This document shows, in pieces, positions 1 through 64,000 of a stretch of 64,000 nucleotides of DNA. Every line of letters begins with the position of its first letter. Position 1 is the stretch's first letter. The notes beneath the pieces are model-generated. The model was not told where the DNA came from and ran no database searches. It saw only the letters and a list, made by a program, of their open reading frames with translations. Origin of the DNA: Candidatus Acididesulfobacter guangdongensis (lineage in GTDB: Bacteria > SZUA-79 > Acidulodesulfobacterales > Acidulodesulfobacteraceae); contig SGBC01000001.1 in assembly GCA_004195045.1 (NCBI GenBank), forward strand, positions 248,001 through 312,000, in the 5' to 3' direction. The position numbers and the translations under genes were made by a program.

Positions 1-2587
1 AAAAATAACCCAAGTCCCGCAATTTATCCATTACAGCCTCTTTTTCTTTTGAGCGCCCTGCCCTTTCCGCTTCGTCCGCTGATTTTGCCTTATGCGTACA
101 CGGCATACAGTCAATTGACCTGTACCCTTGTTCATAAAGACTGCAATAAGGCAGATTATACAATTTTATATAATCCCAAATATCGTTTTCGGTAAAATGC
201 AATATAGGATGTATCCTGTAATGGTGCGGATGCTCTCTTTTAGAAAAATAAATTTCGCCGGCACGGGATTCCTGCTCATCTTTTCTAATGCCCGTCATTA
301 AACCTTTCAAACCCAATTCCTTTATGGCATTTTTCAGAGGAACGGTTTTCAGCAGATTGCAGCATACTTGCCTGTCTGCTGCAATAGTTACAGTTCTTAA
401 GGCTTCTTTATTAGAATAAACATTCAAATCAAAATTCCAGTCTTTTTTTAATTTATTCATAAACTCTACAATCTCGGGAAATTCGCAGCTGGTATCGACA
501 GTTATTATTTTAAAAGGAATTACTCCGTTATAAGCCCTTCTGACTAAATCAAGCAATACGGTTGAGTCCTTTCCGCCGGTGAACGCAATGCCGATTTTAT
601 CTCCGTATCTGTTATGTGCTTCCTTGATAATTTCAGTGCTGAATAGAATTTTTGATTTAAGCAGTTCAATTTTCTTTTTATTATTTATTATATTAATATC
701 ATTATTATCATCATTAATGCTGTCTTTATTGCTATCTTTGCCTTGACCGTTGCTATTGCTATTACCGCTGCCGCGTCCGCCCGTGTTCCCCTGTCTTGAG
801 GAAACATTGCCGCTCCTATTGCCGTTACTGCCGTCACTTTTATCCTTTTTATCCTTCACTTTTGTTGAACTATTGTCAAAATATGTAAAAACATCGGCAG
901 TATCAACAGATTTGCTTTTTAATTCATTTAAAAATTTTAGATTTTCATTAACATCCGCCAAATTCATATTTGCAAAAACAAGCGGTTTTTCTTCGAACGG
1001 GTCAATCGCTAAATCGTAATAATAATTTAACGGTCTGTTATAATCGACTGACCCCATAACAGTTTTGTAAACATCCGCTCTTGAACCTGCTTTTGTCTTC
1101 AGAAGATTTAAAAAATATAAATATTCGGCTTTGACTATCCGTTTTCTCAATACAAAACTGAAGAGCCATATAATATAATCTTCATTGCTGATACTCAAAT
1201 TTTCTATCATTTTCTGCACTTCTTCCTTCGTCATTCTTTCAGGCATAAAAATATATTTTTTATCTTTAGTTCTTATTGCCTGCTGAGCCAGAAAATATTT
1301 ATCTCTAATTGAAGCGCCCTGTTTGTTTCTGTCAAATTCATTGGACGCAAACTGCATGACTTCGTTATACATATTCTGAATGAAATATTCGGAATAGCAG
1401 CTTTGCCTTTCCTCGAACAGCAGCACTCCGTCTATTTCTGCATTTTTTGATATTGCCTCATCGCTAAAATTTTTATTTTTATCTAATTCCGACAAAGAAA
1501 TCAATGAAGGATAAATATCGGTTATAGAAACAAGTTTATCATATGTTTTATTTTCTATTCCGGGCGCATGAAAAATCAGAGGAACGTGAATTACTTCATC
1601 GAACAATTCACCCATATGCCCAAACACCGGCTTATCGATAAGCGATATCCTGCCTTCTCCGTGATCTGAAAAAATAGCGTATATATTATCTTCGTTAAAA
1701 TAATTTAATTCTTTCAATGAATCATAAATTAATTTAAATCTCCCTGCGTCAAATTTGTTTACGCCGTAAATATACGGCGGCAGCATAAAACTCTGACCGA
1801 AATGCGTTGCGGTACTGAAACTGTTCCATAGAGCGTACGGGTCGTTTTTAGGCATCTGTATATTATACAGATTTGACATATTTTTCATAAATTCAAAATA
1901 GTCGTCGTTATAGTGCATATCAGGAGGACATTCTGAAAAAATATAAGGCTCATGTATATCGAATACATGAATAAACGCAAAAACTTTCTCCTCTTTAAAG
2001 CTGTCCAAAAGTTTTATAAATTCGGTAAAATTTTTATCAAAAACATAATCAAAGCCTTTCGTCATGCCCATAGGACCGAAAAGCCCGAATACATCGGAAT
2101 AAAAAACAGTTTTGTATCCGTTGTTTTTATATATTTCGGCAATAGTCAGGCATTCATCGTTTAATCTCTTATAAAAAAAGGGTCTGATGCCGTGTTTTGG
2201 CGGGTAGAGTCCGGTAAATAAAGAAGCATGAGCCGGCGGCGTATAGCTGCATGTCGAAAAACAGTTGGTAAAAACAGCTGAATTTGATGCAGCTTCGTCT
2301 AAGTTGCGCGTATCGACAAGTTTATCATAGTAATAATGTTTTAAATGAGCTTTATCGCTTACATAGCCGACGCAATCATATCTGAGGTTATCTATCGACA
2401 TTAGCAAAACTTTATTATTATTGCCATTATTACCATTATTGCTATTACTGATATTATTGCTATTACTGATATTACTGATATTACTGATATTACTGATATT
2501 GCTGATATTACAGCTATTGCTGCTATTACTGATATTACTGCCATTACTATTAAAAGTTTTGCGGCTGTTTAAATTATTATCGTCCAT
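1..2587 (-). CDS. Sulfatase-fold / (P)APS reductase-like fusion protein (stop codon just outside window)
   Basis: One uninterrupted frame of 862 codons runs from ATG at 2587 to the window edge, where only the first base (T) of the next codon is visible. Residues 11-58 are Asn/Ser/Ile-rich and encoded by a 9-bp repeat. From about 59 to 440 lies an alkaline-phosphatase/sulfatase fold: metal-binding SIDNLRYD (D66), the TPPAHASLFTGLYP motif with Thr116 at the nucleophile position, and a later SDHGEGR metal motif. About 440-590 is uncharacterised and about 590-645 is a Ser/Gly/Asn/Lys linker. About 645-862 is a PP-loop CysH/CysD-type domain: TGGKDS (670-675), Cys742-Cys743, and Cys827-x2-Cys830 within YRSIDCMPCT. 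CC plus CxxC is the 4Fe-4S ligand set of assimilatory APS reductases. The GYF ending resembles CysD, so the protein is probably complete at 862 residues. An AAGG Shine-Dalgarno overlaps the rfbA stop. Domain identities are well supported; the joint function is unknown. Confidence 0.8.
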   Translation of the reverse strand, partial: MDDNNLNSRKTFNSNGSNISNSSNSCNISNISNISNISNISNSNNISNSNNGNNGNNNKVLLMSIDNLRYDCVGYVSDKAHLKHYYYDKLVDTRNLDEAASNSAVFTNCFSTCSYTPPAHASLFTGLYPPKHGIRPFFYKRLNDECLTIAEIYKNNGYKTVFYSDVFGLFGPMGMTKGFDYVFDKNFTEFIKLLDSFKEEKVFAFIHVFDIHEPYIFSECPPDMHYNDDYFEFMKNMSNLYNIQMPKNDPYALWNSFSTATHFGQSFMLPPYIYGVNKFDAGRFKLIYDSLKELNYFNEDNIYAIFSDHGEGRISLIDKPVFGHMGELFDEVIHVPLIFHAPGIENKTYDKLVSITDIYPSLISLSELDKNKNFSDEAISKNAEIDGVLLFEERQSCYSEYFIQNMYNEVMQFASNEFDRNKQGASIRDKYFLAQQAIRTKDKKYIFMPERMTKEEVQKMIENLSISNEDYIIWLFSFVLRKRIVKAEYLYFLNLLKTKAGSRADVYKTVMGSVDYNRPLNYYYDLAIDPFEEKPLVFANMNLADVNENLKFLNELKSKSVDTADVFTYFDNSSTKVKDKKDKSDGSNGNRSGNVSSRQGNTGGRGSGNSNSNGQGKDSNKDSINDDNNDINIINNKKKIELLKSKILFSTEIIKEAHNRYGDKIGIAFTGGKDSTVLLDLVRRAYNGVIPFKIITVDTSCEFPEIVEFMNKLKKDWNFDLNVYSNKEALRTVTIAADRQVCCNLLKTVPLKNAIKELGLKGLMTGIRKDEQESRAGEIYFSKREHPHHYRIHPILHFTENDIWDYIKLYNLPYCSLYEQGYRSIDCMPCTHKAKSADEAERAGRSKEKEAVMDKLRDLGYF
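2440..2550. repeat. 9-bp in-frame minisatellite
   Basis: Imperfect tandem copies of ATTACTGAT (plus strand) lie inside the 5' end of the sulfatase-fold fusion gene. They encode repeated Asn-Ile-Ser units before the folded domain. The period is a multiple of three, so copy-number changes keep the frame. Confidence 0.85.
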
Positions 2588-2597
2588 GATCTTTACC

Positions 2598-3479
2598 TTA
2601 AGCTAAATCTTTTATAATTTTCAGCAGATATTTTCCATAATTTCCCTTACTATAGGTATCTGCCGCCTTTTTTAAACCTTTAATATCTATATAACCCATT
2701 CTATACGCTATTTCTTCTATACATCCTATTTTAAGACCCTGTCTTTTTTCCATCATCGCTATAAATTCCGACGCGTCAAGGAGACTTTCAGGAGTACCGG
2801 TGTCCAACCATGCATGACCGCGGCCGAGCTGAAAAGCTTTCAATTTTTTATTTTTCAGGTAAACATTGTTTACGTCGGTTATTTCGAGTTCGCCCCGTTT
2901 AGACGGTTTAATATTTTTAGCGATTTCTACTACGCTGTTATCGTAGAAATAAATCCCTGTAACTGCATAATTAGATTTTGGTTCTTGAGGTTTTTCTTCA
3001 ATGGATGTAACGAAACCGTCTTCGTCTAATTCTATAACGCCGTACCTTTGCGGGTCTTCGACATAGTATGTGAATATCGCGCCGCCTTTTTCATTCTGAA
3101 CAGTTTTCTTTGCTTTATCAAAAAGCGCCGGCAATCCGTGTCCGTAAAATATATTGTCTCCTAATATAAGACAGACGTCGTCGTTTCCTATAAACTCCTC
3201 GCCTATTATAAAAGCCTGGGCAAGACCTCCCGGTTCAGGCTGCTCTTTATAAGAAATGTTTAAGCCTACAGAGGCTCCGTCATTAAATATTGTTTTAAAT
3301 TTAGGCACATCTTCAGGATTGGATATAACGAGTATATCTGTAATGCCGGAAAGCATAAGAGAAGATAACGGATAATAAATCATAGGTTTATCGTATACAG
3401 GAAGAAGCTGTTTGCATACGCTTAAAGTAATAGGATAAAGCCGTGTGCCGCTTCCTCCCGCAAGAATAATACCCTTCAT
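2598..3479 (-). CDS. rfbA: Glucose-1-phosphate thymidylyltransferase
   Basis: 293 residues, the usual length for RfbA/RmlA. The enzyme joins dTTP and glucose 1-phosphate to give dTDP-glucose, the first step to dTDP-L-rhamnose and other deoxysugars of surface polysaccharides. The nucleotide-binding signature [11 protein letters not shown] is at residues 8-18, followed by [24 protein letters not shown], and the [20 protein letters not shown] sugar-binding segment. It is cytoplasmic with no membrane segment. The gene following in transcription starts 10 bases after this stop with its ribosome-binding site over the rfbA stop, so the two are co-translated. rfbBCD are not in the window, so the final sugar cannot be inferred. 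RmlA-type thymidylyltransferase is more likely than a uridylyltransferase because of the [11 protein letters not shown] motif. Confidence 0.93.
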
Positions 3480-3615
3480 CCGCTAAAGATAATTCTAAAG
3501 ATAATTAGTAAATTATTGATTAGTGATTAACTATTTGGTTTATCATTATAACTATACAACATACAACTTAACGCTAACTATCCATCAAAAAATAAATTAA
3601 ATCAAATTCTTAAAT

Positions 3616-3969
3616 TTATATAATCTTATTAACAAAATTACCTGTTGCTGCAGCCGCATTTGGAAACTTAGCCTGATTGTTGTATCTATCGTTATTATTG
3701 GCATTATTAGCGCCGTTTGCAGCTTTAGCCGCATTTTGATTTGCATTGTTATTTATGCCTGCCAGCGATACTTTCAATGCGTTAATTAAACCGTTATTTA
3801 ACGTTTTTTCAGTTTTAAGCGCTGCTGCGACGATAGTATCGCCTGCGTTATTAGCGCCGTTATTTGCAGCATCGGCATTCTGAGCCTTGTTATTCACGGC
3901 CGCGCCTGCCTGATTCGCCTGAAATAGATTATCGTTCTGTTGTTGAACCGCACCGATTGCCTGTGTCAT
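3616..3969 (-). CDS. Small Asn/Ala-rich hypothetical protein
   Basis: 117 residues of unknown function. ATG at 3969 is chosen because a perfect AGGAGG lies at 3983-3978, 8 bases upstream; a GTG at 3978 would overlap that site. The protein is dominated by Asn, Ala, Gln and Gly, lacks Cys and Trp, and has no signal peptide or membrane segment. The first half (AIGAVQQQNDNLFQANQAG) and a central amphipathic stretch (TLNNGLINALKVSLAG) could be helical. It stands alone between rfbA and tRNA-Ser. The composition loosely recalls small self-assembling proteins such as RebB of R-bodies, but no diagnostic motif is visible, so no function is assigned. The strong ribosome-binding site is the main evidence that it is expressed. 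Confidence 0.6.
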   Translation of the reverse strand: MTQAIGAVQQQNDNLFQANQAGAAVNNKAQNADAANNGANNAGDTIVAAALKTEKTLNNGLINALKVSLAGINNNANQNAAKAANGANNANNNDRYNNQAKFPNAAAATGNFVNKII

Positions 3970-3978
3970 AATAAACAC

Positions 3979-4355
3979 CTCCTGCTATATATAATTACCG
4001 TTTAATATCAACTGCATCGATAAAATATACCGATGCAAGCTGCTTTAAATTATCATCCGATTCTGTTGCCGCCTAAATCTAACATCTATTATTTGTATTA
4101 TAACACTTTCATTTATATTATAACACTTTTTTTACTAATATCAATAAAAGCAGTAAATATTTTAAATAAAATTTAACTTATCGTCTGTTTTTCGTCTGTT
4201 TTATTATATTTATTATAGCGGTTTTTTGTTAATATCAACAAAGCGGCAAGTATTTTAAATACATCTTAATATAATTTAGCTGTACTATGTTATGTCCTAG
4301 TGAATATAGAATGCACCGATTATCCCGCTAATTTATCATTTATATACATATTTAA
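3979..4355. other. AT-rich intergenic region with a diverged direct repeat
   Basis: No gene is seen. The region contains a short duplication (TATTATAACACTTT at about 4097 and 4119) and two diverged copies, about 80 bases apart, of a block containing AATATCAA(T/C)AAA followed by AGTA(A)ATTTTAAATA-like sequence (about 4137-4180 and 4218-4262). It probably holds the promoter for the small Asn/Ala-rich gene. Confidence 0.4.
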
Positions 4356-4443
4356 TGGCGGAGAGGGAGGGATTCGAACCCCCGGATGTTTAACCATCAA
4401 CGGTTTTCAAGACCGCCGCCTTCAACCGCTCGGCCACCTCTCC
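4356..4443 (-). tRNA. tRNA-Ser (anticodon UGA)
   Basis: The minus strand folds as a class II tRNA. Acceptor GGAGAGG (4443-4437) pairs with CCTCTCC (4366-4360), the discriminator is G and CCA is encoded. The D arm begins TGGCCGAGCGG, the anticodon loop is CTTGAAA giving UGA, a long variable arm is present, and the T arm contains GGTTCGAATCC. It is 88 bases with CCA. The long variable arm and anticodon identify serine. Confidence 0.95.
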
Positions 4444-4579
4444 GTAAAAAATCAAATAGAGCACATTAACACAAAATATATCAGATAGTTATATAAAATA
4501 TGCCGGATAATTATAGCAAATTTTATACATAAACATAGGCGGCTAATATTAATTAATTCTAATTATGGTATTGTATCAT

Positions 4580-4715
4580 AAATTTATTTAAAAAAAAATA
4601 TACGATTTTCTACCTATAATGAAATTTATAATTATAAAGTCTTTAAAGCAAAAAATATACGATTTTCAATAAGAAAATTTATAATACCAAAATAATAAAT
4701 TTTTTAAAGCAAAAT
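4580..4715. repeat. Diverged tandem duplication beside the hemW 3' end
   Basis: AAAAAATATACGATTTTC occurs twice (about 4589 and 4651), each copy followed about 40 bases on by TTTAAAGCAAAA (about 4642 and 4704). The second copy runs to the 3' end of hemW, so the unit may have arisen by duplication of the gene end. Confidence 0.5.
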
Positions 4716-6365
4716 TTTGGAAAAAATTTCTGAAGATACAAGCATGCCTTTTAACGTTAATCTCAAATAATGCCGCATATGCAGCCTATCTCCGGTTGCG
4801 TATATTTCTGCAAATCCTGCTTTTATAAGTTCGTCTATTATCTTTCTGTCTGCATACTTATATATAATTTTGACATTTATACCTTTGTACGTTCTTAATG
4901 ATAAAAAAAATTTTTCATTAATTATATTTTTTTTCGTTAAAATTTCCTCGTCGGTCTTGAACTCTTCAATTTTATATTTTATTAATTTATTTTTTTTGTT
5001 TTCTGATTGCAGTATTTTTTTTTCAAAATTTGAAATTTTATTGATATATTCAATCAGATTCGGTTTGTTTGTTATTCTGATTTCTAATTTTTTAATATCT
5101 CTGTTATTACTGCGATAATAATAATTATTATTATCCATATCGCCTCTATTATCGTCAATATTACGGCTGCTGCTGTTATTATCGGCATTATTATGTACGG
5201 AACAATTTACCGTCTGTTTTATAAATGAAGAGGCTGCAGGTCCCAACCCTATATATTCGCCTCTTTCCCAGTAATTTATGTTGTGTTTGCTTTCAAATCC
5301 GTTTAATGCAAAATTAGAAATTTCATAATGTTTATATCCGCTACTGCTAAATTCTTCCGAGGCTGTTATATAAAAATCAGCCAGCTCGTCTTCTTTTCTT
5401 TCTTTGTATTCATTATGTTCATTTTCATTATATTCATTTTTGCTATGTTCATATTTATTATGTTCATTTTCATTATGTTCATTTTTACTATATTCATTTT
5501 TACTATGTTCATATTTATTACGTTCATTTCCATTATGTTCATTTTCATTATTTTCGCGGTTTTCTTCAGACCGCATACGTAATTTTTTTAAATTTTTATA
5601 AAATTTAGAACCTTTTTCTATGCTTAAAATGTACGCCGATATGTGTTCCGGTCGGATAGATATTAAATAATCTATATCTTTCTGCAAAATTTCTGCCGTT
5701 TGACCCGGAAGTCCAAGCATTAAATCAAGCGATATATTATTAAAACCGCATTTTCTTGAGTCGTTCACGCAACGCAAAATATCGTCTGACGAATGCAGCC
5801 TGCCTGCTATTTTTAAAACATTATCGTTGAAACTTTGCGCCCCTATAGACAAACGGTTTATGCCTAAACTGCGCAAACTTTTTAATTTATCGAGGACGGC
5901 GCTTTCAGGATTTACTTCTACGGTAATTTCAGGATTATCGGAGACTGCAAATGTTTTATAAATATTATTAATTATTTCGTCAAAAAAATTAATATTCATA
6001 ACGGACGGCGTACCTCCGCCGAAATAAATAGTTTTAACAATTCTGCTATGCGTGAAGTTGTTGTTTAAATTATATTTTTCCGATATAATTTTTAATTCTT
6101 TTATTAAAGATTGTAAGTATATGTCATGTATATTATTATAACTATTATAATGGATATTATCTGGGCTATTATCAGGACTATTATCATGACCATGATGATG
6201 ATAATAATTATGGCTGCGGTTAGGGCTGCGATGCGTATTATATATTTTCTGCAATTCAGCGCCGTTAATATTTTCTGGATTTATTGAATAAAAATTGCAA
6301 TAATTACACTTAGACTTGCAAAACGGCGTATGAATATAAATAGATAAATTATTATTATTTTTCAT
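4704..6365 (-). CDS. hemW: Radical SAM heme chaperone HemW (expanded)
   Basis: 553 residues against about 380 for typical HemW. The radical SAM cluster motif Cys16-x3-Cys20-x2-Cys23 is followed by Asn-Phe, then GGGTPS and SIGAQSFNDNVLK. These match the HemW/CPDH family, which binds heme and delivers it to respiratory proteins. HemN proper has a longer N-terminus before the cluster, so the heme chaperone is preferred over coproporphyrinogen dehydrogenase. The extra length comes from low-complexity insertions: a His/Asn/Ser-rich segment (about residues 36-75), a 10-unit repeat of Glu/His/Asn/Lys (about 272-321) and an Asn-rich stretch near 390-410. All lie between conserved blocks and keep the frame. 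No clear Shine-Dalgarno precedes the start. Heme delivery fits a genome with complex I and a predicted heme-type chemoreceptor. Confidence 0.85.
   Translation of the reverse strand: MKNNNNLSIYIHTPFCKSKCNYCNFYSINPENINGAELQKIYNTHRSPNRSHNYYHHHGHDNSPDNSPDNIHYNSYNNIHDIYLQSLIKELKIISEKYNLNNNFTHSRIVKTIYFGGGTPSVMNINFFDEIINNIYKTFAVSDNPEITVEVNPESAVLDKLKSLRSLGINRLSIGAQSFNDNVLKIAGRLHSSDDILRCVNDSRKCGFNNISLDLMLGLPGQTAEILQKDIDYLISIRPEHISAYILSIEKGSKFYKNLKKLRMRSEENRENNENEHNGNERNKYEHSKNEYSKNEHNENEHNKYEHSKNEYNENEHNEYKERKEDELADFYITASEEFSSSGYKHYEISNFALNGFESKHNINYWERGEYIGLGPAASSFIKQTVNCSVHNNADNNSSSRNIDDNRGDMDNNNYYYRSNNRDIKKLEIRITNKPNLIEYINKISNFEKKILQSENKKNKLIKYKIEEFKTDEEILTKKNIINEKFFLSLRTYKGINVKIIYKYADRKIIDELIKAGFAEIYATGDRLHMRHYLRLTLKGMLVSSEIFSKILL
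5403..5552. repeat. 15-bp x 10 coding minisatellite in hemW
   Basis: Ten consecutive 15-bp units related to TTCATTTTCATTATG run without interruption and encode five-residue units rich in Glu, Asn, His and Lys. The period is in frame, so expansion or contraction would only lengthen or shorten a loop. Confidence 0.9.
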
Positions 6366-6500
6366 GTCTGTGTTTATTTTTATATTAATTTTTATCCATA
6401 TCGATTTAATTTATTTTTATTTATATTGATATAAATTTATATTAATTTTATTTATTTTTATTTTTTATTTATGTACTAATTTTCATATATTGATTTTAAA

Positions 6501-6538
6501 GGAAAAGGTGTCTGACACCTTTTCCGGACATCTTTTCC
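6501..6538. repeat. Dispersed palindrome, copy 1, with extra half-site
   Basis: A perfect 25-base palindrome at 6501-6525 has half-site GGAAAAGGTGTC around a central T. It is followed at 6526-6538 by a further inverted half-site (GGACATCTTTTCC). It lies between divergent hemW and the glycosyltransferase gene. The same compound architecture, inverted, occurs at 30730-30767. Confidence 0.9.
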
Positions 6539-6572
6539 GATATATAACACTAAAACCGTTAAACGCTATCAC

Positions 6573-8021
6573 ATGAAACAGGAAAAACAGATAAAAACTA
6601 TAAATATACTGCATATTGACAGTTATGACAAATACGGCGGAGCGCAGAAGAGCACTGTAAATACCTTAAAGGCAATAAAATTAACGCTGGAATTATCACG
6701 GCAGAATTCAAATTTAAATTCGGCTGCATATAGAAATAACCCCTATTTGACGAAAGAAACCGATTTGTATAATAATTGCGGCGGCAGCACAAAACACAAC
6801 GGCTGCGCCCGCAGTCAAAATTCAAAATATAATTTTAATTTCTATGTAATACATAATAATAATAAAATTTATGAAGAAGAACTTAATAATCTTAATATTC
6901 CAAACTTTTCAATAAAAATGAAAAATTTCGGCGATATCGCCGCAATTATAAAGATATCAAAATTTTTAATAAAATATAAAATAAATATAGTTATTTTTCA
7001 TTCATCAAGGGACCATATGCTAGGCGGCATAGCATGTTTTTTATCCGGCAGAAAAATAATAAAAATTTTAACAAGACACGTTGCCTATAATGTAAGCTTT
7101 TTAAAAGGTTTTCTGATATATCATCTTTTAACTGACCATTATATCGCAATTTCAAAATATATTAAAAATATTTTAATTGACGATCTAAAAATAAATCAGG
7201 ACAAGATAACCGTCATATACGATATCAGATTTGCAGATGATATAGCAGATACCGCAAATACCGCAGCTATTAATGCCGGTAAATATGCAGATAAAGATAT
7301 GGATAGAGATAAAATTAAATATGCTGATAAAGATATAAATATGGAAATGGGTATGGATAAGTATAGAGACAAAACAGATACGGTCGGTATTTGTACTGAT
7401 AAATATAGCGATAAAACAGATGAAATAAAAAATCATGTAAAAAAAGAATTAAATATTCCTAAAGAAATGAAAATTGTTTCAATTATAGGAAGACTATCAA
7501 ATGAAAAAGGACACATGACTTTTTTAAATGCGGCAAGATTTATAATCAAAAAAAGAAAAGATATAAAATTTATGATTGTCGGCGACGGCGATTTATTTAA
7601 TGATATTGAAGAATTTATAACGGATAACAAATTAAGCGATTATATTATAATGACCGGATTTAAAAAAAATGTTGAACGGTATATTGAAGCCAGCGACTTG
7701 ATTATAGTCCCTTCGGGATTAGAAGGATTGGGCGGAATTATAGTAGAATCTTGCATGCGTAAAAAAGCTGTTATAGCTTCAAACGTAGGAGGAATTCCTG
7801 AAATCATAGATAACAGATTAACCGGCATCCTGTTTGAAAAAGATAATTTTCAAGAGCTTGCCGATAAAATCCTTAATGTTATAGACGATAAAAAGATGCT
7901 TAATAAACTTGGCAATAATTGCTACAAAAAAATAATAGACGAATTTAATCCTTATAGGCTTGCAGAAGAAAATATCGGCCTTTATCTCAGGCTGTTAAAA
8001 CTCGAAACTTTTAATAGATAG
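6573..8021 (+). CDS. Family 4 glycosyltransferase
   Basis: 482 residues with a GT-B fold and GT4 (group 1) architecture. The N-terminal acceptor domain opens with INILHIDSYDKYGGAQKS. The C-terminal nucleotide-sugar domain carries SIIGRLSNEKGH, MIVGDGDL, and SGLEGLGGIIVESCMRKKAVIASNVGGIPEII, which contains the E-x7-E donor-binding element. It transfers a sugar from an activated donor to a growing glycan, probably at the inner face of the cytoplasmic membrane; donor and acceptor cannot be read from sequence. Two low-complexity insertions are present: about residues 55-85 (Asn/Cys/Gly-rich) and about 235-285 (Asp/Lys/Tyr/Met repeats, with KYADKD occurring twice). It is not in an evident polysaccharide cluster, as hemW is divergent and the next gene is 230 bases away. 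Confidence 0.85.
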   Translation: MKQEKQIKTINILHIDSYDKYGGAQKSTVNTLKAIKLTLELSRQNSNLNSAAYRNNPYLTKETDLYNNCGGSTKHNGCARSQNSKYNFNFYVIHNNNKIYEEELNNLNIPNFSIKMKNFGDIAAIIKISKFLIKYKINIVIFHSSRDHMLGGIACFLSGRKIIKILTRHVAYNVSFLKGFLIYHLLTDHYIAISKYIKNILIDDLKINQDKITVIYDIRFADDIADTANTAAINAGKYADKDMDRDKIKYADKDINMEMGMDKYRDKTDTVGICTDKYSDKTDEIKNHVKKELNIPKEMKIVSIIGRLSNEKGHMTFLNAARFIIKKRKDIKFMIVGDGDLFNDIEEFITDNKLSDYIIMTGFKKNVERYIEASDLIIVPSGLEGLGGIIVESCMRKKAVIASNVGGIPEIIDNRLTGILFEKDNFQELADKILNVIDDKKMLNKLGNNCYKKIIDEFNPYRLAEENIGLYLRLLKLETFNR

Positions 8022-8253
8022 TGGACTGCTCCTGCTTTAAAGGGGTACGCCTTAAAGATGCATTAAAAAAACAGAGTATGTCTCAAAAAGTATTTGATTT
8101 TTGATGCATTTATAATTATAATATATAATATATTTTATGCAAAACATAGTAAAACAATGTGCTATTTTTTACCGTAAATTGCCGCAAAGTCCCTTGCTTT
8201 AGATATGGTAGGGGTATGTCAATATCGGCACTAATAAAAAAAATAAGTTAATT

Positions 8254-9012
8254 ATGAAAAGTTATTTTTATCTTTTAAAAAAATCGATGCTTTTATTATT
8301 TTCATTATTTCTTGTCTATACTATTTTCTTTTCTTTTTCAAAAATTAATTACGCTCAAAAACAGGCAAATAATAAATTGCTGACTTTTCTTAAATATTCG
8401 TCCATAAAACCGGAATTCATAAAATTTGTAGATTTAAATTTTAATACATTATTTTCAGACTATTTCTGGACATTATTTGTTCAGGAAGCAAGTTCGGATA
8501 AATTAGCATATATGCATTATCCGTATATGTATAAAATTTCGTTAATAACCGTAAAGCTTAATAAAAGATTTAATTATGCATATCAGGCATCAGGGACTCT
8601 TCTCGGACTTGCAGGAAAGCCGAAAAGAGCAATTAAAATACTGAAATTGGGACTCAGGCACATGGGAACAAACTGGAACATTCCGTTTCTGATTTCATTT
8701 AATTATTTTTATAATCTTGGAAATTATGCTAAAGCCGCGCATTATCTTAAATTTGCGGTTAATACAAAAGGAAGTCCTAAATATCTTGAATTTTTATATA
8801 TAAAACTTCTCAATAATTCACAAAATTTCAATAAAGCAAAATTATTTCTTGAAACAATGTATAAAAATAATAAAAATCCATTAATAAGGCATATTATAAA
8901 AGTCAGGATAGACGCAATTAACAGGGAAATTTATTTAAAATCAAAAAAAATAAAATACAAGATACCTTACAGTTTAAAATTATTCCTGCCGAAAAAGGCA
9001 TCTAATAAATAA
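8254..9012 (+). CDS. Membrane-anchored TPR-like hypothetical protein
   Basis: 252 residues. A basic N-terminus is followed by one hydrophobic segment (about residues 10-30), suggesting an inner-membrane anchor with the rest on the periplasmic side. The remainder is helical, with TPR-like spacing of small and aromatic residues (AYQASGTLLGLAGKPKRAIK, FNYFYNLGNYAKAAHYLK), ending in a strongly basic tail. No enzymatic motif is seen. It lies 32 bases upstream of an ABC ATPase and is followed by an ABC-2 permease on the same strand, so it may be an accessory subunit of that transporter. The family is not recognised. Confidence 0.65.
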   Translation: MKSYFYLLKKSMLLLFSLFLVYTIFFSFSKINYAQKQANNKLLTFLKYSSIKPEFIKFVDLNFNTLFSDYFWTLFVQEASSDKLAYMHYPYMYKISLITVKLNKRFNYAYQASGTLLGLAGKPKRAIKILKLGLRHMGTNWNIPFLISFNYFYNLGNYAKAAHYLKFAVNTKGSPKYLEFLYIKLLNNSQNFNKAKLFLETMYKNNKNPLIRHIIKVRIDAINREIYLKSKKIKYKIPYSLKLFLPKKASNK

Positions 9013-9044
9013 TAAATAATTTTTTATAGGGATAACTATTTCAA

Positions 9045-9824
9045 ATGATTGAAATTAATAATATAACTAAATATTTCAGAGTGGGTTTTTTTGGAATAAA
9101 GAAAAATGCCGTAGATAACCTATCTCTTTCTATCAATAAAGGAGAGGTAACAGGTTTTTTCGGTCCGAACGGCGCCGGAAAATCTACAACCATTAAAATG
9201 ATAGTCGGACTCATTAAACCGTCTTCAGGAAATATAAAAATTAACGGGTATAATTCATTAGACTTCAAATCTCGGAACAGATTAGGTTTTTTGCCGGAAA
9301 ATCCGGCTTTTTCCAGAGGTCTCAGAGGGATTGATATAATAAAATATTATTCTAAGATATTAAATATCAAAAACAGAAATAACGACACGGAAAGAGTGCT
9401 GAACTTGACAGGCATATACTATGCAAGAAACACTCAGATACATAAATATTCGAAAGGCATGACGCAGCGGCTTGCTCTCGCCGTGGCTCTTTTGGGCGAT
9501 CCTGAAATATTAATTTTCGACGAACCGCTTTCCGGTTTAGACCCTATCGGCAGAAAAGAGTTTAAAGATATAATATTGCACCTCAAAGAAAAAAAGAAAA
9601 CTATATTTTTTTCTTCGCATATTCTTGCCGACAGCAAAGAACTCTGCGACAGAATAGCAGTGCTGGTAAACGGCAAACTGCTGAAAAATGATTCACTGTC
9701 TTCTTTAGAAAAAGAGGCAAACAATTTTTATGAAAAAATTGACGACAGCTCTAATCTCGAATATAAAAACCCTTTAGAAAACTATTTATACAGCTTAATG
9801 ATTAATAACAATAACAATAAGTAA
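9045..9824 (+). CDS. ABC transporter ATP-binding protein
   Basis: 259 residues, a single nucleotide-binding domain. Walker A GPNGAGKST is at residues 40-48, followed by a Q-loop near LGFLPENPAF, a signature variant YSKGMTQRL at about 145, Walker B ILIFDEPLSGLDP at about 165, and the switch histidine in SSHIL. The YSKGM signature is typical of importer-independent ABC-2 export or membrane-remodelling systems (CcmA/NatA/gliding types). It should pair with the permease at 10028-10873, though 200 bases of repetitive sequence separate them. Substrate unknown. Confidence 0.88.
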   Translation: MIEINNITKYFRVGFFGIKKNAVDNLSLSINKGEVTGFFGPNGAGKSTTIKMIVGLIKPSSGNIKINGYNSLDFKSRNRLGFLPENPAFSRGLRGIDIIKYYSKILNIKNRNNDTERVLNLTGIYYARNTQIHKYSKGMTQRLALAVALLGDPEILIFDEPLSGLDPIGRKEFKDIILHLKEKKKTIFFSSHILADSKELCDRIAVLVNGKLLKNDSLSSLEKEANNFYEKIDDSSNLEYKNPLENYLYSLMINNNNNK

Positions 9825-10027
9825 AAAACGAAGCGCAATAAACTATAAATGGACTATAAAATGCCCATAAACTATAGACTATAAACTATAAACTATAAAC
9901 TATTTAATTCTATATAATCTAAAACTATAAATAATCTAACAATATAAAAATTGCATACAAGACTATAAACTGCATATAAACTAAAAACTATAAACTAAAC
10001 CTATAATTTTACACACTTTCAAAAAAT
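9825..10027. repeat. CTATAAA-type short tandem repeats
   Basis: The spacer between the ABC ATPase and permease genes is made largely of ACTATAA/CTATAAA units, with a clean 7-bp tandem run at about 9870-9903 and scattered copies to about 10005. No gene is seen. The repeat probably lengthened a spacer inside an operon. Confidence 0.75.
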
Positions 10028-10873
10028 ATGAAAAAAATAATCTATTCGGCATTCTATTCTTTTAATGAAATTAAAAATTCAAAGATATTCTATTCTTTTT
10101 TAATTTTTGCTCTAATTCTGATTTCAGGCAGTTATTTTGTTTCGCAGACAAGTTTTATAGACCAGGGCAGGATTATGGTTGATTTTTCAATATTTGCAAT
10201 CTCAATATTCAATATTTTTATCGGTATTTTTATCGGTTCGTCTATTATTTATGATGATATCGAAAAAAAGAGCATATTCTTAAATTTGACTAAACCTATA
10301 AAGCGGAGTTATTATCTAGGAGGCAGGATATTAGGGCTTATATTGGCTATAATTATGTCAACTTTTATTATGACGATTATTTTTTATGCAGTCCTGCTGA
10401 TTATGAGGAAATATGTCTCACCTGTATATTTTGGCAGTATTAGTTTAGAAATTATGCCGCAGTCTATATTTGTTCAGAGTTTTTTTATAATCATAGAGTC
10501 AAGTTTTATTGCAATAATAGCTATTTTATTTTCATTAATTACTTCTAAGGCTCTTGCCTCAATATTCACAATAATAATCTTATTTATTGGGGAAGTTTCA
10601 AGCAGGTTAAATGCTTTGGTTAAGCCGCTCAAGATAATAACAGACGGTAAATTAAAAATTGAAAACCATGCAAGTCCGATAACTATTTTTATTGTACATC
10701 TTTTATATACTGTTTTGCCGAATTTTTCAATTTTCAATATTTCTGCAGAGACTTCTTATAAAATAAGCATCCCCGCCGATATTATATTTTACCGTTTTAT
10801 TTACGGACTATCATATTCAATCTTATTATTTATCATAGCATTAGTGATATTTAATAAAAAGGATATCACATGA
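10028..10873 (+). CDS. ABC-2 type transporter permease
   Basis: 281 residues, strongly hydrophobic, with about six membrane segments: near 20-38, 55-75, 100-130, 150-190, 220-235 and 255-275. The cytoplasmic segment DDIEKKSIFLNLTKPIKRSYYLGGRILG after the second membrane helix is the typical ABC-2 coupling loop. It is probably the partner of the ATPase at 9045-9824 and of the TPR-like protein before it. Export or rearrangement of a membrane component is likely; substrate not inferable. The gene converges on the DUF3857 gene, with a palindromic repeat between them. Confidence 0.83.
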   Translation: MKKIIYSAFYSFNEIKNSKIFYSFLIFALILISGSYFVSQTSFIDQGRIMVDFSIFAISIFNIFIGIFIGSSIIYDDIEKKSIFLNLTKPIKRSYYLGGRILGLILAIIMSTFIMTIIFYAVLLIMRKYVSPVYFGSISLEIMPQSIFVQSFFIIIESSFIAIIAILFSLITSKALASIFTIIILFIGEVSSRLNALVKPLKIITDGKLKIENHASPITIFIVHLLYTVLPNFSIFNISAETSYKISIPADIIFYRFIYGLSYSILLFIIALVIFNKKDIT

Positions 10874-10909
10874 AACTATCCATATAACTGAATTGCCCTG
10901 CAACATTAT

Positions 10910-10938
10910 AAAAAAAAGGCGTCAGACACCTTTTTTTT
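10910..10938. terminator. Dispersed palindrome, copy 2, likely bidirectional terminator
   Basis: A stem of A8-GGCGTC / GACACC-T8 sits between two convergent genes ending at 10873 and 10976. It belongs to the GGTGTC/GACACC palindrome family. Runs of A and T on either side give a U-tract in both directions, as expected for an intrinsic terminator serving both genes. One G-T type mismatch interrupts the stem. Confidence 0.6.
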
Positions 10939-10975
10939 AATCAGATATCTTTTCTCCTTTTCTTATATCTTTTCT

Positions 10976-13102
10976 CTAATTATACAGCCCTACATAGTAA
11001 TTTTTGATATACTGCAAATATTCCCTTATTAATGACCTGTATTTACCGTAATCTTTCTGCTTAACTCTGGATGATTTAGATATAAATCCTGATGTACAGA
11101 GCAATTGCTTCTTGCCTTTATTGCCTTTGCTGTTTTCTGTAACAGAACATTTTGAAAATATTTTGCCTGCCGTATTGCTGACATCTAACACGGGCGGCAT
11201 ATAGAATAATCTGAATTTTGCCGGTAAATCAATAATGATTTTAGATTCGTGTTCAAACGGATAGCCTATAACGAGCGGATAAATTCTTTTATTCCGCAAA
11301 ACAAGATGCATCAAAGAATTATCAATAGGCAGCGGTAAATGAAATATAAACTTGTTTCCAGAACCCTGCATATAATTTTTATCACTGAATTTTAGTGCTA
11401 AAACAATATTTTTTTTGACATTTTTGATATAAGAATATTTAAAATATTTTATATTAGCGCCGGGAATAAAAGAATATAGAAAATCCCCCGCCTTAATTAA
11501 TTTTTTATAATCATTCATATTTTTCAAATCAGAACGTTCAAATTTAGCATAAACGCCTTTATATATATAAGATATTTTGCCGTCAATTTTTCCGTTTTTG
11601 TTTATCTTGCCTTTAAATATATAATTCTTTTTATTTTGAATGAAACTTTCTTCAGGCAGCGTGATCATTTTATATTTATCGCGACCTATTATTTCGAGAG
11701 CTTTTCTTCCCGCCAGCGAAAAAGGCAGATTAAATGCTTTCACCGAAGAAGAATCAGGAAAAATATAAAATGTTTTGCCTGCAATTTTTGCCGCTACTAT
11801 TACAGAATCAAATTGCATAGGATTTATAATATGCCTATTGAGATTTGAGGTATTGAGCGATGTTGCAATGACAGGATACGCTTTAATGTGTTCTATTTTT
11901 AGCAGGGCAATAAATAAAACTGCCAAAGATTTTGAATCCCCGAAGCCGTCGGAAAATGTTTTTATAGCGCTGACGGGTCTGTAACCGTTTATGCCGTAGC
12001 CTAATCCCGTATATTGGAATGATTTTATAAAGTTATAATATAATTTGGATATTTTTCTTAAATCTTTATTGATTTTAACTGTATTGATTTTAGCTGCATT
12101 GATTTTAGCTGCATCTCTGTCATGGTCATGTCTATAATTTTTATATTCTGCATCTTTAATATCTTTGGTGTAGCCGGCATTCTTTTTTACGCCTCTATGA
12201 TTTATATTATGCACATAGCTTACCATGTTTTTATTATATGTTTCGGCAGTATTAAACAAATCATATAGTCTTGAAGAAAGTTTTCCCCATGAGCTGAATG
12301 AAGAAATAGAAATATATTTTCTGTAATTTTGCAGGGACGGCATGTAATTTTCTTTTTTTAAAGCAGGCAAATTTGAAAATTTTAAATGTAATACCCTGTA
12401 TTTTATATTTTTTACTGTTTTAAACGTACGGGTGCAATCAGATGCTGCTATATTATGCAGATAGATATTCAACCGCATATTTGCAGGATAATACACAACC
12501 AAAGACGTATTCTTAACAGGAATAGTACGGCTGAAGTTGACGGTGTCAAAAACACTGTTTTTTATTAGCGGTTTAAATGACGTAAGCTGATATGAATAAT
12601 GCAATATAGCCCCTGTTTCGACCGCCGGCATAGAAATTGTAAAATATTTAATATCCGAATAAATCGGATAATTAACGGCAAAACTTGGCGATACGACATT
12701 TATTGCAAGTTTGCCCGGCGCTATTCTGAACACCTTTTTTAATATCGTATATGCGTTTATTAATTTTAGTCTCTGGTATTTTAATGAATATGGAACTACT
12801 ACTTCAGAATATTTATTAATGCCTCTTTCCGATAAAATTTTAATATCTGTGCTGACATCTTCCGTCAGCTGATAACGTTTATTAATTTTTATTACTATTG
12901 TTTTATTAAGAATTTTTGCGCCGTATTTTGCGGCAGTCAGCGCAAAGACATTGCCGCTTTCAAAGAAAATGGCGCTGAATAAAATAATTAGCAAAACAAA
13001 TCCGGTTATATATTTGTTATTTAATTTTTTTGTAAAAAATTTATCAAAAATAGAATTAAAACTTTTTTGTTCCAAATTTACTAACCGATTATCAATTTTC
13101 AT
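10976..13102 (-). CDS. DUF3857 / transglutaminase-like protein, predicted catalytically inactive
   Basis: 708 residues. A membrane segment (about 33-53) is followed by a large extracytoplasmic part: a DUF3857-like beta domain (about 60-300), a transglutaminase-like core (about 365-455), and a C-terminal beta-rich region. In active members the core reads GDCKD, then FNHVIV, then a late Asp. Here these positions are GDSKS (Ser390 for Cys), FDSVIV (Ser433 for His) and FPDSS (Asp450 kept), so two of three catalytic residues are missing. It is likely a binding or structural protein of the cell envelope. A short 15-bp repeat at about 12064-12111 encodes an Ala-Lys-Ile-Asn repeat in a loop just before the core. 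The gene stands alone, convergent with the ABC permease. Confidence 0.75.
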   Translation of the reverse strand: MKIDNRLVNLEQKSFNSIFDKFFTKKLNNKYITGFVLLIILFSAIFFESGNVFALTAAKYGAKILNKTIVIKINKRYQLTEDVSTDIKILSERGINKYSEVVVPYSLKYQRLKLINAYTILKKVFRIAPGKLAINVVSPSFAVNYPIYSDIKYFTISMPAVETGAILHYSYQLTSFKPLIKNSVFDTVNFSRTIPVKNTSLVVYYPANMRLNIYLHNIAASDCTRTFKTVKNIKYRVLHLKFSNLPALKKENYMPSLQNYRKYISISSFSSWGKLSSRLYDLFNTAETYNKNMVSYVHNINHRGVKKNAGYTKDIKDAEYKNYRHDHDRDAAKINAAKINTVKINKDLRKISKLYYNFIKSFQYTGLGYGINGYRPVSAIKTFSDGFGDSKSLAVLFIALLKIEHIKAYPVIATSLNTSNLNRHIINPMQFDSVIVAAKIAGKTFYIFPDSSSVKAFNLPFSLAGRKALEIIGRDKYKMITLPEESFIQNKKNYIFKGKINKNGKIDGKISYIYKGVYAKFERSDLKNMNDYKKLIKAGDFLYSFIPGANIKYFKYSYIKNVKKNIVLALKFSDKNYMQGSGNKFIFHLPLPIDNSLMHLVLRNKRIYPLVIGYPFEHESKIIIDLPAKFRLFYMPPVLDVSNTAGKIFSKCSVTENSKGNKGKKQLLCTSGFISKSSRVKQKDYGKYRSLIREYLQYIKNYYVGLYN

Positions 13103-13230
13103 AAATTTTCTTTTCCTGTTGTTTTATTTGATTTTGACATACGCTCATACCTAAAGGCAGAGAATAAGCTTCATTATACTTCATTTTCGGCATCAATGGC
13201 AAATACCCGTATATTCTTCTTTAACTTAGG

Positions 13231-14382
13231 TCAATCTAACTTGCATATACTAAAAATAGAACATTTTTCACAATTATCTTTTTTCTTGCTCTTGGTACAG
13301 AGATCAAGTATTCCCAGCCTTGTTATTGCAAAATCGTATTTTATAGGGTCAAAATAATCTAATTTTTTCAAATTTTCGGTAATCTGAAGAGCCATCTTAA
13401 AAGAAGGGTTTTTAAGATCGGTCAGTCCAATATATTTGCATATTCTTGCAATGTGTGTATCTACCGGCATTATTAACTGGGAAGGCGATATTTTGGACCA
13501 TATGCCAAAATCAAGATTATCGGTGTTTCTTACCATCCATCTTAAATATAAATTAAGTCTTTTGCATGGACTATTATCAGCCGGTGATGTAAAAAAATAC
13601 GAAACCATAAATTTATTGAAAAATCTCAAAGGAGCTTTTTCCGTTATATTTTCTGTTCTATCATCGGCTGAATTTTGTTTTAGCGTATGCGAACCGTATG
13701 AACCGTGAGAGCCGTATATTTTCTCATAATCGGCTAATTTTAAAGCCCTTTCGGTAAAACTTACAATAGCTTCTTTTAAATTTAAAGCATGAGGAATATA
13801 TCCTTCCATAAAAAAATTTTCAATAGAACCGTACTGTTTAATAATTTCGCTTAAGATATAAAACAGCGCGACAAAATCATTCTCTTTTATAAATCTATAA
13901 TAAATGCCCTTAAATTGTTTAAAACCGTCTTCTATTTTAAAATTCAGCGTAAAATCATAAAAGTTATGACCGGCTATTTTATCAATTTTATCTAATATTT
14001 TAAGTATCTGGCTGACATTCCCGAACGCAAATCCTGCAGCAATAAAACCGGCTATTTCAATATCCCGTTTTTTGTCAAATTTGTGCACAAACCCTAAGGG
14101 GTCGGAATAAAGAAACGATTCTTCGAATTTTTCATATAAATTTTCAAGACATTCCTTTATCTTAATATTATGGTCTAAATTTTCTATAGGTTTTATTTTT
14201 CCATTTTTGTATAAAAAAGTTTTACCGTTCGGCAATGTCCAGCAGTCATCGTCTTCTAACGGGTACGGAACGTTTCGCCCTCTTCCGACAAAGGTTTCGG
14301 TTCCGTCGATTATCGTGAACCAGTTAAAATTATTGTCCTGCCATAAGATTGGTCTATCTAAAACTTCATTAAAATCAGCCAT
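13231..14382 (-). CDS. TIGR02757 (DUF2400) family protein
   Basis: 383 residues. The central and C-terminal parts match the TIGR02757 family: DPLGFVHKFDKKRDIEIAGFIAAGFAFGN, RLNLYLRWMVR, and MPVDTHIARICKYIGL. The family's function is not established. The C-terminus has Cys362-x8-Cys371-x2-Cys374-x5-Cys380, close to the 4Fe-4S loop of endonuclease III-type DNA glycosylases, and the VDTHIARICKYIGL segment is also HhH-GPD-like, so a distant relation to DNA repair enzymes is plausible. About 85 N-terminal residues (FVGRGRNVPYPLEDDDCW) precede the usual family start and look like a separate small domain. The gene is separated from its neighbours by repetitive spacers. Confidence 0.75.
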   Translation of the reverse strand: MADFNEVLDRPILWQDNNFNWFTIIDGTETFVGRGRNVPYPLEDDDCWTLPNGKTFLYKNGKIKPIENLDHNIKIKECLENLYEKFEESFLYSDPLGFVHKFDKKRDIEIAGFIAAGFAFGNVSQILKILDKIDKIAGHNFYDFTLNFKIEDGFKQFKGIYYRFIKENDFVALFYILSEIIKQYGSIENFFMEGYIPHALNLKEAIVSFTERALKLADYEKIYGSHGSYGSHTLKQNSADDRTENITEKAPLRFFNKFMVSYFFTSPADNSPCKRLNLYLRWMVRNTDNLDFGIWSKISPSQLIMPVDTHIARICKYIGLTDLKNPSFKMALQITENLKKLDYFDPIKYDFAITRLGILDLCTKSKKKDNCEKCSIFSICKLD

Positions 14383-14441
14383 TTGAAATAATTAACGCTT
14401 TATTATTTTATTAGTTTATTTTATTTAATTATTTAATTTGC

Positions 14442-14513
14442 TACTTATTTAATTTGCTACTCGGTTACTTATTTAATTTGTTACTCAGTTACTTATTTAA
14501 TTTGTTACTCGGT
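14442..14513. repeat. 24-bp x 3 minisatellite
   Basis: Three tandem 24-bp units of the form TACTTATTTAATTTGYTACTC(G/A)GT, plus a partial unit on each side, fill the spacer between the TIGR02757 gene and the flavodiiron gene. Confidence 0.9.
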
Positions 14514-14549
14514 TAATTTGTTAATTATTGTATTGTTTTTTTCTTGCTA

Positions 14550-15776
14550 TTATTCTTCCGTAATTTTATAAGCGAAATCCATTCCAAATTTTTCACATTT
14601 TTCCAAATCTTCTTCAAAAGGAACCATCTGAACTTTAAGCCCTTCAAGCAAAACTTCGAATTTCAAACTTTTTAATATATCTTCTACCATTTTGACAGCT
14701 TCTCCGCTCCATCCGTAACAGCCGAACACGGCGGCTTTTTTGTTTTTAACGTTAAGCATAACTAAAGACGCTATCATATCAAAAATAGGTTTGGGAGGCT
14801 TTGCGTTAAGCGTGGGAGACCCGACTATAATGCCGTCGGAATTCTCAATTATATCCACAACATCATTAATATCGTCGTTTATGAGATTGCACAGCACTAC
14901 TTCTGTTAAAGATTCTATCTGCGCGCCTTTTACCACGTGTTTTGCCATCTCTTCCGTATTTCCGTACGCCGAAGCATAGACAACGGCAATTTTTTTTATG
15001 CTTTTATCCTTTTTGGTATCTATGCTTCTATTGTAATACCAGTCTATATATTTTTGCAAATTATCTCTCAGTATCGGACCGTGCGAGGGAGCAATTATTT
15101 CAAAATCATAATTTTTTAATTTTTCTATTGCGCTGAGTGCATAATTTTTAAATGGACGCATTATATGTTCAAAATAAAATTTGAAAGCGCCAAACGCCGC
15201 CTCTTTATCGTCTATTAAATCGTTAAACATTTTCTCATCGCAATAATGCGCACCTAGAAAGTCGCAAGGCATCAAAATTTTATCTTCTTTAATATATGTA
15301 AACATAGTATCGGGCCAGTGCAGAAACGGTGCGCTCACAAATTCAAGGGTTTTACCTCCTAAATCTATAGAATCTCCATCCCCTACGGTTATATTTTTAT
15401 AGTCGGTTTTTATAATATGCTGAACAAAATGATGCGCATTTTTAGAATATACCAAAGTGGCATCTTTAGCTATTTCTTTAATGCTGTGAAGAGCGCCCGA
15501 GTGGTCCGGTTCAGTGTGATTTATCACAATATAGTCTATTTTTGAAATATCGGTAATACCGCTTAATTTTTCCAGCAGCTGATCTTTAGTATTTAATTTC
15601 ACGGTATCTATAAGGGCGGATTTTTCTTTGCCCTGAATAAAATATGAATTATAAGTCGTTCCATGCTTTGTGGGAACAACTATGTCAAAAACTTTCAGTT
15701 CAGGATCGAAAGCGCCTACGTAATAGACCCCTTCTTTAATTTTAATGGCTTTATTTATATTTTTCGTGTCTTCCAT
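14550..15776 (-). CDS. Flavodiiron protein (rubredoxin:oxygen / NO oxidoreductase type)
   Basis: 408 residues, the standard class A length. The metallo-beta-lactamase-like domain (about 1-250) carries diiron ligands in His87-x-Glu89-x-Asp91-His92 (HTEPDHSG), with further ligands at HWPD, CDFLGAHYC and the PSHGP histidine. The flavodoxin domain (about 255-405) opens with AVVYASAYGNTEEMA, an FMN phosphate loop. The enzyme reduces O2 to water, or NO to N2O, using electrons usually from rubredoxin, and protects anaerobes in the cytoplasm. No rubredoxin domain is fused at the C-terminus and none is adjacent, so the electron donor is elsewhere. The all-ligand motif suggests it is active. Confidence 0.93.
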   Translation of the reverse strand: MEDTKNINKAIKIKEGVYYVGAFDPELKVFDIVVPTKHGTTYNSYFIQGKEKSALIDTVKLNTKDQLLEKLSGITDISKIDYIVINHTEPDHSGALHSIKEIAKDATLVYSKNAHHFVQHIIKTDYKNITVGDGDSIDLGGKTLEFVSAPFLHWPDTMFTYIKEDKILMPCDFLGAHYCDEKMFNDLIDDKEAAFGAFKFYFEHIMRPFKNYALSAIEKLKNYDFEIIAPSHGPILRDNLQKYIDWYYNRSIDTKKDKSIKKIAVVYASAYGNTEEMAKHVVKGAQIESLTEVVLCNLINDDINDVVDIIENSDGIIVGSPTLNAKPPKPIFDMIASLVMLNVKNKKAAVFGCYGWSGEAVKMVEDILKSLKFEVLLEGLKVQMVPFEEDLEKCEKFGMDFAYKITEE

Positions 15777-15850
15777 TTTAACCTCTGATTATATTATGTA
15801 ATTATTATTTATGTATAAGTATTATGTATAAATTGTCTTAATGTGTCTAT

Positions 15851-15986
15851 ATTAAATTAACTTTATGATTAAATTAATCTTACGACTAAATTAACTATAT
15901 GACTAAATTAATCTTATGACTAAATTAACTATATCACTAAATTAACTTTATGATTAAATTAATCTTATGACTAAATAAACTTTATG
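15851..15986. repeat. 17-bp x 8 tandem repeat
   Basis: Eight uninterrupted 17-bp units of consensus ACTAAATTAAYTWTATG. Units alternate between two variants, AACTTTATG/AACTATATG and AATCTTATG, suggesting growth by duplication of a 34-bp dimer. There are no spacers, so it is not a CRISPR array. Confidence 0.92.
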
Positions 15987-16210
15987 GTTAGTTAAATTGT
16001 TAACGATTAAATCAGCATTAACGTCAAATAAATATTTGCCGCCTGCAAATAATCGGCAATACTGTTTATTGCTTTAAATAATTTATAATTTTTATTAATT
16101 ATTGTTTATAACTTCAATTTGTTATATTATATAATTTTTTGATACAAATGTAAAATAATAAAACAACATTATAAAATTTATTTATTCAATTTATCTGTCT
16201 ATCTTTTAAT

Positions 16211-16261
16211 ACCGGCTTTTAACATCGGTTTTTAACGTCGGTCTTTAACGCAGCTTTTAAC
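16211..16261. repeat. 13-bp x 4 tandem repeat before the marC-like gene
   Basis: Four units of the form NYCGGYTTTTAAC (the last is 12 bp) end 17 bases before the MarC-family start codon, overlapping the expected promoter or leader of that gene. Confidence 0.8.
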
Positions 16262-16278
16262 GGAATACGGAAGATATT

Positions 16279-16905
16279 ATGCAAACTATTATAATAACGT
16301 CTGTCTATCACATTTTTCTTGCTTCAATACCTATTCTTGTCGCAATCGATATATTTGGAATCTTGCCTATATATATAGATTTTATCAAGGATTCTGACGA
16401 CGTTGAAGAAAAGCATATACGCAAAAATTCTCTTATCACCGCGTTTACGGTCGGTTTAGGTTTTTTATTTTTAGGAAAACTTGTTTTCTTAATTATGGGT
16501 ATTTCAATTTACGACTTTGAAATAGCAGGAGGAATTTTACTTTTCATAATATCCATAAAAAATCTGATATCCGAAAAAGAAGGCTTGAAAAAATCTTTAA
16601 ATAATGCTGATTTAGGCGTTGTGCCTATCGGAGTTCCGTTAATAGTCGGACCCGGAGTTTTGACAACTCTTTTGATATTGGTTGGGGTTTACGGGTATGT
16701 CATTGTAACAATCGCTTTTTTTATTAATATTCTGATAGTTTACTTTGTTTTAAAAAACACGCGCATTTTAATAAAGATACTTGGAAAAAAAGGGTCAAAC
16801 GCAGCAGGCAAAATAGCAGCGCTGCTTCTTGCCGCGTATGCGATAATGATGGTCAGAAAGGGTATTGCAAATACCGTACTTCATTACTTAAAAATTATTA
16901 AGTGA
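16279..16905 (+). CDS. MarC family integral membrane protein
   Basis: 208 residues with six predicted membrane segments, the MarC/UPF0056 layout. Recognisable elements are the N-terminal IDIFGILPIYIDF segment, AGGILLFIISIKNL, and GVPLIVGPGVLTTLLIL, which carries the family's conserved Pro-Gly pair. The role of the family is unsettled; early links of MarC to multiple antibiotic resistance were not upheld, and a transporter function has been proposed. It stands alone and is convergent with ychF, so context gives no clue. Confidence 0.87.
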   Translation: MQTIIITSVYHIFLASIPILVAIDIFGILPIYIDFIKDSDDVEEKHIRKNSLITAFTVGLGFLFLGKLVFLIMGISIYDFEIAGGILLFIISIKNLISEKEGLKKSLNNADLGVVPIGVPLIVGPGVLTTLLILVGVYGYVIVTIAFFINILIVYFVLKNTRILIKILGKKGSNAAGKIAALLLAAYAIMMVRKGIANTVLHYLKIIK

Positions 16906-17045
16906 AATATTCCTCCCGTTTAAGCGGCGTGAATATTTTTGCTTTATTTCAAATAAAAAACCGGCGGCTGCCAATTAATATAATTACTTCAATTGCTTTA
17001 ATTATTCTAATTATAACCGCTTCTAATTACTTAGACATTAAAAAA

Positions 17046-18149
17046 TTATACATTAAATCTGAAGTGCATAATATCGCCGTCTTTAACAACATAATCTTTG
17101 CCTTCTAATCTTAAAACGCCCATCTTTGAGGCATTCGCTTCAGAACCGGCTTTGATAAAATCATCGTAAGAAATAACCTCAGCTCTGATAAAACCTTTTT
17201 CAAAGTCTGAATGTATTGTTCCTGCAGCCTGCGGAGCTTTAAAGCCGTTTTTAATTTCCCAAGCTCTAACTTCCTGTTTTCCCTGTGTAAAAAATGTAAT
17301 TAACCCTAATAACTTGAAACTCTCTTTAGCAACAATGTCTAAAGCTGAGCTGTCAAGTCCGAAGTCTGACAGAAAAGCTTTTTTATCGGCGTCATCAAGC
17401 TTGGAAAGTTCTTCTTCTAATCTTGCGCATAACTTTATAACCGGTATGTTTCTTGAAGATGCTATTTTTGATATATCGTCAATTTCTTTATTTGAACTTT
17501 CAGGATGGATAAATTCTTCGTCAACGTTTAATACATATAAAAAAGGTTTTATAGATATTATTCCAAGAGATTTCAATAAATTTTTTTCTTCTTCTGAAAA
17601 ATCTTCGCTATTCAGATTTCCGTTATCTGATAAGGTTTTACTGACACTTTGCAAAAAATCCAGATTCAGCTTGGCAGTTTTATCACCGCTTCTGGCAATT
17701 TTTTCAAGTTTTTGAAGGTGCTTGCCGATTATCTCAAGGTCGCTCAGAGCAAGTTCAGTATTTATTATTTCTAAATCTCTGACGGGGTCAACGCCTCCTT
17801 CAACGTGCACTACGGTTTCTTCTTTAAATACTCTTATCACCTGAATAATCAAATCCACTGTTCTTACGTGCGAAAGAAACCTGTTGCCTAATCCTTCTCC
17901 TGAGGACGCTCCTTTAACAAGCCCCGCAATATCAACAAATTCAACGTACGTAGGGGTTATTTTATCAGGTTCGACGACTATATCGGCTAACTTAAAAAGC
18001 CTTTCATCGTTCAGGGGTTTAATACCTATATTGGGGTCAATTGTACAGAACGGATAATTGCTTGATTCTGCGTTCCCTGAAGTTATTGCATTAAAAATGG
18101 TTGATTTACCTACGTTCGGTAAACCGACGATACCGCATTTTAATCCCAT
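17046..18149 (-). CDS. ychF: Redox-regulated ATPase YchF
   Basis: 367 residues, the usual length for this Obg-related P-loop protein that prefers ATP over GTP and binds ribosomes. The G1 loop GLPNVGKST is at residues 8-16, DIAGLVKGAS is the G3 region with the typical non-catalytic continuation, and a C-terminal TGS-like domain ends in EGKDYVVKDGDIMHFRFNV. It starts 4 bases after pth ends, so it is translationally linked to pth as in many bacteria. It is the last gene of the prs-rplY-pth-ychF run. Confidence 0.95.
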   Translation of the reverse strand: MGLKCGIVGLPNVGKSTIFNAITSGNAESSNYPFCTIDPNIGIKPLNDERLFKLADIVVEPDKITPTYVEFVDIAGLVKGASSGEGLGNRFLSHVRTVDLIIQVIRVFKEETVVHVEGGVDPVRDLEIINTELALSDLEIIGKHLQKLEKIARSGDKTAKLNLDFLQSVSKTLSDNGNLNSEDFSEEEKNLLKSLGIISIKPFLYVLNVDEEFIHPESSNKEIDDISKIASSRNIPVIKLCARLEEELSKLDDADKKAFLSDFGLDSSALDIVAKESFKLLGLITFFTQGKQEVRAWEIKNGFKAPQAAGTIHSDFEKGFIRAEVISYDDFIKAGSEANASKMGVLRLEGKDYVVKDGDIMHFRFNV

Positions 18150-18153
18150 ATTA

Positions 18154-18810
18154 TCAATTTTTTAAAATAGAATTGAACTTATTTGCCGTTTTAGTCAATC
18201 CGTCGCTAATCAGTGAAATTAAAATATCGCTTAACATATTAAGAATATCCGGCATTTGTTTAATTTCATCTTTTAAAAATCGACCAAGTACATAATCAGC
18301 GCCGGTTTTAAATTTATTTCTCATTTCAGAATTAATGCCTAATTTCAATCTTAAGAATTCTTTGCTCTGCAGTGAACTTATTATTGAAATAATACCGTTA
18401 TGAGATCCTCCGCTTCCGCCGAATTTTATCTTAATTTTGCCGTAATTTAAATCAAGGTCGTCATGAATTACTATTATTAAAGGGGCATCATCGTCGTCCG
18501 TCGATTTATTTCCATTTTCTTTTGTTCCATTTTTAAAGCAAAAAATATTATGTTTTTTTAATACTTCTTTTACGGCTGTCCCGCTCAGATTCATAAATGT
18601 TAAGGGTTTTATCAGATAAACATTTCTATTATCCGCCACCGAATCTGAAAATGTCCTGCTTGAAACGGCATAATTTTTTTTATGCGCAAAATCAGGAAAA
18701 GAATTCGATTCTGCAAAATAATCAACCGCTATAAAACCAAAATTATGGCGCGTATACTTATACTCAATTCCCGGATTCCCAAGTCCAAATATAAATATAT
18801 CTGATGTCAT
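18154..18810 (-). CDS. pth: Peptidyl-tRNA hydrolase
   Basis: 218 residues; the family is usually 185-195. The enzyme frees tRNA from stalled peptidyl-tRNA. Family signature FGLGNPGIEYKYTRHNFGF contains the catalytic His22; later motifs are LIKPLTFMNLSG and VIHDDLDLNYGKIKIKFGGSGGSHNGI. A short Asn/Lys/Asp insertion (NGNKSTDDDD, about residues 98-112) sits between strands and explains the extra length. It is followed immediately by ychF and preceded, 200 bases upstream, by rplY. Confidence 0.95.
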   Translation of the reverse strand: MTSDIFIFGLGNPGIEYKYTRHNFGFIAVDYFAESNSFPDFAHKKNYAVSSRTFSDSVADNRNVYLIKPLTFMNLSGTAVKEVLKKHNIFCFKNGTKENGNKSTDDDDAPLIIVIHDDLDLNYGKIKIKFGGSGGSHNGIISIISSLQSKEFLRLKLGINSEMRNKFKTGADYVLGRFLKDEIKQMPDILNMLSDILISLISDGLTKTANKFNSILKN

Positions 18811-19015
18811 AGTCTCCCAACAGCGATTGTGCAGTATTTAAGCTTTTATTAGCCGAATCTATTTTAAAATTCCATCTGGATTACACAATAAAACAAACAT
18901 CAATAAAAAACAGTTAATGAACTTCGCTGCACTCCGTTTAGATATTTATCCGCATCGATAAATTAATGGGCTTTCATAGCGGATGTTTTCGTACAATCTG
19001 TTCGTCTATTTTGTT

Positions 19016-19663
19016 CTATTCTTTTTTTGACTGCGGCTGAGATTTTGCGGCAGCTGGCTGCTCTGCGGCTTTAGGCTGTTCTTCCTCAGTTTTTTGTGTT
19101 TCTTCTTCAACAGTCGGCTCGGCGACCATGACGACGGCAGTCTCAGGATCGGTTATCAGTTCAAGTCCATCTCCTATTTTTAAGTCTCCCGCATGAAGTA
19201 TATCGCCTACTTGCAGCTCCGTCACATCAACATTTATGGTATATACTATATCTTTAGGGAATCCGGATATTACAATATGCCTCATTAGAGGTTCTAATAT
19301 TCCGCCCATTTTAATTCCCTCGGCTTTTCCGACAAAGTTCAATGCAGCTTCTATTTCTATTTTTTCATTCATTGAAACTTCATGAAAATCAATGTGTATA
19401 ACATTATCTTTAACGGGGTCTTTTTGAATTTCTTTAATTACTGCGGTTTTTCCGTTTATTTCCGGTTTATCGCTGTTAACGCTAATAAATGATGAAATAG
19501 ACGTCTTGGCAAATGTTTTATAAAATTCTTTGGAATTTAACGAAATTGACACCGGACTGGAATGTTTACCATATATAATGCCGGGGATAAATCCATTTTT
19601 CCTTAAATCTTTCACATTATCTTTCTTTTGTCTTGTATCGATATTTAAATTAATTATTTCCAC
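19016..19663 (-). CDS. rplY: 50S ribosomal protein L25 (Ctc/TL5 form)
   Basis: 215 residues. The N-terminal L25 domain (about 1-93; RKNGFIPGIIYGKHSSPVSISL) binds 5S rRNA, followed by the TL5/Ctc C-terminal beta domain (about 95-185) and an unstructured Glu/Gln/Ala/Lys tail (about 186-215). It starts with GTG, preceded by AAGGAG 8 bases upstream. Position after prs and before pth is the conserved order in many bacteria. Confidence 0.94.
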   Translation of the reverse strand: MEIINLNIDTRQKKDNVKDLRKNGFIPGIIYGKHSSPVSISLNSKEFYKTFAKTSISSFISVNSDKPEINGKTAVIKEIQKDPVKDNVIHIDFHEVSMNEKIEIEAALNFVGKAEGIKMGGILEPLMRHIVISGFPKDIVYTINVDVTELQVGDILHAGDLKIGDGLELITDPETAVVMVAEPTVEEETQKTEEEQPKAAEQPAAAKSQPQSKKE

Positions 19664-19814
19664 TTATATCTCCTTTTTACTTATTTATTTGTTATATAGT
19701 AATTATATTGCAGCTAACTTATTTTTTTATATTTTTCATTATTTTGTTTTTCATTAATTTACAGAAAAATATATTATACCAGATTTTTAAGTAATATATA
19801 ATATATATAATTAA

Positions 19815-19870
19815 CTTTAATCCTGCAATAGAAAGTTATCTACTCGGAAAAGGTGTCTGACACCTTTTCC
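19815..19870. repeat. Dispersed palindrome, copy 3, with shared flank
   Basis: A perfect 25-base palindrome (19846-19870) lies 11 bases past the prs stop. The adjoining 31 bases (19815-19845) reappear, inverted, at 55806-55848 next to copy 6, where a 12-13-bp piece is duplicated. A common mobile or amplified ancestor is implied. As a hairpin it could also end prs transcription. Confidence 0.85.
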
Positions 19871-19881
19871 TTACCTTTTCC

Positions 19882-20829
19882 TTAAAGAAAAAGAGAGCTG
19901 ACCGAATCTTCGTCGTATATTCTTTTTACCGCTTCGCCCAGAAGAGTGGCTACACTCAATATTTTAATTTTTTCCGAACTTTTTAATTTATCTTTCTGGT
20001 CAATGGTATCCGTAATTACCAGCTCTTTAATAGGCGAATCGTTTATTTTATCAATGGCGCTTCCCGATAATACGCCATGCGTTGCCATCGCTATAATCTC
20101 TCTAGCGCCGTTTTCTTTCAGCGCGACGGCTCCCTGCGTGATAGTTCCCGCAGTATCTATCATATCGTCCAGCATAAGCGCTACTTTATCTTTCACGTCT
20201 CCGATAACATTCATTATTTCTGCAACATTCGCTTTGATTCTCCGTTTGTCAATTATTGCCAAGGTTGCGCCCAGATGTTTTGCAAAAGCTCTTGCCCTTT
20301 CTACTGCTCCGGCATCTGGCGCAACAACAACAAGATCAGATATATTGTATTTTTTTTCTTTTACGTATTTGACTATAATCGGCACGGCATAAAGATGGTC
20401 TACCGGAATATTAAAAAATCCCTGTATCTGTCCCGCATGCAAATCCATTGCCAGAACGCGGTTTACCCCTGCGGTAGTAATTAAATCGGCAACTAATTTG
20501 CTTGTTATAGGCACTCTTGAAGCAGTTTTTCTATCCTGCCTCGCATATCCGTAATACGGAATAACGGCTGTTATTCTTTTTGCCGACGCTCTTTTCATGG
20601 CATCTACCATTATCAAGAGTTCCATTAAATTTTTATCCACCGGCGTAGATGTTGATTGAACTATAAATATATCATTGCCCCTAACATTTTCATTGATATT
20701 TGTAAAAGTTTCTCCGTCGCTAAAGCTGTACACTTCGGCATCTCCGAGAGGAATGCAGAGATAATCCGCCATTTTTTTAGCTAATTCATAATTAGAATTA
20801 CCCGTAAATAATTTTAATCTGTCCAGCAT
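19882..20829 (-). CDS. prs: Ribose-phosphate pyrophosphokinase
   Basis: 315 residues, the canonical length. It makes PRPP from ribose 5-phosphate and ATP for nucleotide, His, Trp and NAD synthesis. Motifs: GNSNYELAKKMADYL at the start, FSDGE and NVRGNDIFIVQSTSTP (ATP binding), YGYARQDRK flexible loop, VVAPDAGAVERARAFAK, and LMLDDMIDTAGT (the PRPP-binding loop). It lies between tRNA-Gln and rplY on the same strand, an arrangement common in proteobacteria. Confidence 0.96.
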   Translation of the reverse strand: MLDRLKLFTGNSNYELAKKMADYLCIPLGDAEVYSFSDGETFTNINENVRGNDIFIVQSTSTPVDKNLMELLIMVDAMKRASAKRITAVIPYYGYARQDRKTASRVPITSKLVADLITTAGVNRVLAMDLHAGQIQGFFNIPVDHLYAVPIIVKYVKEKKYNISDLVVVAPDAGAVERARAFAKHLGATLAIIDKRRIKANVAEIMNVIGDVKDKVALMLDDMIDTAGTITQGAVALKENGAREIIAMATHGVLSGSAIDKINDSPIKELVITDTIDQKDKLKSSEKIKILSVATLLGEAVKRIYDEDSVSSLFL

Positions 20830-20966
20830 GCGATTATTCCCCTCATTTAATTAAGTGAAACAGTTATAATATAGAAAATTGTTAACGACAAACTTACAAG
20901 CTTCTAATCTCAATAATTACCGTAAAATGAAAAAAATCTTTAAATAATGGCATTACATATAAAAAC

Positions 20967-21041
20967 TGGCTGGGGCGGGAGGATTCGAACCTCCGAATGC
21001 AGGAATCAAAATCCTGTGACTTGCCGCTTGTCGACGCCCCA
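20967..21041 (-). tRNA. tRNA-Gln (anticodon UUG)
   Basis: On the minus strand acceptor TGGGGCG (21041-21035) pairs with CGCCCCA (20977-20971); the discriminator is G and CCA is encoded. The anticodon stem CAGGA/TCCTG closes a TTTTGAT loop with anticodon UUG, and the T arm contains GGTTCGAATCC. It lies between spoVG and prs, likely co-transcribed with them. Confidence 0.95.
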
Positions 21042-21240
21042 ATAAAACAAAAAATATATATTATAATGTTAAAACTATAAACAAAAATACAAAACAAAAC
21101 GGACATATATAATTAAATTAAAACAAATAATTAATAAATAATTTAATATATCAATTGTATTTAATATGCTGTTTCTTTTATTTTTATAAGCCGCAAGAAA
21201 CTTATATAACTTAATAGGTTATATGAATTAATAGTTAAAG

Positions 21241-21534
21241 TTAATAATCTTCGTCATCGTCATTATTATTACTGCCGCTGCCTGCTATCTTTTCATTATA
21301 TGCCTTTAACACGGCAGATTCTATTAAATTTCTCGTGTCGTTATTTAATGGATGCGCTATATCTTTAAATATTCCGTCTTTTCTTTTTTTACTCGGCATT
21401 GCAACAAAAAGTCCGTCTTTTCCGTTTATAATTTTTAGGTCTCTGACTACAAAGCAGTTGTCAAATGTAATAGCTACATAAGCTTTTAATTTCTCTTCAT
21501 TAACAGGAAAAACATTAACTTCGGTAATCTGCAT
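21241..21534 (-). CDS. spoVG: SpoVG family regulator
   Basis: 97 residues, typical for SpoVG, a small nucleic-acid-binding protein known to bind DNA and RNA in Firmicutes and spirochaetes and also present in deltaproteobacteria. Conserved features: MQITEVNVFPV, AYVAITFDNCFVVRDLKII, and the helix with MPSKKRKDGIFKDIAHPLN. The C-terminus is an acidic Asn/Asp tail (GSNNNDDDEDY). A GGAGG site precedes the ATG. It lies between ispE and tRNA-Gln in what looks like one operon. Its target in this organism is unknown. Confidence 0.93.
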   Translation of the reverse strand: MQITEVNVFPVNEEKLKAYVAITFDNCFVVRDLKIINGKDGLFVAMPSKKRKDGIFKDIAHPLNNDTRNLIESAVLKAYNEKIAGSGSNNNDDDEDY

Positions 21535-21581
21535 ACAAGAACCTCCAAATTTAGCCGTTAATCTCAGGCTTTTTATTCAAA

Positions 21582-22676
21582 TTAACTTTTCAATTGATTT
21601 AGTTTTTCTTTAAAATCAGTTTCTCCTAAAAATTTAAACTTTATTTGACTGCTGAATGTTTTATTTTCAATATCGGCTATATATGCAGACGCATCTTTTG
21701 CAGTTTTGAATACTCCAAACATTGCCGATCCGCTGCCGGACAGCATACCGGCTTCCGCCTTTGCTTTTTTGTCCGTCCTCTGTTGAATTGTAAAATTTTT
21801 AATATCTTTCAGCACTGGATACATATCTAATATTACGTCTTCGAAATCATTTTCAAATTCCGAGCCAATGCCTAACTCGCTTAAATCGTTTAAATCCTTT
21901 AACTTGACTGCCTCGCAATAATTTTCCGCATTTATGCTGTCGGATTCATTTGCGCTGTTTGTATTTTTTAATATGTCAAGTTTAGAACTAAAGTTCAAAT
22001 TCAATATATTATAGTAATTTATTTTTTTTGTCAATACCAAATCATCAAAGGCTTCATATGCTGCTTTAGTCGATATTCCAAATTTCGGCACAATCACTGC
22101 TATGTAATATTTTTTGAGCGATTTTTCTGCTATAGGTATTATTATTTCGCCGTTTCCAGCAACAAGCGCATCTTTTTCCTTTAAAAAAAAGCTGACATCG
22201 GAACCCAATTTTACAGCGATACTGTTTAATTCGTCATAATTCAGAGGATTATTATATATTCTGTTTAAAATATTAAGCATCCCTGCGGCATCGCTTGAAC
22301 CGCCTCCCAAGCCCGCCTGCATTGGAATATTTTTTTCGACGGCGGCATTGATATATTTATTTTTTAAATTAATTTTATTAAAAAATAGATTAGAAGCTTT
22401 AATAATTAAATTATCATCGTCCGACAATTTCTTTTCAAGATTGTCTGCATATTCTTCCAATTCTTTTTTATCTAACTGCTTTAAGATAGTTTTGCCAGGA
22501 ATAACCTTAAGCTTATTTCCGTCTTCGTTTATTTTGAATGTTATTCTGTCAAAAACAGATACCCTTCTGATTATTGAAAAAATATAGTGTAAATTATTTG
22601 CGGGATTTTTTTCGCCTATTTTTAAGACAAAGTTGACCTTTGCGGGAGCCAAATAAGTATAGTTTAAATACTCCAC
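21582..22676 (-). CDS. ispE: 4-diphosphocytidyl-2-C-methyl-D-erythritol kinase
   Basis: GHMP kinase of the MEP isoprenoid pathway, phosphorylating CDP-methylerythritol. Motifs: LAPAKVNFVLKIG near the N-terminus, and the ATP-binding PMQAGLGGGSSDAAGML. The C-terminal GSGSAMFGVF segment is the third GHMP motif. The frame is open to 22754, but the extra residues are the 3' end of nuoN in another frame. GTG at 22676, giving 364 residues, puts the AKVN motif near position 15 as in the family; the exact start is uncertain because no strong Shine-Dalgarno is visible. Either way it overlaps the nuoN end slightly, linking isoprenoid synthesis, needed for quinones, to complex I expression. An Asn/Ser/Glu-rich stretch (about residues 230-270) makes it longer than usual. 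Confidence 0.9.
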   Translation of the reverse strand: MEYLNYTYLAPAKVNFVLKIGEKNPANNLHYIFSIIRRVSVFDRITFKINEDGNKLKVIPGKTILKQLDKKELEEYADNLEKKLSDDDNLIIKASNLFFNKINLKNKYINAAVEKNIPMQAGLGGGSSDAAGMLNILNRIYNNPLNYDELNSIAVKLGSDVSFFLKEKDALVAGNGEIIIPIAEKSLKKYYIAVIVPKFGISTKAAYEAFDDLVLTKKINYYNILNLNFSSKLDILKNTNSANESDSINAENYCEAVKLKDLNDLSELGIGSEFENDFEDVILDMYPVLKDIKNFTIQQRTDKKAKAEAGMLSGSGSAMFGVFKTAKDASAYIADIENKTFSSQIKFKFLGETDFKEKLNQLKS

Positions 22677-24292
22677 AATGATGTTACCGATCTGGATGCA
22701 AAACTGATAAACGGCTGAGGAAATATGCCGAGTATCAAAGTAAAAATTAAACATATAATAACGGCTATAATCAAAGCGGATGTCGTCGATTTCAGCAAAA
22801 CAGTTTCCGTTAATGCAGTCTTACTGACGATGCCGCCGGATGCGTGCGATTGCAAATCATTATCAGTATTAACGGCATTTATAATTATATTATTTCTGCC
22901 GTTTGGTAAATTTAACTGTTCGCCGTTATTGTTATTATCCGACATATACATCTTGACAATTATTTTAAGATAGTAATATGCCGCAAATGCGCTATTTAAT
23001 AACGCTATAACAACAAGCCAATAATAGCCGGATTTAATTGCGGCTGAAAACACAAAAAATTTTCCCATAAATCCCGCCGTTACGGGTATTCCCGCAAGCG
23101 ACAGCAGAAAAAAAGAAAATGCGGCGCCTGCAAGCGGATATTTATATCCCAGACCTGAATAGCTTTTTATGTCAACAGATGTTAAATTTAAATTTTCAAA
23201 CATAATAATAATTGCAAAGGCTCCAGCCGTCATAAAAACATATGCCAGCAGATAGAATAAAGTTCCTGATATCCCATAGTATCCGCCCGCTATAACGCCA
23301 ATCAATATATAACCTGCCTGAGCAATAGACGAATAAGCTATGAGCCGTTTTAAATCGGTCTGCAGCAGAGCTGCAAAATTTCCGAACGTCATCGTCAATA
23401 TTGCTAAAATCCATAAAATATTATAGAAATTAAACACGTTGAAATTATATATAGATGTAAAAACTCTAATAAAAACACCGAAAGCGGCAATTTTTATCCC
23501 TGTCGCCATAAGATTGGTAACAGGCGTCGGGGCTCCGTCATAACTGTCCGGCGTCCATGCGTGAAATGGGAATAAAGACATTTTAAATGCCAGTCCCACC
23601 AGCAGCAAAATCAATCCTATTACCAAAAAAGTATGCACATTATAAGCATGGTATAATAATTTATAATTTTGCCGAGACATAAAATTATGTATTTTATATA
23701 AACTTAAATGTCCTGTCGCGGCATATATAAAAACAGAACCGAACAATAAAAAAGCGGAGGCGAAAGTGCCGAGCACAAAGTATTTCATTGCTGCTTCGGT
23801 GCTTCTTGATTCACCTTTTAAATAACCGGTTAAAATGTAGGCGCATATAGACATAAATTCAATTGACAGAAAAATCATAATGAGGTTAATCGAAGATACT
23901 AAAAGCATCATCGCAGAAACCGAAAACAGAACGAGACTATAATACTCGGGTATTAAAACATTGCGCGTATCAAAATAATTTTTTGACATTAAAATAGTAA
24001 GAAAACCGGATAATAATATAGCCGTAAATAAAAATACATCAAATTTATCAAAAACGATTGAGCCGTAAAAACCCTTTATTGTATGGTCTGACAGCATAAA
24101 AAGATAAAGAAAAGAAAACGCAATACCTATTAAAGCCAAATAATAAGAATTTACGCTATTCTTAGAAGAGTTATTAAACAATCCTGCCAATAAAATCAAA
24201 AAAGCAAAAACTATCAGCACCGCTTCCGGCATTATACTCAGTAAACTTTTCTCAAGATAGTACCCGTTATAAATTTGCGCTAAATCAAGCAT
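22664..24292 (-). CDS. nuoN: NADH-quinone oxidoreductase subunit N
   Basis: 542 residues, a proton-pumping antiporter-like subunit of complex I with about 14 membrane helices. Motifs LSIEFMSICAYILTGYLKGESRSTEAAMKYF (conserved Glu and Lys of the channel) and FKMSLFPFHAWTPDSYDGAPTPVT are clear. A polar loop near residues 455-495 (Asn/Asp/Gly-rich) interrupts the C-terminal helices and is longer than usual. The gene overlaps nuoM by 8 bases and ispE by about a dozen. Confidence 0.95.
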   Translation of the reverse strand: MLDLAQIYNGYYLEKSLLSIMPEAVLIVFAFLILLAGLFNNSSKNSVNSYYLALIGIAFSFLYLFMLSDHTIKGFYGSIVFDKFDVFLFTAILLSGFLTILMSKNYFDTRNVLIPEYYSLVLFSVSAMMLLVSSINLIMIFLSIEFMSICAYILTGYLKGESRSTEAAMKYFVLGTFASAFLLFGSVFIYAATGHLSLYKIHNFMSRQNYKLLYHAYNVHTFLVIGLILLLVGLAFKMSLFPFHAWTPDSYDGAPTPVTNLMATGIKIAAFGVFIRVFTSIYNFNVFNFYNILWILAILTMTFGNFAALLQTDLKRLIAYSSIAQAGYILIGVIAGGYYGISGTLFYLLAYVFMTAGAFAIIIMFENLNLTSVDIKSYSGLGYKYPLAGAAFSFFLLSLAGIPVTAGFMGKFFVFSAAIKSGYYWLVVIALLNSAFAAYYYLKIIVKMYMSDNNNNGEQLNLPNGRNNIIINAVNTDNDLQSHASGGIVSKTALTETVLLKSTTSALIIAVIICLIFTLILGIFPQPFISFASRSVTSLWSI

Positions 24293-25826
24293 TGAACAAC
24301 CCCATTTTTGCTTTAATTAAATTATAAGCGTATTTATTATGTTCTATTATATTTACAAAATGAACAACGGTCGGATTTATTCTGCTTAAAAATACATCCG
24401 GATATAAACCTATGAAAAACATTAAAAAAATTAGCGGCAAAACGGTCATTATCTCTCTAAGCGTCATATCTTTAAAGTCCTCATTTTTTTGATTTGTTAT
24501 ATCCTGAAACATAACTCTTTGAAACATCCATAACAAATAAACCGCGGCAAAAATAATACCGCTTGCTGCAAATACGGTAAATATCGTATATTGTTTGAAC
24601 GACCCGACTAAAATTAAGAATTCACCGACGAACCCGTTTAATCCCGGCAGTCCGACCGAAGACAAAACAGCTATCATAAATAAGGCGGCAAAAATAGGAG
24701 CTTTTTTAGCTAAACCGCCAAAATCTGCAATAAGTCTTGTATGGCGTCTTTCGTAAAGCATTCCTACAAAAAGAAAAAGTGCGCCCGTAGAAATACCGTG
24801 ATTTATCATCTGCAGAACCGACCCGTCAACGCTGACCGCAGTCATAGCAAACAATCCGAGCATTATAAAACCCATATGGGATACGCTTGAAAAAGCGACT
24901 AATCTTTTTAAATCTTTCTGCACTATAGAAACTAATGCCCCGTATATTATGCTGATGACCGCAAGAACAAGTATGACGGGAGTGAGTATAAGCGCCGCCT
25001 CAGGCATTAAAGGAATTGCAAATCTGAAAAAACCGTAAACGCCGAACTTCAGCAAAACGCCCGCCAAAATAACGCTCCCTGCGGTAGGTGCTTCGGTATG
25101 GGCATCAGGCAGCCATGTATGAAACGGAAACACAGGTACTTTAACCGCAAACCCTAAGAATATAGCTATAAACAGGACTATTTGCAGCGTTAAGGGAATA
25201 TTAGTGTTATACAGCTTTAATAAATTAAATGTAAAATCGCCTGTTTGATTGTAATGCAATATAAATATCGTAATAAGTCCAAAAAGCATTATCAGCGAAC
25301 CGGCTAACGTATATAAGACAAATTTTACGGCTGAATAGATTCTTCTTCCCGAGCCCCACATACCTATAATAAAATACATAGGAATAAGCATAAACTCCCA
25401 GAACAGGTAAAACAGCAGAACATCTAACGAAGCAAATGTTCCGAGCATAAACGTTTCCAGCACAAGCATTAAAATAACAAATTCTTTAACGTGGTCTTTA
25501 ATATATTTATAGCTTGATAATAAAGAAACGAACGTCATAAGCGTGGTAAGCAGTATCATAAACAAACTTACACCGTCAATACCGAGAAAATAAGACGCTC
25601 CAAATTCCCTTATCCAGCTGAATCTTTCTATAAATTGAAACTCATAAGTATTTGACTTAAAGTATATAAATAAAAATAGAGAAATTACAAATTCTGCTAA
25701 TGACAAAACAGTAGCAAGGTTTCTCAACAGCCCTTCCGCCTTTTTATTTACGAAAACCAATATAAGGGCGGACAGCAGAGGAAAAAAAATTATTATCGAT
25801 AAAATATACTTTAAAAAAATACTCAT
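24285..25826 (-). CDS. nuoM: NADH-quinone oxidoreductase subunit M
   Basis: 513 residues with about 14 membrane helices. Channel residues occur in LVLETFMLGTFASLDVLLFYLFWEFMLIPMYFIIG, and the FPFHTWLPDAHTEAPTAGSVILAGVLLKFGVYG signature is the classic NuoM segment with its conserved Lys. It is the middle antiporter-like subunit of the membrane arm, preceded by nuoL across a 250-base spacer and overlapping nuoN. Confidence 0.96.
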   Translation of the reverse strand: MSIFLKYILSIIIFFPLLSALILVFVNKKAEGLLRNLATVLSLAEFVISLFLFIYFKSNTYEFQFIERFSWIREFGASYFLGIDGVSLFMILLTTLMTFVSLLSSYKYIKDHVKEFVILMLVLETFMLGTFASLDVLLFYLFWEFMLIPMYFIIGMWGSGRRIYSAVKFVLYTLAGSLIMLFGLITIFILHYNQTGDFTFNLLKLYNTNIPLTLQIVLFIAIFLGFAVKVPVFPFHTWLPDAHTEAPTAGSVILAGVLLKFGVYGFFRFAIPLMPEAALILTPVILVLAVISIIYGALVSIVQKDLKRLVAFSSVSHMGFIMLGLFAMTAVSVDGSVLQMINHGISTGALFLFVGMLYERRHTRLIADFGGLAKKAPIFAALFMIAVLSSVGLPGLNGFVGEFLILVGSFKQYTIFTVFAASGIIFAAVYLLWMFQRVMFQDITNQKNEDFKDMTLREIMTVLPLIFLMFFIGLYPDVFLSRINPTVVHFVNIIEHNKYAYNLIKAKMGLFNA

Positions 25827-25968
25827 ATAATTTCCTGTATAATTTCCTGTTAGATAAATAATATATTTCTTAAGTTAATTAAATTTTCTATAATCACCGA
25901 TGTAATTAATATAATAAACATAATAAACTAAATGATAAAGATGCTTTCATGCGCTCTATATATGCCAT

Positions 25969-26080
25969 ACTAATCTAAAATTAATATTTGTATTCGGCAT
26001 TGCATATTTTAACTTCATTTCATCACTAATCTAAAATTAATATTTGTATTCGGCATTGCATATTTTAATTTCATTACATT
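25969..26080. repeat. 56-bp tandem duplication downstream of nuoL
   Basis: Two nearly identical copies (25969-26021 and 26025-26077) with period 56 contain TTGTATTCGGCATTGCATA. The second copy abuts the nuoL stop codon. No gene is seen in the rest of the 25827-26080 spacer. Confidence 0.88.
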
Positions 26081-27964
26081 TCATCTTACAAAATAATAAG
26101 CCAGCAGCGCTATGACTCCGACTGTCAACGTAAAAACGTAGCTCATTAACATTCCGTTTTGCACCTTTCTTACTTTTGACGAGGTAACGCTTATCCATTG
26201 CGCTATGCCGTTCACGGCGCCGTCTATAACAAATGAATCCACCACTCTCCATAAAAAAACAGAAAAATTTTTCATAGGTCTGACAATAGCAAAATCGTAT
26301 ATTTCGTCAATATATAATTTATTGAATGAAAGAGCATATACAGTCTTAAATCTTTTCTTGAGCATTTCTAAATCAAAAGATTTTTTTATATAAAAAACAT
26401 ATGCCACATATATTCCGCTAAGACCTGCGATAACGGAAACTGTACTCAGCAGATACCACGGATAATTATTTACCGCCGGAGAAAAATTAAATGAATTCGC
26501 AAAATCTCTGTTTATAAAGTTATAAAATATAGAATGGTCAAACGGAGGCATGCCTATAAAACCAAACACGGCTGCAAAGCAAGCCAATATTATCAGCGGT
26601 ATAGTCATCACGTTCGGAGATTCATGAACATGCAAATTTTTATCTACATGGGATTCACCGAAAAAAACATTAAAAATAAGCCTGAAAATATAAAATGCGG
26701 TCATAAATGCAGCGAGTTCTCCTATAATCCAGAAGAAGTAATCTCCTTTATTAAATAGAGCAGCAAGTATCGCATCTTTGCTGAAAAACCCTGAAAAAGG
26801 AGGTATTCCGGACAGGGCAAGACCGCCGACAATGAAAGTAATAGCAGTTTTCTTCATCTTTGAATATAAACCGCCCATTTTTCTTAAATCAAGCTCGCCG
26901 CTCATTCCGTGCATTACGCTGCCTGCAGTTAAAAACAAAAGACCTTTGAATATAGCGTGCGATACTAAATGAAATATGCCTGCGGCATAAGAACCTATTC
27001 CGACAGCCATGAACATATAGCCCAGCTGACTTATAGTCGAGTATGCGATTATTCGTTTTATATCAAACTGGGTCATAGCAATAAAAGCTGCAATAAAAGC
27101 GGTTGTGCCTCCTATTATCAGTACGACATCGGAAGCGTCAGGAGAATAAGAAAATATAATATGGCATCTTGCTATAAGATATACGCCCGCCGTTACCATA
27201 GTTGCGGCATGAATAAGCGCGCTGACCGGAGTCGGACCTTCCATAGCATCCGGCAGCCAGACGTGAAGAGGAAATTGCGCTGATTTACCGATTGCTCCGG
27301 CAAACAGCAATAAAGCAATAGTTGTAATAAGATAGGGCGGCAATAAATGTATTCCGGAAAAAACGGATGAGTAGCTTAACGTACCCATATTTACAAATAT
27401 AAGCATCACTCCGAGAGCAAACCCGAAATCGCCTATCCTATTCACAATAAAAGCTTTTTTGCCGGCATTGGATGCAGATTTTTTTTCGTACCAGAAACCG
27501 ATTAGGATATACGAACAGAATCCGACTGCTTCCCAGAAAACATACAGCAATAAAAAATTATTTGCCATTATCAGCATTATCATTGAAAATACAAATAAAT
27601 TCAAATAAGAAAAATATCTTGCAAAACCTTTATCGTCTTTCATATATCCAATTGAATAAATATGGACTAAAGAGCTGATGCCGGTTACCATTACCAGCAT
27701 TATCACAGACAGTCTGTCAATAGTAGTGGATATATTAATTTTAAAATATGAAGCGTCAATCCAGGGATACAGAGTAGAGGTAAAACTGTGCCCGTAAGCT
27801 ACCATAAAAAAAATTACGGTTGAAAGTATAAATGAAATAACGATGAATACGCTTCCTAAATATCCCGAATAATTTTTAAAATATTTCCCGAAAACTCCCC
27901 ATAAGATTGCGCCGAGGAGCGGAAAAAAAGGAATCAGCCAAACTATTAAATCTTTTGAATTCAT
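26081..27964 (-). CDS. nuoL: NADH-quinone oxidoreductase subunit L
   Basis: 627 residues. This is the distal antiporter-like subunit, with the lateral helix near the C-terminus that braces the membrane arm. Motifs: LLLYVFWEAVGFCSYILIGFWYEK, GAIGKSAQFPLHVWLPDAMEGPTPVSALIHAATMVTAGVYLIAR (the strongest NuoL signature), and FSKDAIL. It follows nuoK by 146 AT-rich bases. Length and channel Glu/Lys residues look complete. Confidence 0.96.
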   Translation of the reverse strand: MNSKDLIVWLIPFFPLLGAILWGVFGKYFKNYSGYLGSVFIVISFILSTVIFFMVAYGHSFTSTLYPWIDASYFKINISTTIDRLSVIMLVMVTGISSLVHIYSIGYMKDDKGFARYFSYLNLFVFSMIMLIMANNFLLLYVFWEAVGFCSYILIGFWYEKKSASNAGKKAFIVNRIGDFGFALGVMLIFVNMGTLSYSSVFSGIHLLPPYLITTIALLLFAGAIGKSAQFPLHVWLPDAMEGPTPVSALIHAATMVTAGVYLIARCHIIFSYSPDASDVVLIIGGTTAFIAAFIAMTQFDIKRIIAYSTISQLGYMFMAVGIGSYAAGIFHLVSHAIFKGLLFLTAGSVMHGMSGELDLRKMGGLYSKMKKTAITFIVGGLALSGIPPFSGFFSKDAILAALFNKGDYFFWIIGELAAFMTAFYIFRLIFNVFFGESHVDKNLHVHESPNVMTIPLIILACFAAVFGFIGMPPFDHSIFYNFINRDFANSFNFSPAVNNYPWYLLSTVSVIAGLSGIYVAYVFYIKKSFDLEMLKKRFKTVYALSFNKLYIDEIYDFAIVRPMKNFSVFLWRVVDSFVIDGAVNGIAQWISVTSSKVRKVQNGMLMSYVFTLTVGVIALLAYYFVR

Positions 27965-28110
27965 TGTAATATAATATACCTTTTGAATTATATTAATTAT
28001 ATAAATTATTTTAATTATATTAATAAATTATATTAATCTTAAATTTTTTTATATATATGTTTATATAAAAAAATTTATCTGCAGCAAAATTATCTGCAGC
28101 AATAAGATAT

Positions 28111-28416
28111 TTACATTTTTAATTCATTTGCTTTGTCTATGTCTATTGTGCCTTTTTCCCTATAAAAAGCAATGGCAATCCCCAGTAAAATTGCCGCTTC
28201 GGCAGCAGCTACAACCATAATAAATATAACGAAAATATCGCCGCTTATTAAATTTAAATGCTCAGAAACGGCAACAAAGCCTAAATTTGCAGCGTTAAAC
28301 ATTAATTCTAAACTCAGAAAAATTGTTATAAGATTTTTCCTTATCAAAACGCCTAACGCGCCTATGCAAAAGATAATTGAAGCCACCGCCAGATAATCAT
28401 TTACGTTCACGTTCAT
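28111..28416 (-). CDS. nuoK: NADH-quinone oxidoreductase subunit K
   Basis: 101 residues with three membrane helices. The second helix has SLELMFNAANLGFV, and the third VVAAAEAAILLGIAIAFYREKGTIDIDKANELK; both carry the conserved Glu residues of the proton path. It lies between nuoJ and nuoL as in most nuo operons. Confidence 0.95.
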   Translation of the reverse strand: MNVNVNDYLAVASIIFCIGALGVLIRKNLITIFLSLELMFNAANLGFVAVSEHLNLISGDIFVIFIMVVAAAEAAILLGIAIAFYREKGTIDIDKANELKM

Positions 28417-28492
28417 ATTATCAAGTCCGTCTTTAAATAATTAAATATAAAAATAAAGTATAAAATAATTGAATATAAAATAATAAAATATA

Positions 28493-28990
28493 TTATTTTT
28501 TAGCAAAAATATAAGCGCCTATAACTGCAACCAGCAGTAAAATTGAAGCTACCTCAAACGGAAAAACATACTTGGTAAATAAAAATTGACCTATGATTTG
28601 CGTATTTCCTATTTTATTAATTACCGCATTAGTATAAATACCCGTAGGTTTACTCTCGCCGGCAGCATTAAGATATAATATGACCTCTGCAAATAGCAGC
28701 AAAACGGCTACGATGCCCACAGCCATCTGGTGAAAATCTTTAATAGTATCTTTAGCCTTAGCCAGATTAAGCAGCATAATGACTAAAACTATAAGAACTA
28801 TTATTGCTCCTGCATAAACTAAAATCTGCATGGCAGCCAGAAATTGCATATTCAGAAGAATATAAAATCCAGCCAGAGCAAAAAAACATAATATAATGTA
28901 CAGCGCAGATGTTAAAGGATTTTTTACCAATATCACCATCAGCGCAGAAAAAATTGCAATTATTGAAAATACATAAAAAAGCGCTTCCAA
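28493..28990 (-). CDS. nuoJ: NADH-quinone oxidoreductase subunit J
   Basis: 165 residues with five membrane helices. AAMQILVYAGAIIVLIVLVIMLLNL is the family's third helix, the pi-bulge region coupling quinone reduction to pumping. The C-terminal helix FEVASILLLVAVIGAYIFAKK is typical. It lies between nuoI and nuoK. Confidence 0.95.
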   Translation of the reverse strand: MEALFYVFSIIAIFSALMVILVKNPLTSALYIILCFFALAGFYILLNMQFLAAMQILVYAGAIIVLIVLVIMLLNLAKAKDTIKDFHQMAVGIVAVLLLFAEVILYLNAAGESKPTGIYTNAVINKIGNTQIIGQFLFTKYVFPFEVASILLLVAVIGAYIFAKK

Positions 28991-29058
28991 AATTAACCTC
29001 GCATATTTGCAATGTTTTAACTTATTTTAACTTGATTGAATCAATTTAATTAATATAG

Positions 29059-29166
29059 AAAATTACAATTATAGCTTAATTAATTTATCTATTCCAAATA
29101 TTCCTTTCACTTAACATAAAAATTACAATTATAGCTTAATTAATTTATCTATTCCAAATATTCCTT
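29059..29166. repeat. 60-bp-period duplication of the nuoI 3' end
   Basis: A 48-base sequence at 29119-29166, covering the last codons and stop of nuoI, is repeated at 29059-29106 with a 60-base offset. The downstream copy is a noncoding duplicate of the gene end. Confidence 0.92.
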
Positions 29167-29641
29167 CATCTCTTGTATAAAATCCAAACTCAAACTTGTC
29201 AGACATACTTATGGCTTCTTCCGGACAAATCTCTTCGCAATAGCCGCAGCATATACACCTCAGCAAATCAATTTCAAATGACTCCGGATGCCTTCTTCCG
29301 TCATTAACGACGCCGGGGGCTATTTTATCCAAACTATGGTTATGTTTCTGTCTTTCCGTAAGCTCATGTTCTTTTCCATAATCTACAAAGCCCGAATTTA
29401 TTTTTATAGCTTCTGAAGGACAAACAGTTTGGCACAGCATACATGCAACGCATCTCAACGATTTGTCTTTATTGGTATTGAGTTTCGGAAATCCCCTGAA
29501 ATTTTCTGCCAATCTCAGACGTTCTTTAGGATATTGAAAGGTAACGGGTTTTTTAAAAAAAGTCCCCATAGTCGTTTTCAATCCTATAAGAAAGTTTTTC
29601 GATATTAATATTAGCGAATTTTCTTCTTTTTTAGTATCCAT
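29129..29641 (-). CDS. nuoI: NADH-quinone oxidoreductase subunit I
   Basis: 170 residues with two ferredoxin-type 4Fe-4S motifs, CVACMLCQTVCP and CICCGYCEEICP, carrying clusters N6a and N6b of the peripheral arm. They pass electrons from NuoG to NuoB. The RLRLAENFRGFP segment before the first cluster is the NuoI family signature. The N-terminal amphipathic helix lies on the membrane. The 3' end is duplicated downstream. Confidence 0.95.
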   Translation of the reverse strand: MDTKKEENSLILISKNFLIGLKTTMGTFFKKPVTFQYPKERLRLAENFRGFPKLNTNKDKSLRCVACMLCQTVCPSEAIKINSGFVDYGKEHELTERQKHNHSLDKIAPGVVNDGRRHPESFEIDLLRCICCGYCEEICPEEAISMSDKFEFGFYTRDEGIFGIDKLIKL

Positions 29642-29696
29642 AATATTATAAAAGTAATTTTTATATTATCTATTTTCTATTATTGTGTGTATTTGG

Positions 29697-30683
29697 CTAT
29701 TTTCCCAATAGTATCATTATAAATCCGGTAACAACAATATTTGCCAGCGCTAAAGGAAGCAGAATCTTCCATCCCAGATCCATAAGTTCATCATATCTCA
29801 ACCTCGGATATGTCCATCTGAACCATATATAAATGAGTATTACGGCAAAAACTTTTAATGCGAACCATAAAACCGAAGGAAGAAACGGTCCTTCCCATCC
29901 GCCAAGAAAAAGCGTGGTGATGATAGCAGAATTGACTACTATCTGCGCATATTCTCCTATAAAGTAAAATGCAAATTTCATACTTGAATATTCCGTATGA
30001 AAACCGGCAACCAACTCGCCTTCCGCCTCGCCAAGATCGAACGGCACCCTGTTCATTTCAGCCGTTGAAGCAATTAAATAAATTAAAAATCCGACGGGCT
30101 GATAAACTATAAACCACATATGCGCCTGCGATGAAACAATCTGCGCCAGACTCAAATTTCCCGCTATCATAATTACGCCTATTATTGAAAGAGCGAGAGA
30201 CAGTTCGTAACTTATCATCTGAGCAGCGGTTCTTATGGCTCCCAGCAATGAATATTTGCTGTTTGATGCCCAGCCTCCTATTACCACGCCGTATATTCCC
30301 AGCGACGAAAGCGCCAATATAAACAATATGCCTATATTTACGTTTGTAATCTGCAGAGGAACAACGTGCCCCAATATTGTTATCGGAGCTCCGAAAGGAA
30401 TAACCGCAAATGTCGTCAATGCAGGAATAACAACAATAATAGGCGCAAGAATAAATAATATTCTATTAGCGTCGGCGGGTATAATATCTTCTTTGAAGAA
30501 CAGTTTTATACCGTCCGCTATAGGCTGCAGCATTCCGTGGAAACCTGCTTCCATCGGTCCAAGCCTATTTTGTATGCGGGCTGCTACCTTGCGCTCTAAA
30601 AGCGTCAGATAGGCTGCCGACAGAAGCAGCACTCCGAATACAAGCAATATTTTTATCAATGTTGTTATTAACCAGAATATCAT
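29697..30683 (-). CDS. nuoH: NADH-quinone oxidoreductase subunit H
   Basis: 328 residues with eight membrane helices. It forms the heel of complex I and much of the quinone channel. Signatures: LLERKVAARIQNRLGPMEAG (first cytoplasmic loop), DGIKLFFKEDIIP, and EMNRVPFDLGEAEGELVAGFHTEYS with the conserved acidic residues; WTYPRLRYDELMDLGWK near the end. Spacing to nuoI is 55 bases. Confidence 0.96.
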   Translation of the reverse strand: MIFWLITTLIKILLVFGVLLLSAAYLTLLERKVAARIQNRLGPMEAGFHGMLQPIADGIKLFFKEDIIPADANRILFILAPIIVVIPALTTFAVIPFGAPITILGHVVPLQITNVNIGILFILALSSLGIYGVVIGGWASNSKYSLLGAIRTAAQMISYELSLALSIIGVIMIAGNLSLAQIVSSQAHMWFIVYQPVGFLIYLIASTAEMNRVPFDLGEAEGELVAGFHTEYSSMKFAFYFIGEYAQIVVNSAIITTLFLGGWEGPFLPSVLWFALKVFAVILIYIWFRWTYPRLRYDELMDLGWKILLPLALANIVVTGFIMILLGK

Positions 30684-30729
30684 AATATATTATACCTTAA
30701 ATATATCTTAAAATAAATTATATCATACC

Positions 30730-30767
30730 GGAAAAGGTGTCCGGAAAAGGTGTCTGACACCTTTTCT
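30730..30767. repeat. Dispersed palindrome, copy 4, with extra half-site
   Basis: Palindrome at 30743-30767 (last base mismatched) preceded by one more direct half-site GGAAAAGGTGTC at 30730-30741. Read on the minus strand this is the same 38-base arrangement as at 6501-6538. It lies between nuoG and nuoH inside the nuo operon, where a strong hairpin could lower downstream expression. Confidence 0.88.
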
Positions 30768-32909
30768 TTAATAAAATAACTTGCCGGCATCATTATAATA
30801 AAACTTACTTTTTGGTTTAATTTTATTAAAATGGATTATTTTATTTGCTTTAATCATTTCTAAAAATTGAGCGGATATATCGCCTGTATTAAATGAAATT
30901 CCGAGTTTATCGGACAAATCATCTAAAACTGCGGCTATGCCGTATCTATATTCTCCCAAATTAAACTCATTGCTTATATGAATCGTCTTGCCTTCAAAAT
31001 TTTCAAAATACCCGTCTTTATGTTCTAAAAAATCCTGCACAGGCAAAACAATATCTGCCATGGCGGTTATACTGCTTATTTTTGAAGATAAAGCGGCGAC
31101 AAAGTTTAAATCGGTAATATATCGCGACAATTTCAAGCCGTGGACATTATGCTCCGGTTCTTCATAATCGCCGATATAAATTAAATTTTTAATCTGCCCG
31201 GTTTCTATTCCGCCAATAATATTTTCATAAGATAAATATTCATCTTTGCTATTTATTCCGGCCGCAATAAGACCTCTGTAATTGAAAGGTTTTATAAGAG
31301 GAAAAACATAGACTATTTTTTGTTCGTCTCTTGAGAAACCTGTAATTTCCTTAAGTATCAGCATTTCTTTGTCTCTTCCCGCCAAAGACATGAAATTATC
31401 GCCTAAAATAATAGATATAGTATTATTTTTAAGAATAGCGTCAACTGATTCGTCGGTTTTTTTAAAATTAAAATCATAAAGATTTTGCCTCAGTTCATTT
31501 AGATATTTATGCAAATCACCGTCATAATCTTTATTTATATCAATTTTTAATGATGCTATATCTTCAAATCTTGCAAAATTTTCACTTCTTTTTTTGGCAT
31601 TGGCATCTGAAATATCTATTAAAATTAATTTGCCGCCGTGTTCTCTATGGCTCTTCATGATATTATAGGAAGCATAAGGTATTTCATCCTCAATTGAACC
31701 TATATATAAAACAAAGTCAGAATTTTGAATAGCATTGATTTCAAAATTTTCTTCAGATTTAAATATCTCTTTAAATTTCAAATAATTTTTACGGTAAAAA
31801 CTTGTTTTGTCTATATCAAAACCCGCAGGTTTCAAAACATCTTTAACAAAATTTGAAATTAAATAGCCGTCATTCGTAGAAACCGATGAAGAAACTATTA
31901 CGGCAGTTTTGTTCATCTCATTATTTTGTATAATATTTTTCAATCTGTCAGCCAAATGGTTTAACGCACCTGTATAATCGCTATTTGAAAAATCAGATTT
32001 TATTTTTACTAAAGGATTTTTAATATAATAATCGTCGTCTTTTAAATTTTTGCCTATAGCGTCGTAAAAAAATCCGCTCCTGCAAAGATATCCGCCGAAT
32101 GCGGCGGCAGTCCTGACGAGAGATTCGTCTTTAGCATACCTGTAGTATTCAACTCTGCAGGCGGCGGAACATTTGTTGCACACCGAAGAAAACGGCGATT
32201 CCTGCCAGTATCTTTCTTTAAATTTTGACTGTTTTGGCAGCAGCGCCCCCACTGGACAAACTTCTATACAATTGCCGCAATAATAACAGTCTAAATAATT
32301 CTTATCATTTTTTATCTCTACAAAAGAGCTGCCTATTGGAACCGCTCCTTTTTCTATTTTATCTTCGTGCTTTAATCCTATATAACCGTTATATCCTTTG
32401 TCTTTTATTTCTAAAAATGGGTTTCCGTACATATCGGAACAGACTCTTATGCACCTTGAACATAGAACGCATCTCGTTGCGGTATATTCTATAATATCGC
32501 TTTTAAAAATTTGCGTCCTGTCCGGATATAATTTTTTATTTTTTTGAACGGTAAGTCCAAATTCAAAAGATAAATCCTGCAGCAGACAGTCGCCTGATTT
32601 ATCGCAGACGGGACAATCTAAAGGGTGGTCTAATAAGAGATGCGAAAGCGACCCTTTCCTGACTTCCCAAACTTTATCGGTATCGGTAAATATTTCATAA
32701 CCTTCTTTTACCCGAGCAACACATGCCGGCAATGTATGTTTAATACCTTTAACCTCAACGGAGCATATCCTGCATGAACCGATAGGTCTTAATCTTCTCA
32801 GATAACATAAAACAGGTATTCTGATGCCTGCCTGAGAAGCGGCTTCAAGTATCGTAAGCCCCGTCTTCGTCATCACTTTTTTTCCGTTTATAGTTATTTC
32901 TATATCCAT
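30768..32909 (-). CDS. nuoG: NADH-quinone oxidoreductase subunit G
   Basis: 713 residues. The N-terminal 2Fe-2S ligands are Cys35, Cys46, Cys49 and Cys63 (N1b). His95, Cys99, Cys102 and Cys108 bind N5. Cys147-x2-Cys150-x2-Cys153-x3-Cys157 and the later CYYCGNCIEVCP complete two ferredoxin-type clusters. CNKCSAAC with a distant Cys (GGYLCRSG) is the molybdopterin-type 4Fe-4S site seen in NuoG that carries N7. The rest is a degenerate molybdopterin-oxidoreductase domain without cofactor function. It follows the hybrid flavoprotein gene after 62 bases and should take electrons from it. Confidence 0.93.
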   Translation of the reverse strand: MDIEITINGKKVMTKTGLTILEAASQAGIRIPVLCYLRRLRPIGSCRICSVEVKGIKHTLPACVARVKEGYEIFTDTDKVWEVRKGSLSHLLLDHPLDCPVCDKSGDCLLQDLSFEFGLTVQKNKKLYPDRTQIFKSDIIEYTATRCVLCSRCIRVCSDMYGNPFLEIKDKGYNGYIGLKHEDKIEKGAVPIGSSFVEIKNDKNYLDCYYCGNCIEVCPVGALLPKQSKFKERYWQESPFSSVCNKCSAACRVEYYRYAKDESLVRTAAAFGGYLCRSGFFYDAIGKNLKDDDYYIKNPLVKIKSDFSNSDYTGALNHLADRLKNIIQNNEMNKTAVIVSSSVSTNDGYLISNFVKDVLKPAGFDIDKTSFYRKNYLKFKEIFKSEENFEINAIQNSDFVLYIGSIEDEIPYASYNIMKSHREHGGKLILIDISDANAKKRSENFARFEDIASLKIDINKDYDGDLHKYLNELRQNLYDFNFKKTDESVDAILKNNTISIILGDNFMSLAGRDKEMLILKEITGFSRDEQKIVYVFPLIKPFNYRGLIAAGINSKDEYLSYENIIGGIETGQIKNLIYIGDYEEPEHNVHGLKLSRYITDLNFVAALSSKISSITAMADIVLPVQDFLEHKDGYFENFEGKTIHISNEFNLGEYRYGIAAVLDDLSDKLGISFNTGDISAQFLEMIKANKIIHFNKIKPKSKFYYNDAGKLFY

Positions 32910-32971
32910 ATTATAATTATAATATTATATTATTCAGCTATTAGTTGTTATTTTAGTTATTATTCTAGTTG

Positions 32972-34879
32972 TTATTTTTTGAATGTTATAAGCATCATCA
33001 TGTAACACCTCATGCATCGCGTGGCTTCATACACAACGTCGTCAGCCGTAAATCCTTTTTCCACCTCCGTAAAATTGCTTATACGGTTTTCAATTTTCTC
33101 CTGAATCTGTTCCGGCGGAAAATTACCTTCCGGAAAATCAGGATAATCTATTACTTCATTTTTATCATAAACGCCTAATTTCTCAAGAAAATGTTCAAAA
33201 ACATCGTCGTCTGTTATGTTAAAAGTTCCGGTTCGGACGTACTCGTCTATTCTTTTCGCCGCCGTTTTACCGTCTCTGTTTGAATTTACTATGCTTATAG
33301 GTCCCGTCATCGCGTCGCCGCCTGCGAAAACACCCGGCATATCAGTCATATTTGTATATTCGTCAACTACAATTGTCTCCCGCTTAGTCGATTTTATTTC
33401 GGGAGTATCTTTCAGAAAATCAAGATCCGGTACCTGACCTACCGCCATAATAAAAGAATCGCAGTCTATATCAAACTCGGAACCTGGTATTTCAACAGGA
33501 CTTCTCCTTCCGCTGGCATCAGGTTCGCCTAATTTCATGCGGCGGCACTTAACACCGCTGACTGAGCCGTTTTCGTTTATTATAGCTATCGGATTCGTCA
33601 AGAATTCAAATTTGACCCCTTCCTCAATTGCGGTATCGACTTCATAAGCAGCGGCCGGCATCTGTTCCCTTGCCCTTCTATAGACTACCACTACTTCCTT
33701 AAAACCTAATCTCAAAGCTGTTCTGCAGCAGTCCATAGCAACATTTCCGCCGCCTTCTATTATTACTTTTTTTCCTATTTTTATATGATTTCCTAAGGCA
33801 ACATCCCTTAAGAACTTAACACCTTCAAAAAAACCTTTCAGATTATCGCTTTCCCCGGGCAGACCTATAGTTTGACCTTTATGCGCGCCTACTGCTAAAT
33901 AGACCGCTTTAAATCCATCGTTAAACAGATCTTTTATGGAAAAATCCTTTCCCAATCTTTTATCGGTTTTATAATCTATACCTGCAGAAAGTATATAGTT
34001 AATTTCTTTGTCTAATAATTCCTGCGTAAGCCTGTATTTTGGTATTCCGACATTCATCATACCGCCTAAAACCGGAAGAGCTTCAAAAATAACCGGCATA
34101 TAGCCCATCAGCCTGAGATAATATGCGCAGCTCAACCCTGCAGGACCTGAACCTATTACGGCTATTTTAATACCGTTGTCTTTAATATCAAACTTCGGTT
34201 TAATATCGGTATAAAATTCATTATCTGCAGCGTAACGCCTTATTAAGCATATCTGAATCGGTTTATCCAAGTTTGCCCTGCGGCAGTTATCCTGACAAGG
34301 ATGAAAACATGACCTGCCGAGAATAGCTGCTAACGGAGTATTTCTGCGGACAGATTCAAGAGCGTCTTCATACCTTCCGTCCCTGACCCTTTCAATCCAG
34401 TTGGGAATATCTAATTTTGAAGGACATCCATTAATGCATGGAGCCGTTATTTTTGTGATGTAATCGCCCTTATGTATTATTTCTTTATTTAATATCGCTT
34501 TCTCAAAATCTTCTCTGAAATTTTCTATTAACTCCTTGACGGCGGTCGGTCCCATTGTGCCTACCGTGCATTTAGATGCGGACATTATCCATTCGCATTC
34601 TTTTTGTAAATTGTCCAAGTCTTGTATGTCGGCCTTTCCGCTGCAGATTTTTTCAAGAAGCTCCAAAGCTACCGATGTTCCGATTCTGCACGGAATACAG
34701 ACGCCGCAGGAAAGTTTCTGCAGCTCGGCCATATAGCATCTCGCAAGGTCAATTTTATTATCTTCGTCGCTGAGCAAGGCGATGCCGCTCCAGTTTAACA
34801 CGGAAGATATTTGACCGCGGCCAGATGGTTTGAAGGCTTCTATATCTATTTTCTTTTCATACTTGTCAACTAAATTCAT
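32972..34879 (-). CDS. NuoF-FeS / GltD-like hybrid flavoprotein in complex I operon
   Basis: 635 residues at the position where nuoE and nuoF normally stand. About residues 45-125 match only the C-terminal 4Fe-4S (N3) domain of NuoF: Cys58-x2-Cys61-x2-Cys64 in LSCGVCIPCRIG, and Cys104. The FMN and NADH domains of NuoF are absent. About residues 140-215 match the two-cluster N-terminal domain of GltD/NfnB (Cys148, Cys152, Cys191, Cys195, Cys199). Residues about 236-600 are a two-dinucleotide-binding flavoprotein: FAD site VIGSGPAGLS, NAD(P) site IIEGGGNVAMD, and a final PGVFAGGDAMTGP. A C-terminal RCMRC (622-625) may bind more iron. I infer an NAD(P)H-oxidising input module feeding NuoG. Pyridine nucleotide specificity is not determinable by eye. 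Confidence 0.88.
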   Translation of the reverse strand: MNLVDKYEKKIDIEAFKPSGRGQISSVLNWSGIALLSDEDNKIDLARCYMAELQKLSCGVCIPCRIGTSVALELLEKICSGKADIQDLDNLQKECEWIMSASKCTVGTMGPTAVKELIENFREDFEKAILNKEIIHKGDYITKITAPCINGCPSKLDIPNWIERVRDGRYEDALESVRRNTPLAAILGRSCFHPCQDNCRRANLDKPIQICLIRRYAADNEFYTDIKPKFDIKDNGIKIAVIGSGPAGLSCAYYLRLMGYMPVIFEALPVLGGMMNVGIPKYRLTQELLDKEINYILSAGIDYKTDKRLGKDFSIKDLFNDGFKAVYLAVGAHKGQTIGLPGESDNLKGFFEGVKFLRDVALGNHIKIGKKVIIEGGGNVAMDCCRTALRLGFKEVVVVYRRAREQMPAAAYEVDTAIEEGVKFEFLTNPIAIINENGSVSGVKCRRMKLGEPDASGRRSPVEIPGSEFDIDCDSFIMAVGQVPDLDFLKDTPEIKSTKRETIVVDEYTNMTDMPGVFAGGDAMTGPISIVNSNRDGKTAAKRIDEYVRTGTFNITDDDVFEHFLEKLGVYDKNEVIDYPDFPEGNFPPEQIQEKIENRISNFTEVEKGFTADDVVYEATRCMRCYMMMLITFKK

Positions 34880-35021
34880 ATAAATATATGCTGATAAATT
34901 TTAATATTTTTATGTTAATTAATTAAATTTTTGTAATTTTTCTGTTTATTTAATGAATTTAATAGAACTGATGAAAATAAACTAAATACTAAATTAATAA
35001 TCAATAACAGTTATTCGGCAT

Positions 35022-36221
35022 TTATCTGTCTATCTCGCCCAGCAGTATATCAATACTTCCTAGTATTGAAACAAGGTCGGCAAGCAAATGTCCTTTCGCC
35101 ATTTTATTTAACGCGCTGACATTGCAGAAAGACGGCGGTCTAACCCTCATTCTGTAAGGAAAAGCGGAACCGTCGGATATCATATAATACCCTAGCTCGC
35201 CGCGCGGATTTTCAATTGATACATAAGCTTCTCCTTTAGGCGGTTTAATACCCTCCATTCCGTATTTAAACAATGAGATCATACCTTCCATAGTAGTCAG
35301 CGCTCTTTTTTTTGGCGGTATGACATATAACGGATATGCGTCATAGTTCAGGTATTCGCCATCCGGAATATTTTCTAAAGCCTGGTGCACAATCTTCAAA
35401 CTTTGCCTCATCTCTTCCATTCTCACAATGTACCGGTCGTAAACATCGCCGACGTCACCTATCGGAATGTCAAAATCGAAATCTTCATAACTTGAATAAG
35501 GATTTATTTTTCTTACATCGTATTTTAACCCGCTCCCTCTTAAACAAGGACCCGTAAGAGCAAAATTAACTGCATCCTCTTTAGAAATTATGCCGACATT
35601 TTTAGTTCTCTCAAACCAGATTTTGTTATTTGTTAAAAGCGCTTCATACTGGTTTATTTTTTCAGGAAATATTTTTATAAAATCTCGTGTTTTTTCAACA
35701 AAATCTTTATGAATATCTTTTGCAAGCCCGCCTACTCTGAAAAAAGACGGCGTCATCCTTGCGCCGGTTAATGTTTCAATCAGGTCTAATACGAGTTCTC
35801 TTTCTCTAAAACAATAAAGAAATTCAGTCAGCGCTCCAAGGTCTACGGCGTGTGTTCCAAGCCACACTAAATGCGAACTTATCCTTGTAAGTTCTGCCAG
35901 AATAACCCTGACATATTCAGCGCGTTTTGTAGCTTTAACACCGCACAATTTTTCAACGGTCAATATATATCCTAAATTATTAGAAGCGCCGGAGACATAG
36001 TCCATTCTGTCCGTAATGGTTTCTGCCTGATGATATGTTCTGAACTCTGCATATTTTTCCATACTTGTATGCAGATAGCCGATAATAGGCTCGGCATGCA
36101 CGACCGTCTCTCCGTCTAATTGAACGACAATTCTGAGCACCCCGTGCGTACTCGGATGCTGAGGTCCTATATTCACTACAAAATTTTCGACGTCAATAAG
36201 AAAATCTTTATATTCAAACAT
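35022..36221 (-). CDS. nuoD: NADH-quinone oxidoreductase subunit D
   Basis: 399 residues, the 49-kDa subunit related to NiFe-hydrogenase large subunits but without its metal site. Signatures: NIGPQHPSTHGVLRIVVQLDGE at the quinone site (conserved His and Tyr in the neighbouring segments), GYLHTSMEKYAE, and the C-terminal SCNVSAL-type RPPSFCNVSALNKMAKGHLLADLVSILGSIDILLGEIDR. It lies between nuoC and the hybrid flavoprotein. Confidence 0.96.
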   Translation of the reverse strand: MFEYKDFLIDVENFVVNIGPQHPSTHGVLRIVVQLDGETVVHAEPIIGYLHTSMEKYAEFRTYHQAETITDRMDYVSGASNNLGYILTVEKLCGVKATKRAEYVRVILAELTRISSHLVWLGTHAVDLGALTEFLYCFRERELVLDLIETLTGARMTPSFFRVGGLAKDIHKDFVEKTRDFIKIFPEKINQYEALLTNNKIWFERTKNVGIISKEDAVNFALTGPCLRGSGLKYDVRKINPYSSYEDFDFDIPIGDVGDVYDRYIVRMEEMRQSLKIVHQALENIPDGEYLNYDAYPLYVIPPKKRALTTMEGMISLFKYGMEGIKPPKGEAYVSIENPRGELGYYMISDGSAFPYRMRVRPPSFCNVSALNKMAKGHLLADLVSILGSIDILLGEIDR

Positions 36222-36305
36222 ATTTGCTGTTCAATTTTTAAATTTTTAAATTTTTAATTATTTAATTATTTAATTATTTAATTTAAAAAAATTATATGAT
36301 TAAAA

Positions 36306-36845
36306 CTATTTATTTCCAAATTCTTTTTCTTCAAGAAAGCCCGGAGCGTCGAAATTTAATTCTTCTACAGCCGGTCTTTTTCTTAAAGGATAGTCTTTTA
36401 ACAGAGGATGTCCATCCCAATCCTCAGGATTAAGAATGCGCTTAAGATGAGGATGTCCTTTGAACTTTAAGCCGAATAAGTCATAAACCTCTCTTTCAAA
36501 CCAGTTGGCAGACTCATAGATTGAGGTTAAACTCGGATAATCTGGTTCATCTATTTTGCTCTGGCATTTAACAAATATTCTAAAATTATTTTTAGTAGAA
36601 TATAAATTGTATATAACTTCAATTCTTTCATTTCTTTTTGGATAATCAACTCCGAAAAGGTCAGAAAGCATATCAAAATTAAGCCTTGAATCTTCTTTCA
36701 TAAATTTGACTAATTCAATCAAATTTTCTTTTGTCGTTGTTATGCGCACGTCATCATTAGAAGTATCGGTTGAAATTATATACTTCTGCATTACATTTTT
36801 AATTACGCTTAGCGCAAAAAACGTTTCCATGTCTTCACTGTTCAT
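36306..36845 (-). CDS. nuoC: NADH-quinone oxidoreductase subunit C
   Basis: 179 residues, the 30-kDa subunit. Signatures: DLFGVDYPKRNERIEVIYNLYS and SIYESANWFEREVYDLFGLKFKGHPHLKRIL, followed by HPLLKDYPL. It carries no cofactor and packs against NuoD. It is a separate protein here, not fused to NuoD as in Escherichia coli. Confidence 0.95.
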   Translation of the reverse strand: MNSEDMETFFALSVIKNVMQKYIISTDTSNDDVRITTTKENLIELVKFMKEDSRLNFDMLSDLFGVDYPKRNERIEVIYNLYSTKNNFRIFVKCQSKIDEPDYPSLTSIYESANWFEREVYDLFGLKFKGHPHLKRILNPEDWDGHPLLKDYPLRKRPAVEELNFDAPGFLEEKEFGNK

Positions 36846-36982
36846 ATATTTGATATATTAAACCCAATCCAAAATTAAAATAAATTAAATTTAATCCATA
36901 CATATTTAATTAAGACAAATTAAAACTGTTCATTAATAATGAAAATCAAAGAATCGTCTTTAATAAAAATTTAGTGAAAAAA

Positions 36983-37453
36983 CTATCTTTTTAAAGTTCC
37001 TTTTTCAATTTTTTCCTGTAATTTAACGATACCGTAAATAAGAGCTTCGGGACGCGGAGGGCACCCCGGCACATAAACATCTACCGGTATAATCTGATCT
37101 ACGCCCTGAACAACGCTGTAAACATTAAACAATCCGCCTGAACAAGCGCAATCGCCCATTGCGATTACCCATTTAGGATTAGGCATCTGGTCATAAAGTC
37201 TTTTTACTACAGGCGCCATTTTGTAAGAAACTCTGCCTGAAACTATCATTAAATCAGATTGTCTCGGAGTTGAGCGGAATATCAGTCCAAGACGGTCAAT
37301 GTCATACCTGGACGACGCCGTCGTCATCATTTCAATAGCGCAGCAGGCTAAGCCGAAAGTAGCAGGCCATATAGACCATTTTCTTCCCCACGAAACCAAT
37401 TTGTCTAAAGCGGCGGTAAGAACATTGTCTCCCAGGTTATCTTCTAATCCCAT
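36983..37453 (-). CDS. nuoB: NADH-quinone oxidoreductase subunit B
   Basis: 156 residues. The terminal cluster N2 ligands are the adjacent Cys37-Cys38 ([10 protein letters not shown]), Cys102 (MGDCACSGG) and Cys131 (PGCPPRPE), all present. It passes electrons to quinone. The start codon overlaps the nuoA end by 10 bases. Confidence 0.96.
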
Positions 37454-37803
37454 TTAAGCGCTCCTTTTTTCCATACATAGATAAGTCCAAAAACCAAAAT
37501 GGCAATAAATAGAAACATTTCAACAAAGCCGTACAAGCCGAGACTTGAAAACACGACTGCCCATGGAAATAAAAATAATGCTTCTATATCGAACAATAAA
37601 AAAAATATTGCGATTAAATAAAATTTAATATCAAACCTGGCGTGCGGCTCTCCGATAGGTTCAATGCCGCATTCATACGCCTTTAGTTTGCCTTTTTCGT
37701 AAGTTTTTTTGCCCAAAAGCGAGGAAAAAACTATCGTAAAAACTGCAAACAATATAGCAATTACAAGCATTATCAAAATAGGCAAAAACGAATTCTGTTC
37801 CAT
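37444..37803 (-). CDS. nuoA: NADH-quinone oxidoreductase subunit A
   Basis: 119 residues with three membrane helices. The loop [44 protein letters not shown] is the family signature, with the conserved Cys of the active/deactive loop and the Asp/Glu pair in helix 2. It is the first gene of the nuo operon, 180 bases after pepA, with a plausible promoter in between. Confidence 0.95.
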
Positions 37804-37914
37804 AATTACAATTATACCGTAATTTTCAATTTTTTAAATAAAAAATATTTTAATAACCTATTTATAGATATATCTTATTATATTTATTCAAATATATTAT
37901 TATATTTATATATT

Positions 37915-37943
37915 ATAATATTACTATAATAATATTTTGACAA
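37915..37943 (-). promoter_or_regulatory. Putative sigma-70-type promoter of the nuo operon
   Basis: Minus strand TTGTCA (37943-37938), 17 bases, then TATTAT (37920-37915), about 110 bases before nuoA. The region is very AT-rich, so chance matches are likely; position between pepA and nuoA is the main support. Confidence 0.4.
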
Positions 37944-37985
37944 ATCTGCAAGAAAATTTCAAGAACTATTTTATAAAATATTAAA

Positions 37986-39575
37986 TTATTTCAAGTCGTT
38001 TAAATAATACAATAACGTTCTTGCTCCAACTCCGGTAGCTCCCTTTGTATTATAGGCGAAGCCGGTTTTAGTAAATGACGGTCCTGCGATATCTATGTGG
38101 CACCATTTTATACTATCCAGGACAAATTCTTCCAGAAACATACCCGCCGTTATAGCTCCGCCGTACCTGTTTCCTACATTTTTTAAATCTGCTATAGGGC
38201 TTTGCAGCTTCTCCTTCATATTGTCGTCAAAAGGCAGCTCCCACATTCTTTCCCCTGCTGTTTCGGAAGTTGCAAGAATATTTTTAATAATTTCTTTGTT
38301 ATTGCCCATTATGCCGGAAGTATATTCGCCGAGGGCTACAACGCAAGCTCCGGTTAAGGTCGCCAGATCGATTATCTCATTGACGCCTAAATCGCATGCG
38401 TACGACAGCGCATCCGCAAGCGTAAGCCTTCCTTCTGCATCGGTGTTGTCAATTTCTATAGTTTTCCCGTTTAATGCTCTAACCACATCATCCGGCCGCT
38501 GAGCTCCTCCTCCGGGCATATTTTCGCAAGCAGCTATAATACCGTGGACTTCGGCATCAGGAGAAATTTTATTTATATATTTCATTACGGCAAGAACACT
38601 GCAGGCTCCTGATTTATCCGATTTCATTGTCGTCATATAGTCGGATGGTTTCAGAGAAAGTCCGCCGCTGTCAAAAGTAATGCCTTTTCCTAAAATGGCA
38701 ATTTTTTTAATTTTATCTTTTTTGCCGGTTTTATTATTTTTGCTTCTTTTATCATCACTACTGCTATTATCATATTGAATATGAATAAATCTGGGAGGAT
38801 TTTTTGACCCGCGAGCAACCCCGTAAAACGCGTTCATTCCAAGTTCTATTATCTTATTCTCATCAAATATTTTACATTTTAGATTATTATCCTTAGATAT
38901 TTCTTGAGCGACTGACGCCAGATATTCCGGATTGATTATATTTCCGGGTTCGTTGACTAAATCCCTCGCAAAATTGGTAGCGGAGGATGTAATTTCCCCA
39001 AATGCAAATCCTTCTTCTATATCTTTTAAATCTGATTTGCTTAACTTTAAATCTTTAAAGAAAACTTTTACCGCCTTTATGATATTTCCGCTATGAACAT
39101 TTTCTTTTTTGCTTTTAGCTTCAGATTTATATTTTTTAAATTCATACATTCCAAGTTCTGCACCTTCAACAATAGAAGCGCCTGCATAAAATAAATCATT
39201 TTTTTTAAATATATTGTCAGGCACAACAATCAAAATTTTTTCCAAAACACAGCTTTTTGCAGTCTTGCATGCCGAAGACACAAGAATTCTGAGAATATCG
39301 GTATTAAAATTGCTCCTTTTCCCTAATCCTGCAACCAGAATATACGACGGATATTCTATTAATAATTTTTTATCTTTTTTAGCCTTAAAATCAACTTTTT
39401 TAATTCTTTCGTAAATTAAATCTAATTTCTCAAAAGAACTGTCGTTTAAAAATGTTTTTTCCTCTCCTTCAAAAACTCCGAAAACTAGAATATTATCAAT
39501 ATTCTTTATATTTTTTTCATTCTTTTTAATAACTTCCGATATTGCGTCCTCTGTTTCAATTATCTTAAAATCCAA
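37986..39575 (-). CDS. pepA: Leucyl aminopeptidase (M17)
   Basis: 529 residues. The C-terminal catalytic domain holds ILGKGITFDSGGLSLKP (metal and catalytic Lys), MKSDKSGAC, and NTDAEGRLTLADAL (metal-binding Asp/Glu and catalytic Arg). It removes N-terminal residues from peptides in the cytoplasm and forms hexamers with two metal ions per subunit. The N-terminal domain is more diverged. A Lys/Asp/Ser-rich insertion (about residues 275-295, DKRSKNNKTGKKDKIKK) precedes the catalytic core. It starts 45 bases after acs ends. Confidence 0.94.
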   Translation of the reverse strand: MDFKIIETEDAISEVIKKNEKNIKNIDNILVFGVFEGEEKTFLNDSSFEKLDLIYERIKKVDFKAKKDKKLLIEYPSYILVAGLGKRSNFNTDILRILVSSACKTAKSCVLEKILIVVPDNIFKKNDLFYAGASIVEGAELGMYEFKKYKSEAKSKKENVHSGNIIKAVKVFFKDLKLSKSDLKDIEEGFAFGEITSSATNFARDLVNEPGNIINPEYLASVAQEISKDNNLKCKIFDENKIIELGMNAFYGVARGSKNPPRFIHIQYDNSSSDDKRSKNNKTGKKDKIKKIAILGKGITFDSGGLSLKPSDYMTTMKSDKSGACSVLAVMKYINKISPDAEVHGIIAACENMPGGGAQRPDDVVRALNGKTIEIDNTDAEGRLTLADALSYACDLGVNEIIDLATLTGACVVALGEYTSGIMGNNKEIIKNILATSETAGERMWELPFDDNMKEKLQSPIADLKNVGNRYGGAITAGMFLEEFVLDSIKWCHIDIAGPSFTKTGFAYNTKGATGVGARTLLYYLNDLK

Positions 39576-39619
39576 TTTGCCGCCCTCCGTAATTTATATG
39601 TAATGTAATAATATTTGCA

Positions 39620-41524
39620 TTAGTCTTCTTCAATTGTCGATAAATCTCCTTCGCTTATACCCATTTCGCGAGCCTTTAAAACTCTTCTCATGATTTTGCC
39701 GCTTCTTGTCTTCGGTAAAGAATCGACAAATTCAATCTCGTCCGGTTTTGCAATAGGTCCCAAATGAGTACCCACGTTATTTCTTATATCTTCCATTAAA
39801 GAATCGCTTTTTTCAATACCCGGTTTTAATACTACAAACGCTTTAATCGAATTGCCTTTAAGTTCATGAGGCTTTCCTATAGCGGCGGATTCCGCAACCG
39901 CTCCGTGGGTTATTATAGCGCTTTCTATTTCAGCAGTTCCAAGCCTGTATCCAGATACTTTAATGACATCGTCAATTCTCCCCATAACGTAAAAATAACC
40001 GTCGATGTCACGCTTTGCGGTATCGCCTGCCAGATATATGTTTTTGCCGAACTTAGAAAAATAAGTTTCTTCATATCTTTTATCATCGTTATAAATTGTT
40101 CTCATCATTGACGGCCATGGTTTTTTAATAACTAAATAGCCGCCTTTCTCCGATTCGCAGCTGTTCCCGTTCTCATCAAATATATCGGCGTCTATGCCCA
40201 AAAACGGCTTACCGCAAGACCCCGGTTTTAAAGGCATAGTAGGTACAGGGGTTATTAAAAAAGCGCCTGATTCGGTTTGCCACCACGTATCCATTATTGG
40301 ACAACGCTCTTTACCGATATGTTTATAATACCATTTCCAGACTTCCGGGTTAATAGGCTCTCCGACACTGCCCAAAATCCGCAGCGAACTCAAATTATGC
40401 CTGTTTGGCCACGCTTCGCCGTATCTCATCGCGCCTCTTACGGCTGTAGGCGAGGTGTAAAAAATATTTACGCCGTATTTTTCAACAATTTTCCACCATC
40501 TGTCAGGATAAGGATAAAACGGGGAACCTTCAACCATCAATGTGGTCGCCCCGTTAATCAACGGTCCGTAAATAATATATGAATGTCCCGTTATCCATCC
40601 CGGGTCGGCAGCGCACCAGTAAGTATCGGAGTCTTTTATATCAAAAACATATTTGGACGAAATGTAAGTCCCGACGGCATACCCGCCGTGAACGTGCAGT
40701 ATGCCCTTAGGCTGTCCGGTGGTTCCCGAAGTATATAAAATGAAAAGCGGGTCTTCGGCGTCCGTTTCTTCAGTCTTGCAATAACTGCTTGCAATAGGAA
40801 GTTTCATCAGCTCATCGTAATAAAAATCTCTGGATGAGTCCATGCTTACGCTATGCTCCGTTCTTTTGACAACAATGACTGTTTGAACTACAGGAGCCTT
40901 CTTAATAGCTTCATCCGCTATTTTTTTTAATTCTATAATCTTCCCTGCTCTATACGCTCCGTCGGATGTAACAAGTATTTTACTTTTAGCATCTAAAATT
41001 CTGTCTTTTAACGCATCTACGGAAAAACCCGCGTAAACTACGCTGTGGATTGCGCCTATTTTTGCGCAGGCAAGCATACAGATGGCTATTTCAGGTATAT
41101 TAGGCAAATAAATAGTAACCCTGTCGCCTTTTTTGACGCCAAAACTTTTTAGGACGTTGCCGAATTTATTTACTTCTCTGTAAAGAGCAAAATAGGTATA
41201 TGTTCTTTCTTTGCCGTCTTCGCCTTCCCATATAATTGCAAGTTTATTTTTCCTGAATGTATGAATATGCCTGTCTAACGCATTATGAACTATATTTATT
41301 TTGCCCCCCGTAAACCATTTTGCAAACGGAGGATTGTAATCAAGAACTTTATCGTAATGCTTAAACCAATCTAATTGCCGTGCGGTTTCATCCCAAAATT
41401 TCTCATTTTCATTGATAGAGTATTTATAAAGGTTATCGTAATCCTCTACATAAGAATTTTTTATTATTTCCTTAGACGGACTAAATAGCTCTTTTTCCGA
41501 TGTAAGCGTATCAAAAGTATCCAT
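39620..41524 (-). CDS. acs: Acetyl-CoA synthetase (AMP-forming)
   Basis: 634 residues from the ATG at 41524, which has AAGGAGG exactly 9 bases upstream; the ATG at 41533 directly abuts that site and is unlikely. Motifs: YTSGTTGQPKGILHVHGGY (adenylate phosphate loop), WWQTESGAF, AGDTAKRDIDGYFYVMGRIDDVIKVSGYRLGTAEIE, and PKTRSGKIMRR with the acetylation-controlled Lys. It activates acetate, allowing use of external acetate or recapture of overflow. Length and the acetate-pocket region fit Acs rather than propionyl or longer-chain ligases. No acetylase gene is next to it. Confidence 0.92.
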   Translation of the reverse strand: MDTFDTLTSEKELFSPSKEIIKNSYVEDYDNLYKYSINENEKFWDETARQLDWFKHYDKVLDYNPPFAKWFTGGKINIVHNALDRHIHTFRKNKLAIIWEGEDGKERTYTYFALYREVNKFGNVLKSFGVKKGDRVTIYLPNIPEIAICMLACAKIGAIHSVVYAGFSVDALKDRILDAKSKILVTSDGAYRAGKIIELKKIADEAIKKAPVVQTVIVVKRTEHSVSMDSSRDFYYDELMKLPIASSYCKTEETDAEDPLFILYTSGTTGQPKGILHVHGGYAVGTYISSKYVFDIKDSDTYWCAADPGWITGHSYIIYGPLINGATTLMVEGSPFYPYPDRWWKIVEKYGVNIFYTSPTAVRGAMRYGEAWPNRHNLSSLRILGSVGEPINPEVWKWYYKHIGKERCPIMDTWWQTESGAFLITPVPTMPLKPGSCGKPFLGIDADIFDENGNSCESEKGGYLVIKKPWPSMMRTIYNDDKRYEETYFSKFGKNIYLAGDTAKRDIDGYFYVMGRIDDVIKVSGYRLGTAEIESAIITHGAVAESAAIGKPHELKGNSIKAFVVLKPGIEKSDSLMEDIRNNVGTHLGPIAKPDEIEFVDSLPKTRSGKIMRRVLKAREMGISEGDLSTIEED

Positions 41525-41548
41525 TAAGTACATCCTCCTTCATATTGA

Positions 41549-43342
41549 TTAATATTTAAATTTCTTAATTATACCTATTAGTTTTTCTAATTCAGAATAC
41601 ACCGAAGCGGCTTCTTCAGTTGCATTCTTAGCCTTGCCGGAATTTGACGAAGCAAGGGTCGAAACTTTTTCTATATTTTCAGATATTTCCGAGGTAGCTG
41701 CGGTCTGCTCTTCTGAAGCTGCCGCGATAGAATCAATCTGGTCGGCTAAACTCAAAATATTTTTTTCTATATTGCTTAACGATTCTCCTGCTTGAGAAGC
41801 AAATCCAACCGAAGAATTAACTTCTTTAAGAGTATTATCCATGGAAGATTTGGTAGTTTGCGTATTTTGCTGAATCGTCTGAACCTTAGAAACAATCTCT
41901 TTTGTGGCTTTTACAGTCCTTTCCGCCAGTTTTCTTACCTCATCTGCAACAACGGCGAAACCTCTGCCCTGTTCTCCCGCCCTTGCAGCTTCTATGGCAG
42001 CATTTAGCGCAAGAAGGTTTGTCTGGTCTGCTATATCGTTAATAACTGAGATAATTTCTCCGATTTCTAATGAACTTTTTTCCAATCCGTTAATCATAGA
42101 GCCGAGTTTTTCCGTAAGCACTGCGACATTTTTAATACCCGATATGGCATTTTCTACTACGTTAAAACCTTCTCTTGCATTACCGGACGCTTCCTTAGCG
42201 ACATTGCTGACTTTTTGCGTATTGCCGGCTATTTCCCTGATAGTCTGCGACATTTCCTCGGATGCGGCAGCCACATGGGTGGAAAGTTCCGACTGTTCTT
42301 CCGCTTTTTCGCTGATTTCAGAAACATGCGTTTCTATCGAAGTGCTGACGTCAACGATTGCCATCGCCTGTTCGTTTACCATTTGAACTATCTCTCTTAT
42401 ATCTATAATAAATTTATTAAATTCATTAGTCACGTCCGTTATTTCGTCATAAACGGAATTTCTGTAAACATCGCATTTTATGCAAATCCTTTCACCTTTG
42501 TCGCCGTATTTTTCAATCTGGGTATCCCAGCATCTCGGCTGCAATTCGTCCTGAAGAAGCATACAGTCTTTAATCTTTTTTCTTATAATAGTTGTTCTGT
42601 CATAGCATTCCATCGGGATAAGTTTGCTAAGGTCGCCTTCCCCTCTGGAAATATCTCTTATTCTGTTGTAAAATTTTTTCATCGGCTTAATAAAACTGTA
42701 TCTGAAAGCAAGATATATGATAAATATGGCTATAACAAGGAAAATAAATGCAAATATAATAATAGTGCTTAAAAATTCCTTGGAAGAGTTTACCGTATTT
42801 TTAAGGGAATAAAGCAATTCAACGCCTCCAAGCGTTGTACCCGGTTTTACGGTATGACATTCTAAGCAGTCTATGCCTCGCTCCAATTTTTCGGCAACAA
42901 AAGGAACTCCTACCATAAGATACGGTTTTCCGTTTTTATACAGCTCTTTGACTATTGTCTTCTTGGATGCCAGTATTTTTTTGTCAAAAACAGTAGAAGG
43001 CATTTCCTGCTTTAAACCGGGTCCGAATTCTTTGTTTACAGGCGCGCCCCTTACTAGTTTAAAAGCGTCTATTCCGTGTATTTTTCTGTAGATTGCGAAT
43101 AGCTGTCTTCTATCGGATTTTTTTAAAATAGTTCCGTTAATCATCATAGCATTTAAACTTGACAGCATTGTCGTTGCGGTTATAGTCGCATCGTTTTTGG
43201 TCGTGTTAACGGCAAGATTTAACTGGGTTATATAGGCATAATAAGCACCGCCCAGCACTATAATTATAAATACGGCGGAAATTATGACAAGCAATTTTGT
43301 TTTTATTGAAATCTTTTTTAATTTTGAAAAATTAAACATCAC
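41549..43342 (-). CDS. Methyl-accepting chemotaxis protein with predicted c-type heme sensor
   Basis: 597 residues. TM1 (about 18-36) and TM2 (about 190-213) bracket a periplasmic domain of about 150 residues containing Cys159-x2-Cys162-His163, a covalent c-heme motif (CLECH), near TM2. This resembles periplasmic heme-PAS-type sensors known in Geobacter. A HAMP segment (about 213-235) is followed by an unusual Cys-containing stretch (Cys236, Cys250, Cys261, Cys277, Cys280), then the signalling coiled coil with hairpin [42 protein letters not shown]. It probably senses redox state, O2 or NO, and signals to CheA. No che genes are in the window. No C-terminal CheR pentapeptide is seen. Confidence 0.87.
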
Positions 43343-43650
43343 AGCCCCCTTGATAGCAATTTAATTCATTACAATAATAATTAAGAATTAAGACGACAAT
43401 ATGAAATAAAAAGACGATATATAGTATTCTATAATTTTTGTATTGCACATGAATGTGTACGTATACGTATTTTTATATATATATTAAATAATAAATATTG
43501 CAGTTAAACAAGAAAAAAATAAAAAAATAGGGGCGGACACAATTTATTCTGCGCATCCGGCATTGCCGCCGGCGATTTATTGCTGAAAAAAAAGGGGACT
43601 GACACCATTTATTTTAATCTTAATAGTATATTGCAGCCGTCTTTATTTGT
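43343..43650. other. Intergenic region with palindrome-family relics
   Basis: No gene is seen in this 308-base stretch between the chemoreceptor and the sigma-54 regulator. Two related motifs, GGGGCGGACACAATTTATT (43530-43548) and GGGGACTGACACCATTTATT (43594-43613), resemble diverged copies of the GGTGTC/GACACC family. A GC-rich hairpin CATTGCCGCCGGCGAT lies between them. Confidence 0.55.
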
Positions 43651-45015
43651 CTATTTTATTGATGCAATTTTTCTGTAGATATTTCTTTCGCTGATGCCTG
43701 TTATATCGGCTATTTCGGACTTGCTTAAATTTTTATGCAATAAATATTTTAAATATTTTTCTTCAATTTCATTTAATGAAATATGCGAATCAAATAAATA
43801 TGTAAAATCTGCATCGTTTGTTTTTCCACGGTAATTAGTAGCGGCAGTTTCTATCTGAATATGTTCGGGCATTATCGTATCTTTTACGTCCGATAAGACT
43901 ATAGCCCTTTCAATAACATTTTTAAGCTCCCTTACATTACCGGGCCAGCTATAGTTAAAAAGTTTATCTACGGCATCGGGAGAAATAACTTTTGACGTAT
44001 TGATTTTATTTTTTTTTGTCATAAAAAAATGGGTCAGGTAGGGAATATCTTCTTTCCTGTCTCTTAATGGGGGAAGTTCTATGATAAAACCGCTTATTCT
44101 ATAATATAAATCTCCCCTGAATTTATTTTCTTCAATCATCTTTCTTAAATGTTTATTCGTAGCGGTAATAATTCTTGTATCAATTTGAATATTTTTAGAC
44201 GACCCGACCCTTCTGAAACTCTTAGTGTCTATTATTCTTAATAATTTTGACTGTATAATATTGCTTATTTCTCCAATTTCATCTATAAACAATATACCTT
44301 TATCGGCATACTCCAGAAGTCCTTTTTTCAATATATCGGCGCCCGTAAAAGACCCTCTTTCGTGCCCGAACAATTCTGATTCAAACAAATTTTCGGAAAG
44401 ATTGCAGGAATCCACGATTATAAGAGGATTATCCGCCCTGCCCGACATTCTGTGCAAAAGATTTGCGCTTAACTCTTTGCCCGTACCCGATTCGCCGAGA
44501 ATCAGCACGTTTATATCCGATTTGGCGGCTAATCCTATATCGTCCACAACTTTTTGCGCAGCTTTAGATTTGCCTATAAAATATTTCTTAGAAATTTCTC
44601 TTTTAAAATAATCCGCCATCGTTTTTAAATTTATATTTTCAACCAATCTTTTGATAGTGAGGCTTAGCTCCTCAAGGCTTAACGGTTTGACTAAATAATC
44701 ATACGCGCCTATTTTTAAAGCCGTTACGGCGCTGTCTATACTTCCGAATCCGGTTAATATTATAACTTCTGATTCTTTTGTTTTAGATTTTATTATTTTT
44801 AAGAGATCTATCCCAGACATACCAGGTAGTTTTAAATCTGAAACAACGATGTGAAAATAATAATTTTTAAGGTGTTCCATAGCTTCTTCGCCGGAAGAAA
44901 CTGCGAGGGTATCATAGCCCTGATTTTTCAGATAACCGGTCATTATATTTCTATAATTTGCGTCATCATCGACTATTAATACGGATATAGTATTATTAGA
45001 TATTGAATTATTCAT
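43651..45015 (-). CDS. Sigma-54-dependent response regulator (NtrC family)
   Basis: 454 residues. The receiver domain has Asp60 in VVSDLKLPG as phosphoacceptor. The AAA+ domain has Walker A GESGTGKE, the sigma-54 contact loop as GSFTGA (GAFTGA in most), Walker B GILFIDEIGE, and arginine fingers near RDRKEDIPYL. A Fis-type helix-turn-helix closes the protein (KSEIADITGISERNIYRKI). Its start overlaps the end of the kinase gene by 8 bases, so the pair is co-translated. Targets are unknown; no convincing -24/-12 promoter was found in adjoining spacers. Confidence 0.94.
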   Translation of the reverse strand: MNNSISNNTISVLIVDDDANYRNIMTGYLKNQGYDTLAVSSGEEAMEHLKNYYFHIVVSDLKLPGMSGIDLLKIIKSKTKESEVIILTGFGSIDSAVTALKIGAYDYLVKPLSLEELSLTIKRLVENINLKTMADYFKREISKKYFIGKSKAAQKVVDDIGLAAKSDINVLILGESGTGKELSANLLHRMSGRADNPLIIVDSCNLSENLFESELFGHERGSFTGADILKKGLLEYADKGILFIDEIGEISNIIQSKLLRIIDTKSFRRVGSSKNIQIDTRIITATNKHLRKMIEENKFRGDLYYRISGFIIELPPLRDRKEDIPYLTHFFMTKKNKINTSKVISPDAVDKLFNYSWPGNVRELKNVIERAIVLSDVKDTIMPEHIQIETAATNYRGKTNDADFTYLFDSHISLNEIEEKYLKYLLHKNLSKSEIADITGISERNIYRKIASIK

Positions 45016-46156
45016 AAGGCACTTTAATCGGCACTTTTATAGTAAATTTTGTTCCGATGTTTTCTTTTGACCTTACTTCTATTGAGCCGCCTAATGATTT
45101 TATTATACTCAGACTTATTGACAACCCCAGCCCTGAATTATCGGTCCCTTTATTTTTTGAAAAAAACGGGTCAAAAATTCTTTTAATATTTTCTATGGAA
45201 ATACCTTTTCCGTTATCTATGATAAAAATAGATATGTAATCTTTCATTTTTTTGGTTATAAAATAAACTATTCCCGTGTATTCATTGACGGCTTGAATGG
45301 CATTAAGCCCTATGTTTAATATAACCTGTCTCAATCCTGCATCTGAAAAATTGATTACGGGCAGGTCTTCGCAAAATTTCTTCTCAATCATTATATGCTT
45401 CTGATTTGCAAGAAACATTAAAAGCGACAATGTTTCATCTATAGAACAATTGACATCGATTATATCCGTGGATTCGGAAACGGGTCTTGAGAAAAGCAGC
45501 ATCTTTTTCGTTATTGATTTACATCTTTCTATCTCGCTCTGCATCAATCCAAAATATTTTTTAATATCGCAGCTCCCCGGTTCTATTATTATTTCAGAAC
45601 TGTTTAAATTGCGCTCCAATTCTTCATTTCCGGAGATACAGTTTCTAATCATATCAATTGATGCAAGAATATTATTCAGAGGATTATTAATTTCATGCGC
45701 TACTCCTTCTGTAAGATGCGCAACTTCGGCAAGTCTTTGCGATAAATTAAATTTTGTCTCGCCGCCCGAACCTGAGCCGATCTGTCTTACTACTTCAACC
45801 GCATATACTTTTCCGGTACTGCCGTCCACTAAAGGAGCAGAACTGATTTCAACGGCTATTTCCTTATTTTTATATCCGAAATGACCGTGAATAACCTTAA
45901 CGGTGTTCCTTTTTTTAATAACTTCTTCTATGGAACACGATTCCAGCATAGGATCGCATGGGTCGTCTCTCAAATGCGATACTTTATAGCAATAGTTGCC
46001 GATAATTTCATCTTTAGATAAATCAGAATTGTCCAAAAACGCCTTATTGGCATAAATAATTCTGAAATTTTCGTCAATAACGATGACACCGTCGCTTATG
46101 CTGTTTAATATATCTGAATAATTTAATGCAGCCGGCATGTTTAAATTAACCCTCAT
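45008..46156 (-). CDS. PAS-domain sensor histidine kinase
   Basis: 382 residues, with no membrane segment, so a cytoplasmic sensor. The PAS domain (about 12-125) contains three cysteines (Cys56, Cys67, Cys74) in a NYCYKVSHLRDDPCDP-type segment common in this PAS subgroup. The phosphoacceptor is His154 in GVAHEINNPLNN. The ATPase domain has VILNIGLNAIQAV (N box), IIDNGKGI (G1), IFDPFFSKNKGTDNSGLGLSIS (F/G2). It should phosphorylate the downstream NtrC-type regulator. It is divergent from rplU. Confidence 0.93.
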   Translation of the reverse strand: MRVNLNMPAALNYSDILNSISDGVIVIDENFRIIYANKAFLDNSDLSKDEIIGNYCYKVSHLRDDPCDPMLESCSIEEVIKKRNTVKVIHGHFGYKNKEIAVEISSAPLVDGSTGKVYAVEVVRQIGSGSGGETKFNLSQRLAEVAHLTEGVAHEINNPLNNILASIDMIRNCISGNEELERNLNSSEIIIEPGSCDIKKYFGLMQSEIERCKSITKKMLLFSRPVSESTDIIDVNCSIDETLSLLMFLANQKHIMIEKKFCEDLPVINFSDAGLRQVILNIGLNAIQAVNEYTGIVYFITKKMKDYISIFIIDNGKGISIENIKRIFDPFFSKNKGTDNSGLGLSISLSIIKSLGGSIEVRSKENIGTKFTIKVPIKVPYE

Positions 46157-46173
46157 CTAAATATTATATATAA

Positions 46174-46216
46174 TATAGAAAGTTATCTCAAAAATATTTT
46201 CTATGACAGGATTAAA
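46174..46216. repeat. Fragment of the dispersed-repeat flank
   Basis: ATAGAAAGTTATCT (46174-46187) matches the flank of copy 3 in one orientation, while TTTCTATGACAGGATTAAA (46198-46216) matches the flank of copy 6 with two differences in the other. No GGTGTC core is present, so this looks like a rearranged relic. Confidence 0.5.
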
Positions 46217-46230
46217 AAATTAAATTTTTC

Positions 46231-46259
46231 TTGACTATATAAATTATTTCATATAGAAT
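46231..46259 (+). promoter_or_regulatory. Putative sigma-70 promoter for rplU operon
   Basis: TTGACT (46231-46236), exactly 17 bases, then TAGAAT (46254-46259). This is a near-consensus match 180 bases upstream of the rplU start, leaving a leader of about 170 bases that could hold autoregulatory structure. Confidence 0.6.
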
Positions 46260-46437
46260 TATATGTCATTTAATTTATAGATTTTTATGCAGCAATAACT
46301 ATAACTGCAATAAATGTAATAAATGTAACTATATATAATACTTCATTATAATATAACATTAAATTACATAATATAATTATAATACAATTAAGACTTATAG
46401 AATAACAAAAATTCCAATAATATTATAGAGGTATTTT

Positions 46438-46752
46438 ATGAACGATTACGCAGTTATTATTTCAGGTTCTAAACAATACAAAGTGTCTATAGGAGACACA
46501 ATAAAAACGGAAAAGCTGAACATCGAAAAAGGCGGCGAGGTAATCTTCAGCGCCAGCATGACGAAAAAAGGCGATGCAATTACTATAGGCAGTCCTATTA
46601 TTGAAAATACAAATGTAAAAGGAATAGTCGTCAAAGAAGAAGGCAAGGCGAAAAAGGTTATAGCTTTTAAAATGAAAAGGCGAAAAGGCGAAAGAAAAAG
46701 AATAGGACACAGACAAAGGTTTTCAGAAATTAAAATTACGGAAATTTCATAA
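46438..46752 (+). CDS. rplU: 50S ribosomal protein L21
   Basis: 104 residues, the canonical length. Starts DYAVIISGSKQYKVSIGD and contains KMKRRKGERKRIGHRQRFSEIKI, the conserved basic rRNA-binding tail. An AGAGG site precedes the ATG. First gene of the rplU-rpmA-obgE cluster. Confidence 0.97.
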   Translation: MNDYAVIISGSKQYKVSIGDTIKTEKLNIEKGGEVIFSASMTKKGDAITIGSPIIENTNVKGIVVKEEGKAKKVIAFKMKRRKGERKRIGHRQRFSEIKITEIS

Positions 46753-46815
46753 AGAATTATTAAAAAATTTTAATAATTTTAACAATAATTAAAATTAAAT
46801 TAAAAGGGTGTTAAA

Positions 46816-47073
46816 ATGGCTCATAAAAAAGCTGGCGGCAGTTCAAGAAACGGCAGGGACAGTCAAGGACAAAGGCGCGGCGTGAAAAAATTCGGCAGCG
46901 AAAAAATAAAAACAGGACAGATTATAGTTAGGCAGGTTGGTTCAACATTTCATCCGGGAAAAAATGTTAAATCCGGAAGAGATTACACATTATTTGCTAT
47001 AGCGGACGGCTATGTAAAATTTCATTACGGGAAAAATGACAGAAAATTTGTAAGCGTCGTTGAAGAATTATGA
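46816..47073 (+). CDS. rpmA: 50S ribosomal protein L27
   Basis: 85 residues. Begins [20 protein letters not shown], with the flexible N-terminal tail that reaches the peptidyl-transferase centre and no Firmicutes-type cleaved extension. [20 protein letters not shown] is the family core. Preceded by AAGGGTG. Confidence 0.97.
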
Positions 47074-47110
47074 TATCCGGCGATAGAAAAATAATAATTT
47101 TTTATTTTAT

Positions 47111-48133
47111 ATGAAATTTATAGATAATGTTTTAATAACCGTTGTTTCTGGAAACGGAGGGAAAGGAGCGGTTAGTTTCAGACGTGAACGGTTTATCCCG
47201 AAAGGAGGACCGGACGGCGGCGAAGGAGGGGACGGCGGCGACGCAATAATTACTGCAGACCATAATGTTCTGAGCCTTCTTGACTTCAAGTACAAACCTA
47301 AATATCCTGCAGAAAATGGAAAAAATGGACAGGGCGCAAACAAAAAAGGAAGAAATGGAAGCGCTCTTAATATAAAAGTTCCGGTAGGAACTTCGATAAT
47401 CGATTTCGAAACAAAAGAAATTATAGCAGATCTTACCAAAGACCGCGAACAGTTTATTATATGCAAAGGCGGGCGCGGCGGTAAAGGCAATGCATTTTTT
47501 AAATCTTCTACCAATAGAAGACCGCGTTTTTCGCAGCCCGGAATGCCGGGTGAAACAAAAAAAATATATCTGGTTCTAAAAAGCATAGGGGATATCGGGA
47601 TAATCGGTCTTCCTAACGCAGGCAAATCTACTCTGATTTCTAAACTCTCTCAGAGTCATCCTGAAATATCGTCCTATCCTTTTACTACGAAATCTCCGAA
47701 TCTTGGCGTGTTTATGGATGAAGAAGCTGGGGATGAAGAAACCCGCAAATCTTTTGTTATAGTCGATATACCGGGTATTATGGAAGGAGCTTCGGATGGT
47801 TACGGTCTAGGTTTGATTTTCTTAAAACATATTGAAAGAGCCAAAATTTTACTGCACTTAATAGAAATCGGCAAACCTGACGAAATTATAAATAAATTTA
47901 ATATAGTAATCGGCGAAATAGATAAATTTAATAGCGATATACTGACAAAAAAACAGATTGTCGTTATAAACAAAATTGATACAATAAAAAATAAAAAGGA
48001 ATACGCCGACATTAAAAATAAAGTATCCGCACATCTTAAATCTTCAGGCATTGAATTATTATTTATATCTGCAGCCGAAGGTTCAGGGATTGATGAATTA
48101 AAAGAAAAATTAAAATTATTAGTCGATTATTAA
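47111..48133 (+). CDS. obgE: GTPase Obg
   Basis: 340 residues. The glycine-rich N-terminal Obg fold (about 1-157; GGDGGD, GGRGGKGNA) is followed by the G domain: GLPNAGKST, the switch I segment YPFTTKSPNLGV, DIPGIMEGASDGYGLG, NKIDT and SAAEGSGI. It lacks the variable acidic C-terminal extension found in some species. It assists 50S assembly and stress control, fitting its place after rplU and rpmA. Confidence 0.96.
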   Translation: MKFIDNVLITVVSGNGGKGAVSFRRERFIPKGGPDGGEGGDGGDAIITADHNVLSLLDFKYKPKYPAENGKNGQGANKKGRNGSALNIKVPVGTSIIDFETKEIIADLTKDREQFIICKGGRGGKGNAFFKSSTNRRPRFSQPGMPGETKKIYLVLKSIGDIGIIGLPNAGKSTLISKLSQSHPEISSYPFTTKSPNLGVFMDEEAGDEETRKSFVIVDIPGIMEGASDGYGLGLIFLKHIERAKILLHLIEIGKPDEIINKFNIVIGEIDKFNSDILTKKQIVVINKIDTIKNKKEYADIKNKVSAHLKSSGIELLFISAAEGSGIDELKEKLKLLVDY

Positions 48134-48170
48134 ATAATCAAATTAAGCTTTAAATAAAAAATTTAAAATA

Positions 48171-49325
48171 ATGACTGAAATTATTAATCAAAATAATGAT
48201 TTCTTTAATTTAAAAAAAAGAATAGTAGTCAAAATAGGCACTCAGGTTTTAATAGACGACGACGGAAAGCTGTCGTCTGCATCATTTAGAAAAATTACTG
48301 AATTTGTTGACGCTCTGAGATTTAAAAAAAAAGAGGTTATTTTAGTTTCATCCGGCGCAATTGCTGCAGGAAGAAATGTTCTGAATATCGAAACATCCGC
48401 AAAATTTTTGACTATTCCCCAAAAACAGGCTCTGGCTTCTTGCGGGCAGTCTCTTCTTATGAAAACTTATTCATCCCATTTTAAAAAATACAATATAAAA
48501 ACCGCTCAAATTCTTTTAACCAAAGACGACATATCGTCAAGAAAAAGATTTACCAACGCAAGAAATACTATCTATGAACTGTTAAAAAATAATGTCGTTC
48601 CGATTATTAACGAAAACGACACGATATCAACCGAGGAAATTAAATTTTCAGATAATGATTATCTATCCGCGCTTACGGCAAATCTTGCCTGCGCCGACCT
48701 TTTGATAATATTATCAAATGTTAACGGGGTATATGATAAAAATCCATATTTGAACAATTCTGCAAACCAGATAAAAATAATAGATAATATCAAAAACTTT
48801 ATAGACGATTTTAAGGATAATTCTAAAAGCATTCATGGAACAGGCGGTATGAAATCAAAACTTGAGTCTGCTTATATTGCGTCAGAGGCAGGAATAGACA
48901 CCATAATTGCCTCAGGAAAAGATAAAAAAGTCCTTAAATCTCTATCGGACGGCAAAATCACCGGAACATTTATTTTGTCTTCTTGCGAAGAAATCAGCAA
49001 AAAAAAACACTGGCTTATATTCGGTATGGAAAAAAACGGTCTGCTGGTCTGCGATCAGGGCGCTATAGAAGCTATTACAATTAACAATAAAAGTCTGCTT
49101 GCAAGCGGCATAATAGATGTCAAAGGAAATTTTAAAAAACATAACGGCATATACATCGCAAACGAACAAAATAAAATTGTCGCCGCCGGAATTTCTAATT
49201 TTGATGCCGAAGAAATAAAAAAGATTAAAGGCTTAAAGTCAAGCGAAATTCAAGTGATGCTGAACAGCATGCATGCAAACGGGATAGGAATAGCCGTTCA
49301 TAAAAATAATATGGTGCTGCTTTAA
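48171..49325 (+). CDS. proB: Glutamate 5-kinase
   Basis: 384 residues. Catalyses the first step of proline synthesis. The amino-acid kinase domain (about 12-270) has VVKIGTQVLIDDDGKLS, ILVSSGAIAAGR, INENDTIS and GTGGMKSKLESA; a C-terminal PUA domain (about 290-380; GALIA-like GAIEAITINNKSLLASGI) is present. It is followed by proA, giving a two-gene proline module inserted between obgE and nadD, a common bacterial order. Confidence 0.95.
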   Translation: MTEIINQNNDFFNLKKRIVVKIGTQVLIDDDGKLSSASFRKITEFVDALRFKKKEVILVSSGAIAAGRNVLNIETSAKFLTIPQKQALASCGQSLLMKTYSSHFKKYNIKTAQILLTKDDISSRKRFTNARNTIYELLKNNVVPIINENDTISTEEIKFSDNDYLSALTANLACADLLIILSNVNGVYDKNPYLNNSANQIKIIDNIKNFIDDFKDNSKSIHGTGGMKSKLESAYIASEAGIDTIIASGKDKKVLKSLSDGKITGTFILSSCEEISKKKHWLIFGMEKNGLLVCDQGAIEAITINNKSLLASGIIDVKGNFKKHNGIYIANEQNKIVAAGISNFDAEEIKKIKGLKSSEIQVMLNSMHANGIGIAVHKNNMVLL

Positions 49326-49357
49326 AGTAAATTAATATAAAATCGGGAATAAATATT

Positions 49358-50629
49358 ATGAAAGAACAAAATCTCAGTATAGAAATTATTGCAAAACAAA
49401 CATACGAAGCAAGCAGTTTTATCGCAAATGCAAGCAGTTTAACAAAACTTAGCCTGCTAAACGATATTGGAAAATTACTTTTAGAAAACAAGGAATTTTT
49501 AATATCAGAAAATTCAAAAGATATACTGCACGCCAAACAAAACTCGCTAAAAGAATCTCTTGTAGACAGATTGACTATCAGTGAAAAAACTATAAATTCG
49601 ATGATGGCATCCATAGAGGACGTTAAGAAAATAAAAGACCCCATAGGTGAAATAGAAAATATTTCCATAAGACCCAATGGTCTCATGGTCGGTAAAATGC
49701 GCATTCCGCTGGGGGTTATAGGAATAATTTACGAATCGAGACCCAATGTAACGCTTGATGCTTCTATACTCTGCCTGCTGTCAGGAAATGCCGCCGTCCT
49801 CAGGGGAGGTTCGGAAGCCATTAATTCTAATCTTGCTCTTATTTATATTATAAAAGAAGCTTTGAAAAAAAATGGGCTATCTGAAAATATTATATCTATG
49901 GTTCCTTATACCGACCGTTCTGCCGTGTTAGAACTCATATCGCAAAAAAAATATATTGACCTTGTGATACCGAGAGGCGGCGAAGGTTTAATTTCATTCG
50001 TAACAGAAAATTCAAAAATTCCCGTAGTAAAACATGACAAAGGTGTTTGCCATATATACATAGATGAAGCCTGCAATATCCAAAAAGCCGTTGAAATCGT
50101 TATTAACGCCAAAGTTCAGAGACCTTCCGTGTGTAATGCATTAGAAACTCTTCTTGTCCATGAAAAAATAGCGGATAAATTTATGCCTATTCTGCTGAAA
50201 GAATTAAGCGGCAGAAACGTAGAAACAAGATTAGATAATGAGCTTCTGCATATATTTAAAAATCAGTTTAACTTCATTGCCGCCGCTTCTGCTAATGATT
50301 GGAGCGAAGAATATTTAGACCTTATTTTATCAATAAAATCTGTAAAAAACATTGACTCTGCCATAGAGCATATAAAAAAATACGGGTCAAACCATACGGA
50401 AGCAATAATAACGGAAAATTATACCAATGCAATGGATTTTATTAAAAAAGTCAACTCTTCCTGCGTTTTGATAAATGCATCTACAAGATTTAACGACGGC
50501 TTTGAACTTGGACTCGGGGCGGAAATAGGCATATCTACATCAAAAATACATGCGTACGGACCTATGGGAGCGAAAGAACTCACTACAACAAAATTTGTAG
50601 TTTTTGGAAATTATCAGACAAGAATATGA
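49358..50629 (+). CDS. proA: Glutamate-5-semialdehyde dehydrogenase
   Basis: 423 residues. Reduces glutamyl 5-phosphate with NADPH. The catalytic Cys is in QRPSVCNALETLLVH; other signatures are GVIGIIYESRPNVTLDA, LRGGSEAINSN and the C-terminal LGAEIGISTSKIHAYGPMGAKELTT. The stop overlaps the nadD start by 4 bases (ATGA). Confidence 0.96.
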   Translation: MKEQNLSIEIIAKQTYEASSFIANASSLTKLSLLNDIGKLLLENKEFLISENSKDILHAKQNSLKESLVDRLTISEKTINSMMASIEDVKKIKDPIGEIENISIRPNGLMVGKMRIPLGVIGIIYESRPNVTLDASILCLLSGNAAVLRGGSEAINSNLALIYIIKEALKKNGLSENIISMVPYTDRSAVLELISQKKYIDLVIPRGGEGLISFVTENSKIPVVKHDKGVCHIYIDEACNIQKAVEIVINAKVQRPSVCNALETLLVHEKIADKFMPILLKELSGRNVETRLDNELLHIFKNQFNFIAAASANDWSEEYLDLILSIKSVKNIDSAIEHIKKYGSNHTEAIITENYTNAMDFIKKVNSSCVLINASTRFNDGFELGLGAEIGISTSKIHAYGPMGAKELTTTKFVVFGNYQTRI

Positions 50630-51285
50630 AAATAGGTATATTCGGCGGATCATTCAATCCGGTACATTACGGGCATTTAAGAACATGCGAAGAACTTATT
50701 GAAAAAGCTTCTCTCGATAAAGTAATATTTATACCGACGAATATTACTTCCAACAAACAGGAAACCGCAATAAATTCCGGCAGCAGATTTGAAATGGTAA
50801 AGATGGCTATAGCCTCCAATGCTAAATTTGAAGCATCAGACATTGAAATCAAAAGAGGCGGGGTTTCATTTTCTTACAATACCATAAAAGAATTAAAAGA
50901 AATATACAGCTGCGACGAACTTTTTTTTATTATAGGATTTGAAGCCTTTACTGAAATCAGAAATTGGAAAAAAAGCCCTCTGCTTTTTGAAATGACTAAT
51001 TTTATAATTATTAACAGGGGTATGGATATAAAAACAAAATATGAAAATTTAGTCTCAATCTCAAAATATATTCCTGAACCGGTATGCAATAAGATGACCG
51101 TCGATATTAGCCGCGATAGACTAATAATATATCCCGAAAATATATCCGTATTTTTGTTCGAGGTTACCAGGTTAGATATATCTTCGACAAAAATAAGAAA
51201 TAACTTTAAAAAAAAATTATCCAATCGTTTTTTGTTGCCAAACGATACAATTGAATATATAATAAACAATAATATATATATGTGA
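50626..51285 (+). CDS. nadD: Nicotinate-nucleotide adenylyltransferase
   Basis: 219 residues. Converts nicotinate mononucleotide to deamido-NAD. GIFGGSFNPVHYGHL at the N-terminus holds the nucleotidyltransferase HxGH-type motif, FIIGFEAFTEIRNWK is the substrate loop (Phe where many have Asp), and DISSTKIRN is the C-terminal ISSTxIR motif. Translationally coupled to proA. Confidence 0.93.
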   Translation: MKIGIFGGSFNPVHYGHLRTCEELIEKASLDKVIFIPTNITSNKQETAINSGSRFEMVKMAIASNAKFEASDIEIKRGGVSFSYNTIKELKEIYSCDELFFIIGFEAFTEIRNWKKSPLLFEMTNFIIINRGMDIKTKYENLVSISKYIPEPVCNKMTVDISRDRLIIYPENISVFLFEVTRLDISSTKIRNNFKKKLSNRFLLPNDTIEYIINNNIYM

Positions 51286-51339
51286 TGTATTTAATTTACA
51301 TTAAATAAACCATTTAAACTAAACTATAATAAAAAATAC

Positions 51340-51750
51340 GTGAATTCAATAACAACAGCCAATATAGACGACAGTGCCGCAAACGGCAAAAAAGTACTGA
51401 GAAAAAAATTTAAAAGAACCAGTAAAGAAATAAGGGCAGTTATAAATTATCTATCCGACAAAAAGGCAAAAAATATTATCGTTCTCGATATCAGAAAAGT
51501 ATCTCAGCTTGCAGATTTTATAATTATTGCGACGGGAATCTCCGACCGACAGGTCGCTGCTATAGCCGATAATGTTTTAACATCCGTAAAAAGAAAACCT
51601 ATAGCGGTCGACGGGACTGACACTTCAAGATGGGTTGCGATGGATTACGGCGATATGATGATACATATTTTTGTCGAGCCTTACAGGTCTTTTTACAATC
51701 TTGAAAATTTATGGCCGGATGCTAAAGAACTTGCTATAGAAGACAAATAA
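51340..51750 (+). CDS. rsfS: Ribosomal silencing factor RsfS
   Basis: 136 residues, starting at GTG. The family core (about 30-130) has DFIIIATGISDRQVAAIADNV, VDGTDTSRWVAMDYGDMMIHIF and YRSFYNLENLWPDA. It binds L14 and blocks subunit joining when growth slows. About 25 basic N-terminal residues precede the usual start, so initiation may be slightly downstream. Gene order nadD-rsfS is widely conserved. Confidence 0.93.
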   Translation: MNSITTANIDDSAANGKKVLRKKFKRTSKEIRAVINYLSDKKAKNIIVLDIRKVSQLADFIIIATGISDRQVAAIADNVLTSVKRKPIAVDGTDTSRWVAMDYGDMMIHIFVEPYRSFYNLENLWPDAKELAIEDK

Positions 51751-51783
51751 TGAAATAAGAACATAACATATAATAAAATTCAT

Positions 51784-53148
51784 ATGTATTTAATAGTCCT
51801 TTTTATATTAATTTTAATACTCGTTGCATTTTTTGAATATCTCTATGTTTTAAATCCGATAAAAATTCCGCTTCACTATCTCCCCGGAAATCATAATGTA
51901 GTGGATTATTATTTAATTTTTTACATTTTTGCCGCTTTTTTAATCGGCATTTTATTATTTCTTATTATAACCCTAATAAAAAATATTACCGTTTATCTAA
52001 GAAACTGGGTAAAAAACAAAAAACAGTTTATTATCACGGAAATCGACAATTCAATAGACAAAGCCGAAGATTTATATATTAAAGCCCAGTACGACAGGGC
52101 AATCGATATCTTAAAAAAATATCTTTCTAAATATGAAAACAGCGTTAAAGCATATATTCTGCTATTTAAAATATACAAACATAAAGGAGATTTTAAATCT
52201 GCCGAAAACTTTATTAACAAAGCGCTGGAAGTAGATGTGAACAATGTTAAGGCGCTTAATGAAGCGGGAAATTTGCATAAACTTAATAAAAATTATGAAA
52301 AAGCAGCATCTTTTTTTAATAAAGCCGTTGAAATTGCGCCGGACAATCTTTATGCCATACTTCAGCTTAAAGACCTGTATATAAAAAATTCAGAATGGAA
52401 AAATGCCTATAAAATGTCAAAACTTTTTTTAAGCCAATCCAAGGACAGAAATATAAATAAAAAAGAAGAAAAGGACATGATAGGACTAAAATATGAATAC
52501 GGCAAGTATCTATTGGAAAATGAAAATGATTTAGAAAGATCGGCAAAAAGATTTAATCAGGTTATTTCTCAGGATAAATATTTTGCCGGCGCATATATAT
52601 CGCTGGGAGATATTTTAATAAAAAAAGATAAAACAAATGACGCATTCAAATTATGGGAAAAGGCTTTCCTTAAAACAAACAGTTTTGCAGTAATTATAAA
52701 AATGGAAGACGCCGCAATTAAGGCAAACAGTCCTCAAAATATAATAAAATTTTATCAGGAACTTATATATAATAATCCTGAAAAATGGGAGTACAGGCTG
52801 TTCCTTGCAAAATTTTACGTGCGCATTGAGATGGTTGACGAAGCCATATCTAATCTTAAAACTATTCCTTCTTCCATATTTAAAGATAATTCATTATACC
52901 TGCTTCTCGGGGAATGCTATTTAAAAAGAGGGAAAACAAATGAAGCATCGTCTTCCTTCAGAAAAGCTTTAAAAAACCAGTACCCTGTAAAATTACCTTT
53001 CGTATGTTCTAAGTGTAATTACAGTTCGTTAAATTATACAAGCTTATGTCCTTCCTGTCTTTCATGGAATACAATGAACATCAGGTCAAATTCATTATAC
53101 GAATCTTTTGCAAAGGAAGAACCGCAGAATATTTTTAATTTGACATAG
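51784..53148 (+). CDS. LapA/LapB-like TPR protein with rubredoxin-type tail
   Basis: 454 residues. Two membrane helices (about 2-20 and 42-68) and the charged segment after them resemble LapA (DUF1049). From about 95 to 400 there are repeated TPR motifs (for example LYIKAQYDRAIDILKKYLSK, KLNKNYEKAASFFNKAVEIAP). The C-terminus has Cys-x2-Cys ... Cys-x2-Cys (FVCSKCNY and LCPSCLSW), the rubredoxin-like knuckles of LapB. LapB adapts FtsH to LpxC and so controls lipopolysaccharide synthesis in Escherichia coli. LapA and LapB are separate there; this looks like a fusion of both. Given waaA and msbA nearby, a role in LPS control is plausible but inferred. Confidence 0.78.
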   Translation: MYLIVLFILILILVAFFEYLYVLNPIKIPLHYLPGNHNVVDYYLIFYIFAAFLIGILLFLIITLIKNITVYLRNWVKNKKQFIITEIDNSIDKAEDLYIKAQYDRAIDILKKYLSKYENSVKAYILLFKIYKHKGDFKSAENFINKALEVDVNNVKALNEAGNLHKLNKNYEKAASFFNKAVEIAPDNLYAILQLKDLYIKNSEWKNAYKMSKLFLSQSKDRNINKKEEKDMIGLKYEYGKYLLENENDLERSAKRFNQVISQDKYFAGAYISLGDILIKKDKTNDAFKLWEKAFLKTNSFAVIIKMEDAAIKANSPQNIIKFYQELIYNNPEKWEYRLFLAKFYVRIEMVDEAISNLKTIPSSIFKDNSLYLLLGECYLKRGKTNEASSSFRKALKNQYPVKLPFVCSKCNYSSLNYTSLCPSCLSWNTMNIRSNSLYESFAKEEPQNIFNLT

Positions 53149-53176
53149 CGTATATCAAAAAATTGAGAGGTTAAAA

Positions 53177-54724
53177 GTGAAAAAATATAAGAGCGCGGCA
53201 TTAATAATTTTAGACGGATTTGGTCTGTCGGATAAAATTAAGGGCAATGCAGTAAAAAATGCAAAAGCAGATTTTATTAACGGCATCTTTAAAGAATATC
53301 CCTTTACTTCTTTGAAAGCACATGGAAAGGACGTCGGTCTCCCGAACGGCACTATGGGCAACTCGGAAGTCGGACACTCTAACATCGGCGCAGGACGGAT
53401 ATTAATGCAGGACTTAACTAAAATTAACGATGCCATAGAAAATGATACGCTAAAAAACAATCCTGTTTTATTGAATTTTGTTAATTCGATAAAACAGGGC
53501 AACGGAAGAGTTCATTTAATGGGCTTGGTTTCAGAAAGCGGAGTTCATGCAGAATTAAGTCATTTAATATATCTGATAAATTTTTTCTATGAAAATAATG
53601 CGAAAGAAATTTATATCCACTGTTTTTTAGACGGCAGAGATTCGCCGCCAAAAAGTTCCGGTACTTTTTTAAAAAAACTTACGGACGCCATCGGAAACAG
53701 GAAAGATAAAATATCCATCGCAACTGCAATAGGCCGTTTTTACGCAATGGACAGGGATACTAGATGGGATAGGGTCCAACTCGCTTTTAATATGCTCACA
53801 AAAGCGGAAGGAAAAATATACGACGATGTTTTTGAAGCAATAAATGATAACTACTCTCACGACATTACAGATGAATTTATAACACCGTCTATAATAAAAC
53901 AAAATAACGGCAATAGAGACGGCAGAATTCATCCTGAAGACGGAGTACTTTTTATAAACTATAGAGCGGACAGAGCAAAAGAAATAACGAAAGCTCTTTC
54001 TTTAGAAACATTTAATTTTTTTGACAGAAATTCATTTAAGCCGGTTAAAAATTTTATAACCATGGCAAAATACGATGATTCTTTTAAGAACAAATATATC
54101 GTGGAACCGCAGAATTATAAAAATATATTAGGCGAGGTAATTTCAGACAGCGGATTAAAACAGTTCAGAATAGCTGAAACGGAAAAATATGCGCATGTAA
54201 CTTATTTTTTTAATTGCGGACGTGAAGAACCTTTTAAAAATGAGGATAGACTACTGATACCTTCACCGAGAGAATATAGGACATATGATTTAATACCTGA
54301 AATGAGCGCTTTTAAAATTAAAGACGCTCTTATTGAAAAATTAAAACTTAATGAATATTCTTTATCCGTATGCAATTTCGCAAATTGCGACATGGTCGGA
54401 CACACAGGAAATTATGATGCTGCCGTTAAAGCCGTGGAAACCGTTAATTCCGCACTCAGTGAAATTATACCGGTAATTTTAAAAAATGACGGCGTATGCA
54501 TAGTAACGGCAGACCACGGAAACGCCGAAACTATGATTGACGACAATGGCGCTCCTATGACCAATCATACTTTAAATCCCGTTCCGCTTTGTATAGTATC
54601 AAATTATAAAAATGAAATACCTCCGCTGAAGCCCGGAAGATTGTCTGACATTGCGCCGACTATACTGAGCCTTTTAGACATAAATATACCGGCTGAAATG
54701 ACAGGGCGTGTTTTATGGGAGTAA
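53177..54724 (+). CDS. gpmI: Phosphoglycerate mutase, cofactor-independent
   Basis: 515 residues, the typical length. Starts at GTG with GAGAGG upstream. The alkaline-phosphatase-fold domain has LIILDGFGLSD, the catalytic Ser in TMGNSEVGHSNIGAGR, and metal ligands in NFANCDMVGHTGNYDAA and TADHGNAETM. The inserted phosphatase-like domain has HCFLDGRDSPP and IGRFYAMDRDTRWDR. It interconverts 3- and 2-phosphoglycerate in glycolysis and gluconeogenesis, using two Mn ions. Confidence 0.96.
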   Translation: MKKYKSAALIILDGFGLSDKIKGNAVKNAKADFINGIFKEYPFTSLKAHGKDVGLPNGTMGNSEVGHSNIGAGRILMQDLTKINDAIENDTLKNNPVLLNFVNSIKQGNGRVHLMGLVSESGVHAELSHLIYLINFFYENNAKEIYIHCFLDGRDSPPKSSGTFLKKLTDAIGNRKDKISIATAIGRFYAMDRDTRWDRVQLAFNMLTKAEGKIYDDVFEAINDNYSHDITDEFITPSIIKQNNGNRDGRIHPEDGVLFINYRADRAKEITKALSLETFNFFDRNSFKPVKNFITMAKYDDSFKNKYIVEPQNYKNILGEVISDSGLKQFRIAETEKYAHVTYFFNCGREEPFKNEDRLLIPSPREYRTYDLIPEMSAFKIKDALIEKLKLNEYSLSVCNFANCDMVGHTGNYDAAVKAVETVNSALSEIIPVILKNDGVCIVTADHGNAETMIDDNGAPMTNHTLNPVPLCIVSNYKNEIPPLKPGRLSDIAPTILSLLDINIPAEMTGRVLWE

Positions 54725-54740
54725 AATATAAAATATTAAC

Positions 54741-55706
54741 ATGGGACTAAAATCATTTTATTCTTCTGATGAAAAAATCCGGTTAGATATAGCGCTTACA
54801 AATAATTTAAATAATTTTACAAGATCGTTTATCAAAAAATTAATTGAAGCAGGAAACGTATCTGTAAATAATTTAATAACAAGAAAGCCCTCGCTGCTCA
54901 TCAGAACAGGCGCGCTGGTTTCTGTTGATGAGCCTGAAATAAGGGAAGATACATTAAAACCTTTCGATTTTCCGATAGATATTATTTACGAAGATAATAT
55001 GCTTGCAGTTATAAATAAACCTGCGGGTATTAGTGTACATCCTTCTAAAGGAGAACACGAAAAAACGCTGGTAAACGCATTAGTCGGTAAAATATCCGAC
55101 CTGTCCGGCATCGGCGGTATCGAAAGACCGGGTATAGTTCATAGATTAGATAAAGATACATCGGGAATTATGCTGATAGCAAAGAACGATAAATCGCATA
55201 ATGCGCTTGCTGAGCAATTCAAAAACAGGATTATTAAAAAAACCTATATAGCACTCGTATATGGCATTTTTAAGGAATCTGCCGGAAAGATAGAGGGCTA
55301 TATTGAAAGGGATCCTAAAAATAAAATTAAAATGAAATTATCGCAAACTAACGGCAAACATGCGCTGACATCGTTTAAAACAATAAAGACAATAGACGGC
55401 ATTATAAGCCTTTTAGAAATAAGTCCTCTTACCGGCAGAACTCATCAAATCAGGGTTTCTATGCTGGAAACCGGACATCCTATATTGGGCGATAAAATTT
55501 ACAAAAAAATTGAATTTAAAAACAAAAATGAATTTAAACAGTTTAATTTTATAAGCAGGCAAATGCTGCATGCGTATAAAATATCTTTTATCCATCCCGA
55601 GACGGACCGTCTTATGATTTTTACTGCCAGACCGCCTCAGGATATGCTATGGGGATTGGAAAACACCGAATACTGTGCTGCACAACCAACGGTGGTTGAT
55701 AATTAA
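54741..55706 (+). CDS. RluD/RluA-family pseudouridine synthase
   Basis: 321 residues. An S4 RNA-binding domain (about 10-75) precedes the catalytic domain with RPGIVHRLDKDTSGIMLIAKND, holding the catalytic Asp of the HRLDKDTSG motif, and LTGRTHQIRVSMLETGHPILGDKIY. It modifies uridines in rRNA, most likely 23S helix 69 if it is RluD itself, but subfamily assignment by eye is uncertain. It starts 16 bases after gpmI ends. Confidence 0.93.
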   Translation: MGLKSFYSSDEKIRLDIALTNNLNNFTRSFIKKLIEAGNVSVNNLITRKPSLLIRTGALVSVDEPEIREDTLKPFDFPIDIIYEDNMLAVINKPAGISVHPSKGEHEKTLVNALVGKISDLSGIGGIERPGIVHRLDKDTSGIMLIAKNDKSHNALAEQFKNRIIKKTYIALVYGIFKESAGKIEGYIERDPKNKIKMKLSQTNGKHALTSFKTIKTIDGIISLLEISPLTGRTHQIRVSMLETGHPILGDKIYKKIEFKNKNEFKQFNFISRQMLHAYKISFIHPETDRLMIFTARPPQDMLWGLENTEYCAAQPTVVDN

Positions 55707-55714
55707 ACCGCTAA

Positions 55715-55848
55715 GGAAAAGGGGTCAGATTTTATTTTTTTGCATATAGAGTAGTTCAATTAACAAAGAAAATATTTGCAAAAAAATTAATCTGACACCT
55801 TTTCCGAGTAGATAACTTTAGTAGATAACTTTCTATTGCAGGATTAAA
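55715..55848. repeat. Dispersed palindrome, copy 6, as a REPIN/MITE-like pair
   Basis: GGAAAAGGGGTCAGATT (55715-55731) and its inverse AATCTGACACCTTTTCC (55789-55805) flank 57 bases, with 16 of 17 pairs matching. The right end continues into a flank (55806-55848) shared, inverted, with 19815-19845 and containing a 12-13-bp internal duplication of AGTAGATAACTT. There is no open frame, so a non-autonomous element is likely. Confidence 0.8.
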
Positions 55849-55859
55849 GAAATAACTAA

Positions 55860-56696
55860 ATGCAAATACCATATAATATGCTATTTTTAAATAAAACAAA
55901 TTATACAGACTGCGCCGTAGGCAAACAGAATAATAATCTTGTGCTTGGCTTTGGAGATAAAAACATTGATTTTCAGACAAAAAACATAACGGCAAGATTT
56001 GACCTGATAAAGCAGATAAGATTAAATTATCATATCGAAGATGAAAATTATTTCAATATTGCAGAATTAAATCAGGTCCACGGTAATGCCGTGATTTCTG
56101 TCGAGGAGCATAATACTGAGAAATTTTCTGAAAAAATAACAGACGCAGACGGTATTTTTACGTCTCTGAAACATTACTTATTGTGCATAAAAACGGCGGA
56201 TTGCGTACCTTTGCTGTTTTATGATAAAATTTCGGGGACTATAGGAGCCGTTCATTGCGGATGGCGCGGTTTATACAGTGATATCTTAATTAACTCTGCC
56301 GATATGCTGAAACGTCACTATAATGCGAATATTGAAAATGTTGCAGTCGTTATAGGTCCCGGGATTTGCAAACATTGCTACACCGTTAAGGAAGATTTAT
56401 ATGAAAAATTTATAAATAAAGATATAAATTATAAAAATTACTTTGCGGCGAAATATGCCGGCACCGGAAACGGCGACTGCGCACACAGCGACAAACAAAA
56501 TGTAAGTAATTGTGACAGTTTGGCGGAATATTTATTTGATTTAAAAGGATTGATAAAATATGTTCTTTCCGCTTCAGGATTTCGCAAAGAAAATATATGC
56601 GATACGGATCTTTGCACTTACGAAAATGAAAATTATTTCAGTTATAGAAAAAATAAAACAGCGCAAAGATTTGTGTCGTTTATCGGAAAATTATGA
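55860..56696 (+). CDS. pgeF: Purine nucleoside phosphorylase, YfiH/PgeF (multicopper laccase-like) family
   Basis: 278 residues. Metal-site motifs are all present: NQVHGNAV (His), KTADCVPLLFYD (Cys), and GAVHCGWRGL (His). VIGPGICKHCYTV is the conserved C-terminal half. Family members act on adenosine and related nucleosides, and PgeF has been linked to correction of peptidoglycan containing L-Ser. A short Gly/Asp/His-rich insertion near residue 205 (GNGDCAHSDKQN) is lineage-specific. Confidence 0.9.
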   Translation: MQIPYNMLFLNKTNYTDCAVGKQNNNLVLGFGDKNIDFQTKNITARFDLIKQIRLNYHIEDENYFNIAELNQVHGNAVISVEEHNTEKFSEKITDADGIFTSLKHYLLCIKTADCVPLLFYDKISGTIGAVHCGWRGLYSDILINSADMLKRHYNANIENVAVVIGPGICKHCYTVKEDLYEKFINKDINYKNYFAAKYAGTGNGDCAHSDKQNVSNCDSLAEYLFDLKGLIKYVLSASGFRKENICDTDLCTYENENYFSYRKNKTAQRFVSFIGKL

Positions 56697-56742
56697 CAAT
56701 TATGATATTGATATATAAGTTAATAATCGGGAATTTTAAACA

Positions 56743-57348
56743 TTGTTAAAAATCGGCTTAACAGGTTCTATAGGTTCTGGCAAAACTACCGTTTTGTCTT
56801 TTCTAAAAGATGCAGGATTTCTTACTATTAATCTTGACGAGTTATCAATATCGCTATTAAAAAAAAATACTGACGAATATAAAAAAACAGTTGATTTTTT
56901 TGGCAAAAACATTTTAAATAAAGATAGCGATATTAACAGAAAAGCTCTTGCGCAAATTGTTTTTTCGGATAAAATTAAAAAAAAGAAATTGGAAGATATT
57001 ATTCACCCTGCATTAAGAAAAAAAACTAAAGATATTTTAGAACTGCATTGCGATTCAAAAATGGTCGTGATTGAAGGAGCCGTAATATTTGAATCGGGCT
57101 TTTATTCAGAAATGGATAAAATTATCCTTGTTATATGCGATTATTCCAAAAGATTAAAAAGAGCTATCTTAAGATTTACGTATGAAGATTTTATTAATAG
57201 AAATAAATTTCAATTTAATCAATCTTATAAAATTTCTAAATCCCATTTTATAATTAATAATAGTTACGGTTTAAAATTTTTGAACCCTCAAATATGTTTA
57301 TTAATAAACTTTCTTAATAATATTAATAATAACAATACTAATAATTGA
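56743..57348 (+). CDS. coaE: Dephospho-CoA kinase
   Basis: 201 residues from a TTG start that places the P-loop at GLTGSIGSGKTT (about 5-16), as in the family; no upstream ATG fits. NLDELS and EDIIHPALRKK are the substrate-binding elements, VVIEGAVIFESGF is the Walker B region (Glu-Gly-Ala, with many homologues reading D-x-P-L-L-F-E). It phosphorylates dephospho-CoA in the last step of CoA synthesis. The lid RAILRFTYEDFINRNKFQFN is somewhat diverged, and the C-terminus is Asn-rich. Confidence 0.88.
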   Translation: MLKIGLTGSIGSGKTTVLSFLKDAGFLTINLDELSISLLKKNTDEYKKTVDFFGKNILNKDSDINRKALAQIVFSDKIKKKKLEDIIHPALRKKTKDILELHCDSKMVVIEGAVIFESGFYSEMDKIILVICDYSKRLKRAILRFTYEDFINRNKFQFNQSYKISKSHFIINNSYGLKFLNPQICLLINFLNNINNNNTNN

Positions 57349-57573
57349 TATATCGCCCATAAAATCCTGTTATATATAAAATATATAAATAAGTTATTTA
57401 TTTTAATATGATTTTTGAATCTGCATGGTTATTGTTTATTGTTTGCAGAATAGAATTGCTATTCAAATTAAATATCGTCTAAATTATAAAAAAATACAAA
57501 TAATATAAACAATAACGGATGAGTATGATTTTAACTAAATATAATTTGCATAAATAGGAGGTTATTAATATAC

Positions 57574-58620
57574 ATGAACAATAACAACAAAATAAAAGAC
57601 TGCGAATATTCAGGTTTTAAATTTATTAAAGAACTTACAGAAGTGGCAGATCAAAATAAAACGTTAGAAGAAGTTCTGCATTTTGTAAATATTAATTTTG
57701 ATTTTGTTTTCGGCGCTGCGGCAATCATGTTTTTAAGTATCAAAAATGATAAAGAAATTAAATTAATAAGTTCAAGGGGCATTGCACATGAGTATGCCGT
57801 AAAAATTCAATCGGATACTGACGAAAATTATGCCGAACATTTGATTGGTATGTTTAATAATAATAAATCTTTTTATGCAAATCTTAATGATGGTTCCTCA
57901 GAATCAAATTACATAAAAACAATAGATTTTGAACATAAAAACATAAAAGAATTATATGCTTACCAATTCGCGTCTGAATACGACAAAAACAATGTTTCTA
58001 CAATCGCCGTCGTGTATTCCGTACAGGGCTTTAAGAATAGCGCAGATTGCACGGATGTGGATAAAAAACACACTTTTGACATTATTTTTTCAATACTTTC
58101 GTACATAATTAAAATAAAAAAATTCGACGAAGAAATTTTAGAATGTTCAAAATTTGATAACATATCCGGTCTTTACAATTTTAAATATTTTCATCAAAGA
58201 TTATTTGAAGAAACGCTAAAAGCCAACAGCGAGCACGGCATTATGTCAATTACCTTAATGTCTATCAATAAATTAAATGAATTTAATTCTATATCAGGAC
58301 ACAAAGCCGGAGATACCGTCATAGGCTTTATAGGCAGCTTGATACAAAAACATATCAGAACTTACGATGTTGCGGCAAGATACGGAAACAAAATTATTAT
58401 ATGTTTCCCAAATTTAAACAAAACAGATGCAAAAAAAATTATCAGCGCTATATTTTTAGAAGCTCAGGATTATTTTATAAAGCAAAATAATAGCATTATA
58501 TCTATGAATGCCGGCATCGCACAGTATCCCGATGACGGCGGCACTGAAAGAATTACAATAGATTTAGCGGAATCAAGAAGATTTGAGGCAAGAAGGAATT
58601 CAAAATGGAATATAATTTAA
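57574..58620 (+). CDS. GAF-like / degenerate GGDEF protein
   Basis: 348 residues. About 15-185 looks like a GAF sensory domain; about 190-340 is a GGDEF fold with SGLYNFKYFHQRLFEE and SISGHKAGDTVIGFIG. The active-site GGDEF signature is replaced by GNKII in AARYGNKIIICFP, so diguanylate cyclase activity is not expected. No inhibitory-site RxxD is evident. It may bind nucleotide as a receptor or be a regulatory partner. An AGGAGG site lies 12 bases before the ATG. It sits alone before rho. Confidence 0.82.
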   Translation: MNNNNKIKDCEYSGFKFIKELTEVADQNKTLEEVLHFVNINFDFVFGAAAIMFLSIKNDKEIKLISSRGIAHEYAVKIQSDTDENYAEHLIGMFNNNKSFYANLNDGSSESNYIKTIDFEHKNIKELYAYQFASEYDKNNVSTIAVVYSVQGFKNSADCTDVDKKHTFDIIFSILSYIIKIKKFDEEILECSKFDNISGLYNFKYFHQRLFEETLKANSEHGIMSITLMSINKLNEFNSISGHKAGDTVIGFIGSLIQKHIRTYDVAARYGNKIIICFPNLNKTDAKKIISAIFLEAQDYFIKQNNSIISMNAGIAQYPDDGGTERITIDLAESRRFEARRNSKWNII

Positions 58621-58661
58621 TTTAATTAATTAATTATTTAAGATTAAGGAAAAAGGAAATT

Positions 58662-59927
58662 ATGAATGTAAAAGAATTAACTACAAAGAAAATATCGGAA
58701 CTGATGCCTATTGCTAAGGAATACCATATAGAGGGCGCCTCCGGAATGCGCAAGCAAGATTTGATTTATGCGTTATTACAGGCTGAAACCGAAAAAAATC
58801 AAACAACTGAAAAAAATGGGCTGATTACCGGCGAGGGCGTGCTTGAAATATTGCCTGACCAGTATGGTTTTTTGAGGTCTTTGGAATCCAATTATTTACA
58901 CGGACCCGACGATATATATGTATCTCCTTCGCAAATCCGGAGATTTGGGCTTAGAACCGGGGACACCGTAAGCGGAATAATAAGACCGCCTAAAGACAAT
59001 GAACGATTTTATGCTTTATTAAAAGTCGAAAGCGTAAATTTTGAAGACCCTGAAGTTGCAAAAGAAAAGATTTTATTTGACAATCTAACGCCTCTTTATC
59101 CGCAAGAAAAAATAAAATTAGAATTTGACCCTAAAAATATTTCAACAAGGATGATGGACTTGCTCATTCCGATAGGCAAAGGACAGAGAGCGCTTATAGT
59201 AGCTCCTCCGAGAACCGGAAAAACTATGCTTCTGAAAGACATCGCCCATGCCATTAACGCTAATCATAAAGAAATATTTTTAATGGTCCTTTTAATTGAC
59301 GAAAGACCTGAGGAAGTTACGGATATGCAGAGGTCTATCAGCGGAGAAGTTATAAGTTCAACTTTCGACGAGCCGCCGCAAAGACATATCCAAATAGCGG
59401 AAATAGTTATCGAAAAAGCAAAAAGACTCGTAGAAGCAGGTAAAGACGTGGTTATTCTATTAGATTCAATAACAAGACTTGCAAGGGCTTATAACGTTAC
59501 AATACCGTCTTCAGGCAAGGTGCTTTCCGGCGGTGTTGACTCAAACGCGCTGCATAAACCGAAAAGGTTCTTCGGGGCGGCAAGAAATATCGAAGAAGGC
59601 GGCAGTTTAACAATTATCGCAACTGCTTTAATAGATACAGGCTCAAGAGCGGATGAAGTCATATTCGAAGAATTTAAGGGCACCGGAAATCTTGAAGCAA
59701 ATTTAGACAGAAAACTTGCCGAAAAAAGAATATTTCCGGCAATAGATGTTAATAAATCAGGGACAAGAAAAGAAGAACTTCTTATAGACAAAGATCAATT
59801 AAAAAAAATATGGGTTTTAAGAAAGGTTTTATCTTCGATGGACACCCCTGAAGCTATGGAATTTTTGATAGAAAAAATAAAAAATACAAAATCAAATGCA
59901 GATTTTCTTAATCTTATGAATAAATAG
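58662..59927 (+). CDS. rho: Transcription termination factor Rho
   Basis: 421 residues, the basic Rho size without large insertions. Rho_N domain (about 1-45), RNA-binding cold-shock domain (about 50-125; [13 protein letters not shown]), and the hexameric ATPase: P-loop APPRTGKT, Walker [18 protein letters not shown]-loop and Q-loop in [20 protein letters not shown]. It releases RNA polymerase at Rho-dependent terminators, which fits the scarcity of intrinsic terminators in the window. Confidence 0.97.
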
Positions 59928-60112
59928 ATAGCTATAAAACTATCAAAATTTTGGACTTTGGGCATATCTTATATATATTTATATCGCCTTACTTCGCTTC
60001 CATAAAATACAAAACTTTACTTATTTTATTTTGCAATTAAAAATTAATATTTCAATTTATTATAATATATCAATTGCAAAAAACATTAAAACGGCATAAC
60101 GCTTTTTATGAT

Positions 60113-61741
60113 TTAAGTTATTTTGCAAAAATTCATTAATAAATTTAAATTATTAAGCGATGAACCTTGATTTCTTTCTATAATTTCCAATGCCTTTGCA
60201 GATGCTTCAGACGATTTTTTTTCATTGTTAATAAAAGAATACACAGCGGTAAAAAGTTCTTCCGGATTAGCAGCCGCGATACCTGCGCCGGAAGATGCAA
60301 TTTCATCGGCAATTTGTTGAAAATTTTCAACAAAATTTCCAAAAACAACGGGAACCCCGAAGGACAAAGGCTCAAGCATGTTATGTCCTCCGACCGCCGG
60401 GACCATGCTGCCGCCTATAAATGCAATATCTGCAATGCTGTATAATGTGTTTAGTATTCCCATTTTATCTATAAGAACAACGGAACTATTGCTGCAGCTA
60501 TGCGTACAAGGCTTTATTTTTTTCGAATTTGCAATTATTTCATTTGCAGAATTACCCTCATGGCTACTATCTATTTTATAATTTTTATTATATTTGCTGC
60601 CATTAATAATTAAATCGGATACTTTAATGTAATTAAATTTATATTTTTTAATTAATTCATATACATACCGAAATCTTTCAGGATGTCTCGGCGCTATCAT
60701 AAGATAAAATTTTATCTTATGGTTGTCTTTGCTTTCAACAGCTTCAGTTAATCTTACAAATAAATCCAATATTATCTGTTCTTCTTTTTCATGCGTACTG
60801 CCTGCAACAATTATCTTTGCAATACAACTTTCGCTATCCGATTTATTTTTCATTGTCTTAGCAAAAGCGGTATTGGCAGTATCAGTATTGAGTGACTTAA
60901 TATTGCCGCTATCATAATTATCAGAACTGTCATAACCGCCATCATGCTGTTTGCCGTCTGCAATTCCGCTGTTATTTTGTGTAATGCCGGTAATTTCATC
61001 AATAGCCTCTATTATCGCATTCTTATACTTTATGCCCTCTTTTTTAAGTTTTTCTATTTCTTCTTTTTGCGCAATATCAAATTTCATATTGCCTGTTATA
61101 TGCAATTTATATTCTTCTACACCTAATTTAATAAATTTATTGTAATAATCCTGTGATATGCATGCTGCCAAATCAACGCATTTAAATATATACGAGAAGA
61201 AAAATCTAAATTTATAATAATTTTTAAATGACTTCTCAGATAAACGCGCATTTAAAATAAAAACAGGCGTATTATTTTCGTTTAATTTATTAAACAGATT
61301 GGGCCATATCTCGGTCTCCATAGATATAAAGCATACCGGATTGAGCATCTTAATAATACTTTTAACTGAAAATAAGAAATCATACGGAAAATAAATCACC
61401 GAGACCGGCGTTCCGCTGAATTTTTTCACCGCATGAGCATATCCTGTTCTTGTTACTACCGAAAGATATATTTTTTTGTTATTAATACGCCGCAATAACA
61501 AATTAATAAAATAAAACGCAGCATTGACTTCGCCCACGGAAACCGCATGAATCCATATATATTTATTTTTTCCGATATTATTTTTATGATTTTTGGCAAA
61601 ACTTAAATATGGCGCTAATTTGTAGAAAAAACCGGAAGCATGTTTATTTTTAATTAAATAAAAAACAAGCATAATAACTGAGAAAAAAGGCAGGCTTATA
61701 TATAAAATAAGATTGTAAATAAAAAAATATAATTTTTTCAT
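60113..61741 (-). CDS. waaA: 3-deoxy-D-manno-octulosonic acid (Kdo) transferase
   Basis: 542 residues, against about 425 typical. It attaches Kdo to lipid IVA at the inner face of the membrane. N-terminal membrane anchor (about 5-28), WIHAVSVGEVNAA (catalytic Glu), FPYDFLFSVKS, METEIWPNLF and NARLSEKSFKNY are KdtA signatures; GGSMVPAVGGHNMLEP is the donor site in the second domain. Extra length is from low-complexity linkers at about residues 250-300 (Asp/Ser/Gly/Asn) and 385-415. Lies downstream of msbA on the same strand. Confidence 0.93.
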   Translation of the reverse strand: MKKLYFFIYNLILYISLPFFSVIMLVFYLIKNKHASGFFYKLAPYLSFAKNHKNNIGKNKYIWIHAVSVGEVNAAFYFINLLLRRINNKKIYLSVVTRTGYAHAVKKFSGTPVSVIYFPYDFLFSVKSIIKMLNPVCFISMETEIWPNLFNKLNENNTPVFILNARLSEKSFKNYYKFRFFFSYIFKCVDLAACISQDYYNKFIKLGVEEYKLHITGNMKFDIAQKEEIEKLKKEGIKYKNAIIEAIDEITGITQNNSGIADGKQHDGGYDSSDNYDSGNIKSLNTDTANTAFAKTMKNKSDSESCIAKIIVAGSTHEKEEQIILDLFVRLTEAVESKDNHKIKFYLMIAPRHPERFRYVYELIKKYKFNYIKVSDLIINGSKYNKNYKIDSSHEGNSANEIIANSKKIKPCTHSCSNSSVVLIDKMGILNTLYSIADIAFIGGSMVPAVGGHNMLEPLSFGVPVVFGNFVENFQQIADEIASSGAGIAAANPEELFTAVYSFINNEKKSSEASAKALEIIERNQGSSLNNLNLLMNFCKIT

Positions 61742-61916
61742 CTAAATAAGTTTAAGCTCCATTACTTTGCTTGCCAACTGACTTTTCCAAACGCCGAACA
61801 TGATGAAACGGTGCATAGTTGCACCGGCGCATAAATGACATATCCTGCAGAACTGTATATTTAGTATATGATTTTATTTTTTTTATATACCCATGCCGGC
61901 TATCGGGTATTTACCG

Positions 61917-63815
61917 CTACTGCATTTGCTTAATTAGAACATTTTTATAGATACCGTCTATTCTAATTAATTCTTCGTGATTACCCTGTTCAACAATTTC
62001 TCCGTTTTCTATAACATATATGATATCCGCTTTTTTAACGGTTGAAAGTCTATGCGCTATGACAATCGCAATTTTATCCCTGCAGAGATTAAACAGGGCA
62101 TCTTGAATATGTTTTTCCGATTCGTTATCCAACGAAGCAGTCGCTTCATCTAAAATCAGTATGGGAGCATTTTTCAAAAAAGCTCTTGCCATTAAAATCC
62201 TCTGCTTTTCTCCTCCCGACAATCTCAGTCCCGATTCATCGACTAAAGTATTATATCCTTCAGGGAGGTCAACTATAAAATCATGGGCATACGCAAGCTT
62301 AGCGGCGTTAATTATTAAACCGTCGTTAATTTTAATTTCATCTTCTTTTACATTATCGCTGCGCCCGCTATTATTGCGATTATCATCAGCTTCATTAACT
62401 GTTTTAAATCTATTTATATTTTCATGCTTTTTCTTATTATCACCAGAACTATCTAAGGAAACATGGGTACCGTATGCGATGTTAAACTTTACGGATTCAT
62501 TAAACAGGGACACCTGCTGCGATACGTAAGAAATATTATCTCTTAATTCTTTCAAACTGTATGACGTTATGTTTTTGCCGTTAATTAATATTTCTCCCGC
62601 ATCAGGCTGATAAAATCCGGGGAGCAGCATAGACAGGGTGCTTTTGCCTGCCCCTGAGCGCCCTACTATAGCAGCCATTTTCCCTTTTTCCGCGTTCAGA
62701 TTGATATTTTTAAGGTCAAAACCGTTTTCTTTATTATAGCTGAAATATAAATTTCTTATTTGCAGATTTTCTATGTTTTTGGGCAAACTCTCGCCTTTAT
62801 ATATATCTTCAAAATTATCTTCCATTATTTCAAATACCCTTGACGACGCGGCAATGCCTTCCTGCAGATTATTATTAAGCCTTGACAGGCTTTTCACAGG
62901 CTCATATAGAAGTAAAATGGCTGTTAAAAATGAAAAAAAACTGCCGGGGGAATATCCGTATTTTATAACCTGCAGACCGCCGAGAAATATTATAGACGAC
63001 ACGGCGATTCCCCCGACTAATTCCACGAACGGAACTGTAATACCCTTAATTTTAGTCATTCTTATAAGAAATCTGTACAGCCTGTCGGAAAGTTTTTTAA
63101 ACCTGCCTATTTCAAATTCTTGCATATTGTACGCTTTGACTACCCTTAAATTTGAAATAGTCTCGTCAAGAAATTTCGTAATATTGCCCATTTCATTTTG
63201 TGTATCAATACTGGTTTTTCTAGTTTTTTTTCCAAGAAGGGATACCGGTATTATAGCTATCGGAAAAAGTACAAATACTGCAATCGCAAGCTCAAAATCC
63301 ATATAGAAAATAACCGCCAGAAGAATTATAATTGTAAGTATATCTTTTGCTATTGCGCTTAGGGCATTTGAAACGGTATGCTGAATAAGATTGATATCGT
63401 AAGTTATTCTTGCTATAAAAACGCCGGTGGGAATTTTATTAAGTTTCGATATCGGAAGATTAACAATAGATTTATAAACGTCATTCCTGATATTTTTTAT
63501 TATATTTTGCCCGACATATCCGGTATAATACGCTTCCATATAATAAAAAATTCCTTTAGCTATAAATATAGCTATAACTAACAGCGGTATCAAAATAAGT
63601 TCGGAAAAATTTTTAGAAACAAATATGTCGTTAATAAGCGGTTTAACTATGTACGCAAGTATTCCGGTCAGCAAAGAAACTAAACTCATGCTTATTAAAG
63701 CCATAAGCAGGCGATTTTTATAAGGCCGCATATACGGCAGAAGTTTCTTCAGTATTATGTACGACTGCCTTTCGTCTTTATTATTTTTCTTAATATTCGT
63801 TTTCTTTTTAAACAT
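61917..63815 (-). CDS. msbA: Lipid A export ABC transporter, MsbA-like
   Basis: 632 residues, about 50 longer than usual. Six membrane helices (about 35-325) form the exporter domain; the ATPase domain has Walker A GRSGAGKST, Q-loop SYVSQQVSLF, signature LSGGEKQR, Walker B ILILDEATASLD and switch IAHRLST. An Asp/Asn/Lys-rich insertion of about 50 residues (about 455-510) lies between the Q-loop and the signature. It flips core-lipid A across the inner membrane; neighbouring waaA supports this over a drug exporter. Confidence 0.9.
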   Translation of the reverse strand: MFKKKTNIKKNNKDERQSYIILKKLLPYMRPYKNRLLMALISMSLVSLLTGILAYIVKPLINDIFVSKNFSELILIPLLVIAIFIAKGIFYYMEAYYTGYVGQNIIKNIRNDVYKSIVNLPISKLNKIPTGVFIARITYDINLIQHTVSNALSAIAKDILTIIILLAVIFYMDFELAIAVFVLFPIAIIPVSLLGKKTRKTSIDTQNEMGNITKFLDETISNLRVVKAYNMQEFEIGRFKKLSDRLYRFLIRMTKIKGITVPFVELVGGIAVSSIIFLGGLQVIKYGYSPGSFFSFLTAILLLYEPVKSLSRLNNNLQEGIAASSRVFEIMEDNFEDIYKGESLPKNIENLQIRNLYFSYNKENGFDLKNINLNAEKGKMAAIVGRSGAGKSTLSMLLPGFYQPDAGEILINGKNITSYSLKELRDNISYVSQQVSLFNESVKFNIAYGTHVSLDSSGDNKKKHENINRFKTVNEADDNRNNSGRSDNVKEDEIKINDGLIINAAKLAYAHDFIVDLPEGYNTLVDESGLRLSGGEKQRILMARAFLKNAPILILDEATASLDNESEKHIQDALFNLCRDKIAIVIAHRLSTVKKADIIYVIENGEIVEQGNHEELIRIDGIYKNVLIKQMQ

Positions 63816-63897
63816 AACTTTTATTTTGATTGATTATTTATTTATCATATTCTACTCTGCTATATCCTATCCTAATTTTATCCTGTTTTATTTTATT

Positions 63898-63999
63898 TTA
63901 TATTCTGAAAATATTTTTATTTATAATTGCTGCGGTTTCTTTAAAAGGATTTTTTATAGAATCTAAAATTAAAATAGTTTCTTCTATTTTTGAAATTAC
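63898..63999 (-). CDS. 3' end of an unidentified gene (partial)
   Basis: The minus strand is open from the window edge to TAA at 63900-63898, giving 33 residues with a plausible helical composition (KIEETILILDSIKNPFKET). In many Gram-negatives lpxB precedes msbA and waaA, so lpxB is a candidate, but the fragment is too short to identify it. Another frame is also open briefly here. Confidence 0.35.
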   Translation of the reverse strand, partial: VISKIEETILILDSIKNPFKETAAIINKNIFRI

Positions 64000-64000
64000 C

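Follow-up and report, generated by a model that had tools for sequence, protein, structure and literature searches.

Which reaction is catalyzed by a protein that joins a sulfatase-like domain to a PAPS reductase-like domain, and what is its substrate? The question is raised by a gene of Candidatus Acididesulfobacter guangdongensis at the edge of the 64,000-nucleotide stretch of DNA analyzed as a whole (the window). An earlier note on this DNA had read the gene as a fusion of a sulfatase-fold domain with a (P)APS reductase-like domain and had taken its position beside rfbA as a hint of surface-sugar modification. In the current study, we characterized both domains, their relatives and the loci that carry them.

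Architecture of the fused gene

The single frame with both folds was borne out (Table 1). Pfam placed Sulfatase on residues 85-365 (E 1.8e-16) and PAPS_reduct (PF01507) on residues 667-833 (E 9e-44), and the AlphaFold2 model (mean pLDDT 81.7) comprises two domains predicted with confidence and a disordered stretch at residues 569-632. The linker, which had been expected at about 650-900 of the window, was found there (residues ~566-637, window ~677-892). The DUF4214 match between the two domains is weak here and reaches E<0.01 in 8 of 12 aligned relatives, while the Ser/Asn-repeat N-terminus is missing from most of them. The genome contains only one match to the full-length fused protein, which is also its sole PF01507 protein.

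Table 1. Features of the fused gene and its upstream neighbor, in window coordinates.
Feature	Position	Strand	Basis or remark
Fused gene, single 862-codon frame	2..2587	-	TGA stop just beyond window edge
Residues 1-56, disordered low-complexity Ser/Asn-repeat N-terminus	2420..2587	-	AlphaFold2, alignment
Residues 57-420, alkaline-phosphatase-superfamily domain (PF00884, S1-sulfatase-like)	1328..2419	-	Pfam, AlphaFold2, Foldseek
T116, formylglycine-cysteine position of sulfatases	2240..2242	-	Alignment
Residues 421-565, segment with DUF4214-like match	893..1327	-	Pfam, weak here
Residues 566-637, disordered fast-evolving linker	677..892	-	AlphaFold2, dN/dS 0.24-0.42
Residues 638-862, PF01507 PP-loop domain, CysD-like (TGGKDS, GxRxDExxxRxxE, ERxGR, C-terminal LRxLGYF)	2..676	-	Pfam, alignment, tree
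Residues 670-675, TGGKDS PP-loop	563..580	-	Alignment
Residues 742-743, CC pair, possible metal/Fe-S ligands	359..364	-	Alignment
Residues 827-830, CxxC, possible metal/Fe-S ligands	98..109	-	Alignment
rfbA-like glucose-1-phosphate thymidylyltransferase	2598..3479	-	10 nt upstream of fused gene, same strand

The N-terminus and linker (window 2420-2587 and 677-892) are low-complexity polar insertions made of short DNA repeats. Similar insertions occur at window 4704-6365 and 6573-8021, in a HemW-like gene and a glycosyltransferase gene, and such insertions vary between close species. Just past the gene (L002 11960-12010), its last codons and stop (GTTATTTTTGACC) are imperfectly repeated directly 3' of the stop codon.

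Conservation and distribution of the fusion

The same two-domain order was found in 17 copies, one truncated at a contig end, from 14 genomes of the same GTDB family, at 44-93% identity, and some genomes hold two or three copies. Purifying selection is strong on both domains (dN/dS 0.04-0.11) and relaxed on the linker (0.24-0.42). Conservation of the fusion in 14 genomes, together with the low dN/dS, rules out an assembly join or sequencing error in the linker. The earlier note had reasoned that the fusion would be in doubt if close relatives always encoded two genes. No split version was found in the family, where all partial copies are cut by contig ends, and two-gene versions occur in other phyla only.

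A scan of GTDB contigs identified one relative as Candidatus Acididesulfobacter. It also revealed fused genes in Desulfovirgula thermocuniculi (Firmicutes) and, in divergent form with a PP-loop degenerated to TREKET, in a deltaproteobacterial MAG. Tree support is weak on whether the Desulfovirgula fusion arose independently. The deltaproteobacterial MAG carries a tandem pair (L068 9989-13644), one copy having TREKET and no cysteines and the other having no C-terminal domain, which indicates that the N-terminal domain can persist without PP-loop activity. A fused copy of 753 aa also occurs on a 63.9-kb phage contig (IMGVR_UViG_3300033990_000083; L090 5980-8238, the same interval as L134 3434-5692), where it directly adjoins a tail sheath gene; baseplate and clamp-loader genes are present on the same contig. 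This copy nests within the host clade of the tree and is probably an auxiliary gene taken from the host. In agreement with the earlier note, which knew of no described enzyme with such an architecture, no description of the fusion or of the domain pairing was found in the literature searched, and both the fusion and its two-gene counterpart appear to be undescribed there.

The N-terminal domain

S1 sulfatases were the best Foldseek matches of the N-terminal domain, and D66, T116, H120, H212, D308, H309, and H324 are conserved in the fused members. These include the metal ligands D66, D308, and H309, residue roles being taken from the active site of the Enterococcus faecium arylsulfatase (PMC12421950). 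The domain thus shares the fold and metal-site residues of type I formylglycine sulfatases (PF00884/S1), but differs from them at the catalytic center. The C/S-x-P/A-x-R formylglycine motif is absent from the 27 aligned rows, and T116-x-x-x-H120 occupies its place, with Thr at position 116 in 27/27 rows and His at position 120 in 26/27. The formylglycine Cys, the motif Arg, and the site Lys are replaced by T116, H120, and H324 in nearly all rows. Since formylglycine derives from Cys or Ser, the domain is not expected to work by the classical sulfatase mechanism, and the label "sulfatase" is supported for its fold but not for its chemistry. The predicted Thr nucleophile instead points to phosphoryl-type transfer or hydrolysis. 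In most relatives the protein opens with the first beta strand and no signal peptide is apparent, suggesting that the fused enzyme is cytoplasmic, a further difference from the formylglycine sulfatases.

The C-terminal domain

TGGKDS, CC, and CxxC are all present, as had been reported, and are invariant among the fused relatives. The earlier note took the full CC...CxxC set as that of assimilatory APS reductases. The cysteines are there, but the set also occurs in many of the CysD-type proteins sampled and is missing from the Patescibacteria members, so it is not evidence of a reductase and was rejected as proof of one. Judging from the conserved cysteines, the domain may nevertheless hold an Fe-S cluster. 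Two PF01507 proteins elsewhere (L137 9052-9894 and L131 9189-10046) have TGGKDS without the cysteines.

Other sites separate the domain from CysH, the assimilatory APS/PAPS reductase. In the PF01507 alignment, CysH is marked by a degenerate PP-loop, RxxQ, and ECGLH, whereas CysD and the fused-type family have GKDS, RxDE, and a C-terminal GYF/GYM; the domain sides with CysD at GKDS, RxDE, E778, R791, and the GY(F/M) tail. The ECGLH cysteine is absent throughout its family and present in 9/11 rows of the CysH clade. In an 80-row tree of the PF01507 domain, CysH formed one clade (100/99) and CysD another (100/100), with the C-terminal domain outside the CysH clade; fused domains of the Acidulodesulfobacterales formed a clade of their own (100/99), with a stand-alone family of ~228 aa and the Patescibacteria set close by. 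With its intact PP-loop, missing ECGLH cysteine, CysD-like sites, and position in the tree, the domain cannot keep the label "(P)APS reductase", even though it shares with CysH the fold, the Pfam family, CC...CxxC, and three basic positions. The latter (K747, R842, and R845) correspond in the alignment to one lysine and two arginines in the APS reductase 2goy, residues that we take to bind the sulfate of APS, and are kept in every full-length non-degenerate member. Nothing on the substrate residues of APS reductase was found in the literature searched.

The likeness to CysD, the small subunit of sulfate adenylyltransferase (NodP in rhizobia), extends over GKDS, RxDExxxRxxE, ERxGR, the C-terminal GY(F/M), and the cysteine set, and makes adenylyltransferase activity plausible. 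Differences are nonetheless clear: the domain has TGGKDS rather than S(I/V)GKDS, is shorter (~225 aa), forms a separate clade, and has an alkaline-phosphatase-superfamily enzyme, either fused or as a separate protein, as its partner instead of CysN. Its top NCBIfam score was to CysD, at 132 bits and under the 195 cut-off, and TIGR02039 gave 92 bits, under a cut-off of 397. No CysN adjoins the fused gene and none in its genome exceeds the CysN cut-off, where only matches to TIGR02034 near or over the cut-off were counted, as this model cross-matches translation GTPases.

Genomic context and two-gene pairing

The fused gene had been described as translationally coupled to rfbA. The two genes do not overlap, and the 10-nt gap becomes 12, 45, and 66 nt in relatives, which argues for co-direction and not for tight coupling. 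Moreover, rfbA is adjacent in one sub-clade only (also at L032, L033, and L034). In another sub-clade the fused gene lies between recR and ffh; its companions at other loci are genes for glycosyltransferases of very large size, for type I secretion, and for S-layer-like proteins with DUF4214. The association with surface-sugar genes has held up, and from this context and the DUF4214-like segment, the modified molecule may be a surface glycoprotein.

Outside the Acidulodesulfobacteraceae, the two halves are mostly separate genes, usually neighbors; the pair recurs in several phyla, for the most part in surface-polysaccharide loci where glycosyltransferases, sugar-nucleotide enzymes, flippases, and ABC exporters predominate. 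In Microgenomates and Roizmanbacteria, the PF01507 gene is 8 and 5 bp ahead of the sulfatase-like gene. An alkaline-phosphatase-superfamily gene directly adjoins the stand-alone relatives of the C-terminal domain in 11 of 18 loci (10 co-directional, 1 divergent), a fraction that is an estimate because the sample was picked by C-terminal domain similarity and loci of related genomes are not independent. Five further loci have such a gene within 4 kb, and two (L186 and L189) have none. By comparison, it was adjacent in none of ~30 control loci with CysD or CysH genes other than the CysD-with-CysN loci described below, most of them viewed with 1.5-kb flanks only. Families were assigned by Pfam for nine partner proteins.

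A PF01663-like gene was found near CysD-with-CysN in five loci. There (L136 and L174-L177), a CysD with CC...CxxC is accompanied by CysN, and 5-16 bp separate it from a gene resembling type I phosphodiesterase/nucleotide pyrophosphatase; this is a second, unfused operon of CysD with an alkaline-phosphatase-superfamily gene. The existence of two distinct partner types argues for a functional link.

Sulfur-metabolism genes in carriers

Relatives of the C-terminal domain adjoin an ATP-sulfurylase/APS-kinase fusion (L129) and CysN (L130, L136, and L195), and a TGGKDS PF01507 gene adjoins ATP sulfurylase and a TauE-like permease (L137). Genome G025 has two fused genes in tandem, preceded at a distance of 62 bp by a gene for a TPR-sulfotransferase (PF13469, E 2e-35; L036 8607-15552). 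Genome searches found neither ATP sulfurylase nor a convincing APS kinase in G025, G065, G066, G137, G799, and G183, no convincing APS kinase in Desulfovirgula, G724, G748, G869, and others, and neither APS kinase nor Sulfotransfer_3 in Desulfovirgula, G748, G905, G799, and the Patescibacteria G065, G066, and G137, absences that are soft because many of the genomes are incomplete MAGs. With APS kinase not found in several carriers, PAPS is unlikely as a general substrate. Where ATP sulfurylase was not found, any APS would have to be made by the C-terminal domain. The genome of Candidatus A. guangdongensis itself has ATP sulfurylase and APS kinase, and Sulfotransfer_3 was not found in it. Ordinary sulfotransferases occur in carriers G002, G004, G018, and G025.

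Discussion

The architecture described in the earlier note stands; the enzymatic labels do not. We tentatively favor an enzyme that would activate a small acidic group, with sulfate as the first candidate, and attach it to surface glycans instead of cleaving sulfate off or reducing it. The fused protein would be a single cytoplasmic two-step enzyme decorating a cell-surface glycan or glycoprotein. In the first step, the CysD-like PP-loop ATP-alpha-hydrolase of the C-terminal domain would activate an oxyanion, most likely sulfate, by moving AMP from ATP onto it, so that PPi leaves and APS, or a bound counterpart of it, is formed. In the second, the N-terminal domain, a putative metal-dependent transferase with a Thr nucleophile, would take the activated group directly from the first site and pass it to a sugar hydroxyl. 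We prefer this reading because of the intact PP-loop, the CysD-like sites, the separate CysH clade, the conserved K747, R842, and R845, the sulfur genes beside relatives, the recurrent pairing with two partner types, the carriers in which APS kinase and Sulfotransfer_3 were not found, and the glycosyltransferase and S-layer context. A known counterpart is NodPQ-NodH, which sulfates Nod factor and likewise places a CysD-type activating enzyme within a glycan-modification cluster; it differs in using a PAPS-dependent sulfotransferase and CysNC, whereas the partner here is an alkaline-phosphatase-superfamily protein.

Several observations weigh against the proposal. CysD normally requires the GTPase CysN, and none was found for the fused form. 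The ATP sulfurylase and APS kinase of the organism's own genome make a second source of APS look redundant there. Transfer of sulfuryl groups from APS is not known to us for any enzyme of the alkaline phosphatase superfamily, whose Thr nucleophiles act mostly on phosphate. Ordinary sulfotransferases are present in the four carriers named above, and two loci have no alkaline-phosphatase-superfamily neighbor. A more specific form of the proposal seems rather unlikely to us, namely that the N-terminal domain is an APS-dependent, not PAPS-dependent, glycan sulfotransferase fed by the fused CysD-like domain; it would represent a new sulfotransferase class, in a two-gene module ranging from Patescibacteria to Firmicutes and borne by a phage.

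The phosphate preference of Thr nucleophiles suits another possibility, which we consider rather unlikely: the PP-loop domain would adenylylate a sugar or lipid precursor on a phosphate or carboxylate, and the Thr-type domain would make or resolve a glycan phosphodiester. The D/T/D/H site also fits phosphoryl chemistry, several partner genes belong to PF01663, and the pair-carrying Patescibacteria genomes are among those in which ATP sulfurylase and APS kinase were not found. FAD synthase, a PF01507-fold adenylyltransferase acting on FMN, shows that such a reaction is possible in this fold (PMC3546728). Non-sulfur chemistry is, however, at odds with conservation of the residues aligned with the APS reductase lysine and arginines, and with relatives that adjoin ATP sulfurylase, APS kinase, CysN, and sulfotransferase.

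It is also conceivable, but improbable, that the N-terminal domain plays an auxiliary part, hydrolyzing PPi, APS, or a by-product and thereby driving the PP-loop reaction, with the modification itself left to a separate transferase. The CysD reaction is unfavorable unless driven by another reaction, and some carriers do have separate sulfotransferases, which in G025 adjoin the fused genes. Many others, including Desulfovirgula and the genome studied here, yielded no Sulfotransfer_3 protein, and plain PPi hydrolysis would leave the placement of the pair in glycan loci unexplained.

Sulfur insertion appears equally remote; here the pair, in analogy to DndC/SspD and BREX type 4, would introduce a phosphorothioate or thio-modification into a surface glycan or lipid. 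BrxP was the top PADLOC match (E 2e-21), and the CC...CxxC set could hold an Fe-S cluster as in DndC. BREX type 4 likewise pairs an alkaline-phosphatase-superfamily protein, PglZ, with a PAPS-reductase-family PP-loop protein and has been linked to DNA phosphorothioation (PMC12839542). However, Patescibacteria members without all four cysteines still keep the pairing, no cysteine desulfurase was noticed among the neighbors viewed, and the genes lie in glycan loci and not in defense islands. A BREX or Dnd defense system as such seems unlikely: the BREX type 4 phosphorothioate defense includes BrxC, BrxL, and DUF4007, and none of the BrxC/BrxL/DUF4007/PglZ set was recognized by eye among the neighbors viewed.

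Least probable is the scheme suggested by the earlier note, in which sulfate freed by a sulfatase would, once activated, be reduced by a (P)APS reductase, tying desulfation to sulfur assimilation; the Pfam and Foldseek fold matches, the protein's status as the only PF01507 member of its genome, and the partial assimilatory sulfate pathway reported for Candidatus Acidulodesulfobacterales (PMC6776010) would suit it, but the formylglycine motif and ECGLH cysteine are absent, the PP-loop is intact, the domain falls outside CysH in the tree, and assimilatory sulfite reductase is missing from the order, which has a dissimilatory pathway (PMC6776010).

If the pair does activate sulfate or another oxyanion and transfer it to surface glycans, and needs neither APS kinase nor a classical sulfotransferase for this, it would constitute an unrecognized route of bacterial glycan modification, masked by the misleading annotations "sulfatase" and "PAPS reductase". 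Desulfovirgula thermocuniculi, a culturable strain, offers a fused protein on which activation and transfer can be tested. For the Acidulodesulfobacterales, the reported partial assimilatory sulfate pathway may in part represent surface modification.

Follow-up and report, generated by a model that had tools for sequence, protein, structure and literature searches.

Complex I is taken to be specific for NADH, with FMN as its entry flavin. By which route do electrons enter a complex I whose gene cluster holds a GltD-like flavoprotein in the place of NuoE and NuoF? The question is raised by a stretch of 64,000 nucleotides (the window) from Candidatus Acididesulfobacter guangdongensis, of the phylum Candidatus Acidulodesulfobacteriota, whose members are uncultured acid-mine bacteria.

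Gene content of the nuo cluster

The window contains 13 co-directional genes on the minus strand, namely 12 nuo genes (nuoA-D and nuoG-N) and a gene for a 635-aa fusion protein, in the order A-B-C-D-fusion-G-H-I-J-K-L-M-N and with intergenic gaps of -10 to 254 bp. The genes nuoA (37444..37803), nuoB (36983..37453), nuoC (36306..36845), nuoH (29697..30683) and nuoI (29129..29641) were recognised by profile and Pfam matches, NuoB scoring above the TIGR01957 cut-off, and NuoD (35022..36221) reached 534 bits against TIGR01962, for which the cut-off is 459. The gene nuoJ (28493..28990, start codon TTG) was named by its size, its position and matches from relatives, and the open reading frames of nuoK (28111..28416), nuoL (26081..27964), nuoM (24285..25826) and nuoN (22664..24292) were likewise matched from relatives. 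The core subunits NuoA-D and NuoH-N are thus encoded together, and by the curated cut-offs NuoB and NuoD are of the quinone type and not of the hydrogenase type. An earlier note on this DNA had described a nuo operon with A, B, C, D and G-N intact, and all 12 genes do lie on one strand together with the fusion.

The fusion gene (32972..34879) is located between nuoD and nuoG (30768..32909). NuoG carries the 2Fe-2S (N1b), N5, N4 and N7 motifs and an additional CxxCxxCxxxCP motif, and matches the NuoG family along most of its length with 264 bits, a score below the curated cut-off of 470, so that its fit with the fusion is one that we infer. A Pfam search of the cluster detected neither Complex1_51K nor 2Fe-2S_thioredx, that is, neither NuoE nor an FMN/NADH-binding NuoF.

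Domain structure and conservation of the fusion protein

Three Pfam domains were identified in the fusion protein: NADH_4Fe-4S at residues 44-127 (E 1e-19), Fer4_20 at 145-222 (5e-21) and Pyr_redox_2 at 238-536 (9e-31). Neither Complex1_51K (PF01512, the FMN/NADH Rossmann domain) nor 2Fe-2S_thioredx was found by Pfam in the protein, and the match to the NuoF profile starts at profile position 305 of 410, which indicates that just the N3 end of NuoF is kept. These data agree with the claim of the earlier note that NuoE is absent and NuoF is cut down to its N3 domain, fused to a GltD-type module. All GltD models match the fusion below their curated cut-offs, so by score it is not a glutamate synthase small subunit.

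The N3 domain (PF10589; 34499..34750, minus strand, as are all segments of the gene) has C58, C61, C64 and C104 as ligands. It is followed by the Fer4_20 domain (34214..34447), with cysteines 148, 152, 191, 195 and 199 and with R214 at the position of the non-cysteine ligand of the FAD-proximal cluster, and by the FAD/NAD(P) module of two Rossmann folds (33272..34168), with the motifs GSGPAG, GGGNVA and YRR (400-402). The C-terminal segment, residues 593-625 (33005..33103), ends in EATRCMRC and contributes two cluster cysteines, C622 and C625, in a permuted position; it aligns with residues 10-42 of Thermotoga maritima NfnL, the N-terminal segment of that protein, and the same permutation is found in StnC and NfnABC. 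All of these cysteines are kept in the 24 phylum sequences, and YRR, a motif which the alignment shows to be common to the NADPH-binding NfnL, NfnABC and StnC, does not vary among the 71 sequences compared (24 from the phylum and 47 other relatives). We also observed that 33/33 fusions associated with complex I, versus 4/38 others, have a cysteine at C211 (34247-34249), beside the FAD-proximal cluster; it may be an alternative cluster ligand.

The AF2 model of the fusion (pLDDT 91.5, pTM 0.89) matches known structures in both of its parts: the GltD part matches NfnABC subunit A, StnC and NfnL with Z from 41 to 30, and the isolated N3 part (residues 20-140) matches the C-terminal domains of NuoF from respiratory complexes I with Z 13-16. 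A codon comparison with three close relatives gave dN/dS values of 0.025-0.065, showing that the fusion is under strong purifying selection. By its architecture (N3, Fer4_20, Pyr_redox_2 and a permuted C-terminal RCxxC) the fusion is of the SfrB type.

Distribution in Candidatus Acidulodesulfobacteriota

The fusion gene was found in 28 of the 30 genomes of the phylum. From the two genomes without it, which are 86% and 59% complete, the NuoD of this complex I is missing too, their NuoD-like matches being weaker and of the hydrogenase type; in the fusion-bearing genomes this NuoD is single-copy and adjoins the fusion. The closest named relative, with 75% identity, is that of Candidatus Acididesulfobacter diazotrophicus AP1, placed by NCBI in Candidatus Acidulodesulfobacteriota. 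Comparison with the relatives, a check proposed in the earlier note, revealed that the nuoD-fusion-nuoG slot, the nuoEF slot of the operon, is occupied by the fusion in 23/23 related phylum loci, with the order A-B-C-D-fusion-G-H-I-J-K-L-M-N kept as far as the contigs reach. A gene present in 28/30 genomes and in one slot at all 23 loci is not the product of chance or of an assembly artefact. A paper on this order described nuo as nearly complete except for nuoE, nuoF and nuoG (PMC6776010). Our data correct this published absence, since both the window and AP1 (L015) contain nuoG and the input is encoded by a fusion that had not been recognised.

The constant neighbourhood also bears on whether the fusion belongs to complex I at all. 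The fusion and NuoG could form a separate, soluble NADPH oxidoreductase like SfrAB, leaving the other 11 subunits as a headless complex I with ferredoxin as its donor; SfrAB is a precedent for such a soluble enzyme of two subunits (PMC7483475), and headless complexes I of 11 subunits are known in other bacteria (PMC11238625). We consider this arrangement very unlikely, as both genes lie within the nuo cluster, in the canonical order, at every phylum locus, the N3 domain keeps all four cysteines, and NuoG keeps its 2Fe-2S, N5, N4 and N7 motifs and resembles its family along most of its length.

Other NuoE/NuoF genes

A single NuoE/NuoF-type gene was detected in the genome of the window. It encodes a protein of 663 aa, which holds the only Complex1_51K and 2Fe-2S_thioredx domains of that genome, and the gene that follows it encodes a formate dehydrogenase alpha subunit (TIGR01591, 833 bits, above the curated cut-off). 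Given this FdhA neighbour, the 663-aa protein is most likely a formate dehydrogenase beta subunit. Across the phylum, Complex1_51K is present in 18/30 genomes and absent from 12/30, and is absent in 7 of the 19 high-quality genomes; in the other phylum genomes, all 12 Complex1_51K loci examined are paired with an FdhA-type gene. The earlier note had named an intact nuoEF elsewhere in the genome as the finding that would count against it. Our search yielded just the formate dehydrogenase copy, and none at all in seven high-quality relatives, and we therefore rejected a canonical NuoEF encoded elsewhere as the source of electrons for the nuo operon. Together, these results support the view that NuoE and NuoF of the sole complex I of the phylum have been replaced by the N3-GltD fusion.

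The beta subunit itself (L004:8538-10529) is a NuoE-NuoF fusion with inserts rich in Asn, Lys and Asp, and its NuoE part has no cysteine set for N1a. In some relatives, NuoB/NuoD-like genes beside the formate dehydrogenase (L089, L091, L096) were considered as a second complex I and rejected, because on a fuller reading they resemble group 4 hydrogenase clusters. At L097, L098 and L102, which gave this fuller reading, the formate dehydrogenase genes adjoin a group 4 hydrogenase-like cluster with NuoB-, NuoD- and NuoL/M-like genes. Such clusters suggest a formate hydrogenlyase in these relatives.

Electron donor and direction of electron flow

The replacement of NuoE and NuoF by the N3-GltD fusion implies that the entry flavin should be FAD and not FMN, and a flavoprotein of the NADPH type in the place of NuoEF indicates that this complex I probably runs on NADPH instead of NADH. 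We propose, with good though not full confidence, that the fusion stands in for NuoE plus NuoF as the subunit through which electrons enter complex I, and that the whole is in effect a proton-pumping NADPH:quinone oxidoreductase. NADPH would give a hydride to the FAD of the GltD-type module, which would split the electron pair and pass single electrons to the proximal [4Fe-4S] cluster, the distal [4Fe-4S] cluster and N3. The retained NuoF domain would dock its N3 on NuoG as NuoF does, and electrons would then travel through the NuoG clusters, NuoI and NuoB to quinone, with proton pumping to follow. The assembly with NuoG, the FAD content, the preference for NADPH and the direction of flow are parts of the proposal that we infer from the sequences.

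The known SfrB-type subunits are in line with this proposal. They are known or proposed as NADPH-side partners of a soluble reductase, of hydrogenases and of formate dehydrogenase: one is the beta subunit, and the input, of the NADPH-dependent formate dehydrogenase of Moorella (PMC13040438), and another is the input of SfrAB, a soluble NADPH-dependent enzyme of two subunits (PMC7483475). NADPH is the nucleotide of those SfrB-type enzymes that have been studied (PMC13040438, PMC7483475).

The same architecture might nonetheless accept NADH, or either nucleotide, giving an FAD-based NADH:quinone complex I. Searches of the phylum genomes found no PntB and no NqrA, and for RnfC they returned just weak and partial RnfC_N matches in frames of about 640 aa, which are probably biotinyl-like domains; Rnf was therefore rejected as a route for NADH. 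These searches for NqrA, PntB and RnfC uncovered no dedicated alternative route from NADH to quinone, so that an outlet for NADH would be required. Such an outlet, into NADPH, is offered by NfnSL, which in the genome of the window (L146:3498-5965) matches the solved NfnAB/NfnI with E 1e-170 and 1e-102 and keeps the bifurcating Glu; adjacent NfnS-NfnL pairs occur in 24/30 phylum genomes. Together with the invariant YRR motif, shared with NADPH-binding proteins, and with the use of NADPH by the SfrB-type enzymes characterised to date, this makes NADH an unlikely donor. The earlier note had left the choice between NADPH and NADH open while proposing FAD instead of FMN: the sequence supports FAD as the probable entry flavin, and homology favours NADPH over NADH. 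In the NADPH-driven complex, NADH would feed in indirectly through NfnSL (NADH + reduced ferredoxin + 2 NADP+ -> 2 NADPH).

Another reading has the same input subunit and differs in direction alone. Here the complex would work mainly in reverse, quinol and the proton-motive force reducing NADP+ through the fusion for biosynthesis, and NfnSL would then supply NADH and reduced ferredoxin. The components could in principle run either way, a proposal of sulfide oxidation exists for this order (PMC10504309), and with PntB not found the usual source of NADPH driven by the proton-motive force is missing. No feature of the sequence fixes the direction, however, and the order also has cytochrome bd, with oxygen respiration via complex I having been proposed (PMC6776010). 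Mainly reverse flow is possible, but we regard it as rather doubtful next to NADPH oxidation. NfnSL could serve both directions, converting NADH and reduced ferredoxin to NADPH that the complex oxidises, or drawing on NADPH that the complex, run in reverse, makes from quinol.

Absence of the bifurcating glutamate

The earlier note had also raised bifurcation-like chemistry. In favour of it, the fusion shares its fold with NfnL and has several clusters. One ligand of the FAD-proximal cluster of NfnL is a Glu (PMC10482914, PMC9503767), but the aligned residue is Arg (R214) in all 24 sequences of the phylum and Lys in all 47 of the remaining relatives. StnC has Lys at this position and its FAD is non-bifurcating, the K170R variant retaining about half of the activity (PMC10482914). 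With Arg in place of Glu, bifurcation at the FAD of the fusion is unlikely. No NfnS-like gene was found in the nuo cluster; the NfnS of the genome sits outside it, with a separate, Glu-bearing NfnL. Flavin-based electron bifurcation by the fusion within complex I is therefore extremely improbable, and this part of the claim is not supported.

Relatives outside the phylum

Relatives with 40-44% identity, here called group II, were found in Nitrospinota, Desulfobacterota, Spirochaetota and some 'Deltaproteobacteria' bins, with the gene order fusion-NuoG-A-B-C-D-H-I-J-K-L-M-N. Every group II genome examined also has a Complex1_51K gene, present in one Nitrospinota genome as a short fragment only, and in several of them it is clearly part of a canonical complex I with NuoD, NuoE and NuoF. 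Among Nitrospinota, 7/77 genomes match at E <= 1e-120, and in six of these the copies are close to one another (80-100% identity). Other relatives adjoin SfrA/NuoG-like or FdhA genes, without complex I; relatives in such surroundings have identities of 33-44%.

In the tree of the fusion, the phylum sequences form one supported clade, which joins group II with 93% SH-aLRT on long branches. The NuoD tree did not recover a single shared origin of the phylum and group II complexes I; in this tree, with a canonical sampling of just 3-5 rows, a canonical Spirochaete sequence groups with group II on long branches.

In four of nine group II fusions, Gly stands where the N3 ligand C64 would be (SCGKCYSGRIG in L027, a Nitrospinota sequence; also L028), which indicates that N3 may have lost a ligand in these proteins. 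We also detected proteins of 830-870 aa or longer (L107, L115, L118) that combine NuoF, including its FMN domain (Complex1_51K), with a GltD-like module; they are a possible evolutionary intermediate or another type of input. One Nitrospinota group II operon (L139) has two consecutive NuoL-like genes of 492 and 612 aa.

Comparison with known electron-input modules

Our literature search, which covered openly accessible papers, returned no description of this fusion within complex I. Compared with the canonical complex I of 14 subunits (NuoA-N), the other subunits and the order A-B-C-D-[input]-G-H-I-J-K-L-M-N are equal, whereas NuoE, the FMN/NADH domain of NuoF and N1a are absent and a single fused GltD-type input takes their place. 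The headless complexes I of 11 subunits (Desulfitobacterium, cyanobacterial NDH-1) also lack NuoE and NuoF, but they lack NuoG as well and are thought to use ferredoxin or other partners, while the present cluster encodes NuoG together with a dedicated flavoprotein.

SfrB and the SfrB-type beta subunit of Moorella are GltD-like subunits that oxidise NADPH, as is proposed for the fusion, and their partner is either similar to NuoG or a formate dehydrogenase (PMC7483475, PMC13040438); they serve soluble reductases or formate dehydrogenase, whereas the fusion gene takes the place of nuoEF in the operon of a membrane complex I. StnC of StnABC and NfnA of NfnABC (PDB 8oh5, 9bov, 9n5u) resemble the fusion in that their GltD module has the same C-terminal RCxxC and a Lys or Arg at the ligand position of the proximal cluster, and in that electrons pass by clusters like those of NuoG to an N3 of the NuoF type. 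They differ in that their GltD module is joined to NuoG and bifurcation takes place in a complete NuoF with FMN, whereas here the module is fused to the N3 remnant and the FMN subunit is absent. NfnL has the same FAD/NADPH fold, with about 40% identity, but differs by its Glu at the proximal cluster, its NfnS partner and its unpermuted cysteines. A possibly related case is NUO-2 of Nitrospina gracilis and Kuenenia, whose NuoF2 has no FMN site, keeps N3 and has extra clusters (PMC3578206); it was read as ferredoxin-linked, unlike the NADPH input proposed here.

Implications for the phylum

For the phylum as a whole, we lean slightly towards a scheme in which its sole complex I is a proton-pumping NADPH:quinone oxidoreductase, reversible to NADP+ reduction driven by the proton-motive force, and NfnSL links the pool of NADH with that of ferredoxin. 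The energy roles of NADH and NADPH would then be swapped, and a transhydrogenase of the PntAB type would be unneeded. The nuoD-fusion-nuoG order, R214 and C211 provide markers for finding such complexes elsewhere. An FAD/NADPH entry fixed across the phylum would show that the N-module is exchangeable in both nucleotide and flavin, and such a replacement would offer a natural means of testing why NADH is the usual donor of complex I.
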